DNA from: Effusibacillus pohliae DSM 22757
Lineage (GTDB): Bacteria > Bacillota > Bacilli > Tumebacillales > Effusibacillaceae
Assembly: GCF_000376225.1 (NCBI RefSeq)
Contig: NZ_AQXL01000132.1
Location: 1 to 64,000 of the forward strand
Length of the DNA stretch: 64,000 nucleotides
Direction: 5' to 3'
A program made the translations under genes and the position numbers. Below the pieces are notes generated by a model. It was given only the letters and a program-made list of their open reading frames with translations, was not told the origin of the DNA and ran no database searches. Shown one piece after another: positions 1 to 64,000 of this stretch (its first letter is position 1; every line of letters begins with the position of its first letter).

Positions 1-795
1 CGTCTTGCCATCCGCTACAGCGGTGATGGTTGCGGAACCAGGAGCGGTACCTACGAAGTTCCCGTTTTGGTCGATTACACCGTTACCGGATACCGACCAA
101 ACCACACTCTTCGCACCCGGAACGGAGAACTGCTGCGCTTGACCCACTGCCAGGTTAGCCGTTCCCGGAGTGATTTGGTAGTTTGCTGTTTGGATCGCAG
201 TCAACAGGTTCTTTGCAAGAGCCGCAGCCGCTTCACGGGTAGCGTTGCCTTGCGGGTCGAACTTCCCGTCAGCTCCTTTTACAAGGCCCAGTTTAGCTGC
301 CGCTGCAACATATTGCTTCGCCCAGTCGGAAACTTGAGAAGCATCCGAGAAGTTGAGCGGAGCGTTCAGGTCAACACTCACCTTTTGATATTGAGCAGCC
401 TTCACCAAAATAGCAGCCGCTTGTTCACGGGTCACGATCCCCGTCGGATTGAACTTGCCGCCACCCACGCCAGCGATAATACCGGCTTTGTAAGCAGCTT
501 CCACATACGGAACCGACCAACCGGATACGTCGGTGAAAGACGAGGTGGTTGCGTTCGCTTGCAGGCCGAGTGCCTTCACAACGATCGTGGCGAACTGCTC
601 ACGGGTCAGGGTGCCTTGCGGGTTGAATTGGCCGTTGCCCACACCCGAGAGAATACCCTTGTCAGCAAGTTCAAGGATCGCTTGCTTTGCGTAGGAGCTG
701 TCGATGTCGTTGAAACTGGTAGCAGCAAATGCGGACGGAGCTACAGTTCCAAGAACGAGTGCTGCCGCAAGAGCGCCAGAGATTCTCTTTTTCAT
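1..795 (-). CDS. S-layer homology (SLH) domain surface protein, 5' part only
   Basis: The reading frame is open from an ATG at 793-795 through the left edge, giving the first 265 residues. A GAGGAGGAG ribosome binding site precedes the start. The N-terminus (MKKRISGALAAALVLG, then an AFA-A site near residue 25) is a Sec signal peptide. Three SLH repeats follow, at about 26-77, 84-134 and 146-197, each with the F-x-D and TREQ/TREA signatures. An Ig-like (Big_2 type) domain then starts near 205 and runs off the window. SLH triplets normally bind pyruvylated secondary cell wall polymer, so the mature protein should sit on the outer cell surface. The strong ribosome binding site and long leader fit a highly expressed S-layer protein, but the missing C-terminus leaves the type of SLH protein open. 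Confidence 0.9.
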   Translation of the reverse strand, partial: MKKRISGALAAALVLGTVAPSAFAATSFNDIDSSYAKQAILELADKGILSGVGNGQFNPQGTLTREQFATIVVKALGLQANATTSSFTDVSGWSVPYVEAAYKAGIIAGVGGGKFNPTGIVTREQAAAILVKAAQYQKVSVDLNAPLNFSDASQVSDWAKQYVAAAAKLGLVKGADGKFDPQGNATREAAAALAKNLLTAIQTANYQITPGTANLAVGQAQQFSVPGAKSVVWSVSGNGVIDQNGNFVGTAPGSATITAVADGKT

Positions 796-1332
796 CCTTT
801 CGTTTCTCCTCCTCTGATGTTTCGTAAGACTACTGATAGGAAAGTGTGTTGCCGATCCATCCCAAATCTCTTGCATGATTCCTACTCGGGTCTTCATTTG
901 CACACCGTTCTATGTACGCCGGGAGCCCTTTTTAAATTTTCTTCCCTCAGATATTACATGCAGGAAAAATCTCGGGTGCTCCTTCGTGTGCCTGCCCTCG
1001 CAGGTCAGCATCACTCCCCTCAGTGTACTCTTCTGCTTGAAAAGCCATTTTTGAAAATGGCTTGTTGTGAACATCCTCTACTACTTATTACGACACCATT
1101 CGAGAAATTCCTCTTTCCGTTTGCTATGTAATGGCATCCGAGGCGAGCGGTTACCAATTTCTCGAATCTATGTCATAAATGGTAGAAGATTCATCCTACT
1201 GATTGGAATTATACCCGCCAGTTCCGATCCCGTAAAGTGGTTCCGGCCCGTTTCCAACTATTACAAACTCCTGCACCCTAAAATCCTTATGCATCAGGAT
1301 TTCATTCTATACCATTTTCCATAGTTTAGCAA
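796..1332 (-). promoter_or_regulatory. Long leader and promoter region of the SLH protein gene
   Basis: There is no convincing gene in 796-1433. On the minus strand, two possible -10 boxes are seen: TATAAT at 1208-1213, and an extended TGGTATAGA with its hexamer at 1306-1311 and a weak TTGCTA at 1327-1332 (15 bp spacer). Either one implies an untranslated leader of roughly 400-500 nt. The leader holds a 12 bp perfect inverted repeat (1098-1109 with 1156-1167) and a 10 bp hairpin at 1042-1063. Long stable leaders are common for S-layer genes. The promoter choice is inference. Confidence 0.5.
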
Positions 1333-1433
1333 GTCCTTTTTGATTGAAAAATAGAAAAACGCCCTCGTCCTGGCAGGCCAATCGGCAAACGGCCTTTCCA
1401 TAAGACTAAGACGTTTCAAGTTTCAAAAAGGTT

Positions 1434-2567
1434 TCACCCGTTTAAAATTTTTCTGTAGAGGCCGGTGGTTTCCCGCACCAGTCGCGGCAACGAGTTTTGC
1501 TCCAGCACTTTTTGCTGGGCTGCCCGCGCCATCTGTTCCATCTGTTCCGGCGCCGACAGCGCCCGCTTCAGCGCTTGGTACAAAGCCTCCGCATTTTTCG
1601 GCGGAACCAGCAAACCGTCGTGGCCGTCCTCAATCACTTCCAATAAACCGCCGACAGCCGAAGCGATCACCGGCACGCCCGCCAACATCGCCTCCAGCGC
1701 GGCCAGCCCGAATCCTTCATAGACGGAAGGCAGCACAAACAGGTCGAATTGCGGCAGCAGTTCGGGCACATCCTGCCGCACGCCAAGAAAATGGATCACA
1801 TCCTGCAGCCCGTTCCGGCGGACCTGTTCACGCAATTCCTGCTCCATCTCGCCGCCGCCCACCCACACGTAGTGGACATCCGGACGTTCTTCCTTCAGCT
1901 TGCGAACCGCCTGCATCAGGTACGTGTGCCCCTTCACCTTGTGCAGCCGGGCGACGGTTCCCACGAGGATCGCATGTTGCGGCAGGCCCAGTTCTTCCCG
2001 TAAAGCGGAATATTCCGGGCGCCGTGGGAGAACCGGCGGCAGCTGGATCGCATTGTGGATGACAGACGTCCGGTCCCGGGGCAGTCCTTCTTGCAGCAGC
2101 CAATCCAGCATCGTGCGGGATACCGCGATAAAATGATCGGTGTAGGGCCAGGTCCATTTTTCAAAACATCCGAACAGGATCCGCTTCCAGGCCACCGGAT
2201 AATCGAGCGGCAGCAGGCTGTGGATGGTGGTGATCACTCTCGCCGGCGACCCTTCCGCCTTGTTGGCCAGACGGCCCGAGAGGTTGGCCCGTACGCCGTG
2301 CGTATGGACGATCGCCGGCCGCCACTCGCGGATCAGTTTCCGCACCGGTACGATGCCGGCCAAAGCGGACAATTTGGCGGGCGCCAGCAGGGTTACAGGG
2401 ATCTGCACCTGGCGCAAGCGCTGCGCCAGTTCCCCCTCATAGAAAACGGCGACACGCGGAGCCCACTCGCTTTGATCCAGCGACTTCGCAAGATCGAGCA
2501 CATGCCGCTCCGCCCCGCCGAATTCACCGCCGCCAATGATGTATAGAATTCTCGTCGGTGCTGCCAC
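1434..2567 (-). CDS. GT4-family glycosyltransferase
   Basis: A 377-residue GT-B fold glycosyltransferase of family GT4. It starts at a GTG (2565-2567). The N-terminal Rossmann half begins RILYIIGGGEFGGAERHV, a typical GG-x-E acceptor-side loop. The C-terminal donor-binding half has VARLHKVKGH, then the E-x7-E region in VYEGFGLAALEAMLAGVP (about 283-300), which binds the nucleotide sugar. It would act at the inner face of the membrane, most likely in envelope or exopolysaccharide assembly. The O-antigen-ligase-like gene lies about 0.7 kb away on the opposite strand. The sugar and acceptor cannot be told from the sequence. Confidence 0.88.
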   Translation of the reverse strand: MAAPTRILYIIGGGEFGGAERHVLDLAKSLDQSEWAPRVAVFYEGELAQRLRQVQIPVTLLAPAKLSALAGIVPVRKLIREWRPAIVHTHGVRANLSGRLANKAEGSPARVITTIHSLLPLDYPVAWKRILFGCFEKWTWPYTDHFIAVSRTMLDWLLQEGLPRDRTSVIHNAIQLPPVLPRRPEYSALREELGLPQHAILVGTVARLHKVKGHTYLMQAVRKLKEERPDVHYVWVGGGEMEQELREQVRRNGLQDVIHFLGVRQDVPELLPQFDLFVLPSVYEGFGLAALEAMLAGVPVIASAVGGLLEVIEDGHDGLLVPPKNAEALYQALKRALSAPEQMEQMARAAQQKVLEQNSLPRLVRETTGLYRKILNG

Positions 2568-2702
2568 TGCCTATCACCACACATTCCCTGTCACGAATGT
2601 TCCGACCGATGAGTTTCCATATAAGATGATAATATCAGATCGGCATGTTGCAGGCTAGTAGTTCGCCGTCCCGCCTGCTGAATCTTAACATTTTGCAAGC
2701 AC

Positions 2703-2727
2703 AAAAAAACACAGGCTTCGGCCTGTG
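2703..2727 (-). terminator. Intrinsic terminator of the coiled-coil gene
   Basis: On the minus strand, CACAGGC-CGAA-GCCTGTG forms a perfect 7 bp stem with a tetraloop, followed by seven T residues. It lies 29 nt beyond the stop that the coiled-coil gene would have if its frameshift were repaired (2756-2758), which supports that longer reading. Confidence 0.85.
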
Positions 2728-2826
2728 CCAAGTATCAAAACAGACGGCCGGTCATTCACCCGGCCTGCGGAGCGGAGGGAGCCGTTACCTTCGACAACGC
2801 CAGCGCACTGTTGTGGAGGGCGGTGT

Positions 2827-3048
2827 TTACATCAAAACGCAATTGGCCCATATCTTCATGGATTCTGGCTGTGCTGGATAGCGCATGATCCAGGCCTCAA
2901 AGCGTTTGTCCATCTCATCGAAGCGTTTGTCGATTGCGTCAAAGCGTCTGTCAATCGCTTCAAAACGTTTGTCAATGGCTTCAAAACGCTTGTCCATCTG
3001 GTCGAAACGTTCCAGCACCTGGGCCATGAAGAATTTTAACTCCTCCAT
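2827..3048 (-). CDS. Small heptad-repeat coiled-coil protein, probably frameshifted near its end
   Basis: The open frame gives 73 residues from the ATG at 3046-3048, which has GGAGG ten bases upstream. A second in-frame ATG at 3055-3057 directly abuts that ribosome binding site and is less likely. After MEELKFFMAQVLERF come five near-exact heptads of the type D-K-R-F-E-A-I, a canonical parallel coiled coil. The last 20 residues of the open frame lose all heptad character. Shifting by one base near 2893-2896 continues the heptad as KRFEALD and gives about 45 further helical residues (HALSSTARIHEDMGQLRFD and onward), ending at 2756 just before the terminator. This may be a real frameshift or a one-base assembly error. 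No function is known; similar short coiled-coil proteins are common in sporeformers. Confidence 0.6.
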   Translation of the reverse strand: MEELKFFMAQVLERFDQMDKRFEAIDKRFEAIDRRFDAIDKRFDEMDKRFEAWIMRYPAQPESMKIWANCVLM

Positions 3049-3223
3049 CCGATTCATCCCTCCGAGCCTATTGTCCCATACATCGAAACCAGCAGCAAGA
3101 CAAACTGTCTGTCGTTCTTTTTGCGTTCACAGCCATATTGTATGCAAAAATTTCAATTGAGTCCAGGCCCTTTTCCGCAAACCTGTCACATTTCGCCAAT
3201 CTCGTTCGCGTCCCATCTTATGA

Positions 3224-3229
3224 TATAAT
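3224..3229 (+). promoter_or_regulatory. Extended -10 promoter for the plus-strand envelope operon
   Basis: TATAAT at 3224-3229 is preceded by TG with one base between (TGATATAAT), an extended -10. The -35 region is poor. It lies about 35 bases upstream of the GTG start at 3265. Confidence 0.55.
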
Positions 3230-3264
3230 CGGACAGGGAATGAATCGGGAAGGAGAAAGATTCC

Positions 3265-4488
3265 GTGAAAATGGAAAGATTCAAATTGTGGAGTCTCACC
3301 GCGCTTTGTTTTTTTCCGGCCGTCGATTTCCTGCTGCGGAAAATTCCGGTCGCAGGCTCCGTCGTCGGCCCCTTGTGGGATAAGCTGATTTTGACGGGAC
3401 TCGCCGCGCTGGCGGCAGGCCGCTTCCTGGCCGGCGAACGCCTGGAACCGCTGCCGCATTACCGGATGTTGAAAGCGTTTTGGCTGCTTGGAATCGCCTA
3501 CCTGGCGGTCGGACTCGCCAGCTTCTCCATCGATTTCGAAGGATTCCGCGCGATTTACTGGTATTCGCTCTTCGCGTTTGTGCTTCCCTTCTGCGTGGAC
3601 CGGGCATTGGCGGAAAAACTGGTCCGTTACGCCTTGTTTGCCGCTCTGCTGATCGGTCTGCACGGCGTTTATCAATATGTCACGAAAGCTCCGATGCCGC
3701 CCGGCTGGGTTGACGCAAGCGAAACGGTGCGCACGCGGGTGTATTCCGTCTTTGGCAGCCCGAACATTATGGGCAGCTATATGGCCCTGATGTTCCCGAT
3801 CGCCGCCGGTATGACGCTGAGCACCCGTTCGACCAGGGAGCGGGTGCTGTTCGCTTTGATTGCACTCGTCACCCTGGCATCGCTTTTGTTCACGTACACG
3901 CGCGGCGCCTGGCTGGCGTTGTTTGCCGCCCTGGCTGTGACCGCCGCTTTGTTTGACCGCCGGCTGTTGCTTCTGATCCTGATTGCCGCGGTCGCCGCGA
4001 TGTTTGTACCGCAGGTTCATACTCGGGTGTTCCAGCTGTTCGACAAAGTGTACTGGCTGAAAGCTGCCCGCGACGGCCGGATCGCCCGCTGGCTGACCGC
4101 GTATGACGTGATTCGCGGGAACCCGTTTTTCGGGGCGGGGATGGGGCATTTCGGCGGCGCCGTGGCCGCCCGCCGGTTGGGCATCAATTATGTGGACAAC
4201 TATTACGCAAAGACGGCGGCTGAAATGGGACTGGTCGGTTTGTCCGCGATGCTCGCCTTATTCGTCACGGTGGTGCGGGATTTGTACAGCCGCATTTTTA
4301 AGCCGCTGCGGGCCCGGCAGGAGTGGCCGCTGCTGCTTGGCATGTTTACCGGAATTCTGGCCGTGCTGCTGCAAAACGGGGTCGAAAACGTATTCGAGGT
4401 CCCGGCGATGAACTTCCTGTTCTGGTTCTTCGTCAGCCTCACGGTGATCCTCACCCGATCCGGCGAGAAGGAGGGACACACTGCATGA
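3265..4488 (+). CDS. O-antigen ligase / polymerase-like membrane protein (Wzy_C family)
   Basis: A 407-residue polytopic membrane protein with about ten hydrophobic segments. It starts at GTG 3265, after AGGAG at 3251. The central part has the features of the O-antigen ligase superfamily: VFGSPNIMGSYMALMFPIAAG (about 164-184), then LLFTYTRGAWLALFAALAV (about 209-227), and a large extracytoplasmic loop with GNPFFGAGMGHFGG (about 285-298). In Gram-positives such proteins polymerise or ligate surface polysaccharide or glycosylate surface proteins outside the membrane. Its stop overlaps the start of the next gene (ATGA), so the two are translationally coupled. Substrate unknown; the nearby GT4 gene and SLH proteins suggest envelope glycan work. 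Confidence 0.82.
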   Translation: MKMERFKLWSLTALCFFPAVDFLLRKIPVAGSVVGPLWDKLILTGLAALAAGRFLAGERLEPLPHYRMLKAFWLLGIAYLAVGLASFSIDFEGFRAIYWYSLFAFVLPFCVDRALAEKLVRYALFAALLIGLHGVYQYVTKAPMPPGWVDASETVRTRVYSVFGSPNIMGSYMALMFPIAAGMTLSTRSTRERVLFALIALVTLASLLFTYTRGAWLALFAALAVTAALFDRRLLLLILIAAVAAMFVPQVHTRVFQLFDKVYWLKAARDGRIARWLTAYDVIRGNPFFGAGMGHFGGAVAARRLGINYVDNYYAKTAAEMGLVGLSAMLALFVTVVRDLYSRIFKPLRARQEWPLLLGMFTGILAVLLQNGVENVFEVPAMNFLFWFFVSLTVILTRSGEKEGHTA

Positions 4489-6014
4489 AAAAAATCGCGC
4501 TGCTCGCCCTGTACTCGATCTTTCTGGTGGCCCTCTACCAGTTGGCGGTGATTCCGCTGCTGCTCGATTTTTCCTTTATCGGACTCCTGGTTTTGGGCGC
4601 AGGGGCGCTGCTCGGTTTCTTTGCCATCCCGCGGCCCTGGCGCCGATGGTTCGCCCTGTTGTCGCTCTTGATCCTGCTCGTCAGCTACGGCGTGATGAAC
4701 ATTTATTCTGATTCCCTCGCCTGGCGATTCCTGGAGTTTCCGCTGCTGTTTGCCATCCTCGGCTGGATCGCCTCCTCCTACGGGCGGATTCGCTGGCGCT
4801 ACACGCTGACGGTGGTGACGGCGCTCGCTGTTTTTCTGGCGATCGTGCCGTTTTGGGACATGCCCTTTTACGCGAAGTTTCGGCTGCCGTTCAAAAGCGA
4901 GGTCCTGGACCGCAGGCCGCTTTTTTCGGTCTATCCGGTGGTCGGACAGGGAAGGAACATCTACACGCTGGGCGACTATCGCAAGCTGACCGATGCAGAC
5001 ATCAAGGCGGCCGATCCAACGGGTAAAAAGAACCCGCTCGACGCCGCCGAAAAATTGAAATCCCAGCTGGAACATACCGATGTGCTGCGGTTTTCAGCAG
5101 ATGATGGATACAAAAAACACACGGCCAGCAAAGAGGAGGTCGCTGCACTGCCATTCACATCGTTCGGTTTGGCCGGCTTCCCGTACTACGCATCCAGCTG
5201 GACGGTGGAAAATGGCGCGGTAAAGCAGCACTTTACCCCGGTGGACGATCCGAAAACGGTGCTGACCAGTTTCTTCGATCCGCTATCGGTCACGGTCGCC
5301 ATGCAGGATCGCGCCGCCCGCTCGGTACAGGAATCGCGGCAAAATTGGTCGGCCGCTTTCGGCAAAGAAGCGTCCCCGCAGTATCCGGGAGCTGCGCTGG
5401 TCGGCAAGGGAAAATTTTTGCCGGGCAGCGGCAGCCAACTGCTGCTGATGGGCAATAACGAACTGCGGCTGGTCGACGAATCTTCGCCTAACGGCCCGCC
5501 GATCGCCGTCTACAAAGGCACGTTCGACCGCGCGATGGCGAAAAACTTTGCGATCGGAGACATTGACGGGGACGGGATTGACGAACTGATGGTCAACACC
5601 GTCCCTGCGATGATCCTCAAGCTGAATGCAAACCGGACCTGGGACAAAATCTGGGAAAGCGGCAAGGAATCGTTCCGCTTCGAGTTCGTACTCCCGCAGC
5701 CCGGCGGAAAGCCGCTGATTGTCGCGCAGGATCCGAGCCTGATCCGCGACGTGCCGACCCGCTACTTAACGGGATACACTTGGGATAACGGGCGGTTGGA
5801 GCGCCAATGGCGCGTATATAAGACGAACCTGCTGTTCCCGTTCCCGCTGTCCTCCGACACCTGGGTCGCAGGGTACTATTCGGAGCCGCATTTGTTCGTA
5901 TTCAAGCCGATTCCGGTTCCTGTCGTACCGACGCTCGCCGGAATCTACGCGGCTATGGTGCTCGGGGGATATGGGTATCAGCTTGTTCAAAGGAGGAAGC
6001 GCCGTTATGCGTAG
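4485..6014 (+). CDS. Membrane protein with FG-GAP/VCBS-like calcium-binding repeat
   Basis: A 509-residue protein. The ATG at 4485 follows GAAGGAGGG and overlaps the previous stop, so the 54 extra upstream codons of the open frame are discarded. The first about 130 residues contain four to five membrane helices. A long extracytoplasmic region follows, with FAIGDIDGDGIDELMVN at about 359-375, the D-x-D-x-D-G loop typical of FG-GAP/VCBS blades. One more helix near the C-terminus (VPTLAGIYAAMVLGGYGYQL) is followed by a short basic tail, which places the repeat domain outside the cell. It shares an operon with the ligase-like gene and the lipoprotein gene. I do not recognise a specific family; a role in polysaccharide assembly or surface display is inference only. 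Confidence 0.75.
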   Translation: MKKIALLALYSIFLVALYQLAVIPLLLDFSFIGLLVLGAGALLGFFAIPRPWRRWFALLSLLILLVSYGVMNIYSDSLAWRFLEFPLLFAILGWIASSYGRIRWRYTLTVVTALAVFLAIVPFWDMPFYAKFRLPFKSEVLDRRPLFSVYPVVGQGRNIYTLGDYRKLTDADIKAADPTGKKNPLDAAEKLKSQLEHTDVLRFSADDGYKKHTASKEEVAALPFTSFGLAGFPYYASSWTVENGAVKQHFTPVDDPKTVLTSFFDPLSVTVAMQDRAARSVQESRQNWSAAFGKEASPQYPGAALVGKGKFLPGSGSQLLLMGNNELRLVDESSPNGPPIAVYKGTFDRAMAKNFAIGDIDGDGIDELMVNTVPAMILKLNANRTWDKIWESGKESFRFEFVLPQPGGKPLIVAQDPSLIRDVPTRYLTGYTWDNGRLERQWRVYKTNLLFPFPLSSDTWVAGYYSEPHLFVFKPIPVPVVPTLAGIYAAMVLGGYGYQLVQRRKRRYA

Positions 6015-6780
6015 CTTCATGTCACACCTGCGATTTGGACAGCGGCTCTTGCAAGCGGTTGTTCTGGCGCTCCCTCTGGCCGCGGCCTTGGGCGGCTGCA
6101 GCCCGCAGCTGTCCGCCCCCAACTCGAACGAGATTCCGCTCGAACAGAAAGAAAAGAAACCGGCTCCGGACGGTTGGGCAAAAATCGTCGAATCGGTCGA
6201 GAAGAGCCGGCAGATCAGCAAATTCGGCATCAGCGGAACGCTGGAGACGCGCGAACAGAACAGATTCCACCGATCGAGCGTGTACGGACATGTGATTTTG
6301 CCTGACCAGGCGGAGATGTCCCAATCGGTGGACGGCCGGTCGTATTACATCTTCCAGGACAAAACGTCCGCTTATTATCGTGAGGAAGGAGTCTGGCGGC
6401 CGATCAGCCGGCTGCAGCTGCCCGATCCGTGGGATTCGCTGCAGAAGCTGGCAAAGATCCAGCCGCCGCGCGTGGATCGGCTGGAGGACATGACGTTTCT
6501 GAAATTGAACGATACGGAAGTCTACCAGTTTGAGGCGGATGCGATCGACGTGGCCGGGCTGCCTGTCTCGCAGGGCAAAAAAATGCCGAGCCGTTATACG
6601 ATCTATATCGACAAGGACACCCGCTTCATCCGGCAAATCCAAATCCTGTCCACAAGCGAGGTGGATGACATCGGCACGGTGGTGACCACCGCGACGATCA
6701 AGTTTTTTGACCAAAACAACAAGGATGTGCAAATCTCGATGCCCGCATCCCTGAAGGAACAGCTGAAAAAACGGGAGTGA
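6007..6780 (+). CDS. Putative lipoprotein resembling outer-membrane-lipoprotein-sorting proteins
   Basis: 257 residues from the ATG at 6007, preceded by AGGAGGAAG; the start lies inside the previous gene with an 8-base overlap. The N-terminus has basic residues, a hydrophobic core and a lipobox LAAALGGC, predicting signal peptidase II cleavage and lipid anchoring on the outer face of the membrane. The rest has the beta-rich pattern of LolA/LppX-like domains (SGTLETREQNRF, MSQSVDGRSYYIFQD, YTIYIDKDTRFIRQI), which bind hydrophobic ligands in a half-barrel. Third gene of the plus-strand operon, followed by a strong terminator. The family call rests on fold-like pattern only. Confidence 0.7.
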   Translation: MRSFMSHLRFGQRLLQAVVLALPLAAALGGCSPQLSAPNSNEIPLEQKEKKPAPDGWAKIVESVEKSRQISKFGISGTLETREQNRFHRSSVYGHVILPDQAEMSQSVDGRSYYIFQDKTSAYYREEGVWRPISRLQLPDPWDSLQKLAKIQPPRVDRLEDMTFLKLNDTEVYQFEADAIDVAGLPVSQGKKMPSRYTIYIDKDTRFIRQIQILSTSEVDDIGTVVTTATIKFFDQNNKDVQISMPASLKEQLKKRE

Positions 6781-6800
6781 GCGATCGGGTTGCACGTTCG

Positions 6801-6840
6801 AGACCGTTGGCCCTTGTGCAGGGCTGACGGTCTTTTTTTT
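6801..6840 (+). terminator. Intrinsic terminator of the 3265-6780 operon
   Basis: GACCGTTGGCCCT and AGGGCTGACGGTC form a long stem around TGTGC, followed by eight T residues. It lies 20 bases after the lipoprotein stop. Confidence 0.9.
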
Positions 6841-6854
6841 GATCACGGATGATC

Positions 6855-6929
6855 AACTCGGCGTTGCCTGCACGAACGCAGGCGCTATGAGCCGAGTTTC
6901 CTTTGCTGACCCTAGCAAACTCGTGCTAG
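6855..6929 (+). promoter_or_regulatory. Structured leader element ahead of the SLH-glycosidase gene
   Basis: AACTCGGC (6855-6862) pairs perfectly with GCCGAGTT (6891-6898) and encloses a second perfect hairpin, GCCTGC (6866-6871) with GCAGGC (6878-6883). Immediately downstream, TTTGCT-GACCCT-AGCAAA (6902-6919) and CTAGCA-AACTCG-TGCTAG (6912-6929) are two perfect hairpins that overlap, so only one can form. The element ends about 90 bases before the GTG at 7021. I do not recognise it as a known riboswitch class. Confidence 0.55.
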
Positions 6930-7020
6930 ATCTCGAATTTTTATAGGAGATGCAGCAGAGGATTTTGCCGTTCTATGTCGAATTGCTAGGATAAGGAAAC
7001 TGTGGGAGGGTATTGCAATC

Positions 7021-9060
7021 GTGAACAGAAACAAGCATCAACGCAAGCAGCGGTTGTCGCCGAAAATCCTCGCCGCGGCCTTGACTGTTGCGCAGGCGGC
7101 TCCGTGGATGGTCAGCACGGCAGCAGCTGCGTCGACGTTCCAGGACATCCCGCCCAACCATTGGGCAGCGCCGGCGGTCGAATCGCTCAGGTCGCAGGGC
7201 ATTGTGTCAGGCAGAACCCCGCAGATTTTTGCGCCTGACGATCCCATCACCCGGGCGGAATTCACGACGCTCTTGGTGAAAGCGCTGAAACTGCCGCTCA
7301 CCCAGAACACCTCCCAGGTGTTCAAGGATGTCAACCCGAATTTTTATGCGTTTGCCTACATTCAAACCGCATATCTGCACAACCTCGTGAAAGGTACATC
7401 TTCCGATACATTTGATCCGTATGCGCCGATCACCCGCCAGGACATGGCGACAATGATTGTCTCCGCCCTGCAGATCGCCGATGTACCCGATTGGGTCGTG
7501 CAGACCTCGCTGCCGTTCCGGGATGTCTCCAGTATCCGGGACTATGCCAAAAAACCGGTTGCCGCTTCCCGCTATCTGGGTGTGATTGCAGGGTATATGG
7601 ACCAGACCTTCCGCCCCCTGAACAAGGCGACCCGCGCGGAGGCAGCCGGCATGGTGTACAACATGCTGAATGTGCCTGGCGACAAGCTGCAGCAGATAAA
7701 GCAAGCGGAACTGAAACACCTTGCATTCAGCCAATCGGATTACGGTACATACAAGCCGACCCAGCCCGTCCAGATCACCGTCAGAGTAAACGACGACAAG
7801 GGGCAGCTGGTGCAGACGGATAACAACCGCAAACTGATACTGACCGTGAATGGTCCGGACGGGCAATCGGTGTTGGAAGCGGCCACTGTGAACGGGCTTG
7901 CGGCGTTTACCGTATCGAAAACAAAAGCCGGGGTTTACAGCCTCGCCGTATCCGGCAGCGGGGCGGTCGCGGACGGTTCGGCCAAGTTCCAGGTGGTGCC
8001 GGGCGATTTTGCGCAATTCAAAATGTTTGTCTCGCCTTCCCCGTTTGTCCGGGTCGGTTCAACGGTGCAGCTGAACGGCAAGGGGTACGACCAGTGGGAT
8101 AATGAAGTGCCTCTGACGCAGGGACCGGTTCAGTTTAGCGTGAACAATCCGAACCTGGGGAAAATTGGTTCGACCGGCAGCCCGTCGTCTGGCACGTTTA
8201 CGGCCGGAGGCACCAGCGGCTCGGTGACGGTCACCGCTTCCTACAGCGGCCAAGCGGTCTCCAAGCAAATCACGATCTACAACTCGGCCGCCGATCTGGT
8301 CAGCGGAAAAGGCGACTGGATGATGTGGCGCGATTGGCACAACTATCCTGTCAAAGACACGATCCAACGTTACAAGGACGCCGGAGTGACGCATGTCTTC
8401 ACGCTGGTATCAACGACCAGCGATGGATTCTTCGGGCAGGACATGATGGACGATTTCCTGTACCAGGCGCATGACGCGGGAATCACTGTCATCGGCTGGG
8501 TGTACGCGGCCAACAAAGATCCTTACAAGGACGCCGGACAGACGCTGCAGGTACTCAACTACACGACCCCGCAGGGACAGAGATTCGATGCGCTGGCGGC
8601 CGATCTGGAAGAGAATCTGTATCAATGGCACCAGGAAGAGTTCGCCAAATCGATCCGCAACACCATGGGGCCGAATTACCCGATGATCGCGGTCGTCTAT
8701 CCGGCCACCTGGGGCAAAAATCAACCCTGGTCGGTTTACGCGAAATATTATGATGTGATGGCGCCGATGCTCTACTGGCATAATAAGGTGAAACCCTACA
8801 CCTACCAGGAAGTGTACGACGCGGTCGCCGCCGAGGTGCCCAAAATGAAGGAGCTCACGCGTCCGGATATGCCGGTTCACATCATCGGGCAGTCGTACAA
8901 CATGTTTGATGACCCAAATCAGGCGCCCACCTGGGAGGAAATCCAGGGTGCGATGCGGGCAGCCAAAGACAAAGGAGCGATCGGCTATTCGACCTACCGC
9001 GGACGGACGGCCACCTGGGCTGAATGGGCGGAATTCGCCGTATTCAATTGGTCCAAGTAA
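7021..9060 (+). CDS. Surface-anchored protein: three SLH domains, Ig-like region, glycosidase-like C-terminal domain
   Basis: 679 residues from GTG 7021, preceded by GGGAGGG. A signal peptide (basic start, then AAALTVAQAAPWMVSTAAAA) is followed by SLH repeats at about 38-90, 98-150 and 161-215. Two beta-sandwich or Ig-like stretches cover about 230-420 (GPDGQSVLEAATVNGLAAFTV and GSVTVTASYSG). The C-terminal about 250 residues look like a TIM-barrel glycosidase-like domain: WRDWHNYP, AHDAGITVIGWVYA, DALAADLEENL, DVMAPMLYWHN and GAIGYSTYRG, with acidic residues at the ends of predicted strands. The protein should be non-covalently held to cell wall polymer and could trim wall or S-layer glycan. 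Substrate unknown; catalytic residues cannot be assigned safely. Confidence 0.82.
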   Translation: MNRNKHQRKQRLSPKILAAALTVAQAAPWMVSTAAAASTFQDIPPNHWAAPAVESLRSQGIVSGRTPQIFAPDDPITRAEFTTLLVKALKLPLTQNTSQVFKDVNPNFYAFAYIQTAYLHNLVKGTSSDTFDPYAPITRQDMATMIVSALQIADVPDWVVQTSLPFRDVSSIRDYAKKPVAASRYLGVIAGYMDQTFRPLNKATRAEAAGMVYNMLNVPGDKLQQIKQAELKHLAFSQSDYGTYKPTQPVQITVRVNDDKGQLVQTDNNRKLILTVNGPDGQSVLEAATVNGLAAFTVSKTKAGVYSLAVSGSGAVADGSAKFQVVPGDFAQFKMFVSPSPFVRVGSTVQLNGKGYDQWDNEVPLTQGPVQFSVNNPNLGKIGSTGSPSSGTFTAGGTSGSVTVTASYSGQAVSKQITIYNSAADLVSGKGDWMMWRDWHNYPVKDTIQRYKDAGVTHVFTLVSTTSDGFFGQDMMDDFLYQAHDAGITVIGWVYAANKDPYKDAGQTLQVLNYTTPQGQRFDALAADLEENLYQWHQEEFAKSIRNTMGPNYPMIAVVYPATWGKNQPWSVYAKYYDVMAPMLYWHNKVKPYTYQEVYDAVAAEVPKMKELTRPDMPVHIIGQSYNMFDDPNQAPTWEEIQGAMRAAKDKGAIGYSTYRGRTATWAEWAEFAVFNWSK

Positions 9061-9078
9061 ACATTTCATGGATTTGGA

Positions 9079-9116
9079 AAAATCCCCTCATCCTCACTCG
9101 ATGAGGGATTTTTTTG
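9079..9116 (+). terminator. Intrinsic terminator after the SLH-glycosidase gene
   Basis: AAAAATCCCCTCAT pairs with ATGAGGGATTTTT around TCCTCACTCG and is followed by further T residues. It lies about 20 bases after the stop at 9060. Confidence 0.88.
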
Positions 9117-9178
9117 CAAAATCACAATCGATTCGTGTTACAATCGGAGTAATCTCTCCCTGTAAGCCGGGTGATTCG

Positions 9179-10990
9179 ATGTATAAAGAAAATGTTTCAA
9201 TGCAGCTGCTGGATAAATGGAGAAGCTGGTTCCTGCATCATATCGGGCCGCGCGTGCTGCCGGCCGTGTGCGCCGCCCACCGGATTTGCCCGCCGGGCTT
9301 TCGCACCCCGGAGAAAGTCCCCTATCCGCTGCTGAAATCGTATTTTGACCGGAGGCTGCAGCAGGATTACACCAATCCGAAAATGTTGATCCGCATGCTC
9401 CGGACGGAGTACCCCGGTCTGGAAGAGCAAATCGCCTCCCTGCCTGCCGGTTGTACGGCAGACGATGCGAAACGTCTGAATGATGAGATGGAAAATGTGC
9501 ACCTGGTGCTGGCGCTGCTGCTGTCCGACCGCCAGGATCTGAGCGATTTGGCGGTACGGATGATGGAGCAGAGCGCTCCCTTCGAATTGCCCGCTGAACC
9601 TGAGGCGCCCGCAAATCCGCCAGACGCGCTGCAAAAGGAAAATCAGCGTCTGGCGAAACTCCTGGACGAGAGCAAGAAAGCATTTCTGAAACAAGAAGAT
9701 AAATGGCGTAAGGAGTTCGCCAAACTGCGGAGAGAACGCGATTCGGCGAAACAGGAGCTGATGCGGGAACGCAAATCGGCGGAAGCGCAGGCAGCGGCGT
9801 GGAAGAAACAGCTGCAGGAAGCAGAAGCGTTGCGGCAGCAGCTTGAACGCGAAGTGCAGCTGTTGGACGGAAACCTGCAGCGGACACGCGAGCAGCTTCG
9901 CAAACTGAATTTTGAAAATCTGCAGCTGCTGGAACTCAACCGCTCGCAGGAAGCAGCGATTCAACAATTGACGGAAGAAGTCGCCCGGTTAACCGCACTG
10001 CTGGCCGCTCCTTCCGCCGTGAAGGAAAACGGCCGGGCGGAAGCGCCGCTCTATGAGGCGCCGCCCCATTCGGATTTGGATCCCGTTGCGGCACCGCCGG
10101 AAACGGCAGAATCGGTTACGGCACCGATCGTCGCTGCCGAATCGGGCATTCTCAATACCAATCCGGAGCTGCCTGTCCACCCGCCCGCCCAACCAGATTA
10201 CCCGGCGATTGTCCGCGGCATCCTGCGGATTCCTGTTCGTTCCCGGTTTGGATTTCTCAGCACGGAGCAGGGCATTGATCTGTTTGTTTCGGAAAAAATT
10301 ATCCATGCGATCGGCGCCCAGGATGGCGACGAACTGGAAGGGCACCTGCTGGGTGAGTATGCTCCCGGACTGCCGCAGTATCATTACCGGATTTTGCAAA
10401 AAAGTGTGGAACCTTCCGTCCACCGGGAGCTGCTTGGAATCGTTGAGGATCGGGCCGGCTGGATCGGAGTCCGCGATTTGCACGATCCCGACATATTTGT
10501 CCCGCTGCATGCATATGAACTGCCGAATGTGGAGATCGGGGATGTGGTCACCCTTTTATTTGATGCCACACATCCGCATAACAACCGGATTTTGACCATC
10601 CACGATCACGAGCAGCTGACGGAAGAAGAAGCTGCCGGCGGACGATCTGCCCGCCGCCGGCCGGCCAAAACGGGGGACAGCCCGCCGGACATCGAACAAT
10701 CGCTCAGAGGCAAGCACATTCTGATCTGCGGCGCCCAATCCAATATGGTGGCCCAATACGAACAGGCGATTCAGCAGCGGGGCGGTTCGGTGGTCGTATT
10801 GGAAAGCCAGCCTGCCTCCATCGAACCGTATGTGAGCAAGGCGGACGTGATCATCTGCAACACACACCAGATCAGCCATCCGTTTTATTGGGTGGTCAAA
10901 TCGGAAGCGTCCAAACAAGGCAAACCGCTCCGCTACCCGATCTCAGGCGGCGTCTCGTCGATCCTGCGAGAGGTGGAAGCGTGCAAATAG
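9179..10990 (+). CDS. Coiled-coil protein with C-terminal DUF2325 domain
   Basis: 603 residues from the ATG at 9179 (MYKENVSMQLL); the upstream extension of the open frame overlaps the previous gene antiparallel to good coding sense and is discarded. The ribosome binding site is weak, so ATG 9200 (residue 8) remains possible. Residues about 150-275 form a long charged coiled coil rich in E, K, Q and R, followed by a Pro/Ala/Glu linker. The last about 90 residues (HILICGAQSNMVAQYEQAI, then ADVIICNTHQISHPFYWVVK) match DUF2325, a small Rossmann-like domain of unknown role common in Firmicutes. No membrane segment is seen. Its last 58 bases overlap the tail of the oppositely oriented ATPase gene. 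Confidence 0.8.
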   Translation: MYKENVSMQLLDKWRSWFLHHIGPRVLPAVCAAHRICPPGFRTPEKVPYPLLKSYFDRRLQQDYTNPKMLIRMLRTEYPGLEEQIASLPAGCTADDAKRLNDEMENVHLVLALLLSDRQDLSDLAVRMMEQSAPFELPAEPEAPANPPDALQKENQRLAKLLDESKKAFLKQEDKWRKEFAKLRRERDSAKQELMRERKSAEAQAAAWKKQLQEAEALRQQLEREVQLLDGNLQRTREQLRKLNFENLQLLELNRSQEAAIQQLTEEVARLTALLAAPSAVKENGRAEAPLYEAPPHSDLDPVAAPPETAESVTAPIVAAESGILNTNPELPVHPPAQPDYPAIVRGILRIPVRSRFGFLSTEQGIDLFVSEKIIHAIGAQDGDELEGHLLGEYAPGLPQYHYRILQKSVEPSVHRELLGIVEDRAGWIGVRDLHDPDIFVPLHAYELPNVEIGDVVTLLFDATHPHNNRILTIHDHEQLTEEEAAGGRSARRRPAKTGDSPPDIEQSLRGKHILICGAQSNMVAQYEQAIQQRGGSVVVLESQPASIEPYVSKADVIICNTHQISHPFYWVVKSEASKQGKPLRYPISGGVSSILREVEACK

Positions 10991-12429
10991 CCCTGTTTTT
11001 CTGCGTGCCCGAGCAAGTACAAGAACGCGAATGCCGGAATTTTTACGATCGGAACCGCTGTTTCAAAAGGGAGCGTGCCATAGTCTTCCGCTTTTTTCGT
11101 GACGACGATCGCACCTCCCACCTCCTCGTCGTTCGCCAATTCCACGATCGCGTCCGTTTCGCGAATCCGGGCATCCTCCCGGTACTTCACCTCGACCAGG
11201 ATTTTCGCTCTTGGCAGTGCGACCACTACGTCCACTTCTTTTTTCGTTTTGGCATCCCGATAATACCCGATCTTCGGCAGCCGATGATAGTAAAAAGATG
11301 CGATGTGTTTATAGACGGCAGTTTCAATCAGAATTCCCATTTCGTCCGGATTGGCGAGCACCTCTTCCTCCTGCATCAGCACCGCATTCCGCAAAGCGGC
11401 ATCCGCCAGGTAGATTTTCGGGCGGGCTTTCAACACTTTTTTGCCTGACAAGTCAACCGGTTTGCTGATGTAGATCAGATTGGCCTGTTCTAGCAATTCG
11501 ATGTAAATTCCCACCGTCGGTCTCGACAAGCCAATTTCGCTCGCAATCGCATCCTGCGAAATGATACTGCCGCTGTGGAAACAGAGATACAAAAATATTT
11601 TCTCCAGATCGTCCACATTTCGAATGTTATACAATACGGTCATATCCCGCTTCAACACTTTGTCGACCACATCTTCCCGAAGCACCCTCTGGCCGTAGGC
11701 GATATCGTTTCCCAACGCGATTTCGGGAAATCCTCCGACCATCAGGTATTGATGGAAATAGGTCTGCAGCGGATACAAAGACAGCATCAGTTCCTTCCAC
11801 TGCGTATGGGACCACGTCCCGAGTTCAGTCGGCTTGATTCCCCGGTCCAACAAAGGTTTTTCACGTATTCCTAACAGATCAATGTATTCGTGGAAGGAGA
11901 GGGTCGGAACCCGCACATTCTTCCAGCGTCCCACTCCGCTTTCCGCCGCCTTTGCCAGAAGCACCGGACTGGCTGAACCGGTGGCAACGATTCGATAGTG
12001 CGGGTTCATATCATACAGGATCTTCATCCAGTGATCCCAATCCTTCGCATATTGGACTTCGTCAAAGAACAGATAGATCTCTTGCACACCAGGGGCAATG
12101 TTATTCTGGTATAATTCTAACAGCCGGCCGATGTCACAAAACTTCAGTACCGGATGGTCAAAGGATGCATAAAGAATGTGGCGCCTGTTCACTTCTCTTT
12201 GCAGCAGGTCCTCGATCAATTGGTAAACGACAGTCGTTTTGCCGACGCGACGGGCGCCGGAAAGCAGAACCGCCCGCCGGATTTCCGGATGATGCAAAAT
12301 CTGTCGGGCTTCATAAAACGCAAAACGCTTGATAGGCTTCGCCAGCTCCTTGGGGACGCGGCCAGTTGTCCACCATGAATTAAAAGCGGTAAGAACTTTC
12401 AGCAGTTGTTCTTCCGAAACAATCGCCAT
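10933..12429 (-). CDS. AAA-family ATPase with C-terminal DUF4143 domain
   Basis: 498 residues. I chose the ATG at 12427-12429 because GGAGGTGGTAAG lies just before it; an ATG seven codons upstream lacks this. The N-terminal AAA_14 part has a Walker A motif GARRVGKTTV (about 62-71) and Walker B IYLFFDEVQYAKDW (about 115-128), with a sensor GSAS at 151. The C-terminal part carries the DUF4143 region, including a restriction-endonuclease-like fold hint (YYRDAKTKKEVDVVVALP, ILVEVKY near 404-424), a D-x-n-E-V-K arrangement. Proteins of this family are widespread, often mobile or solitary, and their role is unclear. It has its own promoter and converges on the DUF2325 gene. Confidence 0.85.
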   Translation of the reverse strand: MAIVSEEQLLKVLTAFNSWWTTGRVPKELAKPIKRFAFYEARQILHHPEIRRAVLLSGARRVGKTTVVYQLIEDLLQREVNRRHILYASFDHPVLKFCDIGRLLELYQNNIAPGVQEIYLFFDEVQYAKDWDHWMKILYDMNPHYRIVATGSASPVLLAKAAESGVGRWKNVRVPTLSFHEYIDLLGIREKPLLDRGIKPTELGTWSHTQWKELMLSLYPLQTYFHQYLMVGGFPEIALGNDIAYGQRVLREDVVDKVLKRDMTVLYNIRNVDDLEKIFLYLCFHSGSIISQDAIASEIGLSRPTVGIYIELLEQANLIYISKPVDLSGKKVLKARPKIYLADAALRNAVLMQEEEVLANPDEMGILIETAVYKHIASFYYHRLPKIGYYRDAKTKKEVDVVVALPRAKILVEVKYREDARIRETDAIVELANDEEVGGAIVVTKKAEDYGTLPFETAVPIVKIPAFAFLYLLGHAEKQGYLHASTSRRIDETPPEIG

Positions 12430-12463
12430 CTTACCACCTCCTATCTTCATTATTGATAAGAAA

Positions 12464-12492
12464 ATTGTATATCATACCTTACATTAATTCAA
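12464..12492 (-). promoter_or_regulatory. SigA-type promoter of the ATPase gene
   Basis: On the minus strand, TTGAAT (12487-12492) and TACAAT (12464-12469) are separated by 17 bases and end about 35 bases before the start at 12429. Confidence 0.65.
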
Positions 12493-12512
12493 TACAAAAT
12501 GCAGGAGAGTCC

Positions 12513-13166
12513 ATGATGCTTACATCATACAAAACGATCAAAGGCTACGGTGAAGCAACGACCATCATCAAAAAATCGGAGTTTATCGGCTACGCGATGC
12601 CGGCCGAAACGGAAGAAGCGGCAGTCGCTTTCATCCAGTCCATCCAAAAAAAGCACTGGGACGCCACCCACAATTGCTACGCGTACCAGATCGGTCCGCA
12701 TGACGAATTTCAGAAATCGAACGACGACGGGGAACCGTCCGGTACGGCCGGGAAGCCGATCCTGGAAGTGATCAAGCGAAAGGTCCTGAAAAATGTGGTC
12801 GTCGTCGTCACCCGCTATTTTGGCGGCATCATGCTGGGCGCCGGAGGATTGGTGAGAGCGTACGGACAGGCGGCGGATGCCGCGCTGCAGGCGGCCGGAA
12901 TCGTCACCCGTTCGCTGTTGCAAACGGTGCATGTGGAAATCGACTACACGTGGCTGGGCAAGGTCGAACATGAAACCCTGCAGGCCGGCTGCTTCATCGA
13001 CCAAACCGAATATGCCGATCGCGTGCGTCTATCCGTTTTGGTTCCCGTCGAGGAAACCGAACCGTATCGGAAGCGAATCGCCAACGCCACACACGGCCAG
13101 GCGGAGATCTCCTTGGGCGACCCCGTGTACGCGCTGATCCAGGAAGGGAAGCTGCTGCACAAATAA
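12513..13166 (+). CDS. YigZ/IMPACT family protein
   Basis: 217 residues from ATG 12513, preceded by GCAGGAGAG. The N-terminal UPF0029/IMPACT domain is clear: KKSEFIGYAMPAETEEEA-like start, KKHWDATHNCYAYQIG (about 47-62), SNDDGEPSGTAGKPILEV (about 69-86) and VVVVTRYFGGIMLGAGGLVRAY (about 95-116). The C-terminal about 70 residues form the second small ferredoxin-like domain (DUF1949). In eukaryotes IMPACT binds the GCN1 regulator; the bacterial role is not settled, though ribosome or nucleic acid binding has been proposed. It is convergent with fabZ, with only 12 bases between the stops. Confidence 0.92.
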   Translation: MMLTSYKTIKGYGEATTIIKKSEFIGYAMPAETEEAAVAFIQSIQKKHWDATHNCYAYQIGPHDEFQKSNDDGEPSGTAGKPILEVIKRKVLKNVVVVVTRYFGGIMLGAGGLVRAYGQAADAALQAAGIVTRSLLQTVHVEIDYTWLGKVEHETLQAGCFIDQTEYADRVRLSVLVPVEETEPYRKRIANATHGQAEISLGDPVYALIQEGKLLHK

Positions 13167-13178
13167 ACGAGGATGCGC

Positions 13179-13610
13179 TTACTGCGCATCCCCCAGGGCG
13201 AACATCAATTCCGCCTCGCACACCACTTTGTCTCCCACTTTCGCAACCGCTTTGCCTTTGCCGATGCTTCGTCTGACAGACAGAATCTCCACTTCCATAT
13301 GTAACGTGTCACCCGGCCGCACCTGCTGCCGGAACCGCACATTGTCGATCCCCGCAAAAAAAGCCAGGCGGCCCTTGTTCTCTTCCACCGAGAGCAGCGC
13401 GACCGCTCCCACCTGCGCCATCGCTTCGACGACCAGCACACCCGGCATCACCGGATATTGCGGGAAATGTCCGGCAAAAAAAGGTTCGTTCGCCGTCACA
13501 TTCTTGACACCGACCGCCCGCCTGCCGGTTTCCAGTTCCAGAATGCGATCCACCAGCAAAAACGGGTAGCGGTGCGGAATGATTTCCTTGATTTGATCGA
13601 TGTTCAGCAT
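13179..13610 (-). CDS. fabZ: 3-hydroxyacyl-[acyl-carrier-protein] dehydratase FabZ
   Basis: 143 residues, the usual FabZ length. It removes water from 3-hydroxyacyl-ACP in the type II fatty acid elongation cycle in the cytoplasm. A single hot-dog fold is evident: [16 protein letters not shown] (10-25), the catalytic [20 protein letters not shown] with His48 and Glu62, and [14 protein letters not shown] purine-rich GGAAA lies before the ATG at 13608-13610. It follows the phosphatidyltransferase gene by 15 bases on the same strand. In B. subtilis fabZ (ywpB) also lies downstream of the mbl-flhO-flhP genes, so the placement supports orthology. Confidence 0.95.
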
Positions 13611-13625
13611 GTTTCCTTTCCACTC

Positions 13626-14138
13626 CTATCGGTTCATTGCGCGGAATTTGTGCAGATACACGAAACTGGTGACAAACGAGAGACCGATCGTGCTCCATAG
13701 AAGAAAATCGGCCATCCGCCATTTGAACAGGATCGCCACGACCGTCATATAGTACAGGACGGTCGTCGTCTTCCCCCACCAGGTCGCAGGCACGATCTGC
13801 TTCTGGCGAAAATGGAAAAACGCCGACGTGAGAATCATCGCCGCATCGCGGAAAATCAGCAGTCCGGCGGCCAGCCAGGAAATCCGTCCGTCCAGGATAA
13901 ACGAGATGATCACCGACAGCATCATCAGTTTGTCCGCCAGCGGATCCAGGACGATCCCGAGCGGGGTGATCCAGTTGTATTTTCGCGCGAGGTAGCCGTC
14001 GAGCAAATCGGTTAATCCGGACAACACCAAAATTCCCAGCGCATATTGCATGCTCCAGGGCGATTCTGAGAAAAACGCGAGAAAATAGAGCGGAACCAAT
14101 CCCAAACGCAGCAGCGTCAGCAAGTTTGGCAAATTCAC
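13626..14138 (-). CDS. CDP-alcohol phosphatidyltransferase family protein (PgsA-like)
   Basis: 170 residues from a GTG at 14136-14138, preceded by AGGGGG; the ATG-initiated extension to 14195 lacks a ribosome binding site. The CDP-OH signature is complete: D44-x2-D47-G48-x2-A51-R52-x8-G61-x3-D65-x3-D69 (GLTDLLDGYLARK, then GIVLDPLADK). About five membrane helices are visible. The enzyme moves a phosphatidyl or similar group from a CDP-linked donor onto an alcohol in the membrane; phosphatidylglycerophosphate synthase is the likeliest role, but the exact acceptor is not certain and a second pgsA may exist elsewhere. Confidence 0.82.
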   Translation of the reverse strand: MNLPNLLTLLRLGLVPLYFLAFFSESPWSMQYALGILVLSGLTDLLDGYLARKYNWITPLGIVLDPLADKLMMLSVIISFILDGRISWLAAGLLIFRDAAMILTSAFFHFRQKQIVPATWWGKTTTVLYYMTVVAILFKWRMADFLLWSTIGLSFVTSFVYLHKFRAMNR

Positions 14139-14265
14139 CGAATGACCCCCTACCTGCACACACCCTACTATACCACGGTATGCATGCATAGGCAAAAAAC
14201 GCCCGCTTTTACAGGTCTTTGCAACCTGCTTCCCAACTTTTTATTTTAAAGAATTGTCCCGCACG

Positions 14266-14294
14266 AAAAAAGAGGCCTGTTGCCGTCCGGCCTC
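14266..14294 (-). terminator. Terminator of the mbl-flhO-flhP transcription unit
   Basis: On the minus strand, GAGGCC (14289-14294) pairs with GGCCTC (14272-14277) around an 11-base loop, followed by six T residues (14266-14271). It lies 7 bases after the flhP stop. Confidence 0.85.
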
Positions 14295-14301
14295 CCTGTC
14301 A

Positions 14302-15141
14302 TTATGCCCGCAGATTGTTGGCTATGCCCAACATCGCATCCACCGTCTGCACCGACCTTGCGTTCAACTGATAAGCCCGCTGCGCTTCGATCAGCTCGGT
14401 CAACTCCTGCGTCAGGTCGACATTTGACATTTCCAACGCCCCCTGCCGGATCCCGCCGATCCGCTGCCTGTCTTCCGGGGCCTGCAGGTTGCTGAGCGAA
14501 TCTTGCAGCGGCTGATAGTCCGGGTTGCTGTTTTGATACAGATTGTTCCCGATCGCCTGCAGGTTCGCTTCCGGATTCCGCACCAAAACGAGGTTGATCG
14601 TTGCTGCCCGAACCGGCCCGTTTTCGCCCTGGACGGTGATATCGCCATTGGCCGCAACCGATAACGGACGCCCGCGCAGCGGTTCCGGAATCACTATCGG
14701 CTGCCCGTTGCTGTCCAGTAACGGATACCCGTCATCGTTCACAATCGTGCCGGAGGAATCGATTTGGAATTTTCCCGCTCGCGTGAACGCTATTGACGGT
14801 TGTCCGTTCCGATCCGGGCCGGGAACGCGGACGGCAAAAAATCCTTCCCCATCAATCGCCAGATCCAGCATGTTGCCGGTCATCTGCAGATTGCCTTGCG
14901 CAAACACTTGTGCCAGATGAGCGGCATATACCCCGTTTCCGGTGCGCAATCCGGAATCCGACCGGCGGCCGTCCAGTTGAAACTCATCCGGCTGCCCGAA
15001 TTGGGAGCGCAGCAGTTCGGCAAACTGTGCGTCTTTCGTTTTGTACCCGACCGTATTCAGGTTCGCGATATTGTTGGAAATCACATCAAGCCTGGTCTGT
15101 TGGGCCGCCAGACCTGATGCGGATGTGTACAGTGCTCTCAT
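14302..15141 (-). CDS. flhP: Flagellar hook-basal body protein FlhP (FlgG-like)
   Basis: 279 residues. The N-terminal rod signature RALYTSASGLAAQQTRLDVI with SNNIANLNTVGYK and the C-terminal helix ELIEAQRAYQLNARSVQTVDAML are the two halves that pair in the axial coiled coil of rod and hook proteins; the middle is a beta-rich domain (GEGFFAVRVPG, FTRAGKFQIDSSG). It would be exported through the flagellar type III system and assembled in the distal rod. The position directly after flhO and mbl matches B. subtilis, which favours FlhP over a standalone FlgG. No other flagellar gene is in the window. Confidence 0.88.
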   Translation of the reverse strand: MRALYTSASGLAAQQTRLDVISNNIANLNTVGYKTKDAQFAELLRSQFGQPDEFQLDGRRSDSGLRTGNGVYAAHLAQVFAQGNLQMTGNMLDLAIDGEGFFAVRVPGPDRNGQPSIAFTRAGKFQIDSSGTIVNDDGYPLLDSNGQPIVIPEPLRGRPLSVAANGDITVQGENGPVRAATINLVLVRNPEANLQAIGNNLYQNSNPDYQPLQDSLSNLQAPEDRQRIGGIRQGALEMSNVDLTQELTELIEAQRAYQLNARSVQTVDAMLGIANNLRA

Positions 15142-15160
15142 CTGCGTTCGGCTCCTTTTC

Positions 15161-16003
15161 CTACAATCGGCCCAGCACGTTGACAGCTTTGTCGAGAGTG
15201 CTGTCGAGGGTTCGAATCACTCTTTGGTTCGCTTCGTAGTTGCGCATGACGGCGATCATGTCGGTCATCGTCTCCGCCAAATCGACGTTCGAACGTTCCA
15301 CAAATCCCTGCCGTACCTCACCCGTTTTTGCCGCCGCATTGGCCGGGTCATAGCGAAATCCGTTATTCCCCGCAGCCTGCAGTTTATCCGGATCGAGAAT
15401 GTCGATCGCATCAAATCGCAACGTCGGATCTGCCGTAAACTGCCCATTTCCGTCGACGCGACCGGCCACCAGGTTCCCCGCCCCGTTGACTTGAACACGC
15501 GAATTTTCCGCCGGCAGACCGTTCGCGTCGACCGCCTGCACGAAAAGCCCCGCCGCATTTACAAGGAACCCTCGCGCGTCCGGGCGAAAATCTCCGTCGC
15601 GCGAAACGAACCGGTTCCCCGCCGCATCAGCCAGCGGAAAAAACGTCTTGCGGCGCGAATCGGTCGCATTCCCGCCGGCAGGACGGTCCGCATCGATGAT
15701 CGCATATCCGTACTTGTTGGTGGTCGATTTTAGCACGCCCTGTGTAAAACGGGGGAGAACCTCTTCCAGGAACGCACCCGTACCCACCGTCCCGACGCTT
15801 GGCGAGGCCGGCGAAATGGCCTGCGGACCGCTCCCCGTATGATCATTCATCGAATACAGCAACATTTCCGGGAATGACCGCATGATGCTGTCATCTTTTT
15901 TGTATCCCGCCGTATTGACGTTCGCCAGATTGTTGGCGAGCACGTCCTGCCGGCGTTCCCCGGCCACCATGCCGGAGGCTGCCGTATACAATCCTCGAAT
16001 CAC
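15161..16003 (-). CDS. flhO: Flagellar hook-basal body protein FlhO (FlgF/FlgG-like)
   Basis: 280 residues with the rod N-terminal signature MIRGLYTAASGMVAGERRQ and LANNLANVNTAGYKKDD, and the C-terminal helix MIAVMRNYEANQRVIRTLDST. The central region contains a DGDFRPDARGFLVNAAG beta segment. It is a secreted rod component of the basal body, about 28 percent of residues shared in pattern with its neighbour FlhP by eye rather than by computed alignment. The gap to mbl is 10 bases and to flhP 19 bases, so the three genes are probably cotranscribed and end at the terminator at 14266. Confidence 0.88.
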   Translation of the reverse strand: MIRGLYTAASGMVAGERRQDVLANNLANVNTAGYKKDDSIMRSFPEMLLYSMNDHTGSGPQAISPASPSVGTVGTGAFLEEVLPRFTQGVLKSTTNKYGYAIIDADRPAGGNATDSRRKTFFPLADAAGNRFVSRDGDFRPDARGFLVNAAGLFVQAVDANGLPAENSRVQVNGAGNLVAGRVDGNGQFTADPTLRFDAIDILDPDKLQAAGNNGFRYDPANAAAKTGEVRQGFVERSNVDLAETMTDMIAVMRNYEANQRVIRTLDSTLDKAVNVLGRL

Positions 16004-16013
16004 GCTCTTTCAC

Positions 16014-17030
16014 CTACCAATGCCGCTTTCTTTTTGCCGGCGGCCGAATGACTTTCTCCAGATTTTCCAATACCCTGCCGGTGCCACGCGCGACGCAGCT
16101 CATCGGATCTTCCGCGACATGCACCGGAACCTGCAGTTCGTCCATCATCAGCTTGTCCAGTCCGAACAGCAAGGCCCCACCCCCGGTCAGCACGACGCCT
16201 TTCATATAGATGTCAGCCGCCAGTTCGGGCGGCGTGTTCTCCAATACTCCCTTGACCGCCGCCATCAGTTGGGAAACAGGTTCTGCCAGCGCGATCCGCA
16301 CTTCTTCCGAGGTGACCTCGATCGTTTTGGGGAGGCCGGTCACCATATCGCGGCCGCGCACATCCATCGTCTCGTTGCGAGCACCCGGATAGACTGAACC
16401 GATCTGCAGCTTGACTTGTTCCGCCGTCCGTTCGCCAATCAGCAGATTGTACTGTTTCTTGACAAACCGGATGATCGCCTCATCCAACTTGTCCCCCGCT
16501 ACACGAATAGAAGAGGCGGTCACGACGTCGCCGAGCGAAAGAACGGCTATATCCGTCGTACCTCCGCCGATATCGACCACCATCGAGCCGCTTGGCTGAA
16601 AAATGTCCAACCCGGCGCCGATCGCTGCCGCACGAGGCTCCTCTATAATAAACACGTCTTTCGCACCCGAACGCTCGGCCGCTTCCCGCACCGCTTTCTG
16701 CTCCACCGGCGTGATGCCGGTCGGCACACAGATCACGATCCGCGGGCGAACAAACGGTCCTTTGCCAACCGTCTTGCTGATAAAGTGGCGAAGCATCATC
16801 TCGGTGAGGTCAAAATCCGCAATCACACCTTCGCGCAGAGGACGGATCGCCACAATGTTGCCCGGTGTGCGCCCCAGCATCTGGCGGGCCTCTTCACCGA
16901 CTGCCACAACCCGTTTCGTTTGACTCTCGATTGCCACAACCGACGGTTCGTTGAGGACGATCCCCTTTCCTCTCAAATGGACCAAAACGTTGGCCGTTCC
17001 CAGGTCTACACCAATATCTTTGCTGAACAT
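16014..17030 (-). CDS. mbl: Rod-shape-determining actin homologue Mbl (MreB family)
   Basis: 338 residues. The actin-fold ATP-binding signatures are intact: DIGVDLGTANVLVHLRGKG (phosphate 1, 5-23), VDIGGGTTDIAVLSLG (phosphate 2, about 156-171), and VVLTGGGALLFGLD (adenosine region, about 283-296). The N-terminus MFSKDIGVDLGTAN is the Mbl type seen beside spoIIID and flhO in B. subtilis. The protein forms membrane-bound filaments that guide the elongasome and lateral wall synthesis. A GGAGGACTC ribosome binding site precedes the ATG at 17028-17030. The 156-base gap to spoIIID contains no obvious strong SigA promoter that I could settle on. Confidence 0.95.
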   Translation of the reverse strand: MFSKDIGVDLGTANVLVHLRGKGIVLNEPSVVAIESQTKRVVAVGEEARQMLGRTPGNIVAIRPLREGVIADFDLTEMMLRHFISKTVGKGPFVRPRIVICVPTGITPVEQKAVREAAERSGAKDVFIIEEPRAAAIGAGLDIFQPSGSMVVDIGGGTTDIAVLSLGDVVTASSIRVAGDKLDEAIIRFVKKQYNLLIGERTAEQVKLQIGSVYPGARNETMDVRGRDMVTGLPKTIEVTSEEVRIALAEPVSQLMAAVKGVLENTPPELAADIYMKGVVLTGGGALLFGLDKLMMDELQVPVHVAEDPMSCVARGTGRVLENLEKVIRPPAKRKRHW

Positions 17031-17186
17031 GTGCGAAAGAGTCCTCCTTCACGCCTTGTCACAATCTCTTAGCAACAATGTATGCGGCCGATAGGGAAGT
17101 ATGATCGATTCCCCCGCGATATGGTGCATCCCTGTCGCCCCACGTTTTGTGTCACAAATTTTCGAAAAACCGCCATCTACATTATT

Positions 17187-17495
17187 CTACAGCGGCGAGG
17201 AAACTCCTCTTTCAGATCCTACATTTTTTGACATTTTCCGTTTCGATTCATCTTTCCGGTATTTTTTCTTGGTCGCTTCGCCGCCCCGCAGATGCCGGAT
17301 CGATTTGTGATACTCGAGGATCTCTTTCACACGGTTGGCCAGCTCGGGGTTGATATCAGGCAGACGTTCGGTCAGATCTTTATGCACCGTGCTTTTGGAG
17401 ACACCAAATTCCCTGGCGATCGTTCGAACCGTATTTTTTGTTTCGACGATATACTCGCCAATCTTCAGGGTGCGCTCTTTGATGTAATCGTGCAC
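17187..17495 (-). CDS. spoIIID: Stage III sporulation transcriptional regulator SpoIIID
   Basis: 102 residues starting at GTG 17493-17495 (VHDYIKERTLKIGEYIV), with AAAGGAG immediately upstream; the ATG-initiated extension of 13 codons lies upstream of the ribosome binding site and partly in the promoter. The helix-turn-helix TVRTIAREFGVSKSTVHKDL and the following RLPDINPELANRVKEIL are nearly identical to B. subtilis SpoIIID. The protein binds DNA in the mother cell and both activates and represses SigE and SigK regulon genes. A SigE-type promoter lies just upstream. The C-terminal tail after RKDE is about 20 residues of unrelated, serine-rich sequence. Confidence 0.95.
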   Translation of the reverse strand: MHDYIKERTLKIGEYIVETKNTVRTIAREFGVSKSTVHKDLTERLPDINPELANRVKEILEYHKSIRHLRGGEATKKKYRKDESKRKMSKNVGSERGVSSPL

Positions 17496-17532
17496 TCCTT
17501 TCGCCTCCCCCAATACTTCGAATGTCTGATAC

Positions 17533-17560
17533 ATTATATGAGGGTGTGTACCACATATGC
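17533..17560 (-). promoter_or_regulatory. SigE-type promoter of spoIIID
   Basis: On the minus strand, the -10 element CATATAAT (17533-17540) matches the SigE consensus exactly. GCATATG (17554-17560) lies 13 bases upstream and matches the SigE -35 (KMATATT) at six of seven places. The start codon is 38 bases downstream. spoIIID is a known SigE target in B. subtilis. Confidence 0.75.
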
Positions 17561-17754
17561 CTAATTACGCGCTATGACAAGCCATCAGGTGCGTTTTCCC
17601 GGTTTTTTCTCGTCCATTCTCAACTTGACAAACTCGCGCACATCCCCAAACGCCATAAAAATTCTGAATATTTAGTCGAAAACGCACAGTCCAGTCCCCA
17701 ACAAAGTACTCGGTGTATACTGCGAAGCTTTGCTTCACTTTGTTGGGCAAAATT

Positions 17755-17781
17755 TTATCCCCGCCCTGAGCGGACGGGGAT
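17755..17781 (-). terminator. Possible terminator after spoIIQ
   Basis: On the minus strand, TCCCCGTCCG and CGGGCGGGGA-like arms form a GC-rich stem (17758-17780) around CTCA, followed by TAAAATTTT, a weak T-rich tail. It lies about 20 bases after the spoIIQ stop. Confidence 0.55.
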
Positions 17782-17800
17782 TTCGCAATGTGTTTGCTGC

Positions 17801-18499
17801 TTAATGCTGGATTTCGGTTTCCGGGTTGACGTTCTTGCCGTCTTTCTTCACTTCAAAGTGCAGGTGGTTCTTCTGGTCAGCTTCCAGTTTGTTGTTGCCC
17901 GACTTGGCGATCGGCTGGCCTTGGTTCACTTTGTCGCCTTCCTTGACTTCCACTTTGTCAAGCGACGCGTAGTATGTGACATACCCGTTGTCATGCTTGA
18001 TTTCGACGACTTGGCCCATCAGCGGATCCGCTTCTACCCGGGTGACGGTACCGGACGCTGCCGCAACGACGGTAAACGGCTTGTCGTCCTTGCGACCGAT
18101 CACCACCCCGTTTTGTGTGTAGAAGTTGTTGTCATACTTCAAAATGGAAGCGGCTTGCGTTTTCTCGTCCTTGCTCGGATCGTAGAACGCCATCGTCACT
18201 TTCGCTTCCGTATCGTCCGCGCTGACCGGCCAGATCAGTTTTTGACCGGCAGTGGCGGGTGCGCTGTCCGGAAGCTTGCCGGGGTCAGTCACTGCGCTCC
18301 CCGTATTGTTTGGCGCAGGCTGTGCGTCCTTCAGTTTCACGTCCTTGACCTGCGCTACTACCAATCCGATGATAAGGGCCGCTGCGCCAAGATAGATCGC
18401 CGGGAAGGTCCACCGTTTGGCAAACAAAGTCCTCCAAAATCCCGGCTTTTTCTGACTCCTGGGAGCCATGTTTTGCGTTTGCTTGTTTTCCTGATTCAT
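17801..18499 (-). CDS. spoIIQ: Stage II sporulation protein SpoIIQ (degenerate LytM domain)
   Basis: 232 residues from ATG 18497-18499 (MNQENKQ), with GAGGTG six bases upstream. Upstream in-frame ATGs at 18511 or beyond overlap the SigF promoter and are rejected. A short basic N-terminus and one membrane helix (FPAIYLGAAALIIGLVVAQ) precede an extracytoplasmic LytM/M23 fold at about 120-225. The HLHFEV motif is present, but the first zinc ligands (H-x-G-x-D in active LytM) are replaced by NGVVIGR, as in B. subtilis SpoIIQ, which is not an active endopeptidase. It is made in the forespore and joins SpoIIIAH across the intermembrane space during engulfment. Confidence 0.93.
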   Translation of the reverse strand: MNQENKQTQNMAPRSQKKPGFWRTLFAKRWTFPAIYLGAAALIIGLVVAQVKDVKLKDAQPAPNNTGSAVTDPGKLPDSAPATAGQKLIWPVSADDTEAKVTMAFYDPSKDEKTQAASILKYDNNFYTQNGVVIGRKDDKPFTVVAAASGTVTRVEADPLMGQVVEIKHDNGYVTYYASLDKVEVKEGDKVNQGQPIAKSGNNKLEADQKNHLHFEVKKDGKNVNPETEIQH

Positions 18500-18517
18500 T
18501 TCCATCACCTCATTCCC

Positions 18518-18547
18518 CATTCTCGCCATGAATGAGAAAGCTTATAC
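18518..18547 (-). promoter_or_regulatory. SigF-type promoter of spoIIQ
   Basis: On the minus strand, GTATA (18543-18547) is followed after 15 bases by GGCGAGAATG (18518-18527). This fits the SigF consensus GYATA and GGNNANANTR at every defined position. Transcription would start about 10 bases before the chosen spoIIQ ATG. spoIIQ is a SigF gene in B. subtilis. Confidence 0.78.
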
Positions 18548-18585
18548 AGGGAATACTCATGGGATGGAAATTTTTTATCGATAAC

Positions 18586-19572
18586 CTACGGTTTCTTGTA
18601 GGAGGCAATCGTTGTACCCTGATAGAAATACGCCAAAATTTCGGATGCCGTTTTGCCCTGCTTCGCCATCCCTTCGGCGCCGTACTGGCTCATGCCGACT
18701 CCGTGGCCGTTGCCGTGGGTCGTGAACGTGATCGCATCGCCTTCGATTTTCCAGGAAAAATCGGTCGAGGGCAGCCCCAGCGCCTGCCGGAAGTCAGGGC
18801 CGCTCATCACTTTGCCGGCGACCCGGATTTTTTTCACCCGGTGACTCGCTGAAGTCTCCACTACTTGCAGCATCTGTCCCTGGTTGGCGGCAGTGACGAC
18901 CGCGTTGATGCCCAGCAACCGGTGAAATTCCTGCAGCGGCATTGTTTTGGTACGCGTCGCATGTTTCGACTGCGCGTCCCACGGGCAATCGACCGATCGC
19001 AGGTACGGCAAGGCCCGGCCAAAATAATCCTGCGAATCCTCCGTCTTTCCGTTCGATGCGGAAAAAAACATCGCGTCGATCGGCACCCCGTTATAGGTCA
19101 CAATCTGCCCTTTCGTCTCGTTGACCGCCTGCACGATTTTGTTCATCTTCAACTGGTACTCCATGATGCCCCACTGCTGCTTCAGCTTCTCGTCGCTGCT
19201 GTAGGCCTGCGTATCCCGGTAATCGTCGGTCACATGGGCTCCTTCGATCAGCGAATTTTTCTGAATGCGGCGGATTGCATTCGTGCGGGCGGCGATCGCC
19301 TGCGCTTTCAGCGCCTCCAGCGGAAAATCGGCCGGCATCTCGGCGGCCACCACGCCTTTCACATATTCCTCGAGCGGCATCTCGACAACCTGGTTTTTTT
19401 CCTTCAGGAGCACTTTGATCTTCATGTCATCGGTGGCAACTGCCAGATGGGGAGCGGGCTGTTCCCTTTTCGGCAACATGCTGACCAATCCTGCCGGAAT
19501 TGCCAGCATGAGTGCGAGCGTTGCGGCGAGCATGATGACGACCGGTTTGTTTGCGGCAGTTGTTTGATTCAA
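18586..19572 (-). CDS. spoIID: Stage II sporulation protein SpoIID, peptidoglycan lytic transglycosylase
   Basis: 328 residues. I chose TTG 19570-19572 (LNQTTAANK) because AGGGGGGAA lies nine bases upstream; an earlier TTG at 19593 has no such site. One N-terminal membrane helix (PVVIMLAATLALMLAIPAG) anchors it, followed by the SpoIID domain: MPLEEYVKGVVAAEMPADFP and LEALKAQAIAARTNA (about 63-100, containing the catalytic Glu region EMP) and HGNGHGVGMSQYGAEGMA near the C-terminus. The enzyme cuts glycan strands of denuded septal peptidoglycan during engulfment, with SpoIIM and SpoIIP. Placed between the sda genes and spoIIQ; a SigE-type promoter lies upstream. Confidence 0.94.
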   Translation of the reverse strand: MNQTTAANKPVVIMLAATLALMLAIPAGLVSMLPKREQPAPHLAVATDDMKIKVLLKEKNQVVEMPLEEYVKGVVAAEMPADFPLEALKAQAIAARTNAIRRIQKNSLIEGAHVTDDYRDTQAYSSDEKLKQQWGIMEYQLKMNKIVQAVNETKGQIVTYNGVPIDAMFFSASNGKTEDSQDYFGRALPYLRSVDCPWDAQSKHATRTKTMPLQEFHRLLGINAVVTAANQGQMLQVVETSASHRVKKIRVAGKVMSGPDFRQALGLPSTDFSWKIEGDAITFTTHGNGHGVGMSQYGAEGMAKQGKTASEILAYFYQGTTIASYKKP

Positions 19573-19604
19573 CAGCCATTCCCCCCTGAGCAAAGTCTAT
19601 CAAA

Positions 19605-19632
19605 TGTATATGTGCAACTTGTACCCGTATGC
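19605..19632 (-). promoter_or_regulatory. SigE-type promoter of spoIID
   Basis: On the minus strand, GCATACG (19626-19632) and CATATACA (19605-19612) are separated by 13 bases, the same spacing as the spoIIID promoter. The -10 matches SigE (CATAYAMT) at seven of eight positions and the -35 at five of seven. spoIID is a SigE target in B. subtilis. Confidence 0.62.
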
Positions 19633-19688
19633 CCCTTGCATGATAGACTTGCTTCGCCGCCGGTTGCGACAGTGGGGTATTCTTTGCT

Positions 19689-20585
19689 TTATTCGCTGGG
19701 AGAATCAAAAATCCGCTTTTTCATCGCCTGTCCCGTCGGGGTCATGGCCAGCCCACCGAGAGCGGTTTCCCGCAGCGAAACCGGCATTCGCTTGCCGATT
19801 TCGTACATGGCGGCGATCACCTCATCGCAGGGAATCCGGCTTTCCACACCGGCCAGCGCCATGTCGGCCGCCGCGAAGGCGATCGCCGTGCCGATCACAT
19901 TCCGTTTGATGCACGGCACCTCCACCAAACCTGCCACCGGATCGCAGACAAGACCCAACAGGGATTTCAGCGCGATGGCTGTTGCATTGACCGCCTGCTC
20001 GGGCGTTCCGCCCTTCAATTCCACAATGGCACCGGCCGCCATCGCGGTGGCCGACCCCACTTCCGCTTGACAGCCGCCGGCCGCTCCTGAAATAAAAGCG
20101 CGGTTGGCGATCACATAACCGAGAGCGCTTGCGGTGAACAATCCCATCACCAACTGGTCGTACGAGAGCCCGCAATTCTCTTGCAGTGAAAACAGGCAGC
20201 CGGGCAAAACTCCGGCGGCGCCCGCCGTCGGAGTCGCCACGATCACTCCCATCCGGGCGTTCGTCTCCGATGTGGCAAACGAGAACCGCATCGCATCGAC
20301 GATGATGTTGCCGGAGAGAAAATCCCCTTTTTCCTTGTAAACGCCCATCCGATACGCGTCCCCGCCGGAAATGCCGCTTGGCGAGGAGGACCGGTCGGAC
20401 ACGCCTGTTTCAATCGCCTGTTTCATCTTGAGCAGACGTTCCTTCATCATGCTGATGATCGTATCCCGGGTGCGGCCCGACTTGCTGATTTCAACATCGA
20501 GCATGACTTCTGCGATGCTCTTGTTTTCCCGTTCGCAGTGAAGCAGCAGTTCCTGCATCGATTGGAAATCGATCGGCATTTTCAT
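19689..20585 (-). CDS. sdaAA: L-serine ammonia-lyase, iron-sulfur-dependent, alpha subunit
   Basis: 298 residues of the SDH_alpha family. With the beta subunit it converts L-serine to pyruvate and ammonia. Three cysteines expected to hold the oxygen-labile [4Fe-4S] cluster are visible in SGAAGGCQAEVGSATAMAA (about 172-190), LVCDPVAG and EVPCIKRN. Other family signatures are IVATPTAGAAGVLPGCLFSL (about 113-132) and ARMGVI. Its ATG (20583-20585) directly follows the sdaAB stop TAG, so the two are translationally coupled. The pair sits between murA and spoIID, an insertion relative to B. subtilis, and is under the glycine riboswitch at 21186-21399. Confidence 0.93.
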   Translation of the reverse strand: MKMPIDFQSMQELLLHCERENKSIAEVMLDVEISKSGRTRDTIISMMKERLLKMKQAIETGVSDRSSSPSGISGGDAYRMGVYKEKGDFLSGNIIVDAMRFSFATSETNARMGVIVATPTAGAAGVLPGCLFSLQENCGLSYDQLVMGLFTASALGYVIANRAFISGAAGGCQAEVGSATAMAAGAIVELKGGTPEQAVNATAIALKSLLGLVCDPVAGLVEVPCIKRNVIGTAIAFAAADMALAGVESRIPCDEVIAAMYEIGKRMPVSLRETALGGLAMTPTGQAMKKRIFDSPSE

Positions 20586-21092
20586 CTACCTCACCTGAAA
20601 ATTGATGACACGGGTCCGATTTTCCTTGTGCAGCACCATGGAACACGCGGTATTCAATGGAATATCAACCTGAAACTGATCGATCAAGAAAATTTTTGAT
20701 AATCCGCCGCCCAACGAAACGCCGCCGACCATCACGGCGTCACCATTCTTTTCCGCATGGATGAGCAGCGTATTCGGATGGTCATAATAGGGGCACTCCT
20801 CCTCCAGCTTGAAAACGGTCGCCATCCCGCATTCAGAGGCAAGTTTGAGCGCGTGTTTGATTCGCAGATCATCCGTGCCCATTCCCAACAGTCCGCCGAC
20901 GATTGCTTTATCCGTGCCATGTCCCCTGTATGTTTGAGAAAAAGAGCCATAAAATGTGATTTCCGCCCGCTCCGGGATCCCGTGCAGGAGCTGGTGCACA
21001 AAATTCCCGATCGTCACCACGCCGGCCGTGTGCGAACTGGACGGACCGACCATGACCGGCCCGATAATGTCAAAACAGCTGTTGTACTCCAT
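20586..21092 (-). CDS. sdaAB: L-serine ammonia-lyase, iron-sulfur-dependent, beta subunit lacking a complete ACT domain
   Basis: 168 residues from ATG 21090-21092, preceded by GGAGGAGAG; longer in-frame extensions run through the riboswitch and are discarded. The SDH_beta core is intact: FDIIGPVMVGPSSSHTAGVV (8-27), FYGSFSQTYRGHGTDKAIVGG (about 51-71) and VGGVSLGGGLSKIF. Family members such as B. subtilis SdaAB are about 220 residues with a C-terminal ACT domain. Here the protein stops after MVLHKENRTRVINFQVR, about 20 residues into that region, where sdaAA begins. The enzyme core should be unaffected; any regulation through the ACT domain is probably lost. Confidence 0.9.
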   Translation of the reverse strand: MEYNSCFDIIGPVMVGPSSSHTAGVVTIGNFVHQLLHGIPERAEITFYGSFSQTYRGHGTDKAIVGGLLGMGTDDLRIKHALKLASECGMATVFKLEEECPYYDHPNTLLIHAEKNGDAVMVGGVSLGGGLSKIFLIDQFQVDIPLNTACSMVLHKENRTRVINFQVR

Positions 21093-21122
21093 CGCTCTCT
21101 CCTCCGGAACGACATGATTTTT

Positions 21123-21177
21123 AAAAAGAAAGGAAGGACAGAGAGGGGTAGACCGCTTTCCCCTTCTCCGTCCTTCC
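21123..21177 (-). terminator. Second leader terminator upstream of sdaAB
   Basis: On the minus strand, GGAAGGACGGAGAAGGGG (21160-21177) pairs with CCCCTCTCTGTCCTTCC (21132-21148) with few mismatches, followed by TTTCTTTTT. It lies about 30 bases before the sdaAB ATG and resembles the first leader terminator in sequence. Confidence 0.8.
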
Positions 21178-21185
21178 GTTCGATC

Positions 21186-21233
21186 AAAAAAGGACAAAGC
21201 AAGGGCAGACTGTCTACCCTCGCTCTGTCCTTT
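21186..21233 (-). terminator. Riboswitch-controlled terminator upstream of sdaAB
   Basis: On the minus strand, AAAGGACAGAGCGAGGG pairs with CCCTTGCTTTGTCCTTT around TAGACAGTCTG, followed by a T run. Its 5' arm contains the CAGAG that closes the P1 stem of the second glycine aptamer, so aptamer folding and terminator folding exclude each other. Glycine binding is therefore expected to prevent termination and turn the operon on. Confidence 0.85.
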
Positions 21234-21399
21234 TACCGGAAAGTTTAACTCCCGTTCGCGGGAGTTTTCCCCTTTGGTGGCTGATGCTCTCTCCAGAGTG
21301 CGTCCGATTGCAGTCCTTTTACCTGAGAGATTGGTCCCAAGGATTTTTGGGACTTGCCCCTTCGGTGCCGAACGGCCGGTTCGGTCTCTCCCGCAATCG
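21221..21399 (-). promoter_or_regulatory. Tandem glycine riboswitch controlling sdaAB-sdaAA
   Basis: Two aptamers in series on the minus strand. Aptamer 1 (about 21305-21399) is closed by CGATTGC and GCAATCG and contains GGGAGAGACC, CACCGAAGGGGCAAG and TCTCTCAGGTAAAAGGAC. Aptamer 2 (about 21221-21302) contains CTCTGGAGAG, CACCAAAGGGGAAAA, a GC-rich variable hairpin, and CCGGTAAAAGGACAGAG. These are the hallmark conserved blocks of the glycine riboswitch (gcvT motif). A terminator overlapping the 3' end of aptamer 2 forms the expression platform. Control of serine dehydratase by glycine makes sense because glycine and serine are interconverted by GlyA. Confidence 0.93.
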
Positions 21400-21437
21400 T
21401 CATCCGCCGCTATGCAGTTTCGTAACGTGTTACTTCT

Positions 21438-21443
21438 ATTATA
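21438..21443 (-). promoter_or_regulatory. -10 box of the sda operon promoter
   Basis: A perfect TATAAT on the minus strand lies about 40 bases upstream of the first glycine aptamer and just after the murA stop. The -35 region is weak. Confidence 0.6.
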
Positions 21444-21466
21444 TAGCAACCGGTGAAAAAAAGCCA

Positions 21467-22729
21467 TTACTCGACGCGCACAATGTCCGCTCCGATCGTA
21501 CGGAGCTTGTCTTCCAGTTTCAAGTAACCGCGGTCTATGTGGTGGAGTCCGTTGACTTCCGTTTCCCCCTGCGCTCCCAGTCCGGCGATCACAAGCGCGG
21601 CCCCCGCCCGCAGGTCGCTTGCCGTAACGCTCGCTCCGGTCAGGTAGGGGACCCCGGTGATCAGCGCGGTGCGTCCCTCAATCTTGATGTCGGCTCCCAT
21701 TCGCTGCAGTTCCGCCACATGCATGAACCGATTTTCAAATACGCTTTCCGTCACCAGGCTGTTGCCGGGCAAAACGGTCAGCAGCGCCATCATCTGCGCC
21801 TGCATGTCAGTCGGGAATCCGGGATACGGCAGCGTCTTGACATCCAACGGACGGTTGCCGGGACCGCCGATCGCCCGTATCCCGTTCACATCTTCCTCGA
21901 TCTGGATGCCCGCTTCTTTCAGTTTGGCGATCACCGGCTTCAAATGGTTGGAAATCGCTCCTTCCACATACACGTCGCCGCCGGTCATCGCCGACGCGAT
22001 CAGGAACGTGCCCGCCTGAATCCGGTCGGGGATCACGGTGTGATTCGCGCCCCGCAGCGATTCGACGCCATCGATGCGGATCACATCCGTACCCGCCCCG
22101 CGCACACTGGCGCCCATCGCGTTCAAATAGTTCGCCAGATCGACGATCTCCGGTTCCTTCGCCGCGTTTTCGATAATCGTCCTGCCTTCCGCCAGAGCGG
22201 CTGCCATCATGATGTTCTGCGTGGCACCGACGCTTTGGATATCCAGATAAATTCGGGTTCCTTTTAACCGATTCCCTTTCACGCGAGCTTCCACGTGGCC
22301 GCGGCCGACTTCGACTTCCGCACCGAGCGCCTGAAATCCTTTGATATGTTGGTCAACCGGTCTTGCTCCGATCGCACAACCGCCCGGCAACGCGACACGG
22401 GCACGGCCCATGCGGGCTAACAAAGGTCCCATCACAAGAAAAGAAGCCCGCATTCTGCGAACCAGCGATTCTTTGGCGATCCATTCCTTCACGTTGCGCG
22501 AGTCGACATGCAAGACCGTTTCGCTTTCCCGACGAACTTCTGCCCCTAAAGCGATGATGACTTCACTGATGGTTTCAACATCCGTCAACCATGGAACGTC
22601 CTCGATCACACTGGTTCCTTCCGATGCAAGAATCGATGCCGCCAGAATCGGCAACACCGCATTTTTTGCACCGTCCACTTTTACGCTGCCAGACAGGCGG
22701 TTTCCGCCACGAATCAAAAACTTTGACAA
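21467..22729 (-). CDS. murA: UDP-N-acetylglucosamine 1-carboxyvinyltransferase MurA
   Basis: 420 residues, the usual MurA length. It transfers enolpyruvate from PEP to UDP-GlcNAc, the first committed step of peptidoglycan synthesis in the cytoplasm. Start is TTG 22727-22729 after GCGGAGG. The catalytic loop [15 protein letters not shown] carries Cys118, so the enzyme should be fosfomycin-sensitive in principle. GAKNAVLPI (20-28) and [17 protein letters not shown] are other family blocks. It follows the ywmB-like gene by 46 bases on the same strand, as in B. subtilis murAA. Confidence 0.96.
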
Positions 22730-22775
22730 TGTTGGTACCTCCGCTCAGGGTGGGCTGTTGTCCCGGACTTAGCTG

Positions 22776-23531
22776 TTAATACTCAATCGTCACAATCGGC
22801 GAACCAACGAGGATGCGGGTCTTTTTTTGATAGGCGTCGTGATGAACCGCCACCTGCAGATTCATCCGCTTCCCGTTGGTGGATATGTACTCTTTGGCCA
22901 ATGGAGAGTACCCTGATACGCTTGCCAGCCAGTCGGAACGAAATGCTTCCACTTCGCGCGCATCGACGGACGCAAACATCCGTTGAATGAGCGAGTTTCG
23001 TTCCATAACATCAATTTTATCATTGCGAAAACCTTTGATACAAGCGCTAATTTGTGGGGTGACGCCGGCTTGGGCGGCCGTATTTTTTACTTTTTCGATC
23101 GAATCGGTAATACCCCGCAAATCGCTTGCCTCCCGCTCGATTTTGATGACGAGCACGGTTTGCGGCTGCTGTTGCAGGTTCATGGAAGTGAGAATGAGCG
23201 ACACGGCCGTACTCGTATCCCACTGTCCGTGCAATTGGTAGACGTGTTGCTGGCCGTCGCTGTTTTTGTATTCGCGCGCATCGGGAATGCCCAGGGACGC
23301 GTTGAGATTTTGGCCGATTTTTGCCAGTTCGTCCAACGGCATATACGTATGGTTGACGATCGACCAGTTATGCACAAAATAGCCCTCCACCTGCCCGCCG
23401 CTCGCTGCAAATACGCGGGTCAGCAGTTCGCCGATGTGCATCTGGCTGGCCGTTGTCGAGCGGGCTGGGTATGCGTAAGCCGCTCCGATGAGGAAGCAAA
23501 TGATCGAGACGAACAAGACCGCTTTTTTCAT
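22776..23531 (-). CDS. YwmB-like TATA-box-binding-fold protein (DUF1779)
   Basis: 251 residues from ATG 23529-23531 (MKKAVLFVSIICFLIGAAYA), with GGGAGG upstream; the longer frame to 23579 begins before that site. An N-terminal signal peptide predicts export. The rest matches the YwmB family by layout and by synteny (between ywzB and murAA in B. subtilis): QVEGYFVHNWSIVN, GQWDTSTAVSLILTSM and ISACIKGFRNDKIDVMERNSL. The function of YwmB is unknown; its presence across sporeformers beside murA and spoIID suggests an envelope or sporulation role, which is inference. Confidence 0.82.
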   Translation of the reverse strand: MKKAVLFVSIICFLIGAAYAYPARSTTASQMHIGELLTRVFAASGGQVEGYFVHNWSIVNHTYMPLDELAKIGQNLNASLGIPDAREYKNSDGQQHVYQLHGQWDTSTAVSLILTSMNLQQQPQTVLVIKIEREASDLRGITDSIEKVKNTAAQAGVTPQISACIKGFRNDKIDVMERNSLIQRMFASVDAREVEAFRSDWLASVSGYSPLAKEYISTNGKRMNLQVAVHHDAYQKKTRILVGSPIVTIEY

Positions 23532-23645
23532 AATCAATACATCCTCCCGCATGGTCAAATCTAGCACCCTATCAACCATGTTTGACCAATCCGGGAGGCG
23601 GTATACGCGAAGAAGCAGAAAAAGCGGGTGAGGTGGCCGGGGCCT

Positions 23646-23888
23646 CTAACGCAGATACTTCAACAGCAGCGATGCACTTAGATACTGCAGAAAAAATTGG
23701 CCTAGCTGAAACCCGAGCACAATGGCCACTATCAGCCGAAGCACCACCGCGGGCCCTCCCCGGTGGTCACGCAAAAATAAATCCCACTTAATGCTGCCTG
23801 ACGCGTACCAGGCGACCGCAATCGCGATCAAATACACAATCAGCTGCATCAGTCCGTAGACACCTGTCGAAAACGGCAGCGACATCAT
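23646..23888 (-). CDS. DUF1146 (YwzB-like) small membrane protein
   Basis: 80 residues from ATG 23886-23888 (MMSLPFSTGVYGLM), with GGGAGGTG upstream; ten extra codons of open frame precede that site. Two hydrophobic helices (LMQLIVYLIAIAVAWYA and VVLRLIVAIVLGFQLGQFFLQYL) flank a short loop KWDLFLRDHRGG. This layout is typical of DUF1146, for which B. subtilis YwzB is the model; that gene also lies between the atp operon and ywmB-murAA. No function is known. Confidence 0.85.
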   Translation of the reverse strand: MMSLPFSTGVYGLMQLIVYLIAIAVAWYASGSIKWDLFLRDHRGGPAVVLRLIVAIVLGFQLGQFFLQYLSASLLLKYLR

Positions 23889-23907
23889 CCGAAACACCTC
23901 CCTGCCG

Positions 23908-23948
23908 AAAAAGACCAACGGAGCAGGCCTTCGCCCCTCTCGTTGGTC
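23908..23948 (-). terminator. Terminator of the nuo operon
   Basis: On the minus strand, GACCAACG (23941-23948) pairs with CGTTGGTC (23913-23920), with a GC-rich inner loop, followed by five T residues. It lies about 20 bases after the nuoN stop. Confidence 0.88.
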
Positions 23949-23969
23949 TTGTCGCGGCCGATGCTCTTT

Positions 23970-25493
23970 TTACACCGGACCAAACCATTTCAAGTTTTCC
24001 AGAACGCGCAGAAATACGCCCGGCACAACGCCGAGTCCAACGGTCGCCACCAGTGCGACCCCGATCACCATCGACAGGCCGGCCGACGTCTGCAAACGCG
24101 GTTCGATGCCATCCGTCTCTTTTGTGAACATCAGGCGAATCACGCCAAAGTAATAGTAGAACGAAACGACGGATGCGGCAAACATGATGCCCGCCAGCCA
24201 GAACGACTGGCTGTGCACCGCCCCGAGGACGATCATAAACTTCCCGAAAAAGCCGGCTGTGACCGGCAGCCCCGCCATCGACAGCAAAAACAGGGACATC
24301 GCAACCGCCAAAAACGGGGACCGCCGGTACAATCCGCGGAACGATTCGACGCTTTCCGAACCGGCTTCGCGCGTCACGAGGACGATAATCGCAAACGCCC
24401 CCATCGTCATCAGCACATAGACCGCCAGGTAGAAAACCAGTTCCGTCATCGACTGCAGCAGATTCACCTGGCTCTGCGCCCTGCCCAATACGGCGACCGG
24501 TACCAGCAGGTAGCCCGCCTGGGCGATGCTCGAGTACGCCATCAGACGTTTGATGTTCTTTTGCGTGATGGCGGCAACGTTCCCGATGACCATCGTCAAA
24601 ATCGCCAGTCCGGCAAACACGGTGTACACTTTCGCCATATAGTCTTTCGGCATCATCGAGAAGTACAGGAACAAAAACACCCGGAACAGCATCGCAAAAC
24701 CGGCTGCCTTGGAAATCGCCGAAAGAAACGCGGTAATCGGCGTCGGGGCCCCTTCGTACGTGTCAGGCGTCCACATGTGGAACGGCACCATCGAGATTTT
24801 AATGCCGAATCCCGCGATCATCATCACGAATGACAGCAGCAGTAAAAATCCGAATTCGTCCCACAGGGGCCCGACAGACTGCATCGCCATCGCCAGGTTG
24901 GTGGTGCCTGTCAAGCCGTACACGAACGACATCCCGTACAGCGTGAGTGCCGTCCCGACCGCCCCGATCACCAAGTATTTCATCGCGCCTTCCGCCGATT
25001 TTGCATAATGGCGGCGCATTCCGGCCATGACATAGGAAGCGATCGACAACAGCTCAAGCCCCACAAACAGGGTGATCAGGTCGAGCGACGAAGCCATCAC
25101 CATCGCCCCGACCGTGCCAAACAGCAAAAGATAGGTGTATTCTCCGCGCGGAAGCGGAACGTTCCGCAGATAATCGACCGACATCAGCAGTGTCAGCAGG
25201 GATCCAACCAGAAACACCAGCTTGAAAATGTTTCCATAGTCGTCCACGATGTACAGATAGCCTGATATTTGTTGCAGTTCCGTTGCCGTTTGCAACTTCA
25301 GCATGTTGCGGACGACCATGCCGCCGGCAACTAGAAGCGACAGCATCCCCAGCCAGGGCAGCAGCCGTTTTTGTTCACCTTTGAACAACAGGTCGAGCAC
25401 CAGCAGCAAAAATCCCGCACCAACCAGCACCACTTCCGGTCCCATGGTATTCCAGACAGACAGAAAATCGAGTTGTTGCACCGTTTGCGGCAT
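23970..25493 (-). CDS. nuoN: NADH-quinone oxidoreductase-like subunit N
   Basis: 507 residues with about fourteen membrane helices. It is one of the three antiporter-like proton-pumping subunits of respiratory complex I. Recognisable blocks are GLELLSIASYVMAGMRR (with the conserved Glu of helix 5), SKAAGFAMLFR, and QKNIKRLMAYSSIAQAGYLLV with the conserved Lys. Proline in MAGLPVTAGFFGKF marks the discontinuous helix. The start is 3 bases after the nuoM stop, within the same operon. It is the last gene before the terminator. Confidence 0.95.
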   Translation of the reverse strand: MPQTVQQLDFLSVWNTMGPEVVLVGAGFLLLVLDLLFKGEQKRLLPWLGMLSLLVAGGMVVRNMLKLQTATELQQISGYLYIVDDYGNIFKLVFLVGSLLTLLMSVDYLRNVPLPRGEYTYLLLFGTVGAMVMASSLDLITLFVGLELLSIASYVMAGMRRHYAKSAEGAMKYLVIGAVGTALTLYGMSFVYGLTGTTNLAMAMQSVGPLWDEFGFLLLLSFVMMIAGFGIKISMVPFHMWTPDTYEGAPTPITAFLSAISKAAGFAMLFRVFLFLYFSMMPKDYMAKVYTVFAGLAILTMVIGNVAAITQKNIKRLMAYSSIAQAGYLLVPVAVLGRAQSQVNLLQSMTELVFYLAVYVLMTMGAFAIIVLVTREAGSESVESFRGLYRRSPFLAVAMSLFLLSMAGLPVTAGFFGKFMIVLGAVHSQSFWLAGIMFAASVVSFYYYFGVIRLMFTKETDGIEPRLQTSAGLSMVIGVALVATVGLGVVPGVFLRVLENLKWFGPV

Positions 25494-25496
25494 CGT

Positions 25497-27011
25497 CTAT
25501 CCCCCTATCCTGGCGACAAGCTGCGACAAGGTCGGATTGATCAGGTCGCCTAACACTGCCGGATAGACACCGATCCATATGACAATCGCCAGGAGCAGTA
25601 TCATCGGTACATATTCGAGCGCAGTCGCATCCCGTACGCCTTCCGAAAGCTGGCCGGCAGGACCGAAGGTGGTCCGCTGCATCGCCCACAGCAGATACAC
25701 CGCCGCCAAAATGATGCCGGTCGTCCCGATCGCCGACAGAACCGGATGCTTCTGGAAAGCCCCCATGAACGAGACGATTTCCGAGACAAATCCGCTCATC
25801 CCCGGCAAACCGAGCGAACCGAGCGCCCCCGCCAGCAGGAAGCCCGACAAAATCGGGAGATGCCTAGAGAGCCCCCCCATCGCGTCGATCTGGAAGGTGC
25901 CGGTTCGTTCCTGAATCGCGCCGACGATGAAGAACAACAGTGCGGACAGCAGCCCAGAGGAGATCGTCATCAAAACGCCCCCCTGCAGGCCAGCGTTCGT
26001 GAGGGACGAGACCCCCAGCAGCACGATCCCCATGTGCGAAATGCTGGAGAACGCGAGCAGCCGTCGCCAGTCTTTTTGCGCCATCGCCAGCAAACCGCCG
26101 TAGACGATGTTGATCGCGCCGAACACCGCGATCATCGTACTGAAACGAGCGATCATATCCGGCAGGACGCCGACCCCCATGCGGAACAGCACATAGGCGC
26201 CGACCTTCATCAGGACGCCGCCGAGAATCATCGAGACGGCGGGCGACGCCTGTTCATGGCTGTCCGGCAGCCAGGTGTGGAACGGGAAGAACGCTTCTTC
26301 AATCAATACCGCAAAGAACAAGGCGAGGAAAACCCATTGCCGGTAGTCGCCCGGAATCGCGTCCCCGACCTGCTTGAACACATCGGCGATTTGCAAAACA
26401 TTAAAACTCATGCTGCCGCTGCTGTAACCGGCAGCGTACGCCATGCCAAGGAACGAAACCAGGATGCCGACCGAAGCGAATCCCCGGTAAATCAGAAACT
26501 TGGTGGCGATCTTCCGCTTGTGGTCCCCGCCCCAGATCCCGATCAGGAAATACATCGGGATCAGGGTCAGCTCCAGGAACAGGAAGAACAGGAACAGGTC
26601 AAGCGAGACGAATACTCCGTACAGCCCGGTGACCAGCAGCAAGAACCAGACGAAATATTCCTTTGTCCGGTAGGTCACACGCCAGGACGCCAGTACCGCC
26701 AGCACGCTGACCAGGGCGGTCAACAGCACGAACGGCAGCGACAACCCGTCGACTCCCATATCGAGCCCGATCCGAGCAGAGCCGGTGGCAAACGCAAACG
26801 GAACGTGGATCCAATCACGCGCAACCGAATATTGTATGCCGGCCGCAGCTCTATCAAAACCGGACAGCAGCAGCAGGGCGCCGACAAACGAAAGCAGGGT
26901 GGCGAACAACGCAATCGATTTGATCTGCGATTTTGCACTGCCCGGAACGAACAGGACCAAGAGCGCTCCCAAGAGCGGCAGGAGTGGTATCGCAAGCAGC
27001 AGGTTGTTCAT
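25497..27011 (-). CDS. nuoM: NADH-quinone oxidoreductase-like subunit M
   Basis: 504 residues from ATG 27009-27011 (MNNLLLAIPLLPLLG); the extra 55 codons upstream are nuoL sequence in another frame. About fourteen membrane helices. Conserved antiporter-like features: LTLIPMYFLIGIWGG (with the helix-5 Glu), FFPFHTWLPDSHEQASPAVS, QKDWRRLLAFSSISHMGIVLLG, and LGLPGMSGFVSE. It pumps protons in the membrane arm of complex I. Its ATG overlaps the nuoL stop by 4 bases (ATGA), giving translational coupling. Confidence 0.95.
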   Translation of the reverse strand: MNNLLLAIPLLPLLGALLVLFVPGSAKSQIKSIALFATLLSFVGALLLLSGFDRAAAGIQYSVARDWIHVPFAFATGSARIGLDMGVDGLSLPFVLLTALVSVLAVLASWRVTYRTKEYFVWFLLLVTGLYGVFVSLDLFLFFLFLELTLIPMYFLIGIWGGDHKRKIATKFLIYRGFASVGILVSFLGMAYAAGYSSGSMSFNVLQIADVFKQVGDAIPGDYRQWVFLALFFAVLIEEAFFPFHTWLPDSHEQASPAVSMILGGVLMKVGAYVLFRMGVGVLPDMIARFSTMIAVFGAINIVYGGLLAMAQKDWRRLLAFSSISHMGIVLLGVSSLTNAGLQGGVLMTISSGLLSALLFFIVGAIQERTGTFQIDAMGGLSRHLPILSGFLLAGALGSLGLPGMSGFVSEIVSFMGAFQKHPVLSAIGTTGIILAAVYLLWAMQRTTFGPAGQLSEGVRDATALEYVPMILLLAIVIWIGVYPAVLGDLINPTLSQLVARIGG

Positions 27012-28918
27012 CCGATCACCCCTCCCAGATACAGACTGATGGCCACCAAAGCGGCCACGCCGAGCGATGTCAGCAGCCCGTACGTTTGGATCTGGCCGTT
27101 TTGCCCATACTTCAACCCGAGCGACGATGCGAAGGTGGTATGGCCCACCAAGGACACGATCCCGTCGACAATCCACCGGTCGATAAAGTTCAGGATTTTT
27201 CCGATCCAGATCAGCGGGATGACAATCACCGCATGGTAAATCTCATCGATAAAGAACTTGCGATACGACAGCGTATACAGCGGACCGCTGGCAGCAGCCA
27301 CTTTGTCCGCATCGACGGTTCGTTTTCCGTACATCAAATAAGCCAGCAGGATCCCCGCCGCTCCCACCGCTGTGGAAGCGACTGCAGTCGTCCACGAGAA
27401 CGCTTCGTGCACGCCAAGCTCCCCGCCGGAGAGCAGGAAATGGGCAAACGCATGGCCGAAAAACGGCGCGTTCACAAACCCGATCACCAACGACAGGATC
27501 GCCAGCAGCACCAGCGGAATCGTCATCACCGGCCCGCTTTCGTGTGGCTCGATCGATGCGTCCCCGCGATATTCCCCCGTGAAGGTCAGGAAAAATACGC
27601 GGAAGATATAGAACGCGGTGAAAAACGCCGCAACCGTTGCCAACACGGCCAGCACGGTGTGTCCGCTTGCAAAAGCGGCCGTCAGAATCTCATCTTTCGA
27701 CCAGAAGCCAGCAAACGGCGGAATCCCCGAGAGGGCCAGCGCACCGAACAGGAAGGTCCATGTGGTGACCGGCATCTTTCGCCAAAGGCCGCCCATCTCC
27801 CGAATGTCCTGTGTATGTACCGCATGGATCACAGAACCAGCCGCCAGGAACAGCAACGCTTTAAAAAACGCATGTGTCATCAGGTGGAACGCAGACGCAA
27901 CATAGGCGCTGACTCCCAACGCCAGCATCATGTAACCGAGCTGGGATACGGTCGAGTAAGCGATCACCCGCTTGATATCGTTTTGCGTCAAACCGATCGC
28001 CGCAGCGAATATCGCCGTAAACCCGCCGATTACTGCAACCACTGTCAAAGCGGTCGGAGACGCTTCAAACAGCGGGAATGTACGAGCCACCAGGTAGACT
28101 CCGGCAGCCACCATCGTTGCCGCGTGGATCAAGGCGGACACTGGCGTCGGGCCTTCCATCGCGTCAGGCAACCAGACATGCAGCGGGAACTGGGCCGATT
28201 TTCCGACCGCTCCGATAAAAATCAAGATCGCAGACAATGTGATGATCGTCTTGGCGTCGATCCCGAACAGTCCGTTTCCAACCGGATTCGCGGAATGGAC
28301 CGCCGCAGCGGCAAACTGGAAAATCGCCTGGTAATCGAAGCTGCCCGCTGCCAGAAACAGCAAAATAATGCCGATAAACAGCCCGACGTCGCCAATTCTG
28401 GTAACGACGAACGATTTTTTGGCAGCAGCCGCCGCTTCCGGTTTAAAGTACCAGAACCCGACCAGCAGGTACGAACAAAGCCCGACCAGTTCCCAGAACA
28501 CATACAACTGCAGCAGGTTGGGCGAGATGACCAGTCCCAGCATGGAGAACACGAACAAACTCAAGTATTGATAGAACACGGAGAACCGCTCGTCCCCGTG
28601 CATGTACCCCCTTGAAAAGAGCAGCACCAGCGTGCTGACAAAACTGACCACTACAAGCATCATCGCATTCAGCTGCGTCACTTCAAAACCGACGGTCAGC
28701 TTGACGTCGCCGATCGTCAGCCAATCGAACCTGTAAGCACCAGTGTAGCCGTGTGCCGCAACGTCCGCGAACACCAGCAGCGAGACGATAAATGCGGCTA
28801 CCGATCCGGCGACCCCGACCGCTGTCACGATCCCCTCCTGCGCCCGTCGCCCGAGAACCAGCAGGATCAGGTAGGCCACAAGCGGGAAAAAGGGGATCAG
28901 CCAGGCATTCACTACCAT
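27008..28918 (-). CDS. nuoL: NADH-quinone oxidoreductase-like subunit L
   Basis: 636 residues from ATG 28916-28918 (MVVNAWLIPFFPLVA), with AAGGATGG upstream; the 15 extra upstream codons are ignored. It is the largest antiporter-like subunit at the tip of the membrane arm, with a long lateral helix near the C-terminus that ties the pumps together. Family blocks are FPLHVWLPDAMEGPTPVSALIHAATMVAAG, QNDIKRVIAYSTVSQLGYMMLA and ALSGIPPFAGFWSKDEI. The gap to nuoK is 93 bases, the longest inside this operon, and contains no clear promoter. Confidence 0.95.
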   Translation of the reverse strand: MVVNAWLIPFFPLVAYLILLVLGRRAQEGIVTAVGVAGSVAAFIVSLLVFADVAAHGYTGAYRFDWLTIGDVKLTVGFEVTQLNAMMLVVVSFVSTLVLLFSRGYMHGDERFSVFYQYLSLFVFSMLGLVISPNLLQLYVFWELVGLCSYLLVGFWYFKPEAAAAAKKSFVVTRIGDVGLFIGIILLFLAAGSFDYQAIFQFAAAAVHSANPVGNGLFGIDAKTIITLSAILIFIGAVGKSAQFPLHVWLPDAMEGPTPVSALIHAATMVAAGVYLVARTFPLFEASPTALTVVAVIGGFTAIFAAAIGLTQNDIKRVIAYSTVSQLGYMMLALGVSAYVASAFHLMTHAFFKALLFLAAGSVIHAVHTQDIREMGGLWRKMPVTTWTFLFGALALSGIPPFAGFWSKDEILTAAFASGHTVLAVLATVAAFFTAFYIFRVFFLTFTGEYRGDASIEPHESGPVMTIPLVLLAILSLVIGFVNAPFFGHAFAHFLLSGGELGVHEAFSWTTAVASTAVGAAGILLAYLMYGKRTVDADKVAAASGPLYTLSYRKFFIDEIYHAVIVIPLIWIGKILNFIDRWIVDGIVSLVGHTTFASSLGLKYGQNGQIQTYGLLTSLGVAALVAISLYLGGVIG

Positions 28919-29011
28919 ACAATCACCATCCTTTTTGTCAACAAGTGACGAACGGGCCGCCAACCGGTTGCAAGCTGCCCTTCGCGCTCACCCGTCCCTG
29001 ATTCTTGCGCC

Positions 29012-29323
29012 TTACCATTTGTTCAGGTTCATCTCTTTTACGTCGCTCGTGTTGCGGTTTCGGTAGAGGGCGATCAGCACGGCCAGCCCGACAGCCACTT
29101 CGCACGCCGCGATCACCATCGCGAACAGGGCAAACACCTGGCCGTTGACATTCGGCGACAGCCCCAGCCGAGAGAACGCCACCAGGTTGATGTTGGCCGC
29201 GTTCAGCATCAGTTCGATCGACACCAAAACGATGATGATGTTTCGCTTCCAAAGCACTCCGAACAATCCGAGACAGAACAGCACCGCCGCCAGCAGCAGG
29301 TATCGGACGATCGTCGGTTCCAT
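29012..29323 (-). CDS. nuoK: NADH-quinone oxidoreductase-like subunit K
   Basis: 103 residues, normal for NuoK. The ATG at 29321-29323 overlaps the nuoJ stop by one base (TGATG). Three membrane helices are clear. The second and third carry the buried glutamates needed for proton transfer ([20 protein letters not shown] and [17 protein letters not shown]). It forms part of the membrane arm next to NuoJ and NuoH. Confidence 0.95.
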
Positions 29324-29856
29324 CACTCTTCCCCTTTCCGCGCCAGAATGGCCGCGCCCACCAGGGCTACGATCAATACGACAGACACCAGTTCAAACGG
29401 AATCGCATACGACGTATACACCGCGTGTCCGACCGCTTTCACCGAGTTGCTGCCCCAGGCGGGAGCCGGATCCTGCGGCGACAGCTGCTGCCATTTCATC
29501 CAGTCGACCGAATTGAATCCCCAGTACAGCAGCCCGAGCAATCCGCCGGCCGCCACCACCGACAGCACGGTATGTGTGTCGAGCGGCGTTTGTTCCTGCG
29601 AACCGTGGTTGGTCAACATGATCGCAAAGATCATCAAGATCGTGATCGCGCCGGCGTAGATCAAGACTTGCGCAAACCCGACAAAATCAGCGTCGAGCAG
29701 GATGTACACACCCGCCACACCGATGAACACGCCGCCGATCAGGAGCGCCATGTGGATCACTTTGCGGGCGAACAGCATCGCCACCGCTGATCCGATGACG
29801 ACCAGGCTGATCAGGATAAAAGCGATCATCTTACCTGTGAGAACTGGCAACGCCAT
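29323..29856 (-). CDS. nuoJ: NADH-quinone oxidoreductase-like subunit J
   Basis: 177 residues with five membrane helices. The conserved block [24 protein letters not shown] is the signature of NuoJ, including the pi-bulge region of helix 3. The ATG overlaps the nuoI stop by one base (TAATG). It anchors the small membrane core of complex I. The periplasmic loop around [19 protein letters not shown] is longer than the minimal form, a common variation. Confidence 0.94.
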
Positions 29857-30407
29857 TACTCGCCACCCGCCTTTTCCGCTCCGCTGCCCTGCACAGCCTT
29901 TTCCGCGCTGCCTGAACCGCCCTTTTCCACCGCCGCGCCTTTACCGGCCGCCTTGACTTCCGCATGCTCGGTCGTCGTCTTGTCCGTCTCGCCGGTCTTC
30001 AGGCCCTTGCGGGCATCATGCTGGCGGCCGTTTTCCGCCAGCCATTCGATGTTCTTGTACAGCGCGTCCCGGCTGTACTCGGCCAGCTCGAACGTGTCGG
30101 TCATCTGAATCGCTTCCGTCGGACAAACTTCGGTGCACAGGTCGCACAAAATGCAGATCTCAAAATTGATATCATACGTCTCGATGTGCAGTTTCCGGTC
30201 TTCCCCGCGGCTGCCGGACAGCGAAATGCAGCTGGTCGGACAGATGCGGGCGCATTGGTTGCAGACGATGCACAGCTCCGGATAGAACTTGTGCACGCCG
30301 CGGAACCGGTCCGGCCATTGCGGTTTCACTTCCGGATACAGCAGGGTGTATTTTTTCTTCGGCAGCTGGCTGATCGTCACGCTCAGACCTTTGAGTAATC
30401 CAAACAT
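29856..30407 (-). CDS. nuoI: NADH-quinone oxidoreductase-like subunit I, with low-complexity C-terminal tail
   Basis: 183 residues. Two ferredoxin-type motifs, CIVCNQCARICP (about 47-58) and CILCDLCTEVCP (about 86-97), bind the N6a and N6b [4Fe-4S] clusters that lead electrons toward NuoB. The body ends near residue 132; the remaining about 50 residues are a Lys/Glu/Ala/Gly-rich, probably disordered tail (HAEVKAAGKGAAVEKGGSGS and onward) not found in the minimal family. It is part of the peripheral arm. It lies 11 bases after nuoH. Confidence 0.95.
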   Translation of the reverse strand: MFGLLKGLSVTISQLPKKKYTLLYPEVKPQWPDRFRGVHKFYPELCIVCNQCARICPTSCISLSGSRGEDRKLHIETYDINFEICILCDLCTEVCPTEAIQMTDTFELAEYSRDALYKNIEWLAENGRQHDARKGLKTGETDKTTTEHAEVKAAGKGAAVEKGGSGSAEKAVQGSGAEKAGGE

Positions 30408-30418
30408 TGTCTCACCCC

Positions 30419-31414
30419 TTACTGCACCGCCAGCTTGATGCCTGCGGTCAGCAGAATGTTAAGCAGCGCCAGCGGGATCAGCACTTTCCAGCTGAAACTC
30501 ATCAACTGGTCGTTGCGCACGCGCGGGAACGTCGCCCGCAACCAGAACATCAGGAAAATAAACGCGCCCGCCTTGATCGCATACCACAGCCAGCCGGGCA
30601 GGAGCGGCCCCGACCAGCCGCCGAAAAAGAGGGCGGCCGCCAGTCCGGCCATCGCCACGATATACACATACTCGGCCAGCATGTAGAACGCGAAGCGGAA
30701 ACCGGAATACTCGGTGAAATATCCGGAAACCAGTTCCGACTCCGCTTCCGGTAGGTCGAACGGGGTCCGGTTCAGCTCGGCTGTGGCCGCAATGATGAAC
30801 ACGACAAATCCGAGAATCTGCGGCACCACAAACCACACGTACGGAAACTTCTCCTGCGCCTTGACGATCTCGACGATGTTCAACGAGCCGGCCATCAAAA
30901 TCACGCCGAGCATCGACAGCGCAAGCGGAATCTCATAGGAGATCATCTGCGCCGCCGAGCGCAGACCGCCGATGATCGAGTATTTGTTGTTGGACGCCCA
31001 GCCGCCGATGACGATGCCGATGATCGAAATCGCGGACAACGCAATGTAGTAAAGAATCCCGACGTTTAACTCGGCCGTGAACAGATGAGTGGCCGAATAG
31101 GGAATCACCGCCAGCACCATGAACGCCGGCACATATGTAATCATCGGCGCCACCAGAAACATCAGGCGGTCCGCTTTTGCCGGCACGATGTCTTCCTTGA
31201 TCAACAATTTCAGAATATCGGCGAACGATTGGTACAGCCCGAACGGCCCGACCCGGTTCGGCCCGATGCGCCCTTGCATCCAGCCGATGATTTTCCGTTC
31301 AAAGTAGATCGCGTACGTGACCACACCGAGCACGACCGCCAGCACCACAACCGCGCCGATCACCATTCCCAATGCGACAGCCGGAGTAAAAGGTTGATGG
31401 AGCCAGTCGAACAT
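30419..31414 (-). CDS. nuoH: NADH-quinone oxidoreductase-like subunit H
   Basis: 331 residues with about eight membrane helices. It carries the quinone-chamber blocks ERKIIGWMQGRIGPNRVGPFGL (about 34-55), GGWASNNKYSIIGGLRSAAQMISYEIPL (about 157-184) and AELNRTPFDLPEAESELVSGY (about 212-232), all strongly conserved. NuoH forms part of the quinone-binding site and couples the peripheral arm to the pumps. Its ATG overlaps the nuoD stop by one base. Confidence 0.96.
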   Translation of the reverse strand: MFDWLHQPFTPAVALGMVIGAVVVLAVVLGVVTYAIYFERKIIGWMQGRIGPNRVGPFGLYQSFADILKLLIKEDIVPAKADRLMFLVAPMITYVPAFMVLAVIPYSATHLFTAELNVGILYYIALSAISIIGIVIGGWASNNKYSIIGGLRSAAQMISYEIPLALSMLGVILMAGSLNIVEIVKAQEKFPYVWFVVPQILGFVVFIIAATAELNRTPFDLPEAESELVSGYFTEYSGFRFAFYMLAEYVYIVAMAGLAAALFFGGWSGPLLPGWLWYAIKAGAFIFLMFWLRATFPRVRNDQLMSFSWKVLIPLALLNILLTAGIKLAVQ

Positions 31415-32517
31415 TATGCATCCACCTCCCCGAGCACGATGTCGACCGCGCCCAGTATCGCAATGAAGTTGGCCATGTTCTGGCCCTTCAGGAGACTGGG
31501 CAGAATCTGCAGGTTGTTAAACGACGGGCGGCGGATTTTCAGCCGGTACGGTTTGTCCTTGCCCTCCGATACGATGTACACGCCGAGTTCGCCCTTCGCC
31601 GCTTCCACCGCCGAATAGTACTCGCCGGCCGGCACGCGGATGATCTTCGGCACTTTCCCCATCACCGGGCCGTCCGGAATCTGCTCGAGCGCCTGTTCCA
31701 CGATTTTCAGCGACTCTTCCATCTCGAGCATGTGGCACATGTAACGGTCGAAGCAGTCTCCATTTTGACCGACCGGAATTTCAAAATCGAACCGGTCGTA
31801 GATCGAATACGGCTTGTTCTTGCGAAGGTCCCATTTGAACCCGGTGCTGCGCAGGTTAATGCCGGACAATCCGTGATTGATCGCCGTCTCCGCGTCAAAT
31901 GCGCCGATGCCTTTCACCCGACTGAGAAAAATTTCGTTCCCCGTCACCAGGTCATGATACATTTTCAATTTTTCGCGGAAATGCGGGATATAATCCCGAA
32001 TCTCGTCAAGCCAGCCTTCCGGCGCATCATATTTGACGCCGCCCACCCGCATGTAGTTGTACGTAAGCCGTGCACCGCAAATTTTGTTGAAAAACTCGCA
32101 GATTTGTTCCCGTTCCTGGAACGCGTACAGGAATGGACTCATCGCACCCAAATCGAGCAGATAAGCTCCCAGGAACAGCAGGTGGGATGCGATCCGGTTC
32201 AGTTCGCAGACGATTACCCGCAGGTATTCCGCCCGCTCGGGAACCTGGATATCCATCGCCTGTTCGACCGCATGCACGATCGCATGGTTGTTCAGCATCG
32301 CCGCCAGGTAATCGAGCCGGTCAAAATACGGGATAATCTGCGTATACTGCAGATCTTCCGCCAATTTTTCGGTACCCCGGTGCAAATAGCCGATCACCGG
32401 TGTCGCATCGGTGATGATCTCGCCGTCGATTTTCACCACAACGCGGAACACTCCGTGCGTACTGGGATGTTGGGGACCGACGTTCAATAGCATTTCTTCC
32501 GTGCGAATTTCTGCCAT
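31414..32517 (-). CDS. nuoD: NADH-quinone oxidoreductase-like subunit D
   Basis: 367 residues from ATG 32515-32517 (MAEIRTEEMLLNVGPQHP), with GAGGGG upstream; an ATG seven codons earlier lies before this site. The 49-kDa-type subunit of complex I, descended from NiFe hydrogenase large subunits. GPQHPSTHGVFR and the quinone-site tyrosine region (YLHRGTEKLAEDL) are intact; the hydrogenase cysteines are absent, as expected. It forms the quinone-binding pocket with NuoB and NuoH. It follows nuoC by 8 bases. Confidence 0.96.
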   Translation of the reverse strand: MAEIRTEEMLLNVGPQHPSTHGVFRVVVKIDGEIITDATPVIGYLHRGTEKLAEDLQYTQIIPYFDRLDYLAAMLNNHAIVHAVEQAMDIQVPERAEYLRVIVCELNRIASHLLFLGAYLLDLGAMSPFLYAFQEREQICEFFNKICGARLTYNYMRVGGVKYDAPEGWLDEIRDYIPHFREKLKMYHDLVTGNEIFLSRVKGIGAFDAETAINHGLSGINLRSTGFKWDLRKNKPYSIYDRFDFEIPVGQNGDCFDRYMCHMLEMEESLKIVEQALEQIPDGPVMGKVPKIIRVPAGEYYSAVEAAKGELGVYIVSEGKDKPYRLKIRRPSFNNLQILPSLLKGQNMANFIAILGAVDIVLGEVDA

Positions 32518-32525
32518 GTTCCCCT

Positions 32526-33260
32526 CTACTCCTTCCACGGACTGAAATCTTTCCGCAACGGGTAGCCTTCGTAGTCTTCCGGCATCATGATCCGCCGCAG
32601 GTCCGGATGGCCGGTGAAGTTGACGCCCAGCAGGTCGTAAATCTCGCGCTCTTCCCAGTTGACGCCGTTGTAAATCGGGGTCAGGGAAGGCACTTCCGCA
32701 TTTTCCCGCGGCGTCCTCGTCTTGAACGTGACGAAATAGCCGTGTTTCATCGAATACAGATACAGCACGACTTCGATGTACCCTTTGGCGGGATAATCGG
32801 TGCCCGCCATCACTTCCGGATAATCGAACAACAATTCCTCATCATACCGGAAAAATTCCACCACATCCCGCCAGCGTTCCCGTTTGATCACATAGGTCGG
32901 CTGATATTTGGCGAGATACGCGTCTTCCAGCACATCGTCGCCGAACTTGCCGACGATCCGCGCGCGGAATTTGTCCAGCAGCTTTTGCGCCGCTTCCTTC
33001 TTCGGATCTGGCTTCTCCTCTGCCGCTGCCGGTTTTGCCGCCTCCGCCGCAGGCTTCGCCGCTCCCGCTGCCGGCGCCGGTGTTACCTGCTTGCCCGGCT
33101 CAGCCGGCTTCTGCTGCGCCTCCGCTTTCTCCACCGCCTGCTCCGGCGGCAGTTTCTCCGCGATTTGCTCCTCCGGCTTCGGCGATTCCTGCTTTTTCGG
33201 ATTCGCCTCCGCCGGCGTCGGTTGTTCCGCTTCCCCGCTTACTTTTTTCTCTTCCGTCAC
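32526..33260 (-). CDS. nuoC: NADH-quinone oxidoreductase-like subunit C with long Ala/Pro/Glu/Lys-rich N-terminal extension
   Basis: 244 residues from GTG 33258-33260, which overlaps the nuoB stop by 4 bases (GTGA). The C-terminal about 150 residues are the normal 30-kDa subunit: [69 protein letters not shown]. The first about 95 residues are low-complexity, rich in Ala, Pro, Glu and Lys ([20 protein letters not shown]), likely disordered, resembling the acidic or charged NuoC extensions seen in some Bacilli. The core sits in the peripheral arm beside NuoD. Confidence 0.93.
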
Positions 33261-33805
33261 GTCCGAGGCACCCTCTTTCCTTTGGCCTCCAGCCGGATTT
33301 TTTCCTGCAGCTTGTTCAGTCCGTAGATCAGTGCCGGCGGCGACGGCGGACATCCCGGGATGTACACGTCGACCGGAATGTACTGGTCCACCCCTTTAAC
33401 CACCGAATAGGAGCGCACATAAGGCCCGCCCGCAGTCGCGCACGACCCCATCGCCACGACCCATTTCGGATCGGGCATTTGATCATACAGCCGCTTGATG
33501 AGCGGTGCCATTTTCTTCGTCACCGTACCGGAGACAATGATGCAGTCCGCTTGCCGCGGAGAAGCCCGGAAGATGATCCCGAACCGGTCGAGGTCATAGT
33601 GGGAAGCGCCCGTCCCCATCATCTCGATCGCGCAGCATGCCAAACCAAACGTCAGCGGCCACAGCGAATTGCTGCGCGCCCACGCCTTGATCTGCTCCAG
33701 CGCCCCGACAAACACGCCCGCTTGCTGCAGTTGCATCGACTCTTCCGGCGTGAACCCCTCGAATTCAACGCGCGGTTGTTGGCTGTACCCCTTGATCACG
33801 TCCAT
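33257..33805 (-). CDS. nuoB: NADH-quinone oxidoreductase-like subunit B
   Basis: 182 residues from ATG 33803-33805 ([15 protein letters not shown]), with GAAGAAGGTG upstream. It carries the N2 [4Fe-4S] cluster ligands: the adjacent pair in [11 protein letters not shown], then CATAGG ([11 protein letters not shown]) and [10 protein letters not shown]2 hands electrons to quinone. The start lies 10 bases inside nuoA. The N-terminal about 35 residues before [15 protein letters not shown] are longer than in the shortest NuoB proteins. Confidence 0.95.
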
Positions 33806-34164
33806 TCCAACACCTTCTTCTTCCAAGCGTATGCCAATCCCACCAGCAGCAGCCCGACGAAAATCAGCACTTCGACAAAGCCGTACATCCCCAGTTCTGA
33901 GAAGGAAACGGCCCACGGATACAGGAACAGGATTTCCACATCAAACACGACAAACATCAAAGCGAACAGATAATAGCGGATGTTGTAGCGCACTTGCGCT
34001 TCTCCGAACGGCTCAATACCGCTTTCATAAGTCGTCAGCTTCTCGGCGGTCGGTTTGTTCGGACGCAAAAGAGGTCCGAGCACCATCAGCGAGCCGACGG
34101 GAAGTACAATGCCCAGCAGCAGGAACAATGCTACAAACAGATAACTGTTCCAGTACTCAAACAT
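33796..34164 (-). CDS. nuoA: NADH-quinone oxidoreductase-like subunit A
   Basis: 122 residues from ATG 34162-34164 ([10 protein letters not shown]), with TTGGAGGAG upstream. Three membrane helices and the conserved loop [40 protein letters not shown] identify NuoA; the loop cysteine seen in many species is replaced (YESGIEP rather than YECG). It is the first gene of an 11-gene operon ordered A-B-C-D-H-I-J-K-L-M-N with no E, F or G. Confidence 0.95.
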
Positions 34165-34208
34165 GAGGCGCTCCTCCAATATTGAGAAAGTTTTCACAGA
34201 ACGATAGT

Positions 34209-34214
34209 ATTATA
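34209..34214 (-). promoter_or_regulatory. Extended -10 promoter of the nuo operon
   Basis: On the minus strand, TATAAT (34209-34214) is preceded by TG with one base between (TGGTATAAT). The -35 is weak, as is usual for extended -10 promoters. It is about 45 bases before nuoA and just after the atp terminator. Confidence 0.7.
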
Positions 34215-34255
34215 CCATATTATGACTGTATTTCGAAACGAACAAAAAATCAGCG

Positions 34256-34288
34256 GAAAAAGCCCACCTTGCCAATTACAGGTGGGCT
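34256..34288 (-). terminator. Terminator of the atp operon
   Basis: On the minus strand, AAGCCCACCT pairs with AGGTGGGCTT around GTAATTGGCA, followed by T residues at 34256-34260. It lies 10 bases after the atpC stop and before the nuo promoter. Confidence 0.9.
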
Positions 34289-34298
34289 TTCCTTCTAT

Positions 34299-34715
34299 TT
34301 ACTTGCGGTCTCTCGTTTTCGCCACTTGCAAGCGGTTGACCGCCCGCTGCAGAGCCAGCTCCGCGCGACGATACTCAAAGTTTTCGGCGCCGGAGGCGGC
34401 CAGGCGTTGTTCCGCACGCTGGCGCGCGCGTTCCGCCCGGTCGACGTCGATATCTTCCGGCAGCTCGGCAGCTTCTGCGAGAATCGTCACCTTGTCGGGT
34501 TTGACCTCCATAAAACCGCCCGACACGGCAATCAATTGTTCGCTGCCGTCCGGCAGCTTGATCCGGACAGCCGAAATCTTGAGCGTCGTCGCCAGCGGCG
34601 TGTGGCCCGGAAGTACCCCCAGGTCCCCGGCACCGCCGCGAGCGATTACCATTTGCGCGTCGCCGCTGAACACTTTGCGTTCAGGCGTTACGATTTCTAC
34701 CGGAACGGTTTTCAC
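34299..34715 (-). CDS. atpC: F1Fo ATP synthase epsilon subunit
   Basis: 138 residues. The N-terminal beta-sandwich (VEIVTPERKVFSGDAQMV, GDLGVLPGHTPLATTLK) and C-terminal two-helix domain (ERARQRAEQRLAASGAENFEYRRAELALQRAVNRL) are both present, so the inhibitory helical hairpin is retained. It links the gamma subunit to the c-ring and modulates ATP hydrolysis. It is the last gene of the operon. GGAGGGAAACG precedes the ATG at 34713-34715. Confidence 0.96.
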   Translation of the reverse strand: MKTVPVEIVTPERKVFSGDAQMVIARGGAGDLGVLPGHTPLATTLKISAVRIKLPDGSEQLIAVSGGFMEVKPDKVTILAEAAELPEDIDVDRAERARQRAEQRLAASGAENFEYRRAELALQRAVNRLQVAKTRDRK

Positions 34716-34748
34716 ATCGTTTCCCTCCTCGGCCGTATCGACCTTGGA

Positions 34749-37035
<2,287 letters not shown>

Positions 37036-37173
37036 CTCGTTTCACCACCTTGTCCACGGGTCTGTCCCAAGGGCATATCGCGCAACTTGGTCTCTCCGCC
37101 GCATGCAATTGACAGCCGCAAAACGGCTCCCAACCCCTAGCGCATTCCAAATGCCAAGTCGCGCCTCATTCTT

Positions 37174-39238
<2,065 letters not shown>

Positions 39239-39245
<7 letters not shown>

Positions 39246-39727
39246 ACCCGTTCCCCCATCTCTTTCACCGCTTCGTCAAACAACGCCTTGTGCTTTGCCG
39301 AATCGACTTCCTTGCTGATGATCTTGCCGGCCAAAAGCACCGCCAATTCGCCAACCTGCTGGCGCAGTTCCGCGATCGCCAGCTCTTTCTCGCGGTTGAT
39401 GTCGGCAACCGCCTCTTCCTTGATCCGCTTCGCTTCCGCTTCGGCAGCAGCGATGATCTCAGCCGCCTGCTTCTCGCCGGTGCGGCGGGCGTTCTCAATC
39501 AGATCGGCCGCTTCCCGCTTGGCAGCCTCAATCGCCGCCTGCTGCTCTTTGGCCAGCCTTTCCGCTTCCTGGCGGTTTTGTTCGGCTGTCGCAATCTGAT
39601 TTTCAATGTAGCGTTGGCGCTCGTTCATCATTTTCAAGAGCGGGCCAAATGCGACCTTCTTCAAAAAGAGGAACAAAATCGCAAATACGATCAGTTGAAA
39701 CAAAGCTGTACCCAAAAACGGTGACAC
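39239..39727 (-). CDS. atpF: F1Fo ATP synthase b subunit
   Basis: 162 residues from GTG 39725-39727, with GAAAGGAGTG upstream. One membrane helix (LGTALFQLIVFAILFLFLKK) is followed by a long right-handed coiled coil rich in Glu, Ala, Lys and Arg (ENQIATAEQNRQEAERLAKEQQAAIEAAKREAADLIENA). It forms the peripheral stalk as a dimer. Downstream it overlaps atpH by 7 bases; upstream a stem-loop separates it from atpE. Confidence 0.95.
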
Positions 39728-39776
39728 CTAGGTTCACTCCTTTCCATCAAGGACAAACGACAATGGACATAATTAA

Positions 39777-39804
39777 GGCGAGAACAAGCCTGTCTTGTCC
39801 CGCC
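39777..39804 (-). promoter_or_regulatory. Intergenic stem-loop between atpE and atpF
   Basis: On the minus strand, GGCGGGACAAG and CTTGTTCTCGCC pair with one bulge around ACAGG. No T run follows, so it is more likely a processing or RNA-stability element than a full terminator. It could help keep the c subunit, needed in about ten copies, above the others. Confidence 0.5.
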
Positions 39805-39832
39805 CAACGAGCCAGCAAGAGCCCGCCCCTGA

Positions 39833-40093
<261 letters not shown>

Positions 40094-40102
40094 TCACTTT
40101 AG

Positions 40103-40867
40103 TTAATGATGCTCGCCATGCGGAATCTTCTGACCGATATACACAAGCGTCAGAACTGTAAAGACGAATGCCTGCACCGTACCGACAAACAGTGAGTAAG
40201 CCAACCAGATGAACATCGGGATGCTGCCGGCGGCAACCCCAGGCACCCAGCCCATTTGCAGCGGCATGCCCACCAGGATCCCCAACAGCACTTCGCCCGC
40301 AAAAATGTTCCCGAAGAGACGCAAACCGAGCGTCAGGAACTTCGGAAGCTCTTCCACCAGATGAAGGGGCAACATGAACACATTCGGGGACACCCAGTGC
40401 TTGAAGTATTCGCCGGGCCGGGTCAGACCCACCAGATGGCTGAGCAGCACCATCGTTACCCCCATCGTCATCGCGACGGTAAAGTCGGCCGTCGGAGACA
40501 TCCAGAACGAGTAGTGACCCTCTTTCTCAATGCCAAAACCATGCTGCAGATGAGCTGTGATATTGGTGATCAACCCCATCTGATTGGATACAAACAACCA
40601 AACAAACAGCGTCGCGCCAAGCGGCAGCCAAGTCTCCGCATGTTTCGGCCCGACCGTGTCGGCAGCCAGCCCGCGAATGAAGTCGACAATCATTTCGAAG
40701 AAATTCTGCATCCCGCTCGGACGGCGCATATCGAGGCGTCGCACAGCCGCCAAGGCAATCAGCGCGACGATCACCGAAGCCACGATCGACATCAAAGCCA
40801 CCGTCAGGTTCAATCGAAGCCCCGGGATCCCAAAGAGATTGATTTCAGGAAACAAGTGCTCTCCCAT
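40103..40867 (-). CDS. atpB: F1Fo ATP synthase a subunit
   Basis: 254 residues with about six membrane helices. The essential arginine lies in LGLRLFGNIFAGEVLLGILVG (about 183-203). The N-terminal part (NLTVALMSIVASVIVALIALAAVRR and FFEMIVDFIRGLAADTVGPKH) is typical of Bacilli. It forms the proton half-channels next to the c-ring. Its ATG directly follows the atpI stop (TAAATG). Confidence 0.96.
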   Translation of the reverse strand: MGEHLFPEINLFGIPGLRLNLTVALMSIVASVIVALIALAAVRRLDMRRPSGMQNFFEMIVDFIRGLAADTVGPKHAETWLPLGATLFVWLFVSNQMGLITNITAHLQHGFGIEKEGHYSFWMSPTADFTVAMTMGVTMVLLSHLVGLTRPGEYFKHWVSPNVFMLPLHLVEELPKFLTLGLRLFGNIFAGEVLLGILVGMPLQMGWVPGVAAGSIPMFIWLAYSLFVGTVQAFVFTVLTLVYIGQKIPHGEHH

Positions 40868-41266
40868 TTATTTCACCCCTTCCGGTTTGGAATGCTGATC
40901 TTTCTTCCTATGCGCGAACATGTCCACGAAGATGACGATCTGATGGGTAAACAGCGCAGCGATCATCGCGTAGACGTTCGGATAGGCGAGCTTGTGCGCA
41001 ACCATCACGGCGAAAGCCACCACAGCGATCCGGGCGATGAAAGGCATCACCGGTTTCTTCCGGCCACCCCGCATCGCGACCGCCATCGCCATCTCCGCTT
41101 GCCTTGCCACGCTGACGGCAAAGTAAACGCTTACGGCCGCTCCGATTGCCAGACCCGAAAAAATCGATTTCCATGCAGGCGCAACCACCCATAGCACGAT
41201 CCACACCACGGTGATCAAAAGGGTCCATGTAACCGTCCGCCGAACCAATTGTCTCGCTTCTTCCAT
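40868..41266 (-). CDS. atpI: ATP synthase protein I (AtpI/UncI family)
   Basis: 132 residues from ATG 41264-41266 (MEEARQLVRRTVTW), with a modest GGAG upstream; the frame extends 23 codons further, but that part reaches into the promoter region. Four membrane helices (TLLITVVWIVLWVV, SIFSGLAIGAAVSVYFAVSV, IARIAVVAFAVMVAH and VYAMIAALFTHQIVIFVDMFAH). AtpI assists c-ring assembly or Mg uptake in other bacteria and is not essential. First gene of the operon. Confidence 0.88.
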   Translation of the reverse strand: MEEARQLVRRTVTWTLLITVVWIVLWVVAPAWKSIFSGLAIGAAVSVYFAVSVARQAEMAMAVAMRGGRKKPVMPFIARIAVVAFAVMVAHKLAYPNVYAMIAALFTHQIVIFVDMFAHRKKDQHSKPEGVK

Positions 41267-41334
41267 ACACGCAACGGCTCCTGGTGTTTCACTATGTAAT
41301 ACGGGTGTACCTCGCTGTGAAATCGACCGAGACA

Positions 41335-41363
41335 ATCGTACAATATAGGAAGATTGATGTCAA
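41335..41363 (-). promoter_or_regulatory. SigA promoter of the atp operon
   Basis: On the minus strand, a perfect TTGACA (41358-41363) is followed after exactly 17 bases by TACGAT (41335-41340). Transcription would start about 60 bases before atpI. The remaining part of the 41267-41502 gap shows nothing else clear. Confidence 0.8.
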
Positions 41364-41502
41364 CGAGGCACAGACCCGCTTTTCCTTTCTTTAATACACG
41401 CTTCACGGAACTTTCACAAATCTGTAAAATTTAGCCAGTCTGAACGTGCGGCCTGTCCACTGCCGGGCCAAGGATTGCATGCGCTCGCGGCATTCGGTTG
41501 CT

Positions 41503-42687
41503 TCAATCGCGCTCGACAACCATCGCCACTCCCTGCCCGCCGCCGATGCACAGCGTAGCCAGTCCGCGCTTGCCATTGCGTTTTTCCAGCTCGTGCAGCA
41601 AAGTCACCAGCACACGTGCTCCGCTCGCTCCGATCGGATGGCCCAGCGCGATGGCGCCGCCGTTGACGTTCAGCTTCTCGCGGGGGATTTCCAAATCTTT
41701 GCCCACCGCCAGCGACTGCGCGGCAAACGCTTCGTTCGCTTCCACCAGGTCGATGTCGTTCATGCTGAGCCCCGATTTTTCCAGCACTTTGCGGGTGGCG
41801 CAGATCGGCCCCAGGCCCATCACAGACGGATCGAGACCGGCCGACGCATAGGCGGCGATTCGCGCCAGCGGCTTCAACCCGAGTTCGCGCGCTTTCTCGG
41901 CCGACATCACGAGCAGCGCGGCCGCTCCGTCGTTGATACCCGATGCGTTGCCTGCAGTGACGGTTCCGTCCTTTTTGAACGCGGGCCGCAGTTTGGCCAG
42001 CACTTCTTTTGTGGTGCCGGCACGCGGAAACTCGTCCTGGTCAAAGATCAGCGGGTCGCCTTTTTTGGTTGGAATCTCCACCGGCACGATCTCGTCCCGA
42101 AAGCGGCCGGCCTTGATCGCCGCTTCCGCTTTCTGCTGGCTCCAGGCGGCAAACTCATCCTGCTCGTCGCGCGTTAACCCATATTTTTCCGCAATGTTTT
42201 CCGCCGTAATCCCCATGTGATAATCAAAGAATGCACACCACAGGCCGTCACGGATCATCGAATCGACGACCTTCCCATCTCCCATCCGGTACCCGGCGCG
42301 GGCCCCTTCCAGAAGATAAGGCGCCCGGCTCATGTTTTCCATGCCGCCGGCCAGGATGACATCCGCATCGCCCGCTTTGATCGCTTGTGCCGCCAACATG
42401 ACGGCTTTCAAGCCGGATCCGCAGACTTTGTTGATCGTCACCGCCGGTACCGACTCGTGAAAGCCCGCCTTGATCCACGCCTGCCGCGCCGGATTTTGGC
42501 CGAGTCCGGCCTGCAGTACGTTGCCCATGATCACTTCGTCCACCTGTTCATGACTGACGCCGGCACGCGAAAGCGCTTTCTTCAATACAATACTGCCCAA
42601 CTCGGTTGCCGGAATTCCGGCCAGCGACCCTTGAAAACTTCCGATCGCCGTACGGACTGCGCTGACAATCACAGCTTCTCTCGTCAT
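41503..42687 (-). CDS. Thiolase, acetyl-CoA C-acetyltransferase type
   Basis: 394 residues, the normal length. The active-site cysteine lies in [20 protein letters not shown] (Cys89), the His in [20 protein letters not shown], and the second Cys in [15 protein letters not shown] near the C-terminus. It either condenses two acetyl-CoA to acetoacetyl-CoA or cleaves longer 3-ketoacyl-CoA; the sequence ([20 protein letters not shown]) is closest in pattern to acetoacetyl-CoA thiolases. GGGAGATGCAAA precedes the ATG. No other beta-oxidation gene is near. It is inserted between wecB and atpI. Confidence 0.93.
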
Positions 42688-42772
42688 TTTGCATCTCCCG
42701 CCTCTCCCAAATTTTCACTCTTGCTGTTTGATTCCCTGCCGGTTCCTTTCTGCCTGCATCAAGCTTTGAAGG

Positions 42773-42794
42773 GGCCCGGCCAGATGACCGGGCC
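42773..42794 (-). terminator. GC-rich hairpin after wecB
   Basis: GGCCCGG (42773-42779) pairs perfectly with CCGGGCC (42788-42794). It lies 6 bases after the wecB stop. No T run follows on the minus strand, so termination efficiency is uncertain. Confidence 0.5.
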
Positions 42795-42799
42795 GATTG

Positions 42800-43942
42800 T
42801 TACACTTCAAATTCGTCCGGGCGCGGCCCCCGTCCATAATGGTACAGAATCGCCTGGACGATTCGTTCGGCCGCCAGACCGTCGCCGTATGGATTGGCCG
42901 CGATCGCCATCGCGCGATGCGCCTGCGGATCGTTCAGCAGTTCGTACGCAAGCCGGTAGACGGTGGCTTCGTCGGTGCCGGCCAATTTTAGCGTACCGGC
43001 GGCGATCCCTTCCGGGCGTTCCGTCGTATCGCGCAGAACCAGCACCGGCACCCCGAGCGACGGCGCTTCCTCCTGAATGCCACCGGAATCGGTCAGGATC
43101 AGATAGGCGCGCGCCATAAAGTTGTGCGTGTCGACCACATCGAGCGGGTCGATCAGGTGCACGCGCGGATGTCCGCCGAGGATCGCCCGCGCCGGCTCCT
43201 GCACCGCCGGGTTCAAATGAACCGGATAGACAAGCGCCACATCGTCATGATCTTCGACGATCCGCCGCACCGCCCGGAAAATGTTCTCCATCTTCTCGCC
43301 GATATTTTCCCGCCGATGGGCCGTCATGAAAATCAGCCGCCGCCCCTCCCCAATCGCGTCGAGAATCGGGTGCGAATAATCGGTGCGCACCGTCGTCTTC
43401 ATCGCATCGATCGCGGTGTTGCCGGTCACAAAAATCCTTTCCGGATTTTTCCGTTCCTGCAACAGATTCCGCGCCGATTCGCGCGTCGGAGCAAAGTGCA
43501 GATCGGCCATCACGCCGGTCAACTGGCGATTCATTTCTTCCGGGAACGGCGAATATTTGTCGTATGTGCGAAGGCCCGCCTCCACATGGCCGATCGCCAC
43601 CTGCCGGTAAAAAGCGGCCAGCGCCGCCACGAACGTCGTCGTCGTATCGCCGTGCACCAGTACGATATGCGGCTCTACTTCCGCCAGCACCTGCTCCAGC
43701 CCTTCCAGCGCCTTCAGCGTGATGCCTGTCAGCGTTTGCCGGGGCTCCATAATGTCCAGATCGTAATCCGGCTCGATTTGAAAAATCTCCAGTACCTGGT
43801 CCAGCATCTGCCGGTGCTGTGCCGTCACGCACACTTTCGAATCGATCGCGGGCGCCGCTTTTTCCAGCTCTTTTACAAGCGGCGCCATCTTGATCGCCTC
43901 CGGACGCGTGCCGAACACTGTCAGTACTCGAATCGGTTCCAT
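42800..43942 (-). CDS. wecB: UDP-N-acetylglucosamine 2-epimerase (non-hydrolysing)
   Basis: 380 residues. It interconverts UDP-GlcNAc and UDP-ManNAc for secondary wall polymer or teichoic acid linkage units. The GT-B-like fold signatures are present: VFGTRPEAIKMAPLV (10-24), VHGDTTTTFVAALAAFY (about 94-110), TAHRRENIGEKMENIF (about 204-219), and DSGGIQEEAPSLGVPVLVLRDTTERPEG (about 288-315). B. subtilis MnaA is the counterpart and also lies near upp in many Bacilli. In this genome it would feed the polymer that SLH proteins bind. It follows upp by 15 bases. Confidence 0.96.
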   Translation of the reverse strand: MEPIRVLTVFGTRPEAIKMAPLVKELEKAAPAIDSKVCVTAQHRQMLDQVLEIFQIEPDYDLDIMEPRQTLTGITLKALEGLEQVLAEVEPHIVLVHGDTTTTFVAALAAFYRQVAIGHVEAGLRTYDKYSPFPEEMNRQLTGVMADLHFAPTRESARNLLQERKNPERIFVTGNTAIDAMKTTVRTDYSHPILDAIGEGRRLIFMTAHRRENIGEKMENIFRAVRRIVEDHDDVALVYPVHLNPAVQEPARAILGGHPRVHLIDPLDVVDTHNFMARAYLILTDSGGIQEEAPSLGVPVLVLRDTTERPEGIAAGTLKLAGTDEATVYRLAYELLNDPQAHRAMAIAANPYGDGLAAERIVQAILYHYGRGPRPDEFEV

Positions 43943-43957
43943 GTTCGCTCTCCCTGC

Positions 43958-45738
<1,781 letters not shown>

Positions 45739-45820
45739 AAGCGAGTCTCCTTCCCTGTTCAATTCCCGGAACAATCGGCTTCTGCCGCCTCCGTCTGCGG
45801 TTACCAATTGCAGCCGCCTG

Positions 45821-46792
45821 TTACCGATAGAGATGGCAGGCGACCCGATAGTCCTGGCCGACCGAAATCAGTTCCGGCCGCTCCGTTTTGCACACTTCCA
45901 TCACCTGCGGGCAGCGGGGAGCGAACGCGCATCCTTTTGGCGGATTGGCGGGGGAAGGGACATCCCCTTGCAGGATGATCCGCTCCCGTTTGACCAGCGG
46001 ATTGGCGACCGGTACTGCAGACAGCAAAGCCTGCGTATACGGATGTTTCGGATTCTCATACAATTCCTCGGCCGGCCCCAGTTCGACCATACGACCGAGA
46101 TACATGACGCCGACGCGGGTACTGATATGCCGGACGACAGACAGGTCGTGTGAAATGAAGACATAAGTGAGTCCGAACTGTTCCTGCAAGTCCTGCAGCA
46201 GGTTCAGTATCTGCGATTGAATGGATACGTCCAGCGCCGACACCGGTTCATCGGCGACAATCAGCTTCGGTTGCAGGACGAGCGAACGGGCAATCCCGAT
46301 CCGCTGGCGCTGTCCGCCGGAAAATTCGTGCGGATAACGGCGTGCATGCTCAGCGTTTAACCCGCACACCTGCAAAATCTGCTGCACTTTTTCATTGATC
46401 ACAGCTTTGTCGGTAAGACCATGCGCCCGCAGCGGCTCGGCAATGATTTCAGCTACCGTAAGCCGCGGATTGAGGGAGGCGTACGGATCCTGAAACACCA
46501 TCTGGATCTCTTTCCGCTTCCTGCGCATCTCTTCCCGCGAGAGTGTCGCGAGATCGACACCCTCGAACAACACCTGGCCGCCGGTCGGCTCCAACAGCCG
46601 CAGCATCGTTCGACCGGCCGTCGATTTGCCGCAGCCTGATTCTCCCACAATCCCGAGGGTTTCCCCCCGCCTTACGAAAAACGATACATCATCGACCGCT
46701 TTCACATACCCTTTCACTCGATTCAGTAAGCCGCCGCGAATTTCAAAATACTTTTTCAGGTTCCTGACTTCCAGCAGCGTGTCCCGCGCCAT
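45821..46792 (-). CDS. Peptide/glutathione-type ABC transporter ATP-binding protein (DppF/OppF-like)
   Basis: 323 residues from ATG 46790-46792, with AAGGGGGTG seven bases upstream. Walker [13 protein letters not shown] (about 54-65), the ABC signature [13 protein letters not shown], Walker [18 protein letters not shown] and the C-terminal oligopeptide_HPY region with its cysteine cluster ([21 protein letters not shown]) are present; this cysteine set is typical of the OppD/F subfamily and can bind an iron-sulfur cluster. It energises import with the partner ATPase, whose tail overlaps its start by 50 bases. Confidence 0.93.
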
Positions 46793-47771
46793 TCGAGCCA
46801 CCCCCTTTATAGAGCCAGCAGCGGCAGCGATGTCCCTCTCTGACTATCGCAAGCTCCGGATTGTGCGTCAAACATTTTTCCATTACATGCGCACACCTCG
46901 GGGCAAACCGGCATCCGGGCGGCATTTGGGAGAGCGACGGCACCTGGCCGGGAATCGAAACCAACCGCTTCGCCTTCCGGTCGAGCTGCGGAATCGATTG
47001 CAGCAGCCCCGCCGTATAAGGGTGTTTCGGTTCGCTGAACAAGCTGACAACATCCGCCTCCTCCACCACTTGTCCGGCGTACATCACCAGCACGCGGTCA
47101 CACATCTCCGCCACAACTCCGAGATCGTGCGTTATCAGCAAAATGGATGTGCCCGTCTCTTTGCGCATCCGCCGCATCAAATCGAGGATCTGCGCCTGAA
47201 TCGTTACATCCAATGCGGTCGTCGGCTCGTCGGCAATCAGCAGTTTCGGCTGGCAGGCCAACGCCATCGCGATCATCACCCGCTGCCGCATCCCGCCGGA
47301 CAACTGGTACGGAAACTGTTTCGCCACCGCTTCCGGCCGCGGGATGCCAACCTTGCGCAGCATCTCGACCGTCAGCCCCCTCGCCTCCCGTTTGGTCAGT
47401 TTACAGTGCAACAGGATGGCCTCATCGATCTGTCTGCCGATCGTAAACACCGGATTGAGCGACGTCATCGGTTCCTGAAAAATCATCGAGATCCGGTTGC
47501 CGCGAATGCCGCGCATCTCCGCTTCCGGCAGCTTGAGCAGATCCCGATTTTCAAAATGGATGGTCCCTTCCACCTGACAGACCGGCACACCGGGCAGCAG
47601 GCGCATGATGGACAAGGACGTGATTGACTTGCCGCAGCCCGATTCGCCCACCAGGCCGACCGTTTCCCCTTCGTTGAGCTGAAACGAAACGCCGGAGACG
47701 GCTGTCACCTGTGCGTCCTGCACGCGAAACTTGATTTTCAGGTCGCTTACTTCCAGCAGTCTGTTTGTCAT
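46743..47771 (-). CDS. Peptide/glutathione-type ABC transporter ATP-binding protein (DppD/OppD-like)
   Basis: 342 residues from ATG 47769-47771, with GAGGGGTGG upstream. Walker [14 protein letters not shown] (about 42-54), signature [15 protein letters not shown], Walker [18 protein letters not shown], and the C-terminal cysteine motif [21 protein letters not shown]. It is the OppD-type half of the nucleotide-binding pair. Its last 50 bases overlap the start of the OppF-like gene in another frame, giving close coupling. The C-terminus ([20 protein letters not shown]) is slightly longer than usual. Confidence 0.93.
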
Positions 47772-47783
47772 GCTCGCCACCCC

Positions 47784-48686
47784 TCAGTCCTTGATCTTGC
47801 GGTCCAGCGCATCCCGTACCGCATCTCCCAGCAGATTGAACGCCAGGCAGGTGACCAGAATCGCCAAACCGGGAAACGTTGCAACGTGCGGAGCGGACGT
47901 CAGGTACTCGCGGCCGCGGCTGAGCATCGCTCCCCATTCCGGTGTCGGCGGCTGCGCGCCCAACCCGAGAAACGACAAGGAAGCGGCAATCAGAATCGCC
48001 GAACCGATCCGCATGGTGAAATAGACGAGCACGATCGAAAACGTGCCCGGGAAAATATGCCGCCAGATGATCGACCGGTCGCGGATCCCCATCGCCCGGG
48101 CCGCTTCAATGTATGTCATATTTTTCAGCGCCAGTGTGTTGCCGCGGACGATTCGAATAAAAATCGGGATGGTAAAGGTAGCGACCGCAATCACCACATT
48201 CGGCAGCCCCGGGCCGAGAATGGCGATAATCGCGATCGCCAGCAAAATTCCCGGAAACGCGAACAGCACGTCGCAAACGCGGGTAACAAACGCATCGTAC
48301 TTGCCGCCGTAGTAACCGGCTGTGAGGCCGAAGAACGTGCCGATCGACGCACCGATCAATACGGAAACCAGACCGACTGCCAGCGAGATGCGGGTTCCGC
48401 AGAGGATGCGGCTGAAAATGTCCCGGCCAAATTCGTCCGTACCCGCCCAATGTTTGGCTGACGGCGGATCCAAAACGGCGTTATAGTCGGGAGTCGTCGG
48501 ATCATACGGTGCAATCAGTGGACCGATCACCATCAAGACCAGCAGCAGCGTCACGATCAGAAAAGCGATCAGCCCCAGCTTGCTGCGGCGAAACTTCCGG
48601 ACAAATTGGCGGAACGGCGTATCCGCCGGGGCGGCCGGGACGGCTGCGGCAACGGGTGGTCTCGTTTGCATGACAGATTGCGGCAT
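47784..48686 (-). CDS. Peptide/glutathione-type ABC transporter permease (DppC/GsiD-like)
   Basis: 300 residues with six membrane helices. The N-terminal OppC_N segment (FVRKFRRSKLGLIAFLIVTLLLVLMVIGPLIAPYDP) and the EAA loop EAARAMGIRDRSIIWRHIFPG (about 196-216) are conserved. DEFGRDIFSRILCGTRISLAVG is the usual OppC/DppC block after the first helix. It pairs with the other permease to form the channel. AGGAAGGGGG precedes the ATG at 48684-48686. Confidence 0.93.
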   Translation of the reverse strand: MPQSVMQTRPPVAAAVPAAPADTPFRQFVRKFRRSKLGLIAFLIVTLLLVLMVIGPLIAPYDPTTPDYNAVLDPPSAKHWAGTDEFGRDIFSRILCGTRISLAVGLVSVLIGASIGTFFGLTAGYYGGKYDAFVTRVCDVLFAFPGILLAIAIIAILGPGLPNVVIAVATFTIPIFIRIVRGNTLALKNMTYIEAARAMGIRDRSIIWRHIFPGTFSIVLVYFTMRIGSAILIAASLSFLGLGAQPPTPEWGAMLSRGREYLTSAPHVATFPGLAILVTCLAFNLLGDAVRDALDRKIKD

Positions 48687-48701
48687 AAGCGGTCCCCCTT
48701 C

Positions 48702-49625
48702 CTACCTTTGTGCGCGAATCTGCGGGTTCAAGACGGCATACAACACGTCGACCAGCAGATTGATCAGCATAAACTCCAGCGCGAACAGCAGCATCTCCGC
48801 CTGAATCACCGGATAATCGCGAAAATTCACCGCATCGATCAACAGCCGCCCCATGCCCGGCCAGGAAAAAACCGCTTCCACCACGACCGAACCCCCCAGC
48901 AAAAATCCGAATTGGAGCCCCGTCATCGTAACAACCGGAATCAAGGCGTTGCGTAATGCGTGTGACCACACCACGATCGTTTCCCTGGCTCCTTTCGCTC
49001 TTGCCGTTCGGACGTAATCTTCCTGCAACGTTTCCAGCAAACTGGACCGAGTGAAGCGGGCGATCACCGCAGCCACCCCTGACCCGAGCGTGATCGCCGG
49101 CAGGACAACGTGGGCAAACGAACCGTTCCCGCCGGTGGGAAACCAGCCGAGCCGGACGGCAAACAGTTCGATCAGCATCAGCCCGAGCCAAAAAGAAGGC
49201 ATCGAAATCCCGGTGATGGCGCCGAACATTGACAGTTGATCCTGCCATTTTCCCCGGCGGGTGGCAGCGATCACTCCGACCAGCAAACCGGCGGCCACAG
49301 CCCACACCATACTGAAACTAGTCAGTTCCATCGTCGGGCCGAACCGCTCGGCAATCATCGAAAGCACCGGCTCATGCGTCCGGTACGATATGCCGAAATC
49401 CCCTTGCAGCGCGTGTGTGGCAAACCGCCAGAACTGCTCGTGCAACGGTTTGTCGAGGCCGAGCTTGACCCGCGTATTTTCCACATCTTGCAAAGAAGCT
49501 TCCGGCCCGGCGATGATTCGCGCCGGATCGCCCGGAATCATGTGCAGAAACAGAAAAATCACGATCGCGACGACCAGCAGGATCGGAATCATGGCCGCCA
49601 AACGCCTGCAGATAAACGCAATCAC
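48702..49625 (-). CDS. Peptide/glutathione-type ABC transporter permease (DppB/GsiC-like)
   Basis: 307 residues from GTG 49623-49625 ([19 protein letters not shown]), with GGAAGGAGGAAG upstream; nine earlier codons are excluded for this reason. Six membrane helices and the EAA loop [30 protein letters not shown] (about 199-228). The length and the [13 protein letters not shown] start match the GsiC/DppB family closely. It lies downstream of a perfect stem-loop that separates it from the binding-protein gene. Confidence 0.93.
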
Positions 49626-49706
49626 TTTGCTTCCTCCTTCCTTCACGGACAATGTACCCCGCAGCGGGACGCGGAGTGCGGCCCATGTCGGACATCCGGA
49701 CAGAAC

Positions 49707-49733
49707 AGGTCCAAGGTCAATCTCCTTGGACCT
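49707..49733 (-). promoter_or_regulatory. Intergenic stem-loop between binding-protein and permease genes
   Basis: AGGTCCAAGG (49707-49716) pairs perfectly with CCTTGGACCT (49724-49733) around a 7-base loop. No T run follows. Such hairpins commonly stabilise the upstream binding-protein mRNA or cause partial termination, keeping the binding protein in excess over the permeases. Confidence 0.7.
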
Positions 49734-49742
49734 GCATGCCGC

Positions 49743-51320
49743 TTATTTGAATTCTGCGCGGTTCAAATCGAGCGCGCCATCGGGCAGCACGAATACGCCG
49801 GACAGATTTTTCCGCTTGCCCGAAACGTTATCCGGCACGTACAGGAACACCCACGGAGCGTCCTCGACGATCGTTTTCTGTGCGTCCGCATAAGCGGCAA
49901 GCCGTTCTTTCTCATCTGTCGACTGCAAACCGGTGGCGATATCCTTTTCCACACGCTCGTTGACGTAATAGCCTACGTTGTAACCGGCCGGCGGGAACAG
50001 ATCTTTCGTCAGGAGCGGCCGGATACCCCAGTCCGCTTCGCCGGTCGACGGCGACCAGCCGCCGGAATAGGTGAGCATTTTGCTATCTTCCGGTTTCACG
50101 TACATCTGGTTCGACAGCGTGCCCGATTCCATCTGCTGGACGTTCGCCTTGATGCCGACCTCCTTCCACTGCTGCTGGATGAACTCGGCGATTTTCACCG
50201 ACTCGGTGGCGTTTGCCGTCCAAATCGTCGTTTCAAACCCGTTCGGATATCCCGCTTCCGCCAGCAGCTGCTTCGCTTTCCCTGGATCGTAGCCGTACAT
50301 CTGCTGTTTCTGGAAACCCCATACCTTCGGCGCGATCACCGATTCGGCAGGTGAAGCGTAGCCTTTGGCAACGACCTTGATCAACGCGTCTTTGTTGACC
50401 GCGTAGTTGAGCGCTTGCCGGACACGCTTTTCGTCAAACGGTTTCTTGGTGGTATTGAACGCGATGTAGCGCTCCACAATCGACGGCGATCGGTCAACCG
50501 CCACATTTTTGTCATCCTTCAAGCTGTCCACCTGGTCGGGCGGCAGCGGATAGACGAACTGCGCCTCGCCCGTCTTCAGCATCGCCACGCGGGATCCGGC
50601 TTCGGTCACCGGCTTGAACGTGATTTTTTCGACCTTTGCCGCATTCGCCTTATCCCAATACCCGTCGAACTTCTTGACTGTCACATGGTCGGCGTCTTTC
50701 CACTCGACAAACTGGAACGGCCCTGTCCCGACCGGCTTGCGCTGGATCTCCTTGCCGTATTCCTTGATCGCCTTCGGCGAAATGATCATCGCGGCCGGAT
50801 GGGCGAATGTTTGCACAATCGCAGCAAACGGCCGGTTGAGAGTGAATTTCACCGTATACGGGTCGACCACTTCCGTTTTTTCAATCACGGCGAACAGGGA
50901 CGCCCGCTTCAGCTTGTTATTCGGATCTTTCACCCGGTCAAAATTGATTTTCACCGCCTCCGCGTTTAAATCAGTGCCATCATGAAACTTGATGCCCTTT
51001 TTCAACTTGAAGGTGACCGATTTCGCATCCTTGCTCAGTTCCGGCATCGATTCGGCCAATACTGGCACGATCTTCATGTCTTTGTCAAACCCGAGCAATC
51101 CTTCGTACATCGTTTTCATAATCGAGTACGACAGCGTATCCTGCGCGTCCTGCGGGTCCATGGTGGTCGGATTGGCCGCCTGCGCCACGACCAGATCGGT
51201 CCGCTTCTCGCCGCCAACTGCGTTGTCCACCGCTGTTTGCGATTTCGAGCAGCCCGCCAGCAACATGCCCGCGGCCAACACACCGGTCAAGGTCAATTTC
51301 AAAACTCTCCCGTTTTTCAT
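49743..51320 (-). CDS. Peptide/glutathione-type ABC transporter substrate-binding lipoprotein
   Basis: 525 residues of the SBP_bac_5 family. The signal peptide ends in a lipobox LLAGC (Cys24), so it is anchored to the outer face of the membrane. Core signatures: TMDPQDAQDTLSYSIMKTMYEGLLGFD (about 54-80), VTFKLKKGIKFHDGTDLNAEAVKINFDRVKDPNNK (about 102-136) and VRQALNYAVNKDALIKVV (about 304-321). The overall pattern is closest to GsiB-like (glutathione) binding proteins by eye, but dipeptide or other gamma-glutamyl ligands are equally possible. It follows the C26 hydrolase gene by 49 bases. Confidence 0.9.
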   Translation of the reverse strand: MKNGRVLKLTLTGVLAAGMLLAGCSKSQTAVDNAVGGEKRTDLVVAQAANPTTMDPQDAQDTLSYSIMKTMYEGLLGFDKDMKIVPVLAESMPELSKDAKSVTFKLKKGIKFHDGTDLNAEAVKINFDRVKDPNNKLKRASLFAVIEKTEVVDPYTVKFTLNRPFAAIVQTFAHPAAMIISPKAIKEYGKEIQRKPVGTGPFQFVEWKDADHVTVKKFDGYWDKANAAKVEKITFKPVTEAGSRVAMLKTGEAQFVYPLPPDQVDSLKDDKNVAVDRSPSIVERYIAFNTTKKPFDEKRVRQALNYAVNKDALIKVVAKGYASPAESVIAPKVWGFQKQQMYGYDPGKAKQLLAEAGYPNGFETTIWTANATESVKIAEFIQQQWKEVGIKANVQQMESGTLSNQMYVKPEDSKMLTYSGGWSPSTGEADWGIRPLLTKDLFPPAGYNVGYYVNERVEKDIATGLQSTDEKERLAAYADAQKTIVEDAPWVFLYVPDNVSGKRKNLSGVFVLPDGALDLNRAEFK

Positions 51321-51369
51321 TTGTCTTGATCCCCCTTTTTGCTTTTCTGTTCTGGTGCACCCTTGTCCA

Positions 51370-52116
51370 TCAGCCCGTCAGCGGGGCTGACAGCCGATTC
51401 TTCTTCGCCGCCCGGCTTTGGTCGACAAACTCCCGGAACAGGGCTTGCATTAACGGATCGCGCTCCGCCATCGATTCGGGGTGCCACTGCACTCCGATCG
51501 TAAAAACGCAACCAGGAGCTTCCACCGCCTCAATCACTCCGTCAGAAGCGGTACCTGTGACGACCAACCCGGCAGCTGCTTGCCGGATCGCCTGATGGTG
51601 CAAGCTGTTCACCCGAATCTGCGTCTGTCCAAAAATGCGGTGCAAATAGCTGCCCTCCGCCAGCTCAACCCAATGGGTGTCCACCCCTCTCGCCGCTTTT
51701 TGCGAATGCTGCAGAGCGCCCGGATACTCACTGGGCAAGTCTTGATAGAGCGTGCCGCCAAGCGCCACATTGAGCACCTGAGCGCCACGGCAAATAGCAA
51801 GCAGCGGCTTCCCGGCGCCGATCGTGTAGCGTACCGCCGCCACTTCCACCCGGTCGCGTTGCGGGTGGATCGGTCCCAGATGCTGCTGCGGTTCCGCCCC
51901 GTACTGCTGCGGGTCGACATCTTCCCCGCCGCTGAAAATCACCCCGTCGCACAGGTCGATCAACCGCGAAAACGAATCCGGATCGGTCAGCGGAAGCACC
52001 AGGGGCAGTCCCCCGGCAGCCACAATCGCGCGATGGTAATCCTGATGCACATAGACGCCTTCGCTGAATTCATTGATCTTGACAAGCGTGCTGGTGATAC
52101 CGATGACTGGTTGCAT
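51370..52116 (-). CDS. Gamma-glutamyl-gamma-aminobutyrate hydrolase family protein (peptidase C26)
   Basis: 248 residues from ATG 52114-52116 (MQPVIGITSTLVK), with CAGGGGA upstream. It is a class I glutamine amidotransferase-like hydrolase: the nucleophile is Cys109 in KPLLAICRGAQVLNVALGG, and the His-x-Glu pair is in GVQWHPESM near residue 215. GGEDVDPQQYG (about 63-73) and VNSLHHQAI complete the PuuD-type signature. Such enzymes cleave the gamma-glutamyl bond of gamma-Glu-GABA or similar compounds. The neighbouring transporter and asparaginase suggest uptake and hydrolysis of gamma-glutamyl or amide compounds. It may head a seven-gene operon running to 44737. Confidence 0.9.
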   Translation of the reverse strand: MQPVIGITSTLVKINEFSEGVYVHQDYHRAIVAAGGLPLVLPLTDPDSFSRLIDLCDGVIFSGGEDVDPQQYGAEPQQHLGPIHPQRDRVEVAAVRYTIGAGKPLLAICRGAQVLNVALGGTLYQDLPSEYPGALQHSQKAARGVDTHWVELAEGSYLHRIFGQTQIRVNSLHHQAIRQAAAGLVVTGTASDGVIEAVEAPGCVFTIGVQWHPESMAERDPLMQALFREFVDQSRAAKKNRLSAPLTG

Positions 52117-52150
52117 GTTCAATCCCCTGGCTCCTGTCAGTTTGTTTCCA

Positions 52151-52156
52151 ATTATA
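52151..52156 (-). promoter_or_regulatory. -10 box upstream of the C26 hydrolase gene
   Basis: A perfect TATAAT on the minus strand, 35 bases before the start and downstream of the two-component terminator. The -35 is weak, which would fit an activated promoter. Confidence 0.5.
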
Positions 52157-52184
52157 GTTGAGCCATTTTTCAGATGATACAGAT

Positions 52185-52227
52185 AAAAAAGAGAAAAAAG
52201 AGAGAAAATCGGCTGCTAGATTTTCTC
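52185..52227 (-). terminator. Terminator of the two-component operon
   Basis: On the minus strand, GAGAAAATC (52219-52227) pairs with GATTTTCTC (52202-52210) around TAGCAGCC, followed by a T-rich run TCTTTTTTCTCTTTTTT. Confidence 0.8.
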
Positions 52228-52845
52228 CCTCCACAGATACCGGTTCTTCGGCCGGCCGATCTTGCGGTAATGCGGCACCGCTTGCACCCGCCCTTCCTCC
52301 AGAAGGTGCGCGATATAGCGGTGGACGGTGGAATACGCCAACCCCACCCCGGCCGTGATCTCCTCCAGCGTAACCGGCTCATTCTGGGCCTTCAGAAACC
52401 TGGCGATCAGGTTGAGCGTATTTTCGCTGATTCCCTTGGTCACCCAGACTTCCCGCTGTTTCTCGCGTTGCTGCCGCTCGATCGACGACAGCCGGAGATT
52501 GATTTGCATGCGCGAGATCAGGTCGGGCGCCCGTACCGGTTTGACGGCAAAATCGGTCGCGCCCGCTCGCAAAAACCGGTTCATCGTCTCCTGCCGCTCG
52601 TCCACCGTCAAGACGAGAATCGGCACTTCCTGATTGAAGCGCCGCATCGCCAGGACCGCTTCCAAGCCATCCAGATCCGGCATATGATAATCCACCAGCA
52701 CCATGTCGAACGCCGCTTCCGCAAACCGCTGCACCGCCCGCCTGCCGCTGTCGAACGCTTCCGGCACAAAGCCGGCGAACTCGCAGATTTCCTGCAAGGT
52801 AAAGCGAATCATTGCATCATCATCGACGATCAGAATCCTTGCCAT
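52216..52845 (-). CDS. Response regulator, CitB/DcuR-like, with winged-helix output domain
   Basis: 209 residues from ATG 52843-52845 (MARILIVDDDAMIRF), with GGGAGGTGCGG upstream. The receiver domain spans about 1-120: acidic pocket at D8-D10, phospho-acceptor Asp52 in VLVDYHMPDLDG, Thr/Ser switch in LVLTVDE and Lys in DFAVKPVRAPD. The output domain (about 140-209) contains a helix-turn-helix LEEITAGVGLAYSTVHRYIAHLLEEG and ends RKIGRPKNRYLWREKI, the CitB/DpiA-type layout. Its start overlaps the end of the kinase gene by 26 bases. It likely controls the neighbouring transport and hydrolysis genes; that target is inference. Confidence 0.88.
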   Translation of the reverse strand: MARILIVDDDAMIRFTLQEICEFAGFVPEAFDSGRRAVQRFAEAAFDMVLVDYHMPDLDGLEAVLAMRRFNQEVPILVLTVDERQETMNRFLRAGATDFAVKPVRAPDLISRMQINLRLSSIERQQREKQREVWVTKGISENTLNLIARFLKAQNEPVTLEEITAGVGLAYSTVHRYIAHLLEEGRVQAVPHYRKIGRPKNRYLWREKI

Positions 52846-54172
52846 CCGGCTCCGCACCTCCCGGCAGTATCACGGTCACAACTGTGCCTTCCCCTTTTGT
52901 ACTGCGAACGGCCGTCCGTCCCCCATGCGCCTTCACCACTTGGCGTACAAACGCAAGGCCGGCGCCGGCCGAATCTTTGGTCGAATAGCCGAGGTTCCAG
53001 ATGTTTTCCAGATCCTCTTGCGGGATCCCCGTCCCATTGTCCACCACCGAAAAATGGACTTCGCTCTGCGACCGTTCCACCAGCAAACGGACGGAACCAT
53101 GCGGCAGCCCGGCAACCGCGTCGAACGCGTTATTCAAAAGATTGATCAATGCCCGCACGATGCGGATTTTGTTGACGTATAAAAGCGGCATGGGCTCCCG
53201 CACTTCGACGGTCAGCACATCCGGCGATCCGCTGAAACGGCTGGATGTCACCGTATCCAGAATCTCCTGCACCGACACCAGCTTCTTTCTGTCGGCAAAC
53301 AGAATCTCCGAAATCATTTCGCTCATCACCGTGATCGATTGTTCAATCTTCTGTGAATAAGTTCGGACTTTCTCATCATCAACGCGCATGTTGATCAACG
53401 AGCTCAGTCCTCCGATCGAAGTTAGCGGCGTCTTCAGGTCATGCACCAGGAACAGCACTTCCTGACCGGACCGCGCCTCCGCCATTTTGAGCTGCACCTG
53501 ATGAACCCGGTTGCGCTCCCGCACCGTCTGATTGAACATCCGGGTGAGCAGCACCGATATGCCGACCGACAGCAGCAGGAACAGACACAAAAGCAAAGCG
53601 AACATGCTCAGTCCAAAATCGACCCCGTTGCTCTCCGCCAACTGCTTGATCTTGAAAGAAACCGGTCCCAATCCGAACCCGTAAGGCGTCAGCCATTTCA
53701 CCATATCCAGCCATTCGACCGCCAGCAAAAACTGCCCCAGGATGAGCACCTTCGCACCGATTCCGGCGGCGCCCCGCTCCATCCGATTGAGGAAGATAAT
53801 GGCCACCACCAGCATCACAGCCGGACCGCCGAAATGGTATTTGATCGGTGTGTACAGATTGATCAGCTTGTACACACCAGGCAAAATCAGCATCGGCAGC
53901 AAGGCGGACAGCCAGCGGGGTTTTACCACATCCAGCAGTGCTTCACAGAGCAGAAACACTCCGATGTAATGGGGGAGGGCCCGCACCGTATTCAAAAGCA
54001 CGACCAGTACGGAGGCGAGTAGCAGCGGATTCGCCTGCCGCGTTTCCTCCGCGGTCCGCACCGCGTCGAGCAAGCCGATGTCATTCGGCGTCAAAAAAGA
54101 AGGAAACGCCACTCCCAGCAAGATCAGCCCAACAGCCATCAGAACCATCAGCAGTCTCTGGCGATGGGACAT
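52820..54172 (-). CDS. Sensor histidine kinase with polytopic membrane sensor region
   Basis: 450 residues from ATG 54170-54172 (MSHRQRLLMVLMAVG), with AAAGGAG seven bases upstream. About six membrane helices cover the first 210 residues with almost no extracytoplasmic loop and no PAS domain. The dimerisation box FLVHDLKTPLTSIGGLSSL holds the phospho-acceptor His244. The HATPase part follows: N box INLLNNAFDAV, G1 VVDNGTGIPQEDLENIWNLGYSTK, G2 SAGAGLAFVRQVVKAHGG. DcuS/CitA kinases that usually pair with CitB-like regulators have a periplasmic PAS domain, so this architecture differs. A signal inside the membrane or of small lipophilic character is possible. Confidence 0.88.
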   Translation of the reverse strand: MSHRQRLLMVLMAVGLILLGVAFPSFLTPNDIGLLDAVRTAEETRQANPLLLASVLVVLLNTVRALPHYIGVFLLCEALLDVVKPRWLSALLPMLILPGVYKLINLYTPIKYHFGGPAVMLVVAIIFLNRMERGAAGIGAKVLILGQFLLAVEWLDMVKWLTPYGFGLGPVSFKIKQLAESNGVDFGLSMFALLLCLFLLLSVGISVLLTRMFNQTVRERNRVHQVQLKMAEARSGQEVLFLVHDLKTPLTSIGGLSSLINMRVDDEKVRTYSQKIEQSITVMSEMISEILFADRKKLVSVQEILDTVTSSRFSGSPDVLTVEVREPMPLLYVNKIRIVRALINLLNNAFDAVAGLPHGSVRLLVERSQSEVHFSVVDNGTGIPQEDLENIWNLGYSTKDSAGAGLAFVRQVVKAHGGRTAVRSTKGEGTVVTVILPGGAEPDGKDSDRR

Positions 54173-54215
54173 GCACCCGACTCCTTTCTCCCGTACTTGC
54201 AATCTCGTAACCTTG

Positions 54216-54237
54216 TACACTCGTATAATAGAGTGTA
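54216..54237. promoter_or_regulatory. Inverted repeat upstream of the two-component genes
   Basis: TACACTC (54216-54222) and GAGTGTA (54231-54237) are perfect 7-base inverted arms around an AT-rich 8-base spacer that contains a TATAAT-like sequence. It lies 44 bases before the kinase start. It may be an operator overlapping the promoter, possibly an autoregulatory site. Confidence 0.55.
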
Positions 54238-54277
54238 TTTTTCTCGAAAGATTTTTGCAAATGTGATTTTGGCATAA

Positions 54278-54321
54278 CAAAAAAGATGCAGGCACCGGTT
54301 GAGCATGCCAGCACCTGCATC
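54278..54321 (-). terminator. Terminator of glyA
   Basis: On the minus strand, GATGCAGGTGC pairs with GTGCCTGCATC-type arm (GATGCAGGCAC on plus at 54285-54295), closing a long hairpin followed by six or more T residues at 54278-54284. It lies 20 bases after the glyA stop. Confidence 0.88.
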
Positions 54322-54340
54322 GCGTACAACAATTCGTTTG

Positions 54341-55591
54341 TCAAGCTTTCTGCAATCCCTCGTACAGCGGGAACTTCTCGCACAGGGCACGGACACGGCG
54401 CATCGCTTCGTTGAGGCTCGGCTGGTCGTTGCCGTTGCGCAAGGAGAGGTTGATAATGTCCGCCACCTCGACCATTGCGTCCCGGTCGAAACCGCGGGTT
54501 GTCACAGCCGGCGTGCCGATCCGGATGCCGCTCGTCACGAACGGGCTTTGCGGGTCGAACGGAATCGCATTTTTGTTAACCGTGATGCCGACTTCATCCA
54601 ACAGTTTCTCCGCTTCTTTCCCGGTGAGTCCGAGGTTGCGCAGATCGATCAGGATCAGATGGTTGTCCGTGCCGCCGGATACCAGGTTAAAGCCGCGGTC
54701 GATCAGCGCTTGCGCCAACGCTTGCGCATTGTCGATCACCGCCTGCGAATACTGGGCGAATTCCGGGCGAAGCACTTCGCCGAAAGCGACCGCTTTCGCC
54801 GCGATCACATGCATCAAAGGACCGCCCTGAATCCCCGGGAAAATCGCCTTGTCGATCTCCTTCGCATACTTCTCCTTGCAAAGGATCAGGCCGCCCCGTG
54901 GTCCGCGCAGCGTCTTGTGCGTCGTCGATGTGACAAAATCGGCGAACGGAACCGGACTCGGGTGGTGGCCCGTGGCGATCAGTCCCGCAATGTGAGCCAT
55001 GTCGACCATCAGGTAGGCTCCGACCGAATCGGCAATCTCCCGCAGTTTCGCAAAATCGATCACGCGCGGATAGGCGGAAGCGCCCGCCACGATCATTTTC
55101 GGTTTGTGCTCTTCCGCCAGCCGGCGGACCACATCGTAGTCGATCCGGTGTGTGACCTCATCCACCCCGTAGGGCACAAAATTGTAGTACTGCCCGGAAA
55201 TGTTCACCGGACTGCCGTGCGTCAGGTGGCCACCGTGCGCCAGATTCATCCCCAGCACCGTGTCGCCAGGCTTCAGAAACGCAAAATACACCGCGGTGTT
55301 CGCCTGTGCTCCCGAATGCGGCTGCACGTTGGCGTGTTCCGCACCAAATATTTTCTTCACGCGCTCGCGGGCCAGATTTTCCACAATGTCCACATATTCG
55401 CAACCGCCGTAATACCGCTTGCCCGGATAGCCTTCCGCATACTTGTTGGTCAGCACCGTCCCCATCGCTTCCATGACGGCGCGGCTCACGAAGTTTTCGG
55501 ACGCGATCAGTTCGATTTTCGACTGCTGGCGGCCGAGTTCCTTGTCAATCGCCTCCGCGACCTCTTTATCCACCAACCGCAGATGATTCAT
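54341..55591 (-). CDS. glyA: Serine hydroxymethyltransferase
   Basis: 416 residues from ATG 55589-55591 ([16 protein letters not shown]), with GGAGAGG upstream; 27 extra codons precede it in the open frame without support. It interconverts serine and glycine with tetrahydrofolate. The PLP lysine is Lys226 in [40 protein letters not shown] and [11 protein letters not shown] are classic blocks. The gene lies between ywlG and upp as in B. subtilis, but an about 10 kb block separates it from upp here. It links to the glycine-controlled sda operon metabolically. Confidence 0.97.
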
Positions 55592-55621
55592 CGCCAATTC
55601 CTCTCCTTCTCCAAGGATGAT

Positions 55622-55649
55622 CGGCTCCGCGTTGCCGTGAGCGGAGCCG
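55622..55649 (-). promoter_or_regulatory. Perfect hairpin in the glyA leader
   Basis: CGGCTCCGC (55622-55630) pairs perfectly with GCGGAGCCG (55641-55649) around 10 bases. It lies about 30 bases before the glyA start and after the ywlG stop. Without a T run it is more likely an mRNA processing or stability element than a terminator. Confidence 0.5.
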
Positions 55650-55690
55650 CTCGAAACAACTCGAAATAACATGATGAATGCATTCGAAGC

Positions 55691-56266
55691 TTAGTCCGAA
55701 TCCTTTTCAGGGACCTCCTGCAGTATGTAAACGGCTCGGGCGCCGCCGATCAGTTTCGGACGGGTTCTCGCCATCGTCACATGCGCCTGCCCAATCGATT
55801 TGACTGTCGGCCGGACCGGAACCGCCACCGGCCGCAAATGCATGCCGATCAGCGTGTCGCCGATGTCAATTCCCGCGTGTGCCTGAATCCGCTCGACCAA
55901 CACCGGATCCTGCAAGCTGCGAAACGCAGTCGCGGCCACCGCTCCGCCCGCCTGCGGCACCGGTACCACCGTCACTTCTTCCAGGCCAAACGCTTTCATC
56001 GTCGCGCGTTCTACCACCAACGCGCGGTTCAGGTGCTCGCAGCATTGAAACGCCACATGAAACCCATACTCATTCCGCGCCGTCAACACAGCCTCGACGA
56101 TCGCCTTTGCCACTTCCGTCGAACCGGCCGACCCGATTTTTTCGCCGATCACTTCCGAACTGGAAGCGCCGATCACCAACATCTGATCGGCATCAAGCCG
56201 CGCCACCTGCTGCAATTCGTCGATCACCTGCCGCGTGACCTTCGCGATGGCGGACAGGTCTAACAT
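55691..56266 (-). CDS. ywlG: UPF0340 (TIGR01440, YwlG) family protein
   Basis: 191 residues. Family blocks are LVIGASSSEVIGEKIGSAGS (about 30-49), FHVAFQCCEHLNRALVVE (about 69-86), and GIDIGDTLIGMHLRPVAVPVR (about 133-153). The function is unknown; a conserved CCEHLNRA motif suggests a catalytic or ligand site. The gene overlaps rpiB by 7 bases and precedes glyA, the same order as in B. subtilis ywlE-ywlF-ywlG-glyA. Start ATG 56264-56266. Confidence 0.92.
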   Translation of the reverse strand: MLDLSAIAKVTRQVIDELQQVARLDADQMLVIGASSSEVIGEKIGSAGSTEVAKAIVEAVLTARNEYGFHVAFQCCEHLNRALVVERATMKAFGLEEVTVVPVPQAGGAVAATAFRSLQDPVLVERIQAHAGIDIGDTLIGMHLRPVAVPVRPTVKSIGQAHVTMARTRPKLIGGARAVYILQEVPEKDSD

Positions 56267-56730
56267 CCGCAGACGCCCTCTTCCTGCCCGTATTTTTGTT
56301 CAATTTCGCGAATCTTGTCCAACCGTCTCGCATGCCGCCCGCCGGCAAATTCGGTCGTCAGCCAGATGCGAACGATCTCTTCCGCCAGACCGGGACCGAT
56401 CACGCGCGCGCCCATCGCCAAAACGTTCGTGTCATTATGCTCGCGCGTCGCTTTGGCGGAAAAACAGTCATGCACCACCGCGCAGCGCACACCCGGCACT
56501 TTGTTGGCGACGATCGACATGCCAAGGCCTGTCCCGCAGATCAGAATCCCGCGGTCAAACTCCCCTTTGGCAACTCCTTCCGCCACTTTCAGGCCGTAGT
56601 CCGGATAATCGACCGACTGCTCGCTGTCGGTGCCAAAATCCTGGAACTCAAGATTCAGTTCCTGCAGCACATGTTTCATCTGTTCTTTCAAGGCGTATCC
56701 GCCGTGATCAGCCGCAATCGCCACTCGCAC
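56260..56730 (-). CDS. rpiB: Ribose-5-phosphate isomerase B
   Basis: 156 residues from GTG 56728-56730 (VRVAIAADHGGYALK), with AAGGGGG upstream; the longer open frame of 51 further codons is antisense to ywlE and is discarded. DHGG (8-11), the active-site CGTGLGMSIVANKVPGVRCAVVHD (Cys about 66) and SAKATREHNDTNVLAMGARVIG are conserved. It interconverts ribose-5-phosphate and ribulose-5-phosphate; some members act on allose or galactose phosphates. B. subtilis ywlF is the counterpart. It lies 25 bases after ywlE. Confidence 0.95.
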   Translation of the reverse strand: MRVAIAADHGGYALKEQMKHVLQELNLEFQDFGTDSEQSVDYPDYGLKVAEGVAKGEFDRGILICGTGLGMSIVANKVPGVRCAVVHDCFSAKATREHNDTNVLAMGARVIGPGLAEEIVRIWLTTEFAGGRHARRLDKIREIEQKYGQEEGVCGC

Positions 56731-56755
56731 CGCATATTCCCCCTTTCGCTCCATT

Positions 56756-57214
56756 TTACCTGTGACGAAGTTTTTCCACAAGCGCCGCAATCGCCTGTTC
56801 GATTTCCTGCGCCGTCTGCTCGTACACGTCCTGATCCCCGCCAAACGGATCGGAAATATCGTGATCTTCCGCCCCTCCCACATACTCTTTCAAGGTGAAC
56901 ACCTTATCCAAAAATTGCGGAAACCGGCCGCCGAGCATTTGTTTGTGGGAAGCGGTCATCGTCAGGATCAGATCGGCCCAATTTCCCAACTCTTCCGTGA
57001 ACATCTGGGAGCGGTGCTGATCCCCTTGCAATTGCCGCTTGCGCAGCGCCTCAAGCGCCCCGGTCGAAGCGGGACTGCCAGCAGCCGCTGCAACGCCCGC
57101 AGACCGCACTTCGATATCGGAAATTCCTTTTTCGGCCAGCTGTTTTTTTAACATGGCTTCCGCCATCGGACTGCGGCATGTATTACCGGTACAGACAAAA
57201 AGAACGCGATACAC
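56756..57214 (-). CDS. ywlE: Protein arginine phosphatase YwlE (low-molecular-weight phosphatase fold)
   Basis: 152 residues from GTG 57212-57214 (VYRVLFVCTGNTCRSP), preceded by a purine-rich AGGCAGGGGA; the ATG-initiated frame to 57283 crosses the promoter. The P-loop is C8-T-G-N-T-C-R14-S with Thr12, the residue that in B. subtilis YwlE (Thr11) selects phosphoarginine over phosphotyrosine. The general acid Asp122 lies in ISDPFGGD. It reverses McsB arginine phosphorylation, which marks proteins for ClpCP. The synteny with rpiB and ywlG supports orthology. Confidence 0.92.
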   Translation of the reverse strand: MYRVLFVCTGNTCRSPMAEAMLKKQLAEKGISDIEVRSAGVAAAAGSPASTGALEALRKRQLQGDQHRSQMFTEELGNWADLILTMTASHKQMLGGRFPQFLDKVFTLKEYVGGAEDHDISDPFGGDQDVYEQTAQEIEQAIAALVEKLRHR

Positions 57215-57252
57215 CGAATCCCCTGCCTCTCGTTCGCAGACTTTCTCGGTTC

Positions 57253-57282
57253 CAGTATAACCCGTTCTTTCAGCTCGATGCA
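57253..57282 (-). promoter_or_regulatory. Probable SigA promoter of ywlE-rpiB-ywlG
   Basis: On the minus strand, TTGCAT (57277-57282) and TATACT (57253-57258) are separated by 18 bases. It lies about 40 bases before ywlE and 5 bases after the ZIP gene stop. Confidence 0.55.
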
Positions 57283-57286
57283 AAAA

Positions 57287-58015
57287 TTAATGGAGAGCCG
57301 AGACAGCCAGCATGACACCTGCCCCGATCGCGATGCCAAGCGCCGCCCACAGCTTGTTCGCCTGCAGGGCTTCCGGCAGAATGTCACGGGAAACCACGTA
57401 TACCATCGCCCCGCCGGCAAACGCCAGCGACAGTGAAATAAACACGTCGGATACGGTGAACAGCCACAGCGAGATGACCGTCCCTAGCGGCGTCGTCATC
57501 CCCGCCAGGAACGTGATCCAGATCACCTGCCAGCCGCCGACTCCCGCCAACCGCAGAGGTACGGCAATGCTCATACCTTCCGGAATGTTATGCAATGCGA
57601 TCGCCAGCGCGATCACCATGCCGACCTGCGGATGCAGCGACTCTCCCGCGCCGATCGCAAATCCTTCCGGCAGGTCGTGCAGCGCAATCGACAACGCGAG
57701 AAACCAGCCCATTTGCAGAAAAGCCGCTTTTTCCCCGTGCAGCCCCCACCGTTTCATTGCGGACGACACCACGCCGCGAAGCAGCAGCAGAAAAAACCAG
57801 CCGCTGCCGGCACCCACGAGAAACATTGCATGGCCGCCCGATGCAATCGAGGCGGGCATCAGTTCGGTCAGCACGACCGTCAGCATGATCCCCGTCGCCA
57901 GCCCCAAAAATACGGCCAGCAGCCGCTTCGACAGCCGCCGAAACCGGAGAACCAGCCAGCCACCGACGGGTGTTGCCATACCGGACAAAAAGCTGCTGCA
58001 GACAATCTCCCACAC
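57287..58015 (-). CDS. ZIP-family metal transporter
   Basis: 242 residues from GTG 58013-58015, with eight hydrophobic segments. The ZIP signature is present in two helices: SIALHDLPEGFAIGAGE (about 109-125) and AIALHNIPEGMSIAVPL (about 138-154), whose His and Glu residues form the metal site. The family moves zinc, iron or manganese across the membrane into the cytoplasm. It lies 12 bases after mntP, so the two are probably cotranscribed. It is absent from the B. subtilis counterpart region. The metal cannot be told from the sequence. Confidence 0.88.
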   Translation of the reverse strand: MWEIVCSSFLSGMATPVGGWLVLRFRRLSKRLLAVFLGLATGIMLTVVLTELMPASIASGGHAMFLVGAGSGWFFLLLLRGVVSSAMKRWGLHGEKAAFLQMGWFLALSIALHDLPEGFAIGAGESLHPQVGMVIALAIALHNIPEGMSIAVPLRLAGVGGWQVIWITFLAGMTTPLGTVISLWLFTVSDVFISLSLAFAGGAMVYVVSRDILPEALQANKLWAALGIAIGAGVMLAVSALH

Positions 58016-58027
58016 ACCATCCCACCC

Positions 58028-58588
58028 CTACAGAATGAACTGCGTCCCGAACAGAATGAGGATCGCCCCGCCGATCAACTGCATCGATTCTCCCAACACG
58101 CGTCCCATGATGCTGCCGATCGACAGCCCGATCGCCGCCATCAGGCCGCCGACGACGCCAAACAGCAGCACCGCAAGCCCGAAATGGGCGTTTGACAGGC
58201 CGAGGCTGAAACCGACCGACAGCGCATCGACGCTGACGCTCATAGCGAACAGCATCAATCCCCAACCCGCCGTCTTGTTCAGCACGACCGGCGGCTCCTG
58301 CTCACCTTTCCATGCGTCCCAGATCATGTGAATCCCCAGTCCGACCAGCAACAGCGCCCCGAGTAGCTGCGCGATATCGCCCATCAGATTGTGCAGATAC
58401 AGTCCGAGGGCCATGCCGGCCAGCGGCATCAAAACATGGAACAGTCCGATCGTAAAGCTGACGCGGGAAATCTCCCGCCGCGTCAAGCGATACATGCCGA
58501 TTCCGATCCCCAACGACATCGCGTCGCTGCCGAGCGCAACGGCCGTCGTCAACAGAGTGAACAGTTCGCCTGGTGCTACATGTGCCAT
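58028..58588 (-). CDS. mntP: Manganese exporter MntP (DUF204)
   Basis: 186 residues from ATG 58586-58588 (MAHVAPGELFTLLTTAVALG), with GGAGGCG upstream. Six membrane helices with the two-fold repeated layout of MntP; conserved aspartates lie in ALGSDAMSLGIGIGM (about 19-33) and SVSVDALSVGFSLGLSN (about 116-132). It pumps manganese out. B. subtilis ywlD is the counterpart between ywlC and ywlE. No yybP-ykoY riboswitch was seen in the upstream gap. Confidence 0.92.
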   Translation of the reverse strand: MAHVAPGELFTLLTTAVALGSDAMSLGIGIGMYRLTRREISRVSFTIGLFHVLMPLAGMALGLYLHNLMGDIAQLLGALLLVGLGIHMIWDAWKGEQEPPVVLNKTAGWGLMLFAMSVSVDALSVGFSLGLSNAHFGLAVLLFGVVGGLMAAIGLSIGSIMGRVLGESMQLIGGAILILFGTQFIL

Positions 58589-58652
58589 GAGGACGCCTCC
58601 GCTTCCGAACGTTTCCCTGCCATGTTTATGCAACATGTCCACGAAACAGGAC

Positions 58653-58681
58653 AAAAAAAATAGCCAGCCGGCTTACTGGCT
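58653..58681 (-). terminator. Terminator after tsaC
   Basis: On the minus strand, AGCCAG (58676-58681) pairs with CTGGCT (58662-58667), followed by ATTTTTTTT (58653-58661). It separates tsaC from mntP. Confidence 0.85.
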
Positions 58682-58723
58682 GACCTGATCAGAACGCGAC
58701 ATTCCACAATGGCCCGCAAGCGG

Positions 58724-59800
58724 TCACCGGATGACGCGGTATCCGGCCGCTTTCCGCAGGCGGTTCATGATGGCGGCGCCGATTCCTGCTTCCGGGAAAC
58801 TCTCCGCATAAATCCGTTCCACTCCCAGTTCATCAAACCGGCGGAGCACACCATACAAGCCGGCAGCGACCGTTTCCAGCGCTTCCCGCTTCCCGCAGGA
58901 GAGCACCGCGTCCGCCCGGTATGCCGCTTGGTGTTCGTCTGTCGTCAACACACCCGTCCTGGTTCCTTCCGCTGTCGACTTATCCACAAGCGTTTGGATC
59001 AACTCGACCTGTTTATCCACAGGCCCTTCCACAATCCACATTTCCCCCCGCGGAGCGTAGTGCGTATATTTCATTCCGGGAGAGCGCGGAGCGGTCGCAA
59101 TTCGCCCGTTGGCGGCGGGGGCAAGCGCCGGGTCCATTTCTTCGCCAGAGTTTCGTTTCAAAGATAGATCTTCCTGCAGAGGGCCGATCACTTGTCGAAG
59201 CATTTCCTTTGTCACGCCGCCGGGCCGGAGAATCATCGGCGGATCGACCGTTACATCCAGTACGGTCGATTCGACTCCCACGCCTGTCGTTCCCCCGTCC
59301 ACCACCGCAGTGATTTTTCCGTCCAAATCTTCCAAGACGTGAACCGCGGCCGTCGGACTGGGCCGACCGGAGCGATTGGCGCTCGGTGCCGCCACCGGCA
59401 CACCGGCTGTTTGCAAAAGCGACAGCGCAACAGGGTGGTTTGGCATCCGAACAGCGACTGTCGATAACCCTGCCGTCACCCGGTCAGGCACACCGGGCTG
59501 CCGCGGAAGCACCAGCGTCAACGGACCGGGCCAGAACGATTCGATCAGCTTTTCCGCCACCGGCGGCAGGTTGTCTGCCAGATCCGCCAGTTGTACCCTG
59601 TGGGCAATGTGGACAATCAACGGATTGTCCGCCGGGCGTCCTTTCGCCTGAAAAATTTTATCCACAGCCGCCGCATCCATCGCATGGGCGCCGAGACCAT
59701 ACACCGTTTCTGTCGGAAACGCCACCAATTCGCCCTGCCGAAGCAATTCGGCTGCCCGTTCGATGTCTTGCCGGGTTGTTCCCAGCCGTGCCGTGCCCAT
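58724..59800 (-). CDS. tsaC: L-threonylcarbamoyladenylate synthase (Sua5/YwlC type)
   Basis: 358 residues from ATG 59798-59800 (MGTARLGTTRQDIERAAE), with AAGGTGGG upstream. The N-terminal YrdC domain has FPTETVYGLGAHAMD (about 29-43), KGRPADNPLIVHI (about 53-65) and APSANRSGRPSPTAA (about 138-152). A Sua5 C-terminal domain (about 250-358) follows a linker rich in Pro and Ala. It makes threonylcarbamoyl-AMP for the t6A modification of ANN-decoding tRNAs. The coding region carries three perfect DnaA boxes and its upstream region three more. Confidence 0.95.
   Translation of the reverse strand: MGTARLGTTRQDIERAAELLRQGELVAFPTETVYGLGAHAMDAAAVDKIFQAKGRPADNPLIVHIAHRVQLADLADNLPPVAEKLIESFWPGPLTLVLPRQPGVPDRVTAGLSTVAVRMPNHPVALSLLQTAGVPVAAPSANRSGRPSPTAAVHVLEDLDGKITAVVDGGTTGVGVESTVLDVTVDPPMILRPGGVTKEMLRQVIGPLQEDLSLKRNSGEEMDPALAPAANGRIATAPRSPGMKYTHYAPRGEMWIVEGPVDKQVELIQTLVDKSTAEGTRTGVLTTDEHQAAYRADAVLSCGKREALETVAAGLYGVLRRFDELGVERIYAESFPEAGIGAAIMNRLRKAAGYRVIR
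58980..59666 (+). promoter_or_regulatory. Three DnaA boxes within tsaC
   Basis: Perfect TTATCCACA nonamers at 58980-58988, 59013-59021 and 59658-59666, all in plus orientation. In the gene each falls on a Val-Asp-Lys tripeptide codon context, so part of the recurrence could be a protein-level coincidence. Confidence 0.65.
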
Positions 59801-59843
59801 CGCAAGTCCCACCTTGTCCGATTCTGATTATGATTACACGCCT

Positions 59844-59849
59844 ATTATA
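59844..59849 (-). promoter_or_regulatory. -10 box of tsaC
   Basis: A perfect TATAAT on the minus strand, 44 bases before the tsaC start. The -35 is weak. It lies about 65 bases from the intergenic DnaA box pair. Confidence 0.5.
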
Positions 59850-59914
59850 CAGATTGCAACGTGGAAATCCAGCCTAGGACTCCGGTTACGGAACGATTGT
59901 TCTACTTGTGCACA

Positions 59915-60061
59915 TTATCCACACAAACATGTGGATAACTTGTTGATGCAGGATTTTCCGTATCGGTACTGCCTTCTCCCGATTTTGCTGAAAATGCTTG
60001 GAAGACAACAGCTCGGACGGCATCTCCTCGGCAGTCAGTGGCGTGAATCCCATGTGGATAA
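59915..60061. promoter_or_regulatory. Three intergenic DnaA boxes upstream of tsaC
   Basis: TTATCCACA at 59915-59923 (plus), and its reverse complement at 59930-59938 and 60053-60061. The first two form a convergent inverted pair with a 6-base spacer. The gap 59801-60114 has no gene. B. subtilis is known to hold a DnaA-box cluster next to ywlC, so this site seems conserved. Confidence 0.8.
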
Positions 60062-60114
60062 ACAGCGCTGGGGATTCTGTGAGTAATAGGGAGGATCGAA
60101 CCAGTACCGACGGT

Positions 60115-60771
60115 TTACACCGTCACCCCAGCTCGAGCAAATTTTTTCGCTACTTCGCGTGCGCGGTCAATCGCTTTCGCTTTGATTTGTTCCGCTTGTT
60201 CCGGATGCTGGGCCATTCCTTCGACGATAATCGATTCAATCGACGACACTCCGAGGAAGGTTAATACTGTCCGGATGTACCGGTCGCCGAATTCAAACTC
60301 CTTCGCCGGACCGTCTGAATAAATTCCGCCGCGTGCTTGAATGTGCACCGCTTCTTTACCCTTCAGCAACCCGACGGGACCTTGCTCCGTGTATTTGAAC
60401 GTCTTGCCGGCAATGCAAATCGTGTCGATATAAGCTTTCATTTTCGGCGGTACGCTGAAATTCCACATCGGAGTGACAAACACGTATTTGTCGGCTGCTA
60501 CAAACTGGTCGGTCAGTTCGTTGATGCGCCCGATTTTGCCTTGTTCTTCCGGGCTCAGCTGATCAAAAGCGGTTCCTTGCTGCAGTTTGCCCCAACCGTT
60601 AAAGACATCTGCATCGATATGGGGAATGTCCATTTTGTACAAATCCAGTTCGACAATTTCATCGGCCGGATTCGCTTGCCGGTACACCTCCAGAAACGCC
60701 TGGCCGACAGACATACTGTAAGATTCGGCGGCAGCTTTCGGATTTGCCGTGATGTACAACACTTTTGCCAT
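60115..60771 (-). CDS. azoR: FMN-dependent NADH-azoreductase
   Basis: 218 residues of the flavodoxin-like Flavodoxin_2 fold. [20 protein letters not shown] holds the FMN phosphate loop, [31 protein letters not shown] (about 97-127) and [11 protein letters not shown] (about 144-154) are the flavin and nicotinamide contact blocks. It reduces quinones and azo compounds with two electrons, protecting from quinone stress. GGAAAGGAACGAACGGAAC precedes the ATG at 60769-60771. It is inserted between tsaC and spoIIR relative to B. subtilis and has its own promoter and a palindrome in the leader. Confidence 0.93.
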
Positions 60772-60817
60772 GTTCCGTTCGTTCCTTTCCTCGTGTGATG
60801 ACTGTTTCTCCAGCTAA

Positions 60818-60834
60818 GGTGTAGTTTTTACACC
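60818..60834. promoter_or_regulatory. Palindrome in the azoR leader
   Basis: GGTGTA (60818-60823) and TACACC (60829-60834) are perfect inverted arms around GTTTT. It lies about 20 bases downstream of the -10 box, a position suited to a repressor. Azoreductase genes in Bacilli are often under thiol- or quinone-sensing MarR-type repressors; the link is inference. Confidence 0.5.
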
Positions 60835-60854
60835 AACTAACTTTATGTATGTAT

Positions 60855-60882
60855 ATTATCTAATTATACGAACATTAGTCAA
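60855..60882 (-). promoter_or_regulatory. SigA promoter of azoR
   Basis: On the minus strand, TTGACT (60877-60882) and GATAAT (60855-60860) are separated by 16 bases. The rest of the 60883-61162 gap shows no convincing gene; it holds a small GC-rich hairpin after spoIIR at 61140-61155. Confidence 0.65.
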
Positions 60883-61162
60883 GTATCTTTCTATAGGTAA
60901 TTAAAACCGCCGCTACCTGCCCCACGTCTGTAGTGTTTGCATCGGTTTCGAATCCAATGCCTCCTCATCCGTTTTCCACCGCATTTTCCATCCAAAGCGT
61001 GGTGGAACGAGGAACGGTGGCAGAACCGTGTCACCTTGTCTGCGAACGGAGCCTTGTGTGTGGAGATCAACGGGGGTGATGTGGAGAAACCCTTTTGATG
61101 AGAAAATAGCACATCCAGCGATTTTCATTGGTCATATTGTGCCCCGCCAGGGGCATGGGGGT

Positions 61163-61909
61163 TTAAGCAAAAATCGATTTGACAATCTCCCCGATCTTTA
61201 TGACAAGCGAAGTGAGCAGATCAAGAATCCCGAGCCGAACTTGCACCGCCTGGGCCGCATTGCGGTCACCCGCCGGCACCTGCACGGTAGCCAGCGGCTT
61301 CGTATCCATGTCTTTCGCTTGCACCGCATCGCCGTTCGCCAGGTCGACAAAGCAGAGGGGCGGGAACAGCACGCACCACCAATTCTGGCCTTTTCCTGCC
61401 CCGATCACGATCCGCAGCGCTTCATATTCGCCGGCCGGATAGACTTTGTTTCCGTAGATTTTGGTCGGAAACGGCACCATCCCATAATCGGTCCGTACGG
61501 GATAGGAAGCGCCCGCTTGTTTGACCACGTCTGCCGCGATCGCATTCAATTGCGGCACCTCCGCCTGAATCACCTGACGGGCCTTGTCGTGGCTGGCCAC
61601 TCCGCGCAGCCGCTTGCCGACTTCATCGATAATCCGGTCTCGAATCCGACGCTTGAGCGCCTGGTCCTCCGGCGAATCGGAGTTGGCGATGATCCGCAGC
61701 CGAACAGCATCCGCCGGAATCTCCCCCGTTGCTCTGTCCGCTGCGGCCAGCCTGTTCTCCGCTCCCTGAACAGCCGCTTTTGCGCCAGCGTATGCCTGTA
61801 TCGGCTGCGCCGCTTCAGCGATTTTCGCTGGCGAAGCAGCCTGCCAGCCGTTCAGCAACCCCCCGGCAAAGATCATACCTGCCATACCTGCCACCAGTCG
61901 CACCCGCAT
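61163..61909 (-). CDS. spoIIR: Stage II sporulation protein SpoIIR
   Basis: 248 residues from ATG 61907-61909 (MRVRLVAGMAGMIFAGG), with AGGGGAGGACGG upstream; 36 earlier codons are excluded. A signal peptide or membrane anchor is followed by the SpoIIR core: LRIIANSDSPEDQALKRRIRDRII (about 93-116), and GAGKGQNWWCVLFPPLCFVD (about 180-199). It is secreted from the forespore and triggers SpoIIGA to process pro-SigE in the mother cell. In B. subtilis spoIIR lies next to the ywl genes, so the location fits. Confidence 0.94.
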   Translation of the reverse strand: MRVRLVAGMAGMIFAGGLLNGWQAASPAKIAEAAQPIQAYAGAKAAVQGAENRLAAADRATGEIPADAVRLRIIANSDSPEDQALKRRIRDRIIDEVGKRLRGVASHDKARQVIQAEVPQLNAIAADVVKQAGASYPVRTDYGMVPFPTKIYGNKVYPAGEYEALRIVIGAGKGQNWWCVLFPPLCFVDLANGDAVQAKDMDTKPLATVQVPAGDRNAAQAVQVRLGILDLLTSLVIKIGEIVKSIFA

Positions 61910-62097
61910 CGTTCCGTCCTCCCCTTTTTTGCATCTCCACCAAAGTGACATGAAGCCCTGCAGCCCATTCCGAAACCTTTGTGACGCCCGCAAACGCTTC
62001 AGCCTTGCCAGTACCACTCTGCCCTGTAAGTTTTCCTGATAGCCTCAGTATGGTCAGCCAAAAAGGGGTTTATACTTTTCTCGCAATTTGTTGCTAG

Positions 62098-62129
62098 AAA
62101 AAACCCCCGATCCACCTGGATCGGGGGTT
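62098..62129 (-). terminator. Terminator of the acyl-CoA synthetase gene
   Basis: On the minus strand, AACCCCCGATCCA pairs with TGGATCGGGGGTT around a short loop, followed by a T run. It lies about 20 bases after the stop at 62151. Confidence 0.92.
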
Positions 62130-62150
62130 GAGCGGGAATCCGCTGGATGC

Positions 62151-64000
62151 TTATGAAGTTTGCGGGCGGACCGTACGGATCGCCTCGACCGCTTCCGGGT
62201 TTTCCAGCGAGGACAGGTCGCCGGCCTCCTTGTCCAGATAAGCGGCGCGCATCGCCCGGCGGAGGATTTTGCCGTTACGGGTTTTCGGCAGCTCTTTCAC
62301 AAAGTGAATCGTTTTCGGACGTAGCGCTTTGCCCATTTTTTCGCCTACGAGATCGACCAGTTCGGCCTGCAGTGCAGGCGATGGTTGATAGCCCGGTTTC
62401 AGCACCACGAAACAGACGGCGGCTTCCCCTTTGATCTCGTCGGGAACGCCAATCGTGCCCGCTTCCAAAACCGCTTCATGACCGACCAGCACAGATTCCA
62501 TCTCGGCCGGCCCGAGCCGTTTGCCGGCCACATTCAACGTATCGTCGGAGCGGCCGGTAATCGTCCAAAAACCTTCATCGTCGAGAATCACCCAGTCACC
62601 GTGCACCCATGTATCGGGCCAGCGGCTCCAATACGTTTTCTCATACCGCTCCGGATCCTGCCAAAACCCGTTGGTCATACCGACCCACGGCTGTTTGATC
62701 ACCAGTTCGCCGACCGCATTGCGAACCGGTTGTCCGTTCTCGTCATACACATCCACATCCATGCCGGGTAGCGGCGAATTGAACGTGATCGGAGAAATCG
62801 GCCTGAGCAGCACATTGCCCAGGATGCCGCCGGAGATTTCCGTGCCGCCGGAATAGTTGATGATCGGAATCTTGCGGTTGCCCGCTTTTTCAAACAGCCA
62901 CATCCACGGCTCCGGATTCCACGGTTCCCCGGTCGAGCCGATCGCCCGCAGGCAGCCGATGTCATGCTTTCTCACCCAGGACTCGCCGTGCTTCATCAGC
63001 GACCGGATCAGTGTCGGCGAAATTCCGAGATGGGTCACCTGGTGGTCGGCCACCAGCTTCCACAGGCGGTCCGGTTCCGGATAATCGGGCGAGCCCTCAA
63101 ACAGCACGGCGGTCGCGCCGTTCAACAAAGCGCCGAACACCAAAAACGGCCCCATCATCCAGCCCATGTCGGTCACCCAAAACAGGGTTTCACCCTGTTT
63201 CAGATCCATTCCAAATCCGGCGTCAAACGCCGCTTTCAGCGGAAATCCCGCATGCGTGTGCACCGCGCCTTTCGGCCGGCCGGTGGTGCCCGACGTGTAG
63301 AGCAACATGAGCGGATCGGAACTGTTCATCACTTCACACGGGAGACCGGTACCGGCCGTTTCCGATCCGGCTCGTCCAGCATCTCCCGCCTGCAACCCGG
63401 AACGGGTAACGCCAGCCTCCAACTCCTTCCAGTCCACATCCCGACCTTCCGTCCACGGGATTTCGCGGCCGAGTCGGCGGACCACCACGACTTTTTCCAC
63501 GGAAGGAGCCATCGCCACCGCCCGATCGGCTTCCTCTTTCATGGCCACCGCTTTGCCGCGCCGCAAGAAGCCGTCCGCCGTAATCAGCATCTTCGCTGTC
63601 GACGCTTCCATCCGCTTGGCGACCGCATCCGCTCCGTAGCCGGAGAACGCCGGTGAGAACATCGCGCCGATTTTTGCAACCGCCAGCATGGCGACGACCG
63701 TCTCAGGAAGCATCGGCATGTAGATCGACACGCGGTCCCCTTTTTCGATCCCCTGCTTGCGCAGCCCCTCCGCCACGCGAGCGACCCAGCCGCTCAGTTC
63801 GGCGAACGTGTATCGCTTGACCGCCCCGTCATCGCCTTCCCAGACAAGTGCTGTCCGATGTGCGGTGGCCGGATTGTTCGCCCATTTGTCGACCGCGTTG
63901 TGCACCACATTCAACCGGCCGTCGACGTACCAGTCAGGCCACTTGATGCCTTTCGACAGATCAAGCGCTTTATCGTACGGATGGAACCACTCGATGCCGA
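62151..64000 (-). CDS. AMP-forming acyl-CoA synthetase (acetyl-CoA synthetase-like), 3' part
   Basis: The frame is open through the right edge. The visible part covers about 616 residues and starts inside the N-terminal region (GIEWFHPYDKALDLSKGIK, WPDWYVDGRLNVVHNAVDKW), so the true start lies outside the window. The AMP-binding P-loop YTSGTTGRPKGAVHTHAG, the A5-type YSGGTEISGGILG, and the A8 region GRSDDTLNVAGKRLGPAEMES are present; the C-terminal lysine lies in PKTRNGKILRRAMR, a typical acetylation site. The enzyme activates a short-chain acid to acyl-CoA in the cytoplasm. It resembles acetate or propionate enzymes; the exact acid is uncertain. Confidence 0.9.
   Translation of the reverse strand, partial: GIEWFHPYDKALDLSKGIKWPDWYVDGRLNVVHNAVDKWANNPATAHRTALVWEGDDGAVKRYTFAELSGWVARVAEGLRKQGIEKGDRVSIYMPMLPETVVAMLAVAKIGAMFSPAFSGYGADAVAKRMEASTAKMLITADGFLRRGKAVAMKEEADRAVAMAPSVEKVVVVRRLGREIPWTEGRDVDWKELEAGVTRSGLQAGDAGRAGSETAGTGLPCEVMNSSDPLMLLYTSGTTGRPKGAVHTHAGFPLKAAFDAGFGMDLKQGETLFWVTDMGWMMGPFLVFGALLNGATAVLFEGSPDYPEPDRLWKLVADHQVTHLGISPTLIRSLMKHGESWVRKHDIGCLRAIGSTGEPWNPEPWMWLFEKAGNRKIPIINYSGGTEISGGILGNVLLRPISPITFNSPLPGMDVDVYDENGQPVRNAVGELVIKQPWVGMTNGFWQDPERYEKTYWSRWPDTWVHGDWVILDDEGFWTITGRSDDTLNVAGKRLGPAEMESVLVGHEAVLEAGTIGVPDEIKGEAAVCFVVLKPGYQPSPALQAELVDLVGEKMGKALRPKTIHFVKELPKTRNGKILRRAMRAAYLDKEAGDLSSLENPEAVEAIRTVRPQTS

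Follow-up and report, generated by a model that had tools for sequence, protein, structure and literature searches.

Tandem glycine riboswitch followed by two look-alike terminators upstream of serine dehydratase genes in Effusibacillus pohliae

The window analyzed here is a stretch of 64,000 nucleotides from Effusibacillus pohliae DSM 22757 (contig NZ_AQXL01000132.1, positions 1 to 64,000). Its minus strand carries, in the interval flanked by murA (stop at 21467) and sdaAB (ATG at 21092), a glycine-switch leader which reads in the order two glycine aptamers, terminator T1, terminator T2, sdaAB, and sdaAA. A possible -10 box (TATAAT, 21438..21443, minus strand) can be inferred from the sequence just past the murA stop, and a consensus scan returned no full sigma-70 site at this possible promoter. 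A Shine-Dalgarno sequence, GGAGGAG, precedes sdaAB (21099..21105, minus strand). Family matches identify sdaAB (20586..21092, minus strand; 168 aa) and sdaAA (19689..20585, minus strand; 298 aa) as encoding the beta and alpha subunits, respectively, of an iron-sulphur L-serine dehydratase. SdaAA matched TIGR00718 above its cut-off (342.7 bits) as well as PF03313, and SdaAB matched PF03315 (55.7 bits; cut-off, 26). Over positions 1-160 of the 208 in TIGR00719, SdaAB scored 156.2 bits, just under the curated cut-off of 161.2, a shortfall that stems from the lack of the C-terminal ACT region usually present. Both reading frames are open with good family matches, and the operon looks intact. The ACT region is kept by most SdaAB proteins in these genomes and is absent from those linked to a glycine switch, in the window (20586-21092) as well as in relatives; the ACT-less SdaAB may be a glycine-catabolic paralogue. 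The glyA gene (54359-55582, minus strand) is not part of the operon and lies ∼33 kb away from it.

The initial annotation had placed two glycine aptamers in series in this leader, and the Rfam glycine model RF00504 recovered both above its gathering cut-off of 32 bits. Aptamer 1 (21301..21403, minus strand) scored 71.1 bits (E value of 7.8e-13), and aptamer 2 (21215..21306, minus strand) scored 41.9 bits, a value taken from the genome-scale search, with aptamer 2 being absent from the window-wide report. Alignment with relatives, in which the core of aptamer 2 could be included, revealed a short linker and conserved cores, with a single deviating base in the core of aptamer 2. This base is an unusual C in place of A in the CUCAGG core; around positions 21243-21236 of the window, aptamer 2 reads CUUUCCGG and its relatives read CUCUCAGG. 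None of the other glycine aptamers surveyed carries C at this position, and a few carry U or G. The assignment of the element as a tandem glycine riboswitch of known type, with glycine as its predicted ligand, is thus well supported by the sequence.

Two stable hairpins with U-tracts follow the aptamers, as had been proposed. T1 (21186..21234, minus strand; found by the consensus scan) consists of 5' arm A (21234-21212) and of 3' arm B with its U-tract (21210-21186), with a folding energy of -35.3 kcal/mol. T2 (21123..21181, minus strand; found in the leader survey) consists of 5' arm C (∼21177-21160), 3' arm D (∼21151-21132), and a U-tract (21131-21123), with a folding energy of -33.0 kcal/mol. 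The consensus terminator scanner reports T1 and misses T2, because the T2 loop of 11 nt exceeds the scanner limit of 8 nt. Only ∼5-9 nt separate the U-tract of T1 from the stem of T2; no Rfam aptamer match, and hence no second aptamer set, was found between the two terminators, nor did any other aptamer, or any regulatory RNA motif known from bacteria, reach Rfam thresholds near T2. The sequence sharing described earlier for T1 and T2 is exact to the letter in the common motifs (AGGACAGAG/AGGACGGAG in the 5' arms and TGTCCTT in the 3' arms), and the likeness was reached in only 30 of 5000 structure-preserving shuffles. The suggested pairing of the first 5' arm with the second 3' arm was likewise borne out, with arm A being complementary to arm D at 19 of 21 aligned positions (duplex energy, -28.5 kcal/mol).

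The 3' strand of the aptamer 2 P1 stem (CAGAG, 21223..21227, minus strand), which pairs with the 5' strand CUCUG (21294..21298, minus strand), sits within the T1 5' arm. P1 and terminator overlap in the same manner in the gcvT leader of B. subtilis, a proven on-switch acting via its terminator, where disruption of the terminator stem base leads to constitutive expression (PMC5666159). Since the P1 3' strand is part of the T1 5' arm as in B. subtilis gcvT, T1 is very probably released by glycine, and the on-switch that the initial annotation had predicted from this overlap agrees with both the Rfam match and the gcvT precedent. In the absence of glycine, the lower part of arm A would quit P1 and pair with arm B to form T1; in its presence, P1 of aptamer 2 would keep the A strand, and RNA polymerase would read past T1. 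Polymerase would then encounter T2, which in our favored reading would act as a mostly glycine-independent attenuator, scaling down expression in both states. We infer glycine control at T1 by homology, and we hold with moderate confidence that the leader combines a tandem glycine on-switch at T1 with a largely glycine-independent attenuator, T2, ahead of sdaAB-sdaAA. However, were T2 a strong constitutive terminator, sdaAB-sdaAA expression would be cut greatly even though the operon looks intact, a hint that some form of relief acts on T2.

A second terminator of this kind is uncommon. In a nonexhaustive survey of 134 glycine leaders, mostly the best-scoring ones and from one genome per species, a terminator was detectable in 119, and two separate terminators before the gene were found in 3, namely, the window, the double switch L140 described below, and the weak leader L209; the scan overlooked L133, the other double switch, which came to light on separate inspection. 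A scan at different settings additionally picked up L020 along with a few weak leaders. Among the 134 leaders, one weak candidate aside, no second terminator lacking an intervening aptamer was seen outside the window. We also searched for look-alike double terminators elsewhere with a strict pattern, which matched in 12 of 399 Bacilli genomes, the window being the sole true case. Outside the window, aptamer 2 accounted for all matches when 398 genomes of the phylum were searched at the DNA level.

The genome of E. pohliae contains three glycine-switch loci, the sdaAB leader being one of them. The gcvT locus has a tandem switch with one terminator, and its aptamer 2 is close to that of the sdaAB leader. 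At L001 (C117:30543-30630), a single glycine aptamer stands before a gene with an ACT domain, which is followed by a longer gene that we take to resemble UPF0210; there, terminator and aptamer do not lie next to each other as they usually would. The other three genomes of the genus contain neither an sdaAB locus nor an SdaAB match, and T2 is found in none of the closely related genomes compared. A search with SdaAB led to about 20 Bacilli loci, in Brevibacillus, Siminovitchia, Bacillus, Sinobaca, and others, at which a glycine switch precedes (glyA-)sdaAB-sdaAA with the same ACT-less SdaAB and usually one terminator; the closest SdaAB proteins of relatives are likewise short. Most of these loci have a tandem switch and one terminator before glyA-sdaAB-sdaAA, sometimes followed by gcvH, or before sdaAB directly. 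Two relatives, at L133 (G171, ∼645-1160) and at L140 (G006, ∼600-1240, from the same taxonomic order as E. pohliae), have two tandem switches, both complete, arranged serially ahead of glyA-sdaAB, each locus thus having four aptamers and two terminators.

Two further features were noted at the loci of relatives. In Brevibacillus gelatini (L014, ∼2920-2950), a remnant of a glyA start, ATGAGCTTGCAGGAGCGC, was read by eye between the switch and sdaAB, which suggests that glyA was deleted from this operon. A short purine element (GGAAAGRTAG-like) is seen upstream of the glyA or sdaAB start at L014, L135, L137, L140, L142, L144, and L145; it resembles the T1 5' arm and is complementary to the T1 3' arm, and it might hold the freed terminator arm away from the ribosome site. 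Although striking by eye, the element gained weak support from shuffles (combined P of 0.03 for the sda group versus 0.46 for other glycine leaders; P of 0.009 for the group difference), and we keep it as a lead rather than as a general feature after T1.

The sequence AGGACAGAG is found on the 5' arm of glycine terminators, where the same strand doubles as P1 of aptamer 2. T2 keeps AAGGACGGAG, the P1-strand hallmark of these terminators, without an aptamer partner, and its similarity score with T1 is matched by its scores with several other glycine terminators. P1-strand sequence lacking its aptamer, together with likeness to glycine terminators, argues for descent from a glycine expression platform, and T2 is probably a duplicated or orphaned platform of this kind. 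The idea of a duplicated expression platform, as first proposed, is supported by the resemblance of T2 to glycine terminators as a class and by the two relatives that have two whole switches in series. T2 could have arisen by duplication of the terminator alone or be the remnant of a second complete riboswitch after loss of its aptamers, the latter route being plausible because relatives carry complete double switches.

The initial annotation had further suggested that the leader may act as a two-step gate. In the form considered here, a glycine-bound P1 would keep arm A, the freed lower part of arm B would pair with arm C, and T2 would be blocked, so that both terminators open together; without glycine, A-B and C-D would pair and both would close. 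Such a relay would account for A and C staying alike, and the B-C duplex has an energy of -24.1 kcal/mol (-22.6 for the B..C hairpin). However, the likeness of A and C is also expected from shared descent, and C-D is ∼10 kcal/mol stronger than B-C (-34.3 versus -24.1). We followed the folding of the leader in a greedy co-transcriptional model, in which energies are the standard ones for 37°C and neither tertiary structure nor pausing of the polymerase is taken into account. When P1 was locked, B and C did form a helix of at least 8 pairs in this model once the transcript had reached 131-136 nt, and this helix lasted to 165 nt. Since the upper part of T1 still forms, however, a GGGG/CCCC toehold stays free, and by 169 nt, before the end of the U-tract, D had displaced B through this toehold and the T2 base was in place (six of six rate settings). 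A reference with mutated B formed T2 at 168 nt at the faster folding constant, in agreement with the 169 nt of the P1-locked runs. Unlocked runs formed T1 at 110 nt each time and T2 at 168-181 nt at the faster constant; at the slower constant, neither these runs nor the B-mutated reference ever formed T2, which is a limit of the model.

The two-step gate is thus unsupported by this coarse folding, in which, even with P1 locked, T2 is fully formed ahead of U-tract completion, and because of these runs we no longer regard the relay as the best explanation. We consider it unlikely that glycine blocks T2 in this way, and likewise unlikely that a single glycine event is relayed along P1-A, A-B, B-C, and C-D such that one aptamer pair governs two serial terminators. 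If true, the relay would sharpen the off state without a second sensor. On the basis of the same coarse model, T2 is probably largely without glycine control, as assumed in the favored reading of an attenuator behind a glycine-released T1.

Other roles for T2 appear less probable still. The presence of an intact T2 between T1 and an intact operon would fit a two-input leader in which T2 responds to a different signal, such as a protein, a trans RNA, or temperature; we regard this as improbable, given that nothing in that region reaches Rfam thresholds as a second aptamer or as a known regulatory RNA motif of bacteria and that the T2 sequence is that of a glycine terminator. It is equally hard to credit that the leader is decaying, with the second aptamers lost and T2 left blocking a nearly silent sdaAB. 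Such decay would be consistent with the complete double switches of two relatives, with the unusual C in the CUCAGG core of aptamer 2, and with the missing SdaAB match in the other three genomes of the genus, but sdaAB and sdaAA are both open and match their families well. We discarded the GGAnGA variant class (RF03166), with another ligand, as very improbable: its alignment spans both aptamers, but the score of 96.8 bits lies below the gathering cut-off of 110 and is also exceeded by the canonical glycine scores of the two aptamers taken together, and aptamer 1 has a canonical GGAGAG core.

We conclude that the element is a real tandem glycine riboswitch of known type; its extra terminator is uncommon, and its gene target, though less usual, makes sense. 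The switch should turn on a serine-degrading enzyme under excess glycine. The idea that excess glycine would drain to pyruvate via GlyA and serine dehydratase is sound, and GlyA is indeed co-transcribed in relatives, but this part does not hold in E. pohliae, where glyA (54359-55582) stands apart. With these loci, a Bacilli-wide set of (glyA-)sdaAB-sdaAA operons would join the known targets of glycine riboswitches. The leader in the window also offers a natural case of an expression platform with two homologous terminators and one sensor, which makes it testable whether such a second terminator is under regulation, acts constitutively, or is a relic.

Tandem glycine aptamers with a single expression platform are the classic arrangement. 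A literature search, which covered few subscription journals, returned no paper on the (glyA-)sdaAB leaders of Bacilli, and none on a second terminator that lacks an aptamer. Glycine is among the switches for which multiple expression platforms have been described (PMC9481103). Like B. subtilis gcvT (RF00504), the leader studied here has two aptamers followed by a terminator whose 5' arm contains the 3' strand of the aptamer 2 P1 stem; unlike gcvT, it controls serine dehydratase rather than glycine cleavage, and a second terminator follows. It shares with the serial double switches of L133 and L140 the presence of two glycine-type terminators in one leader, but in contrast to these it lacks aptamers in the T1-T2 interval. 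Glycine switches are reported ahead of gcvT-gcvH-glyA-sdhA in Streptomyces (PMC12452182) and of sdaA in beta-proteobacteria and Mycobacterium, serine genes being described as rare targets (PMC3766115). As in those leaders, glycine sensing is tied to serine breakdown in E. pohliae, whereas the Bacilli enzyme differs in being the two-subunit, ACT-less SdaAB-SdaAA.
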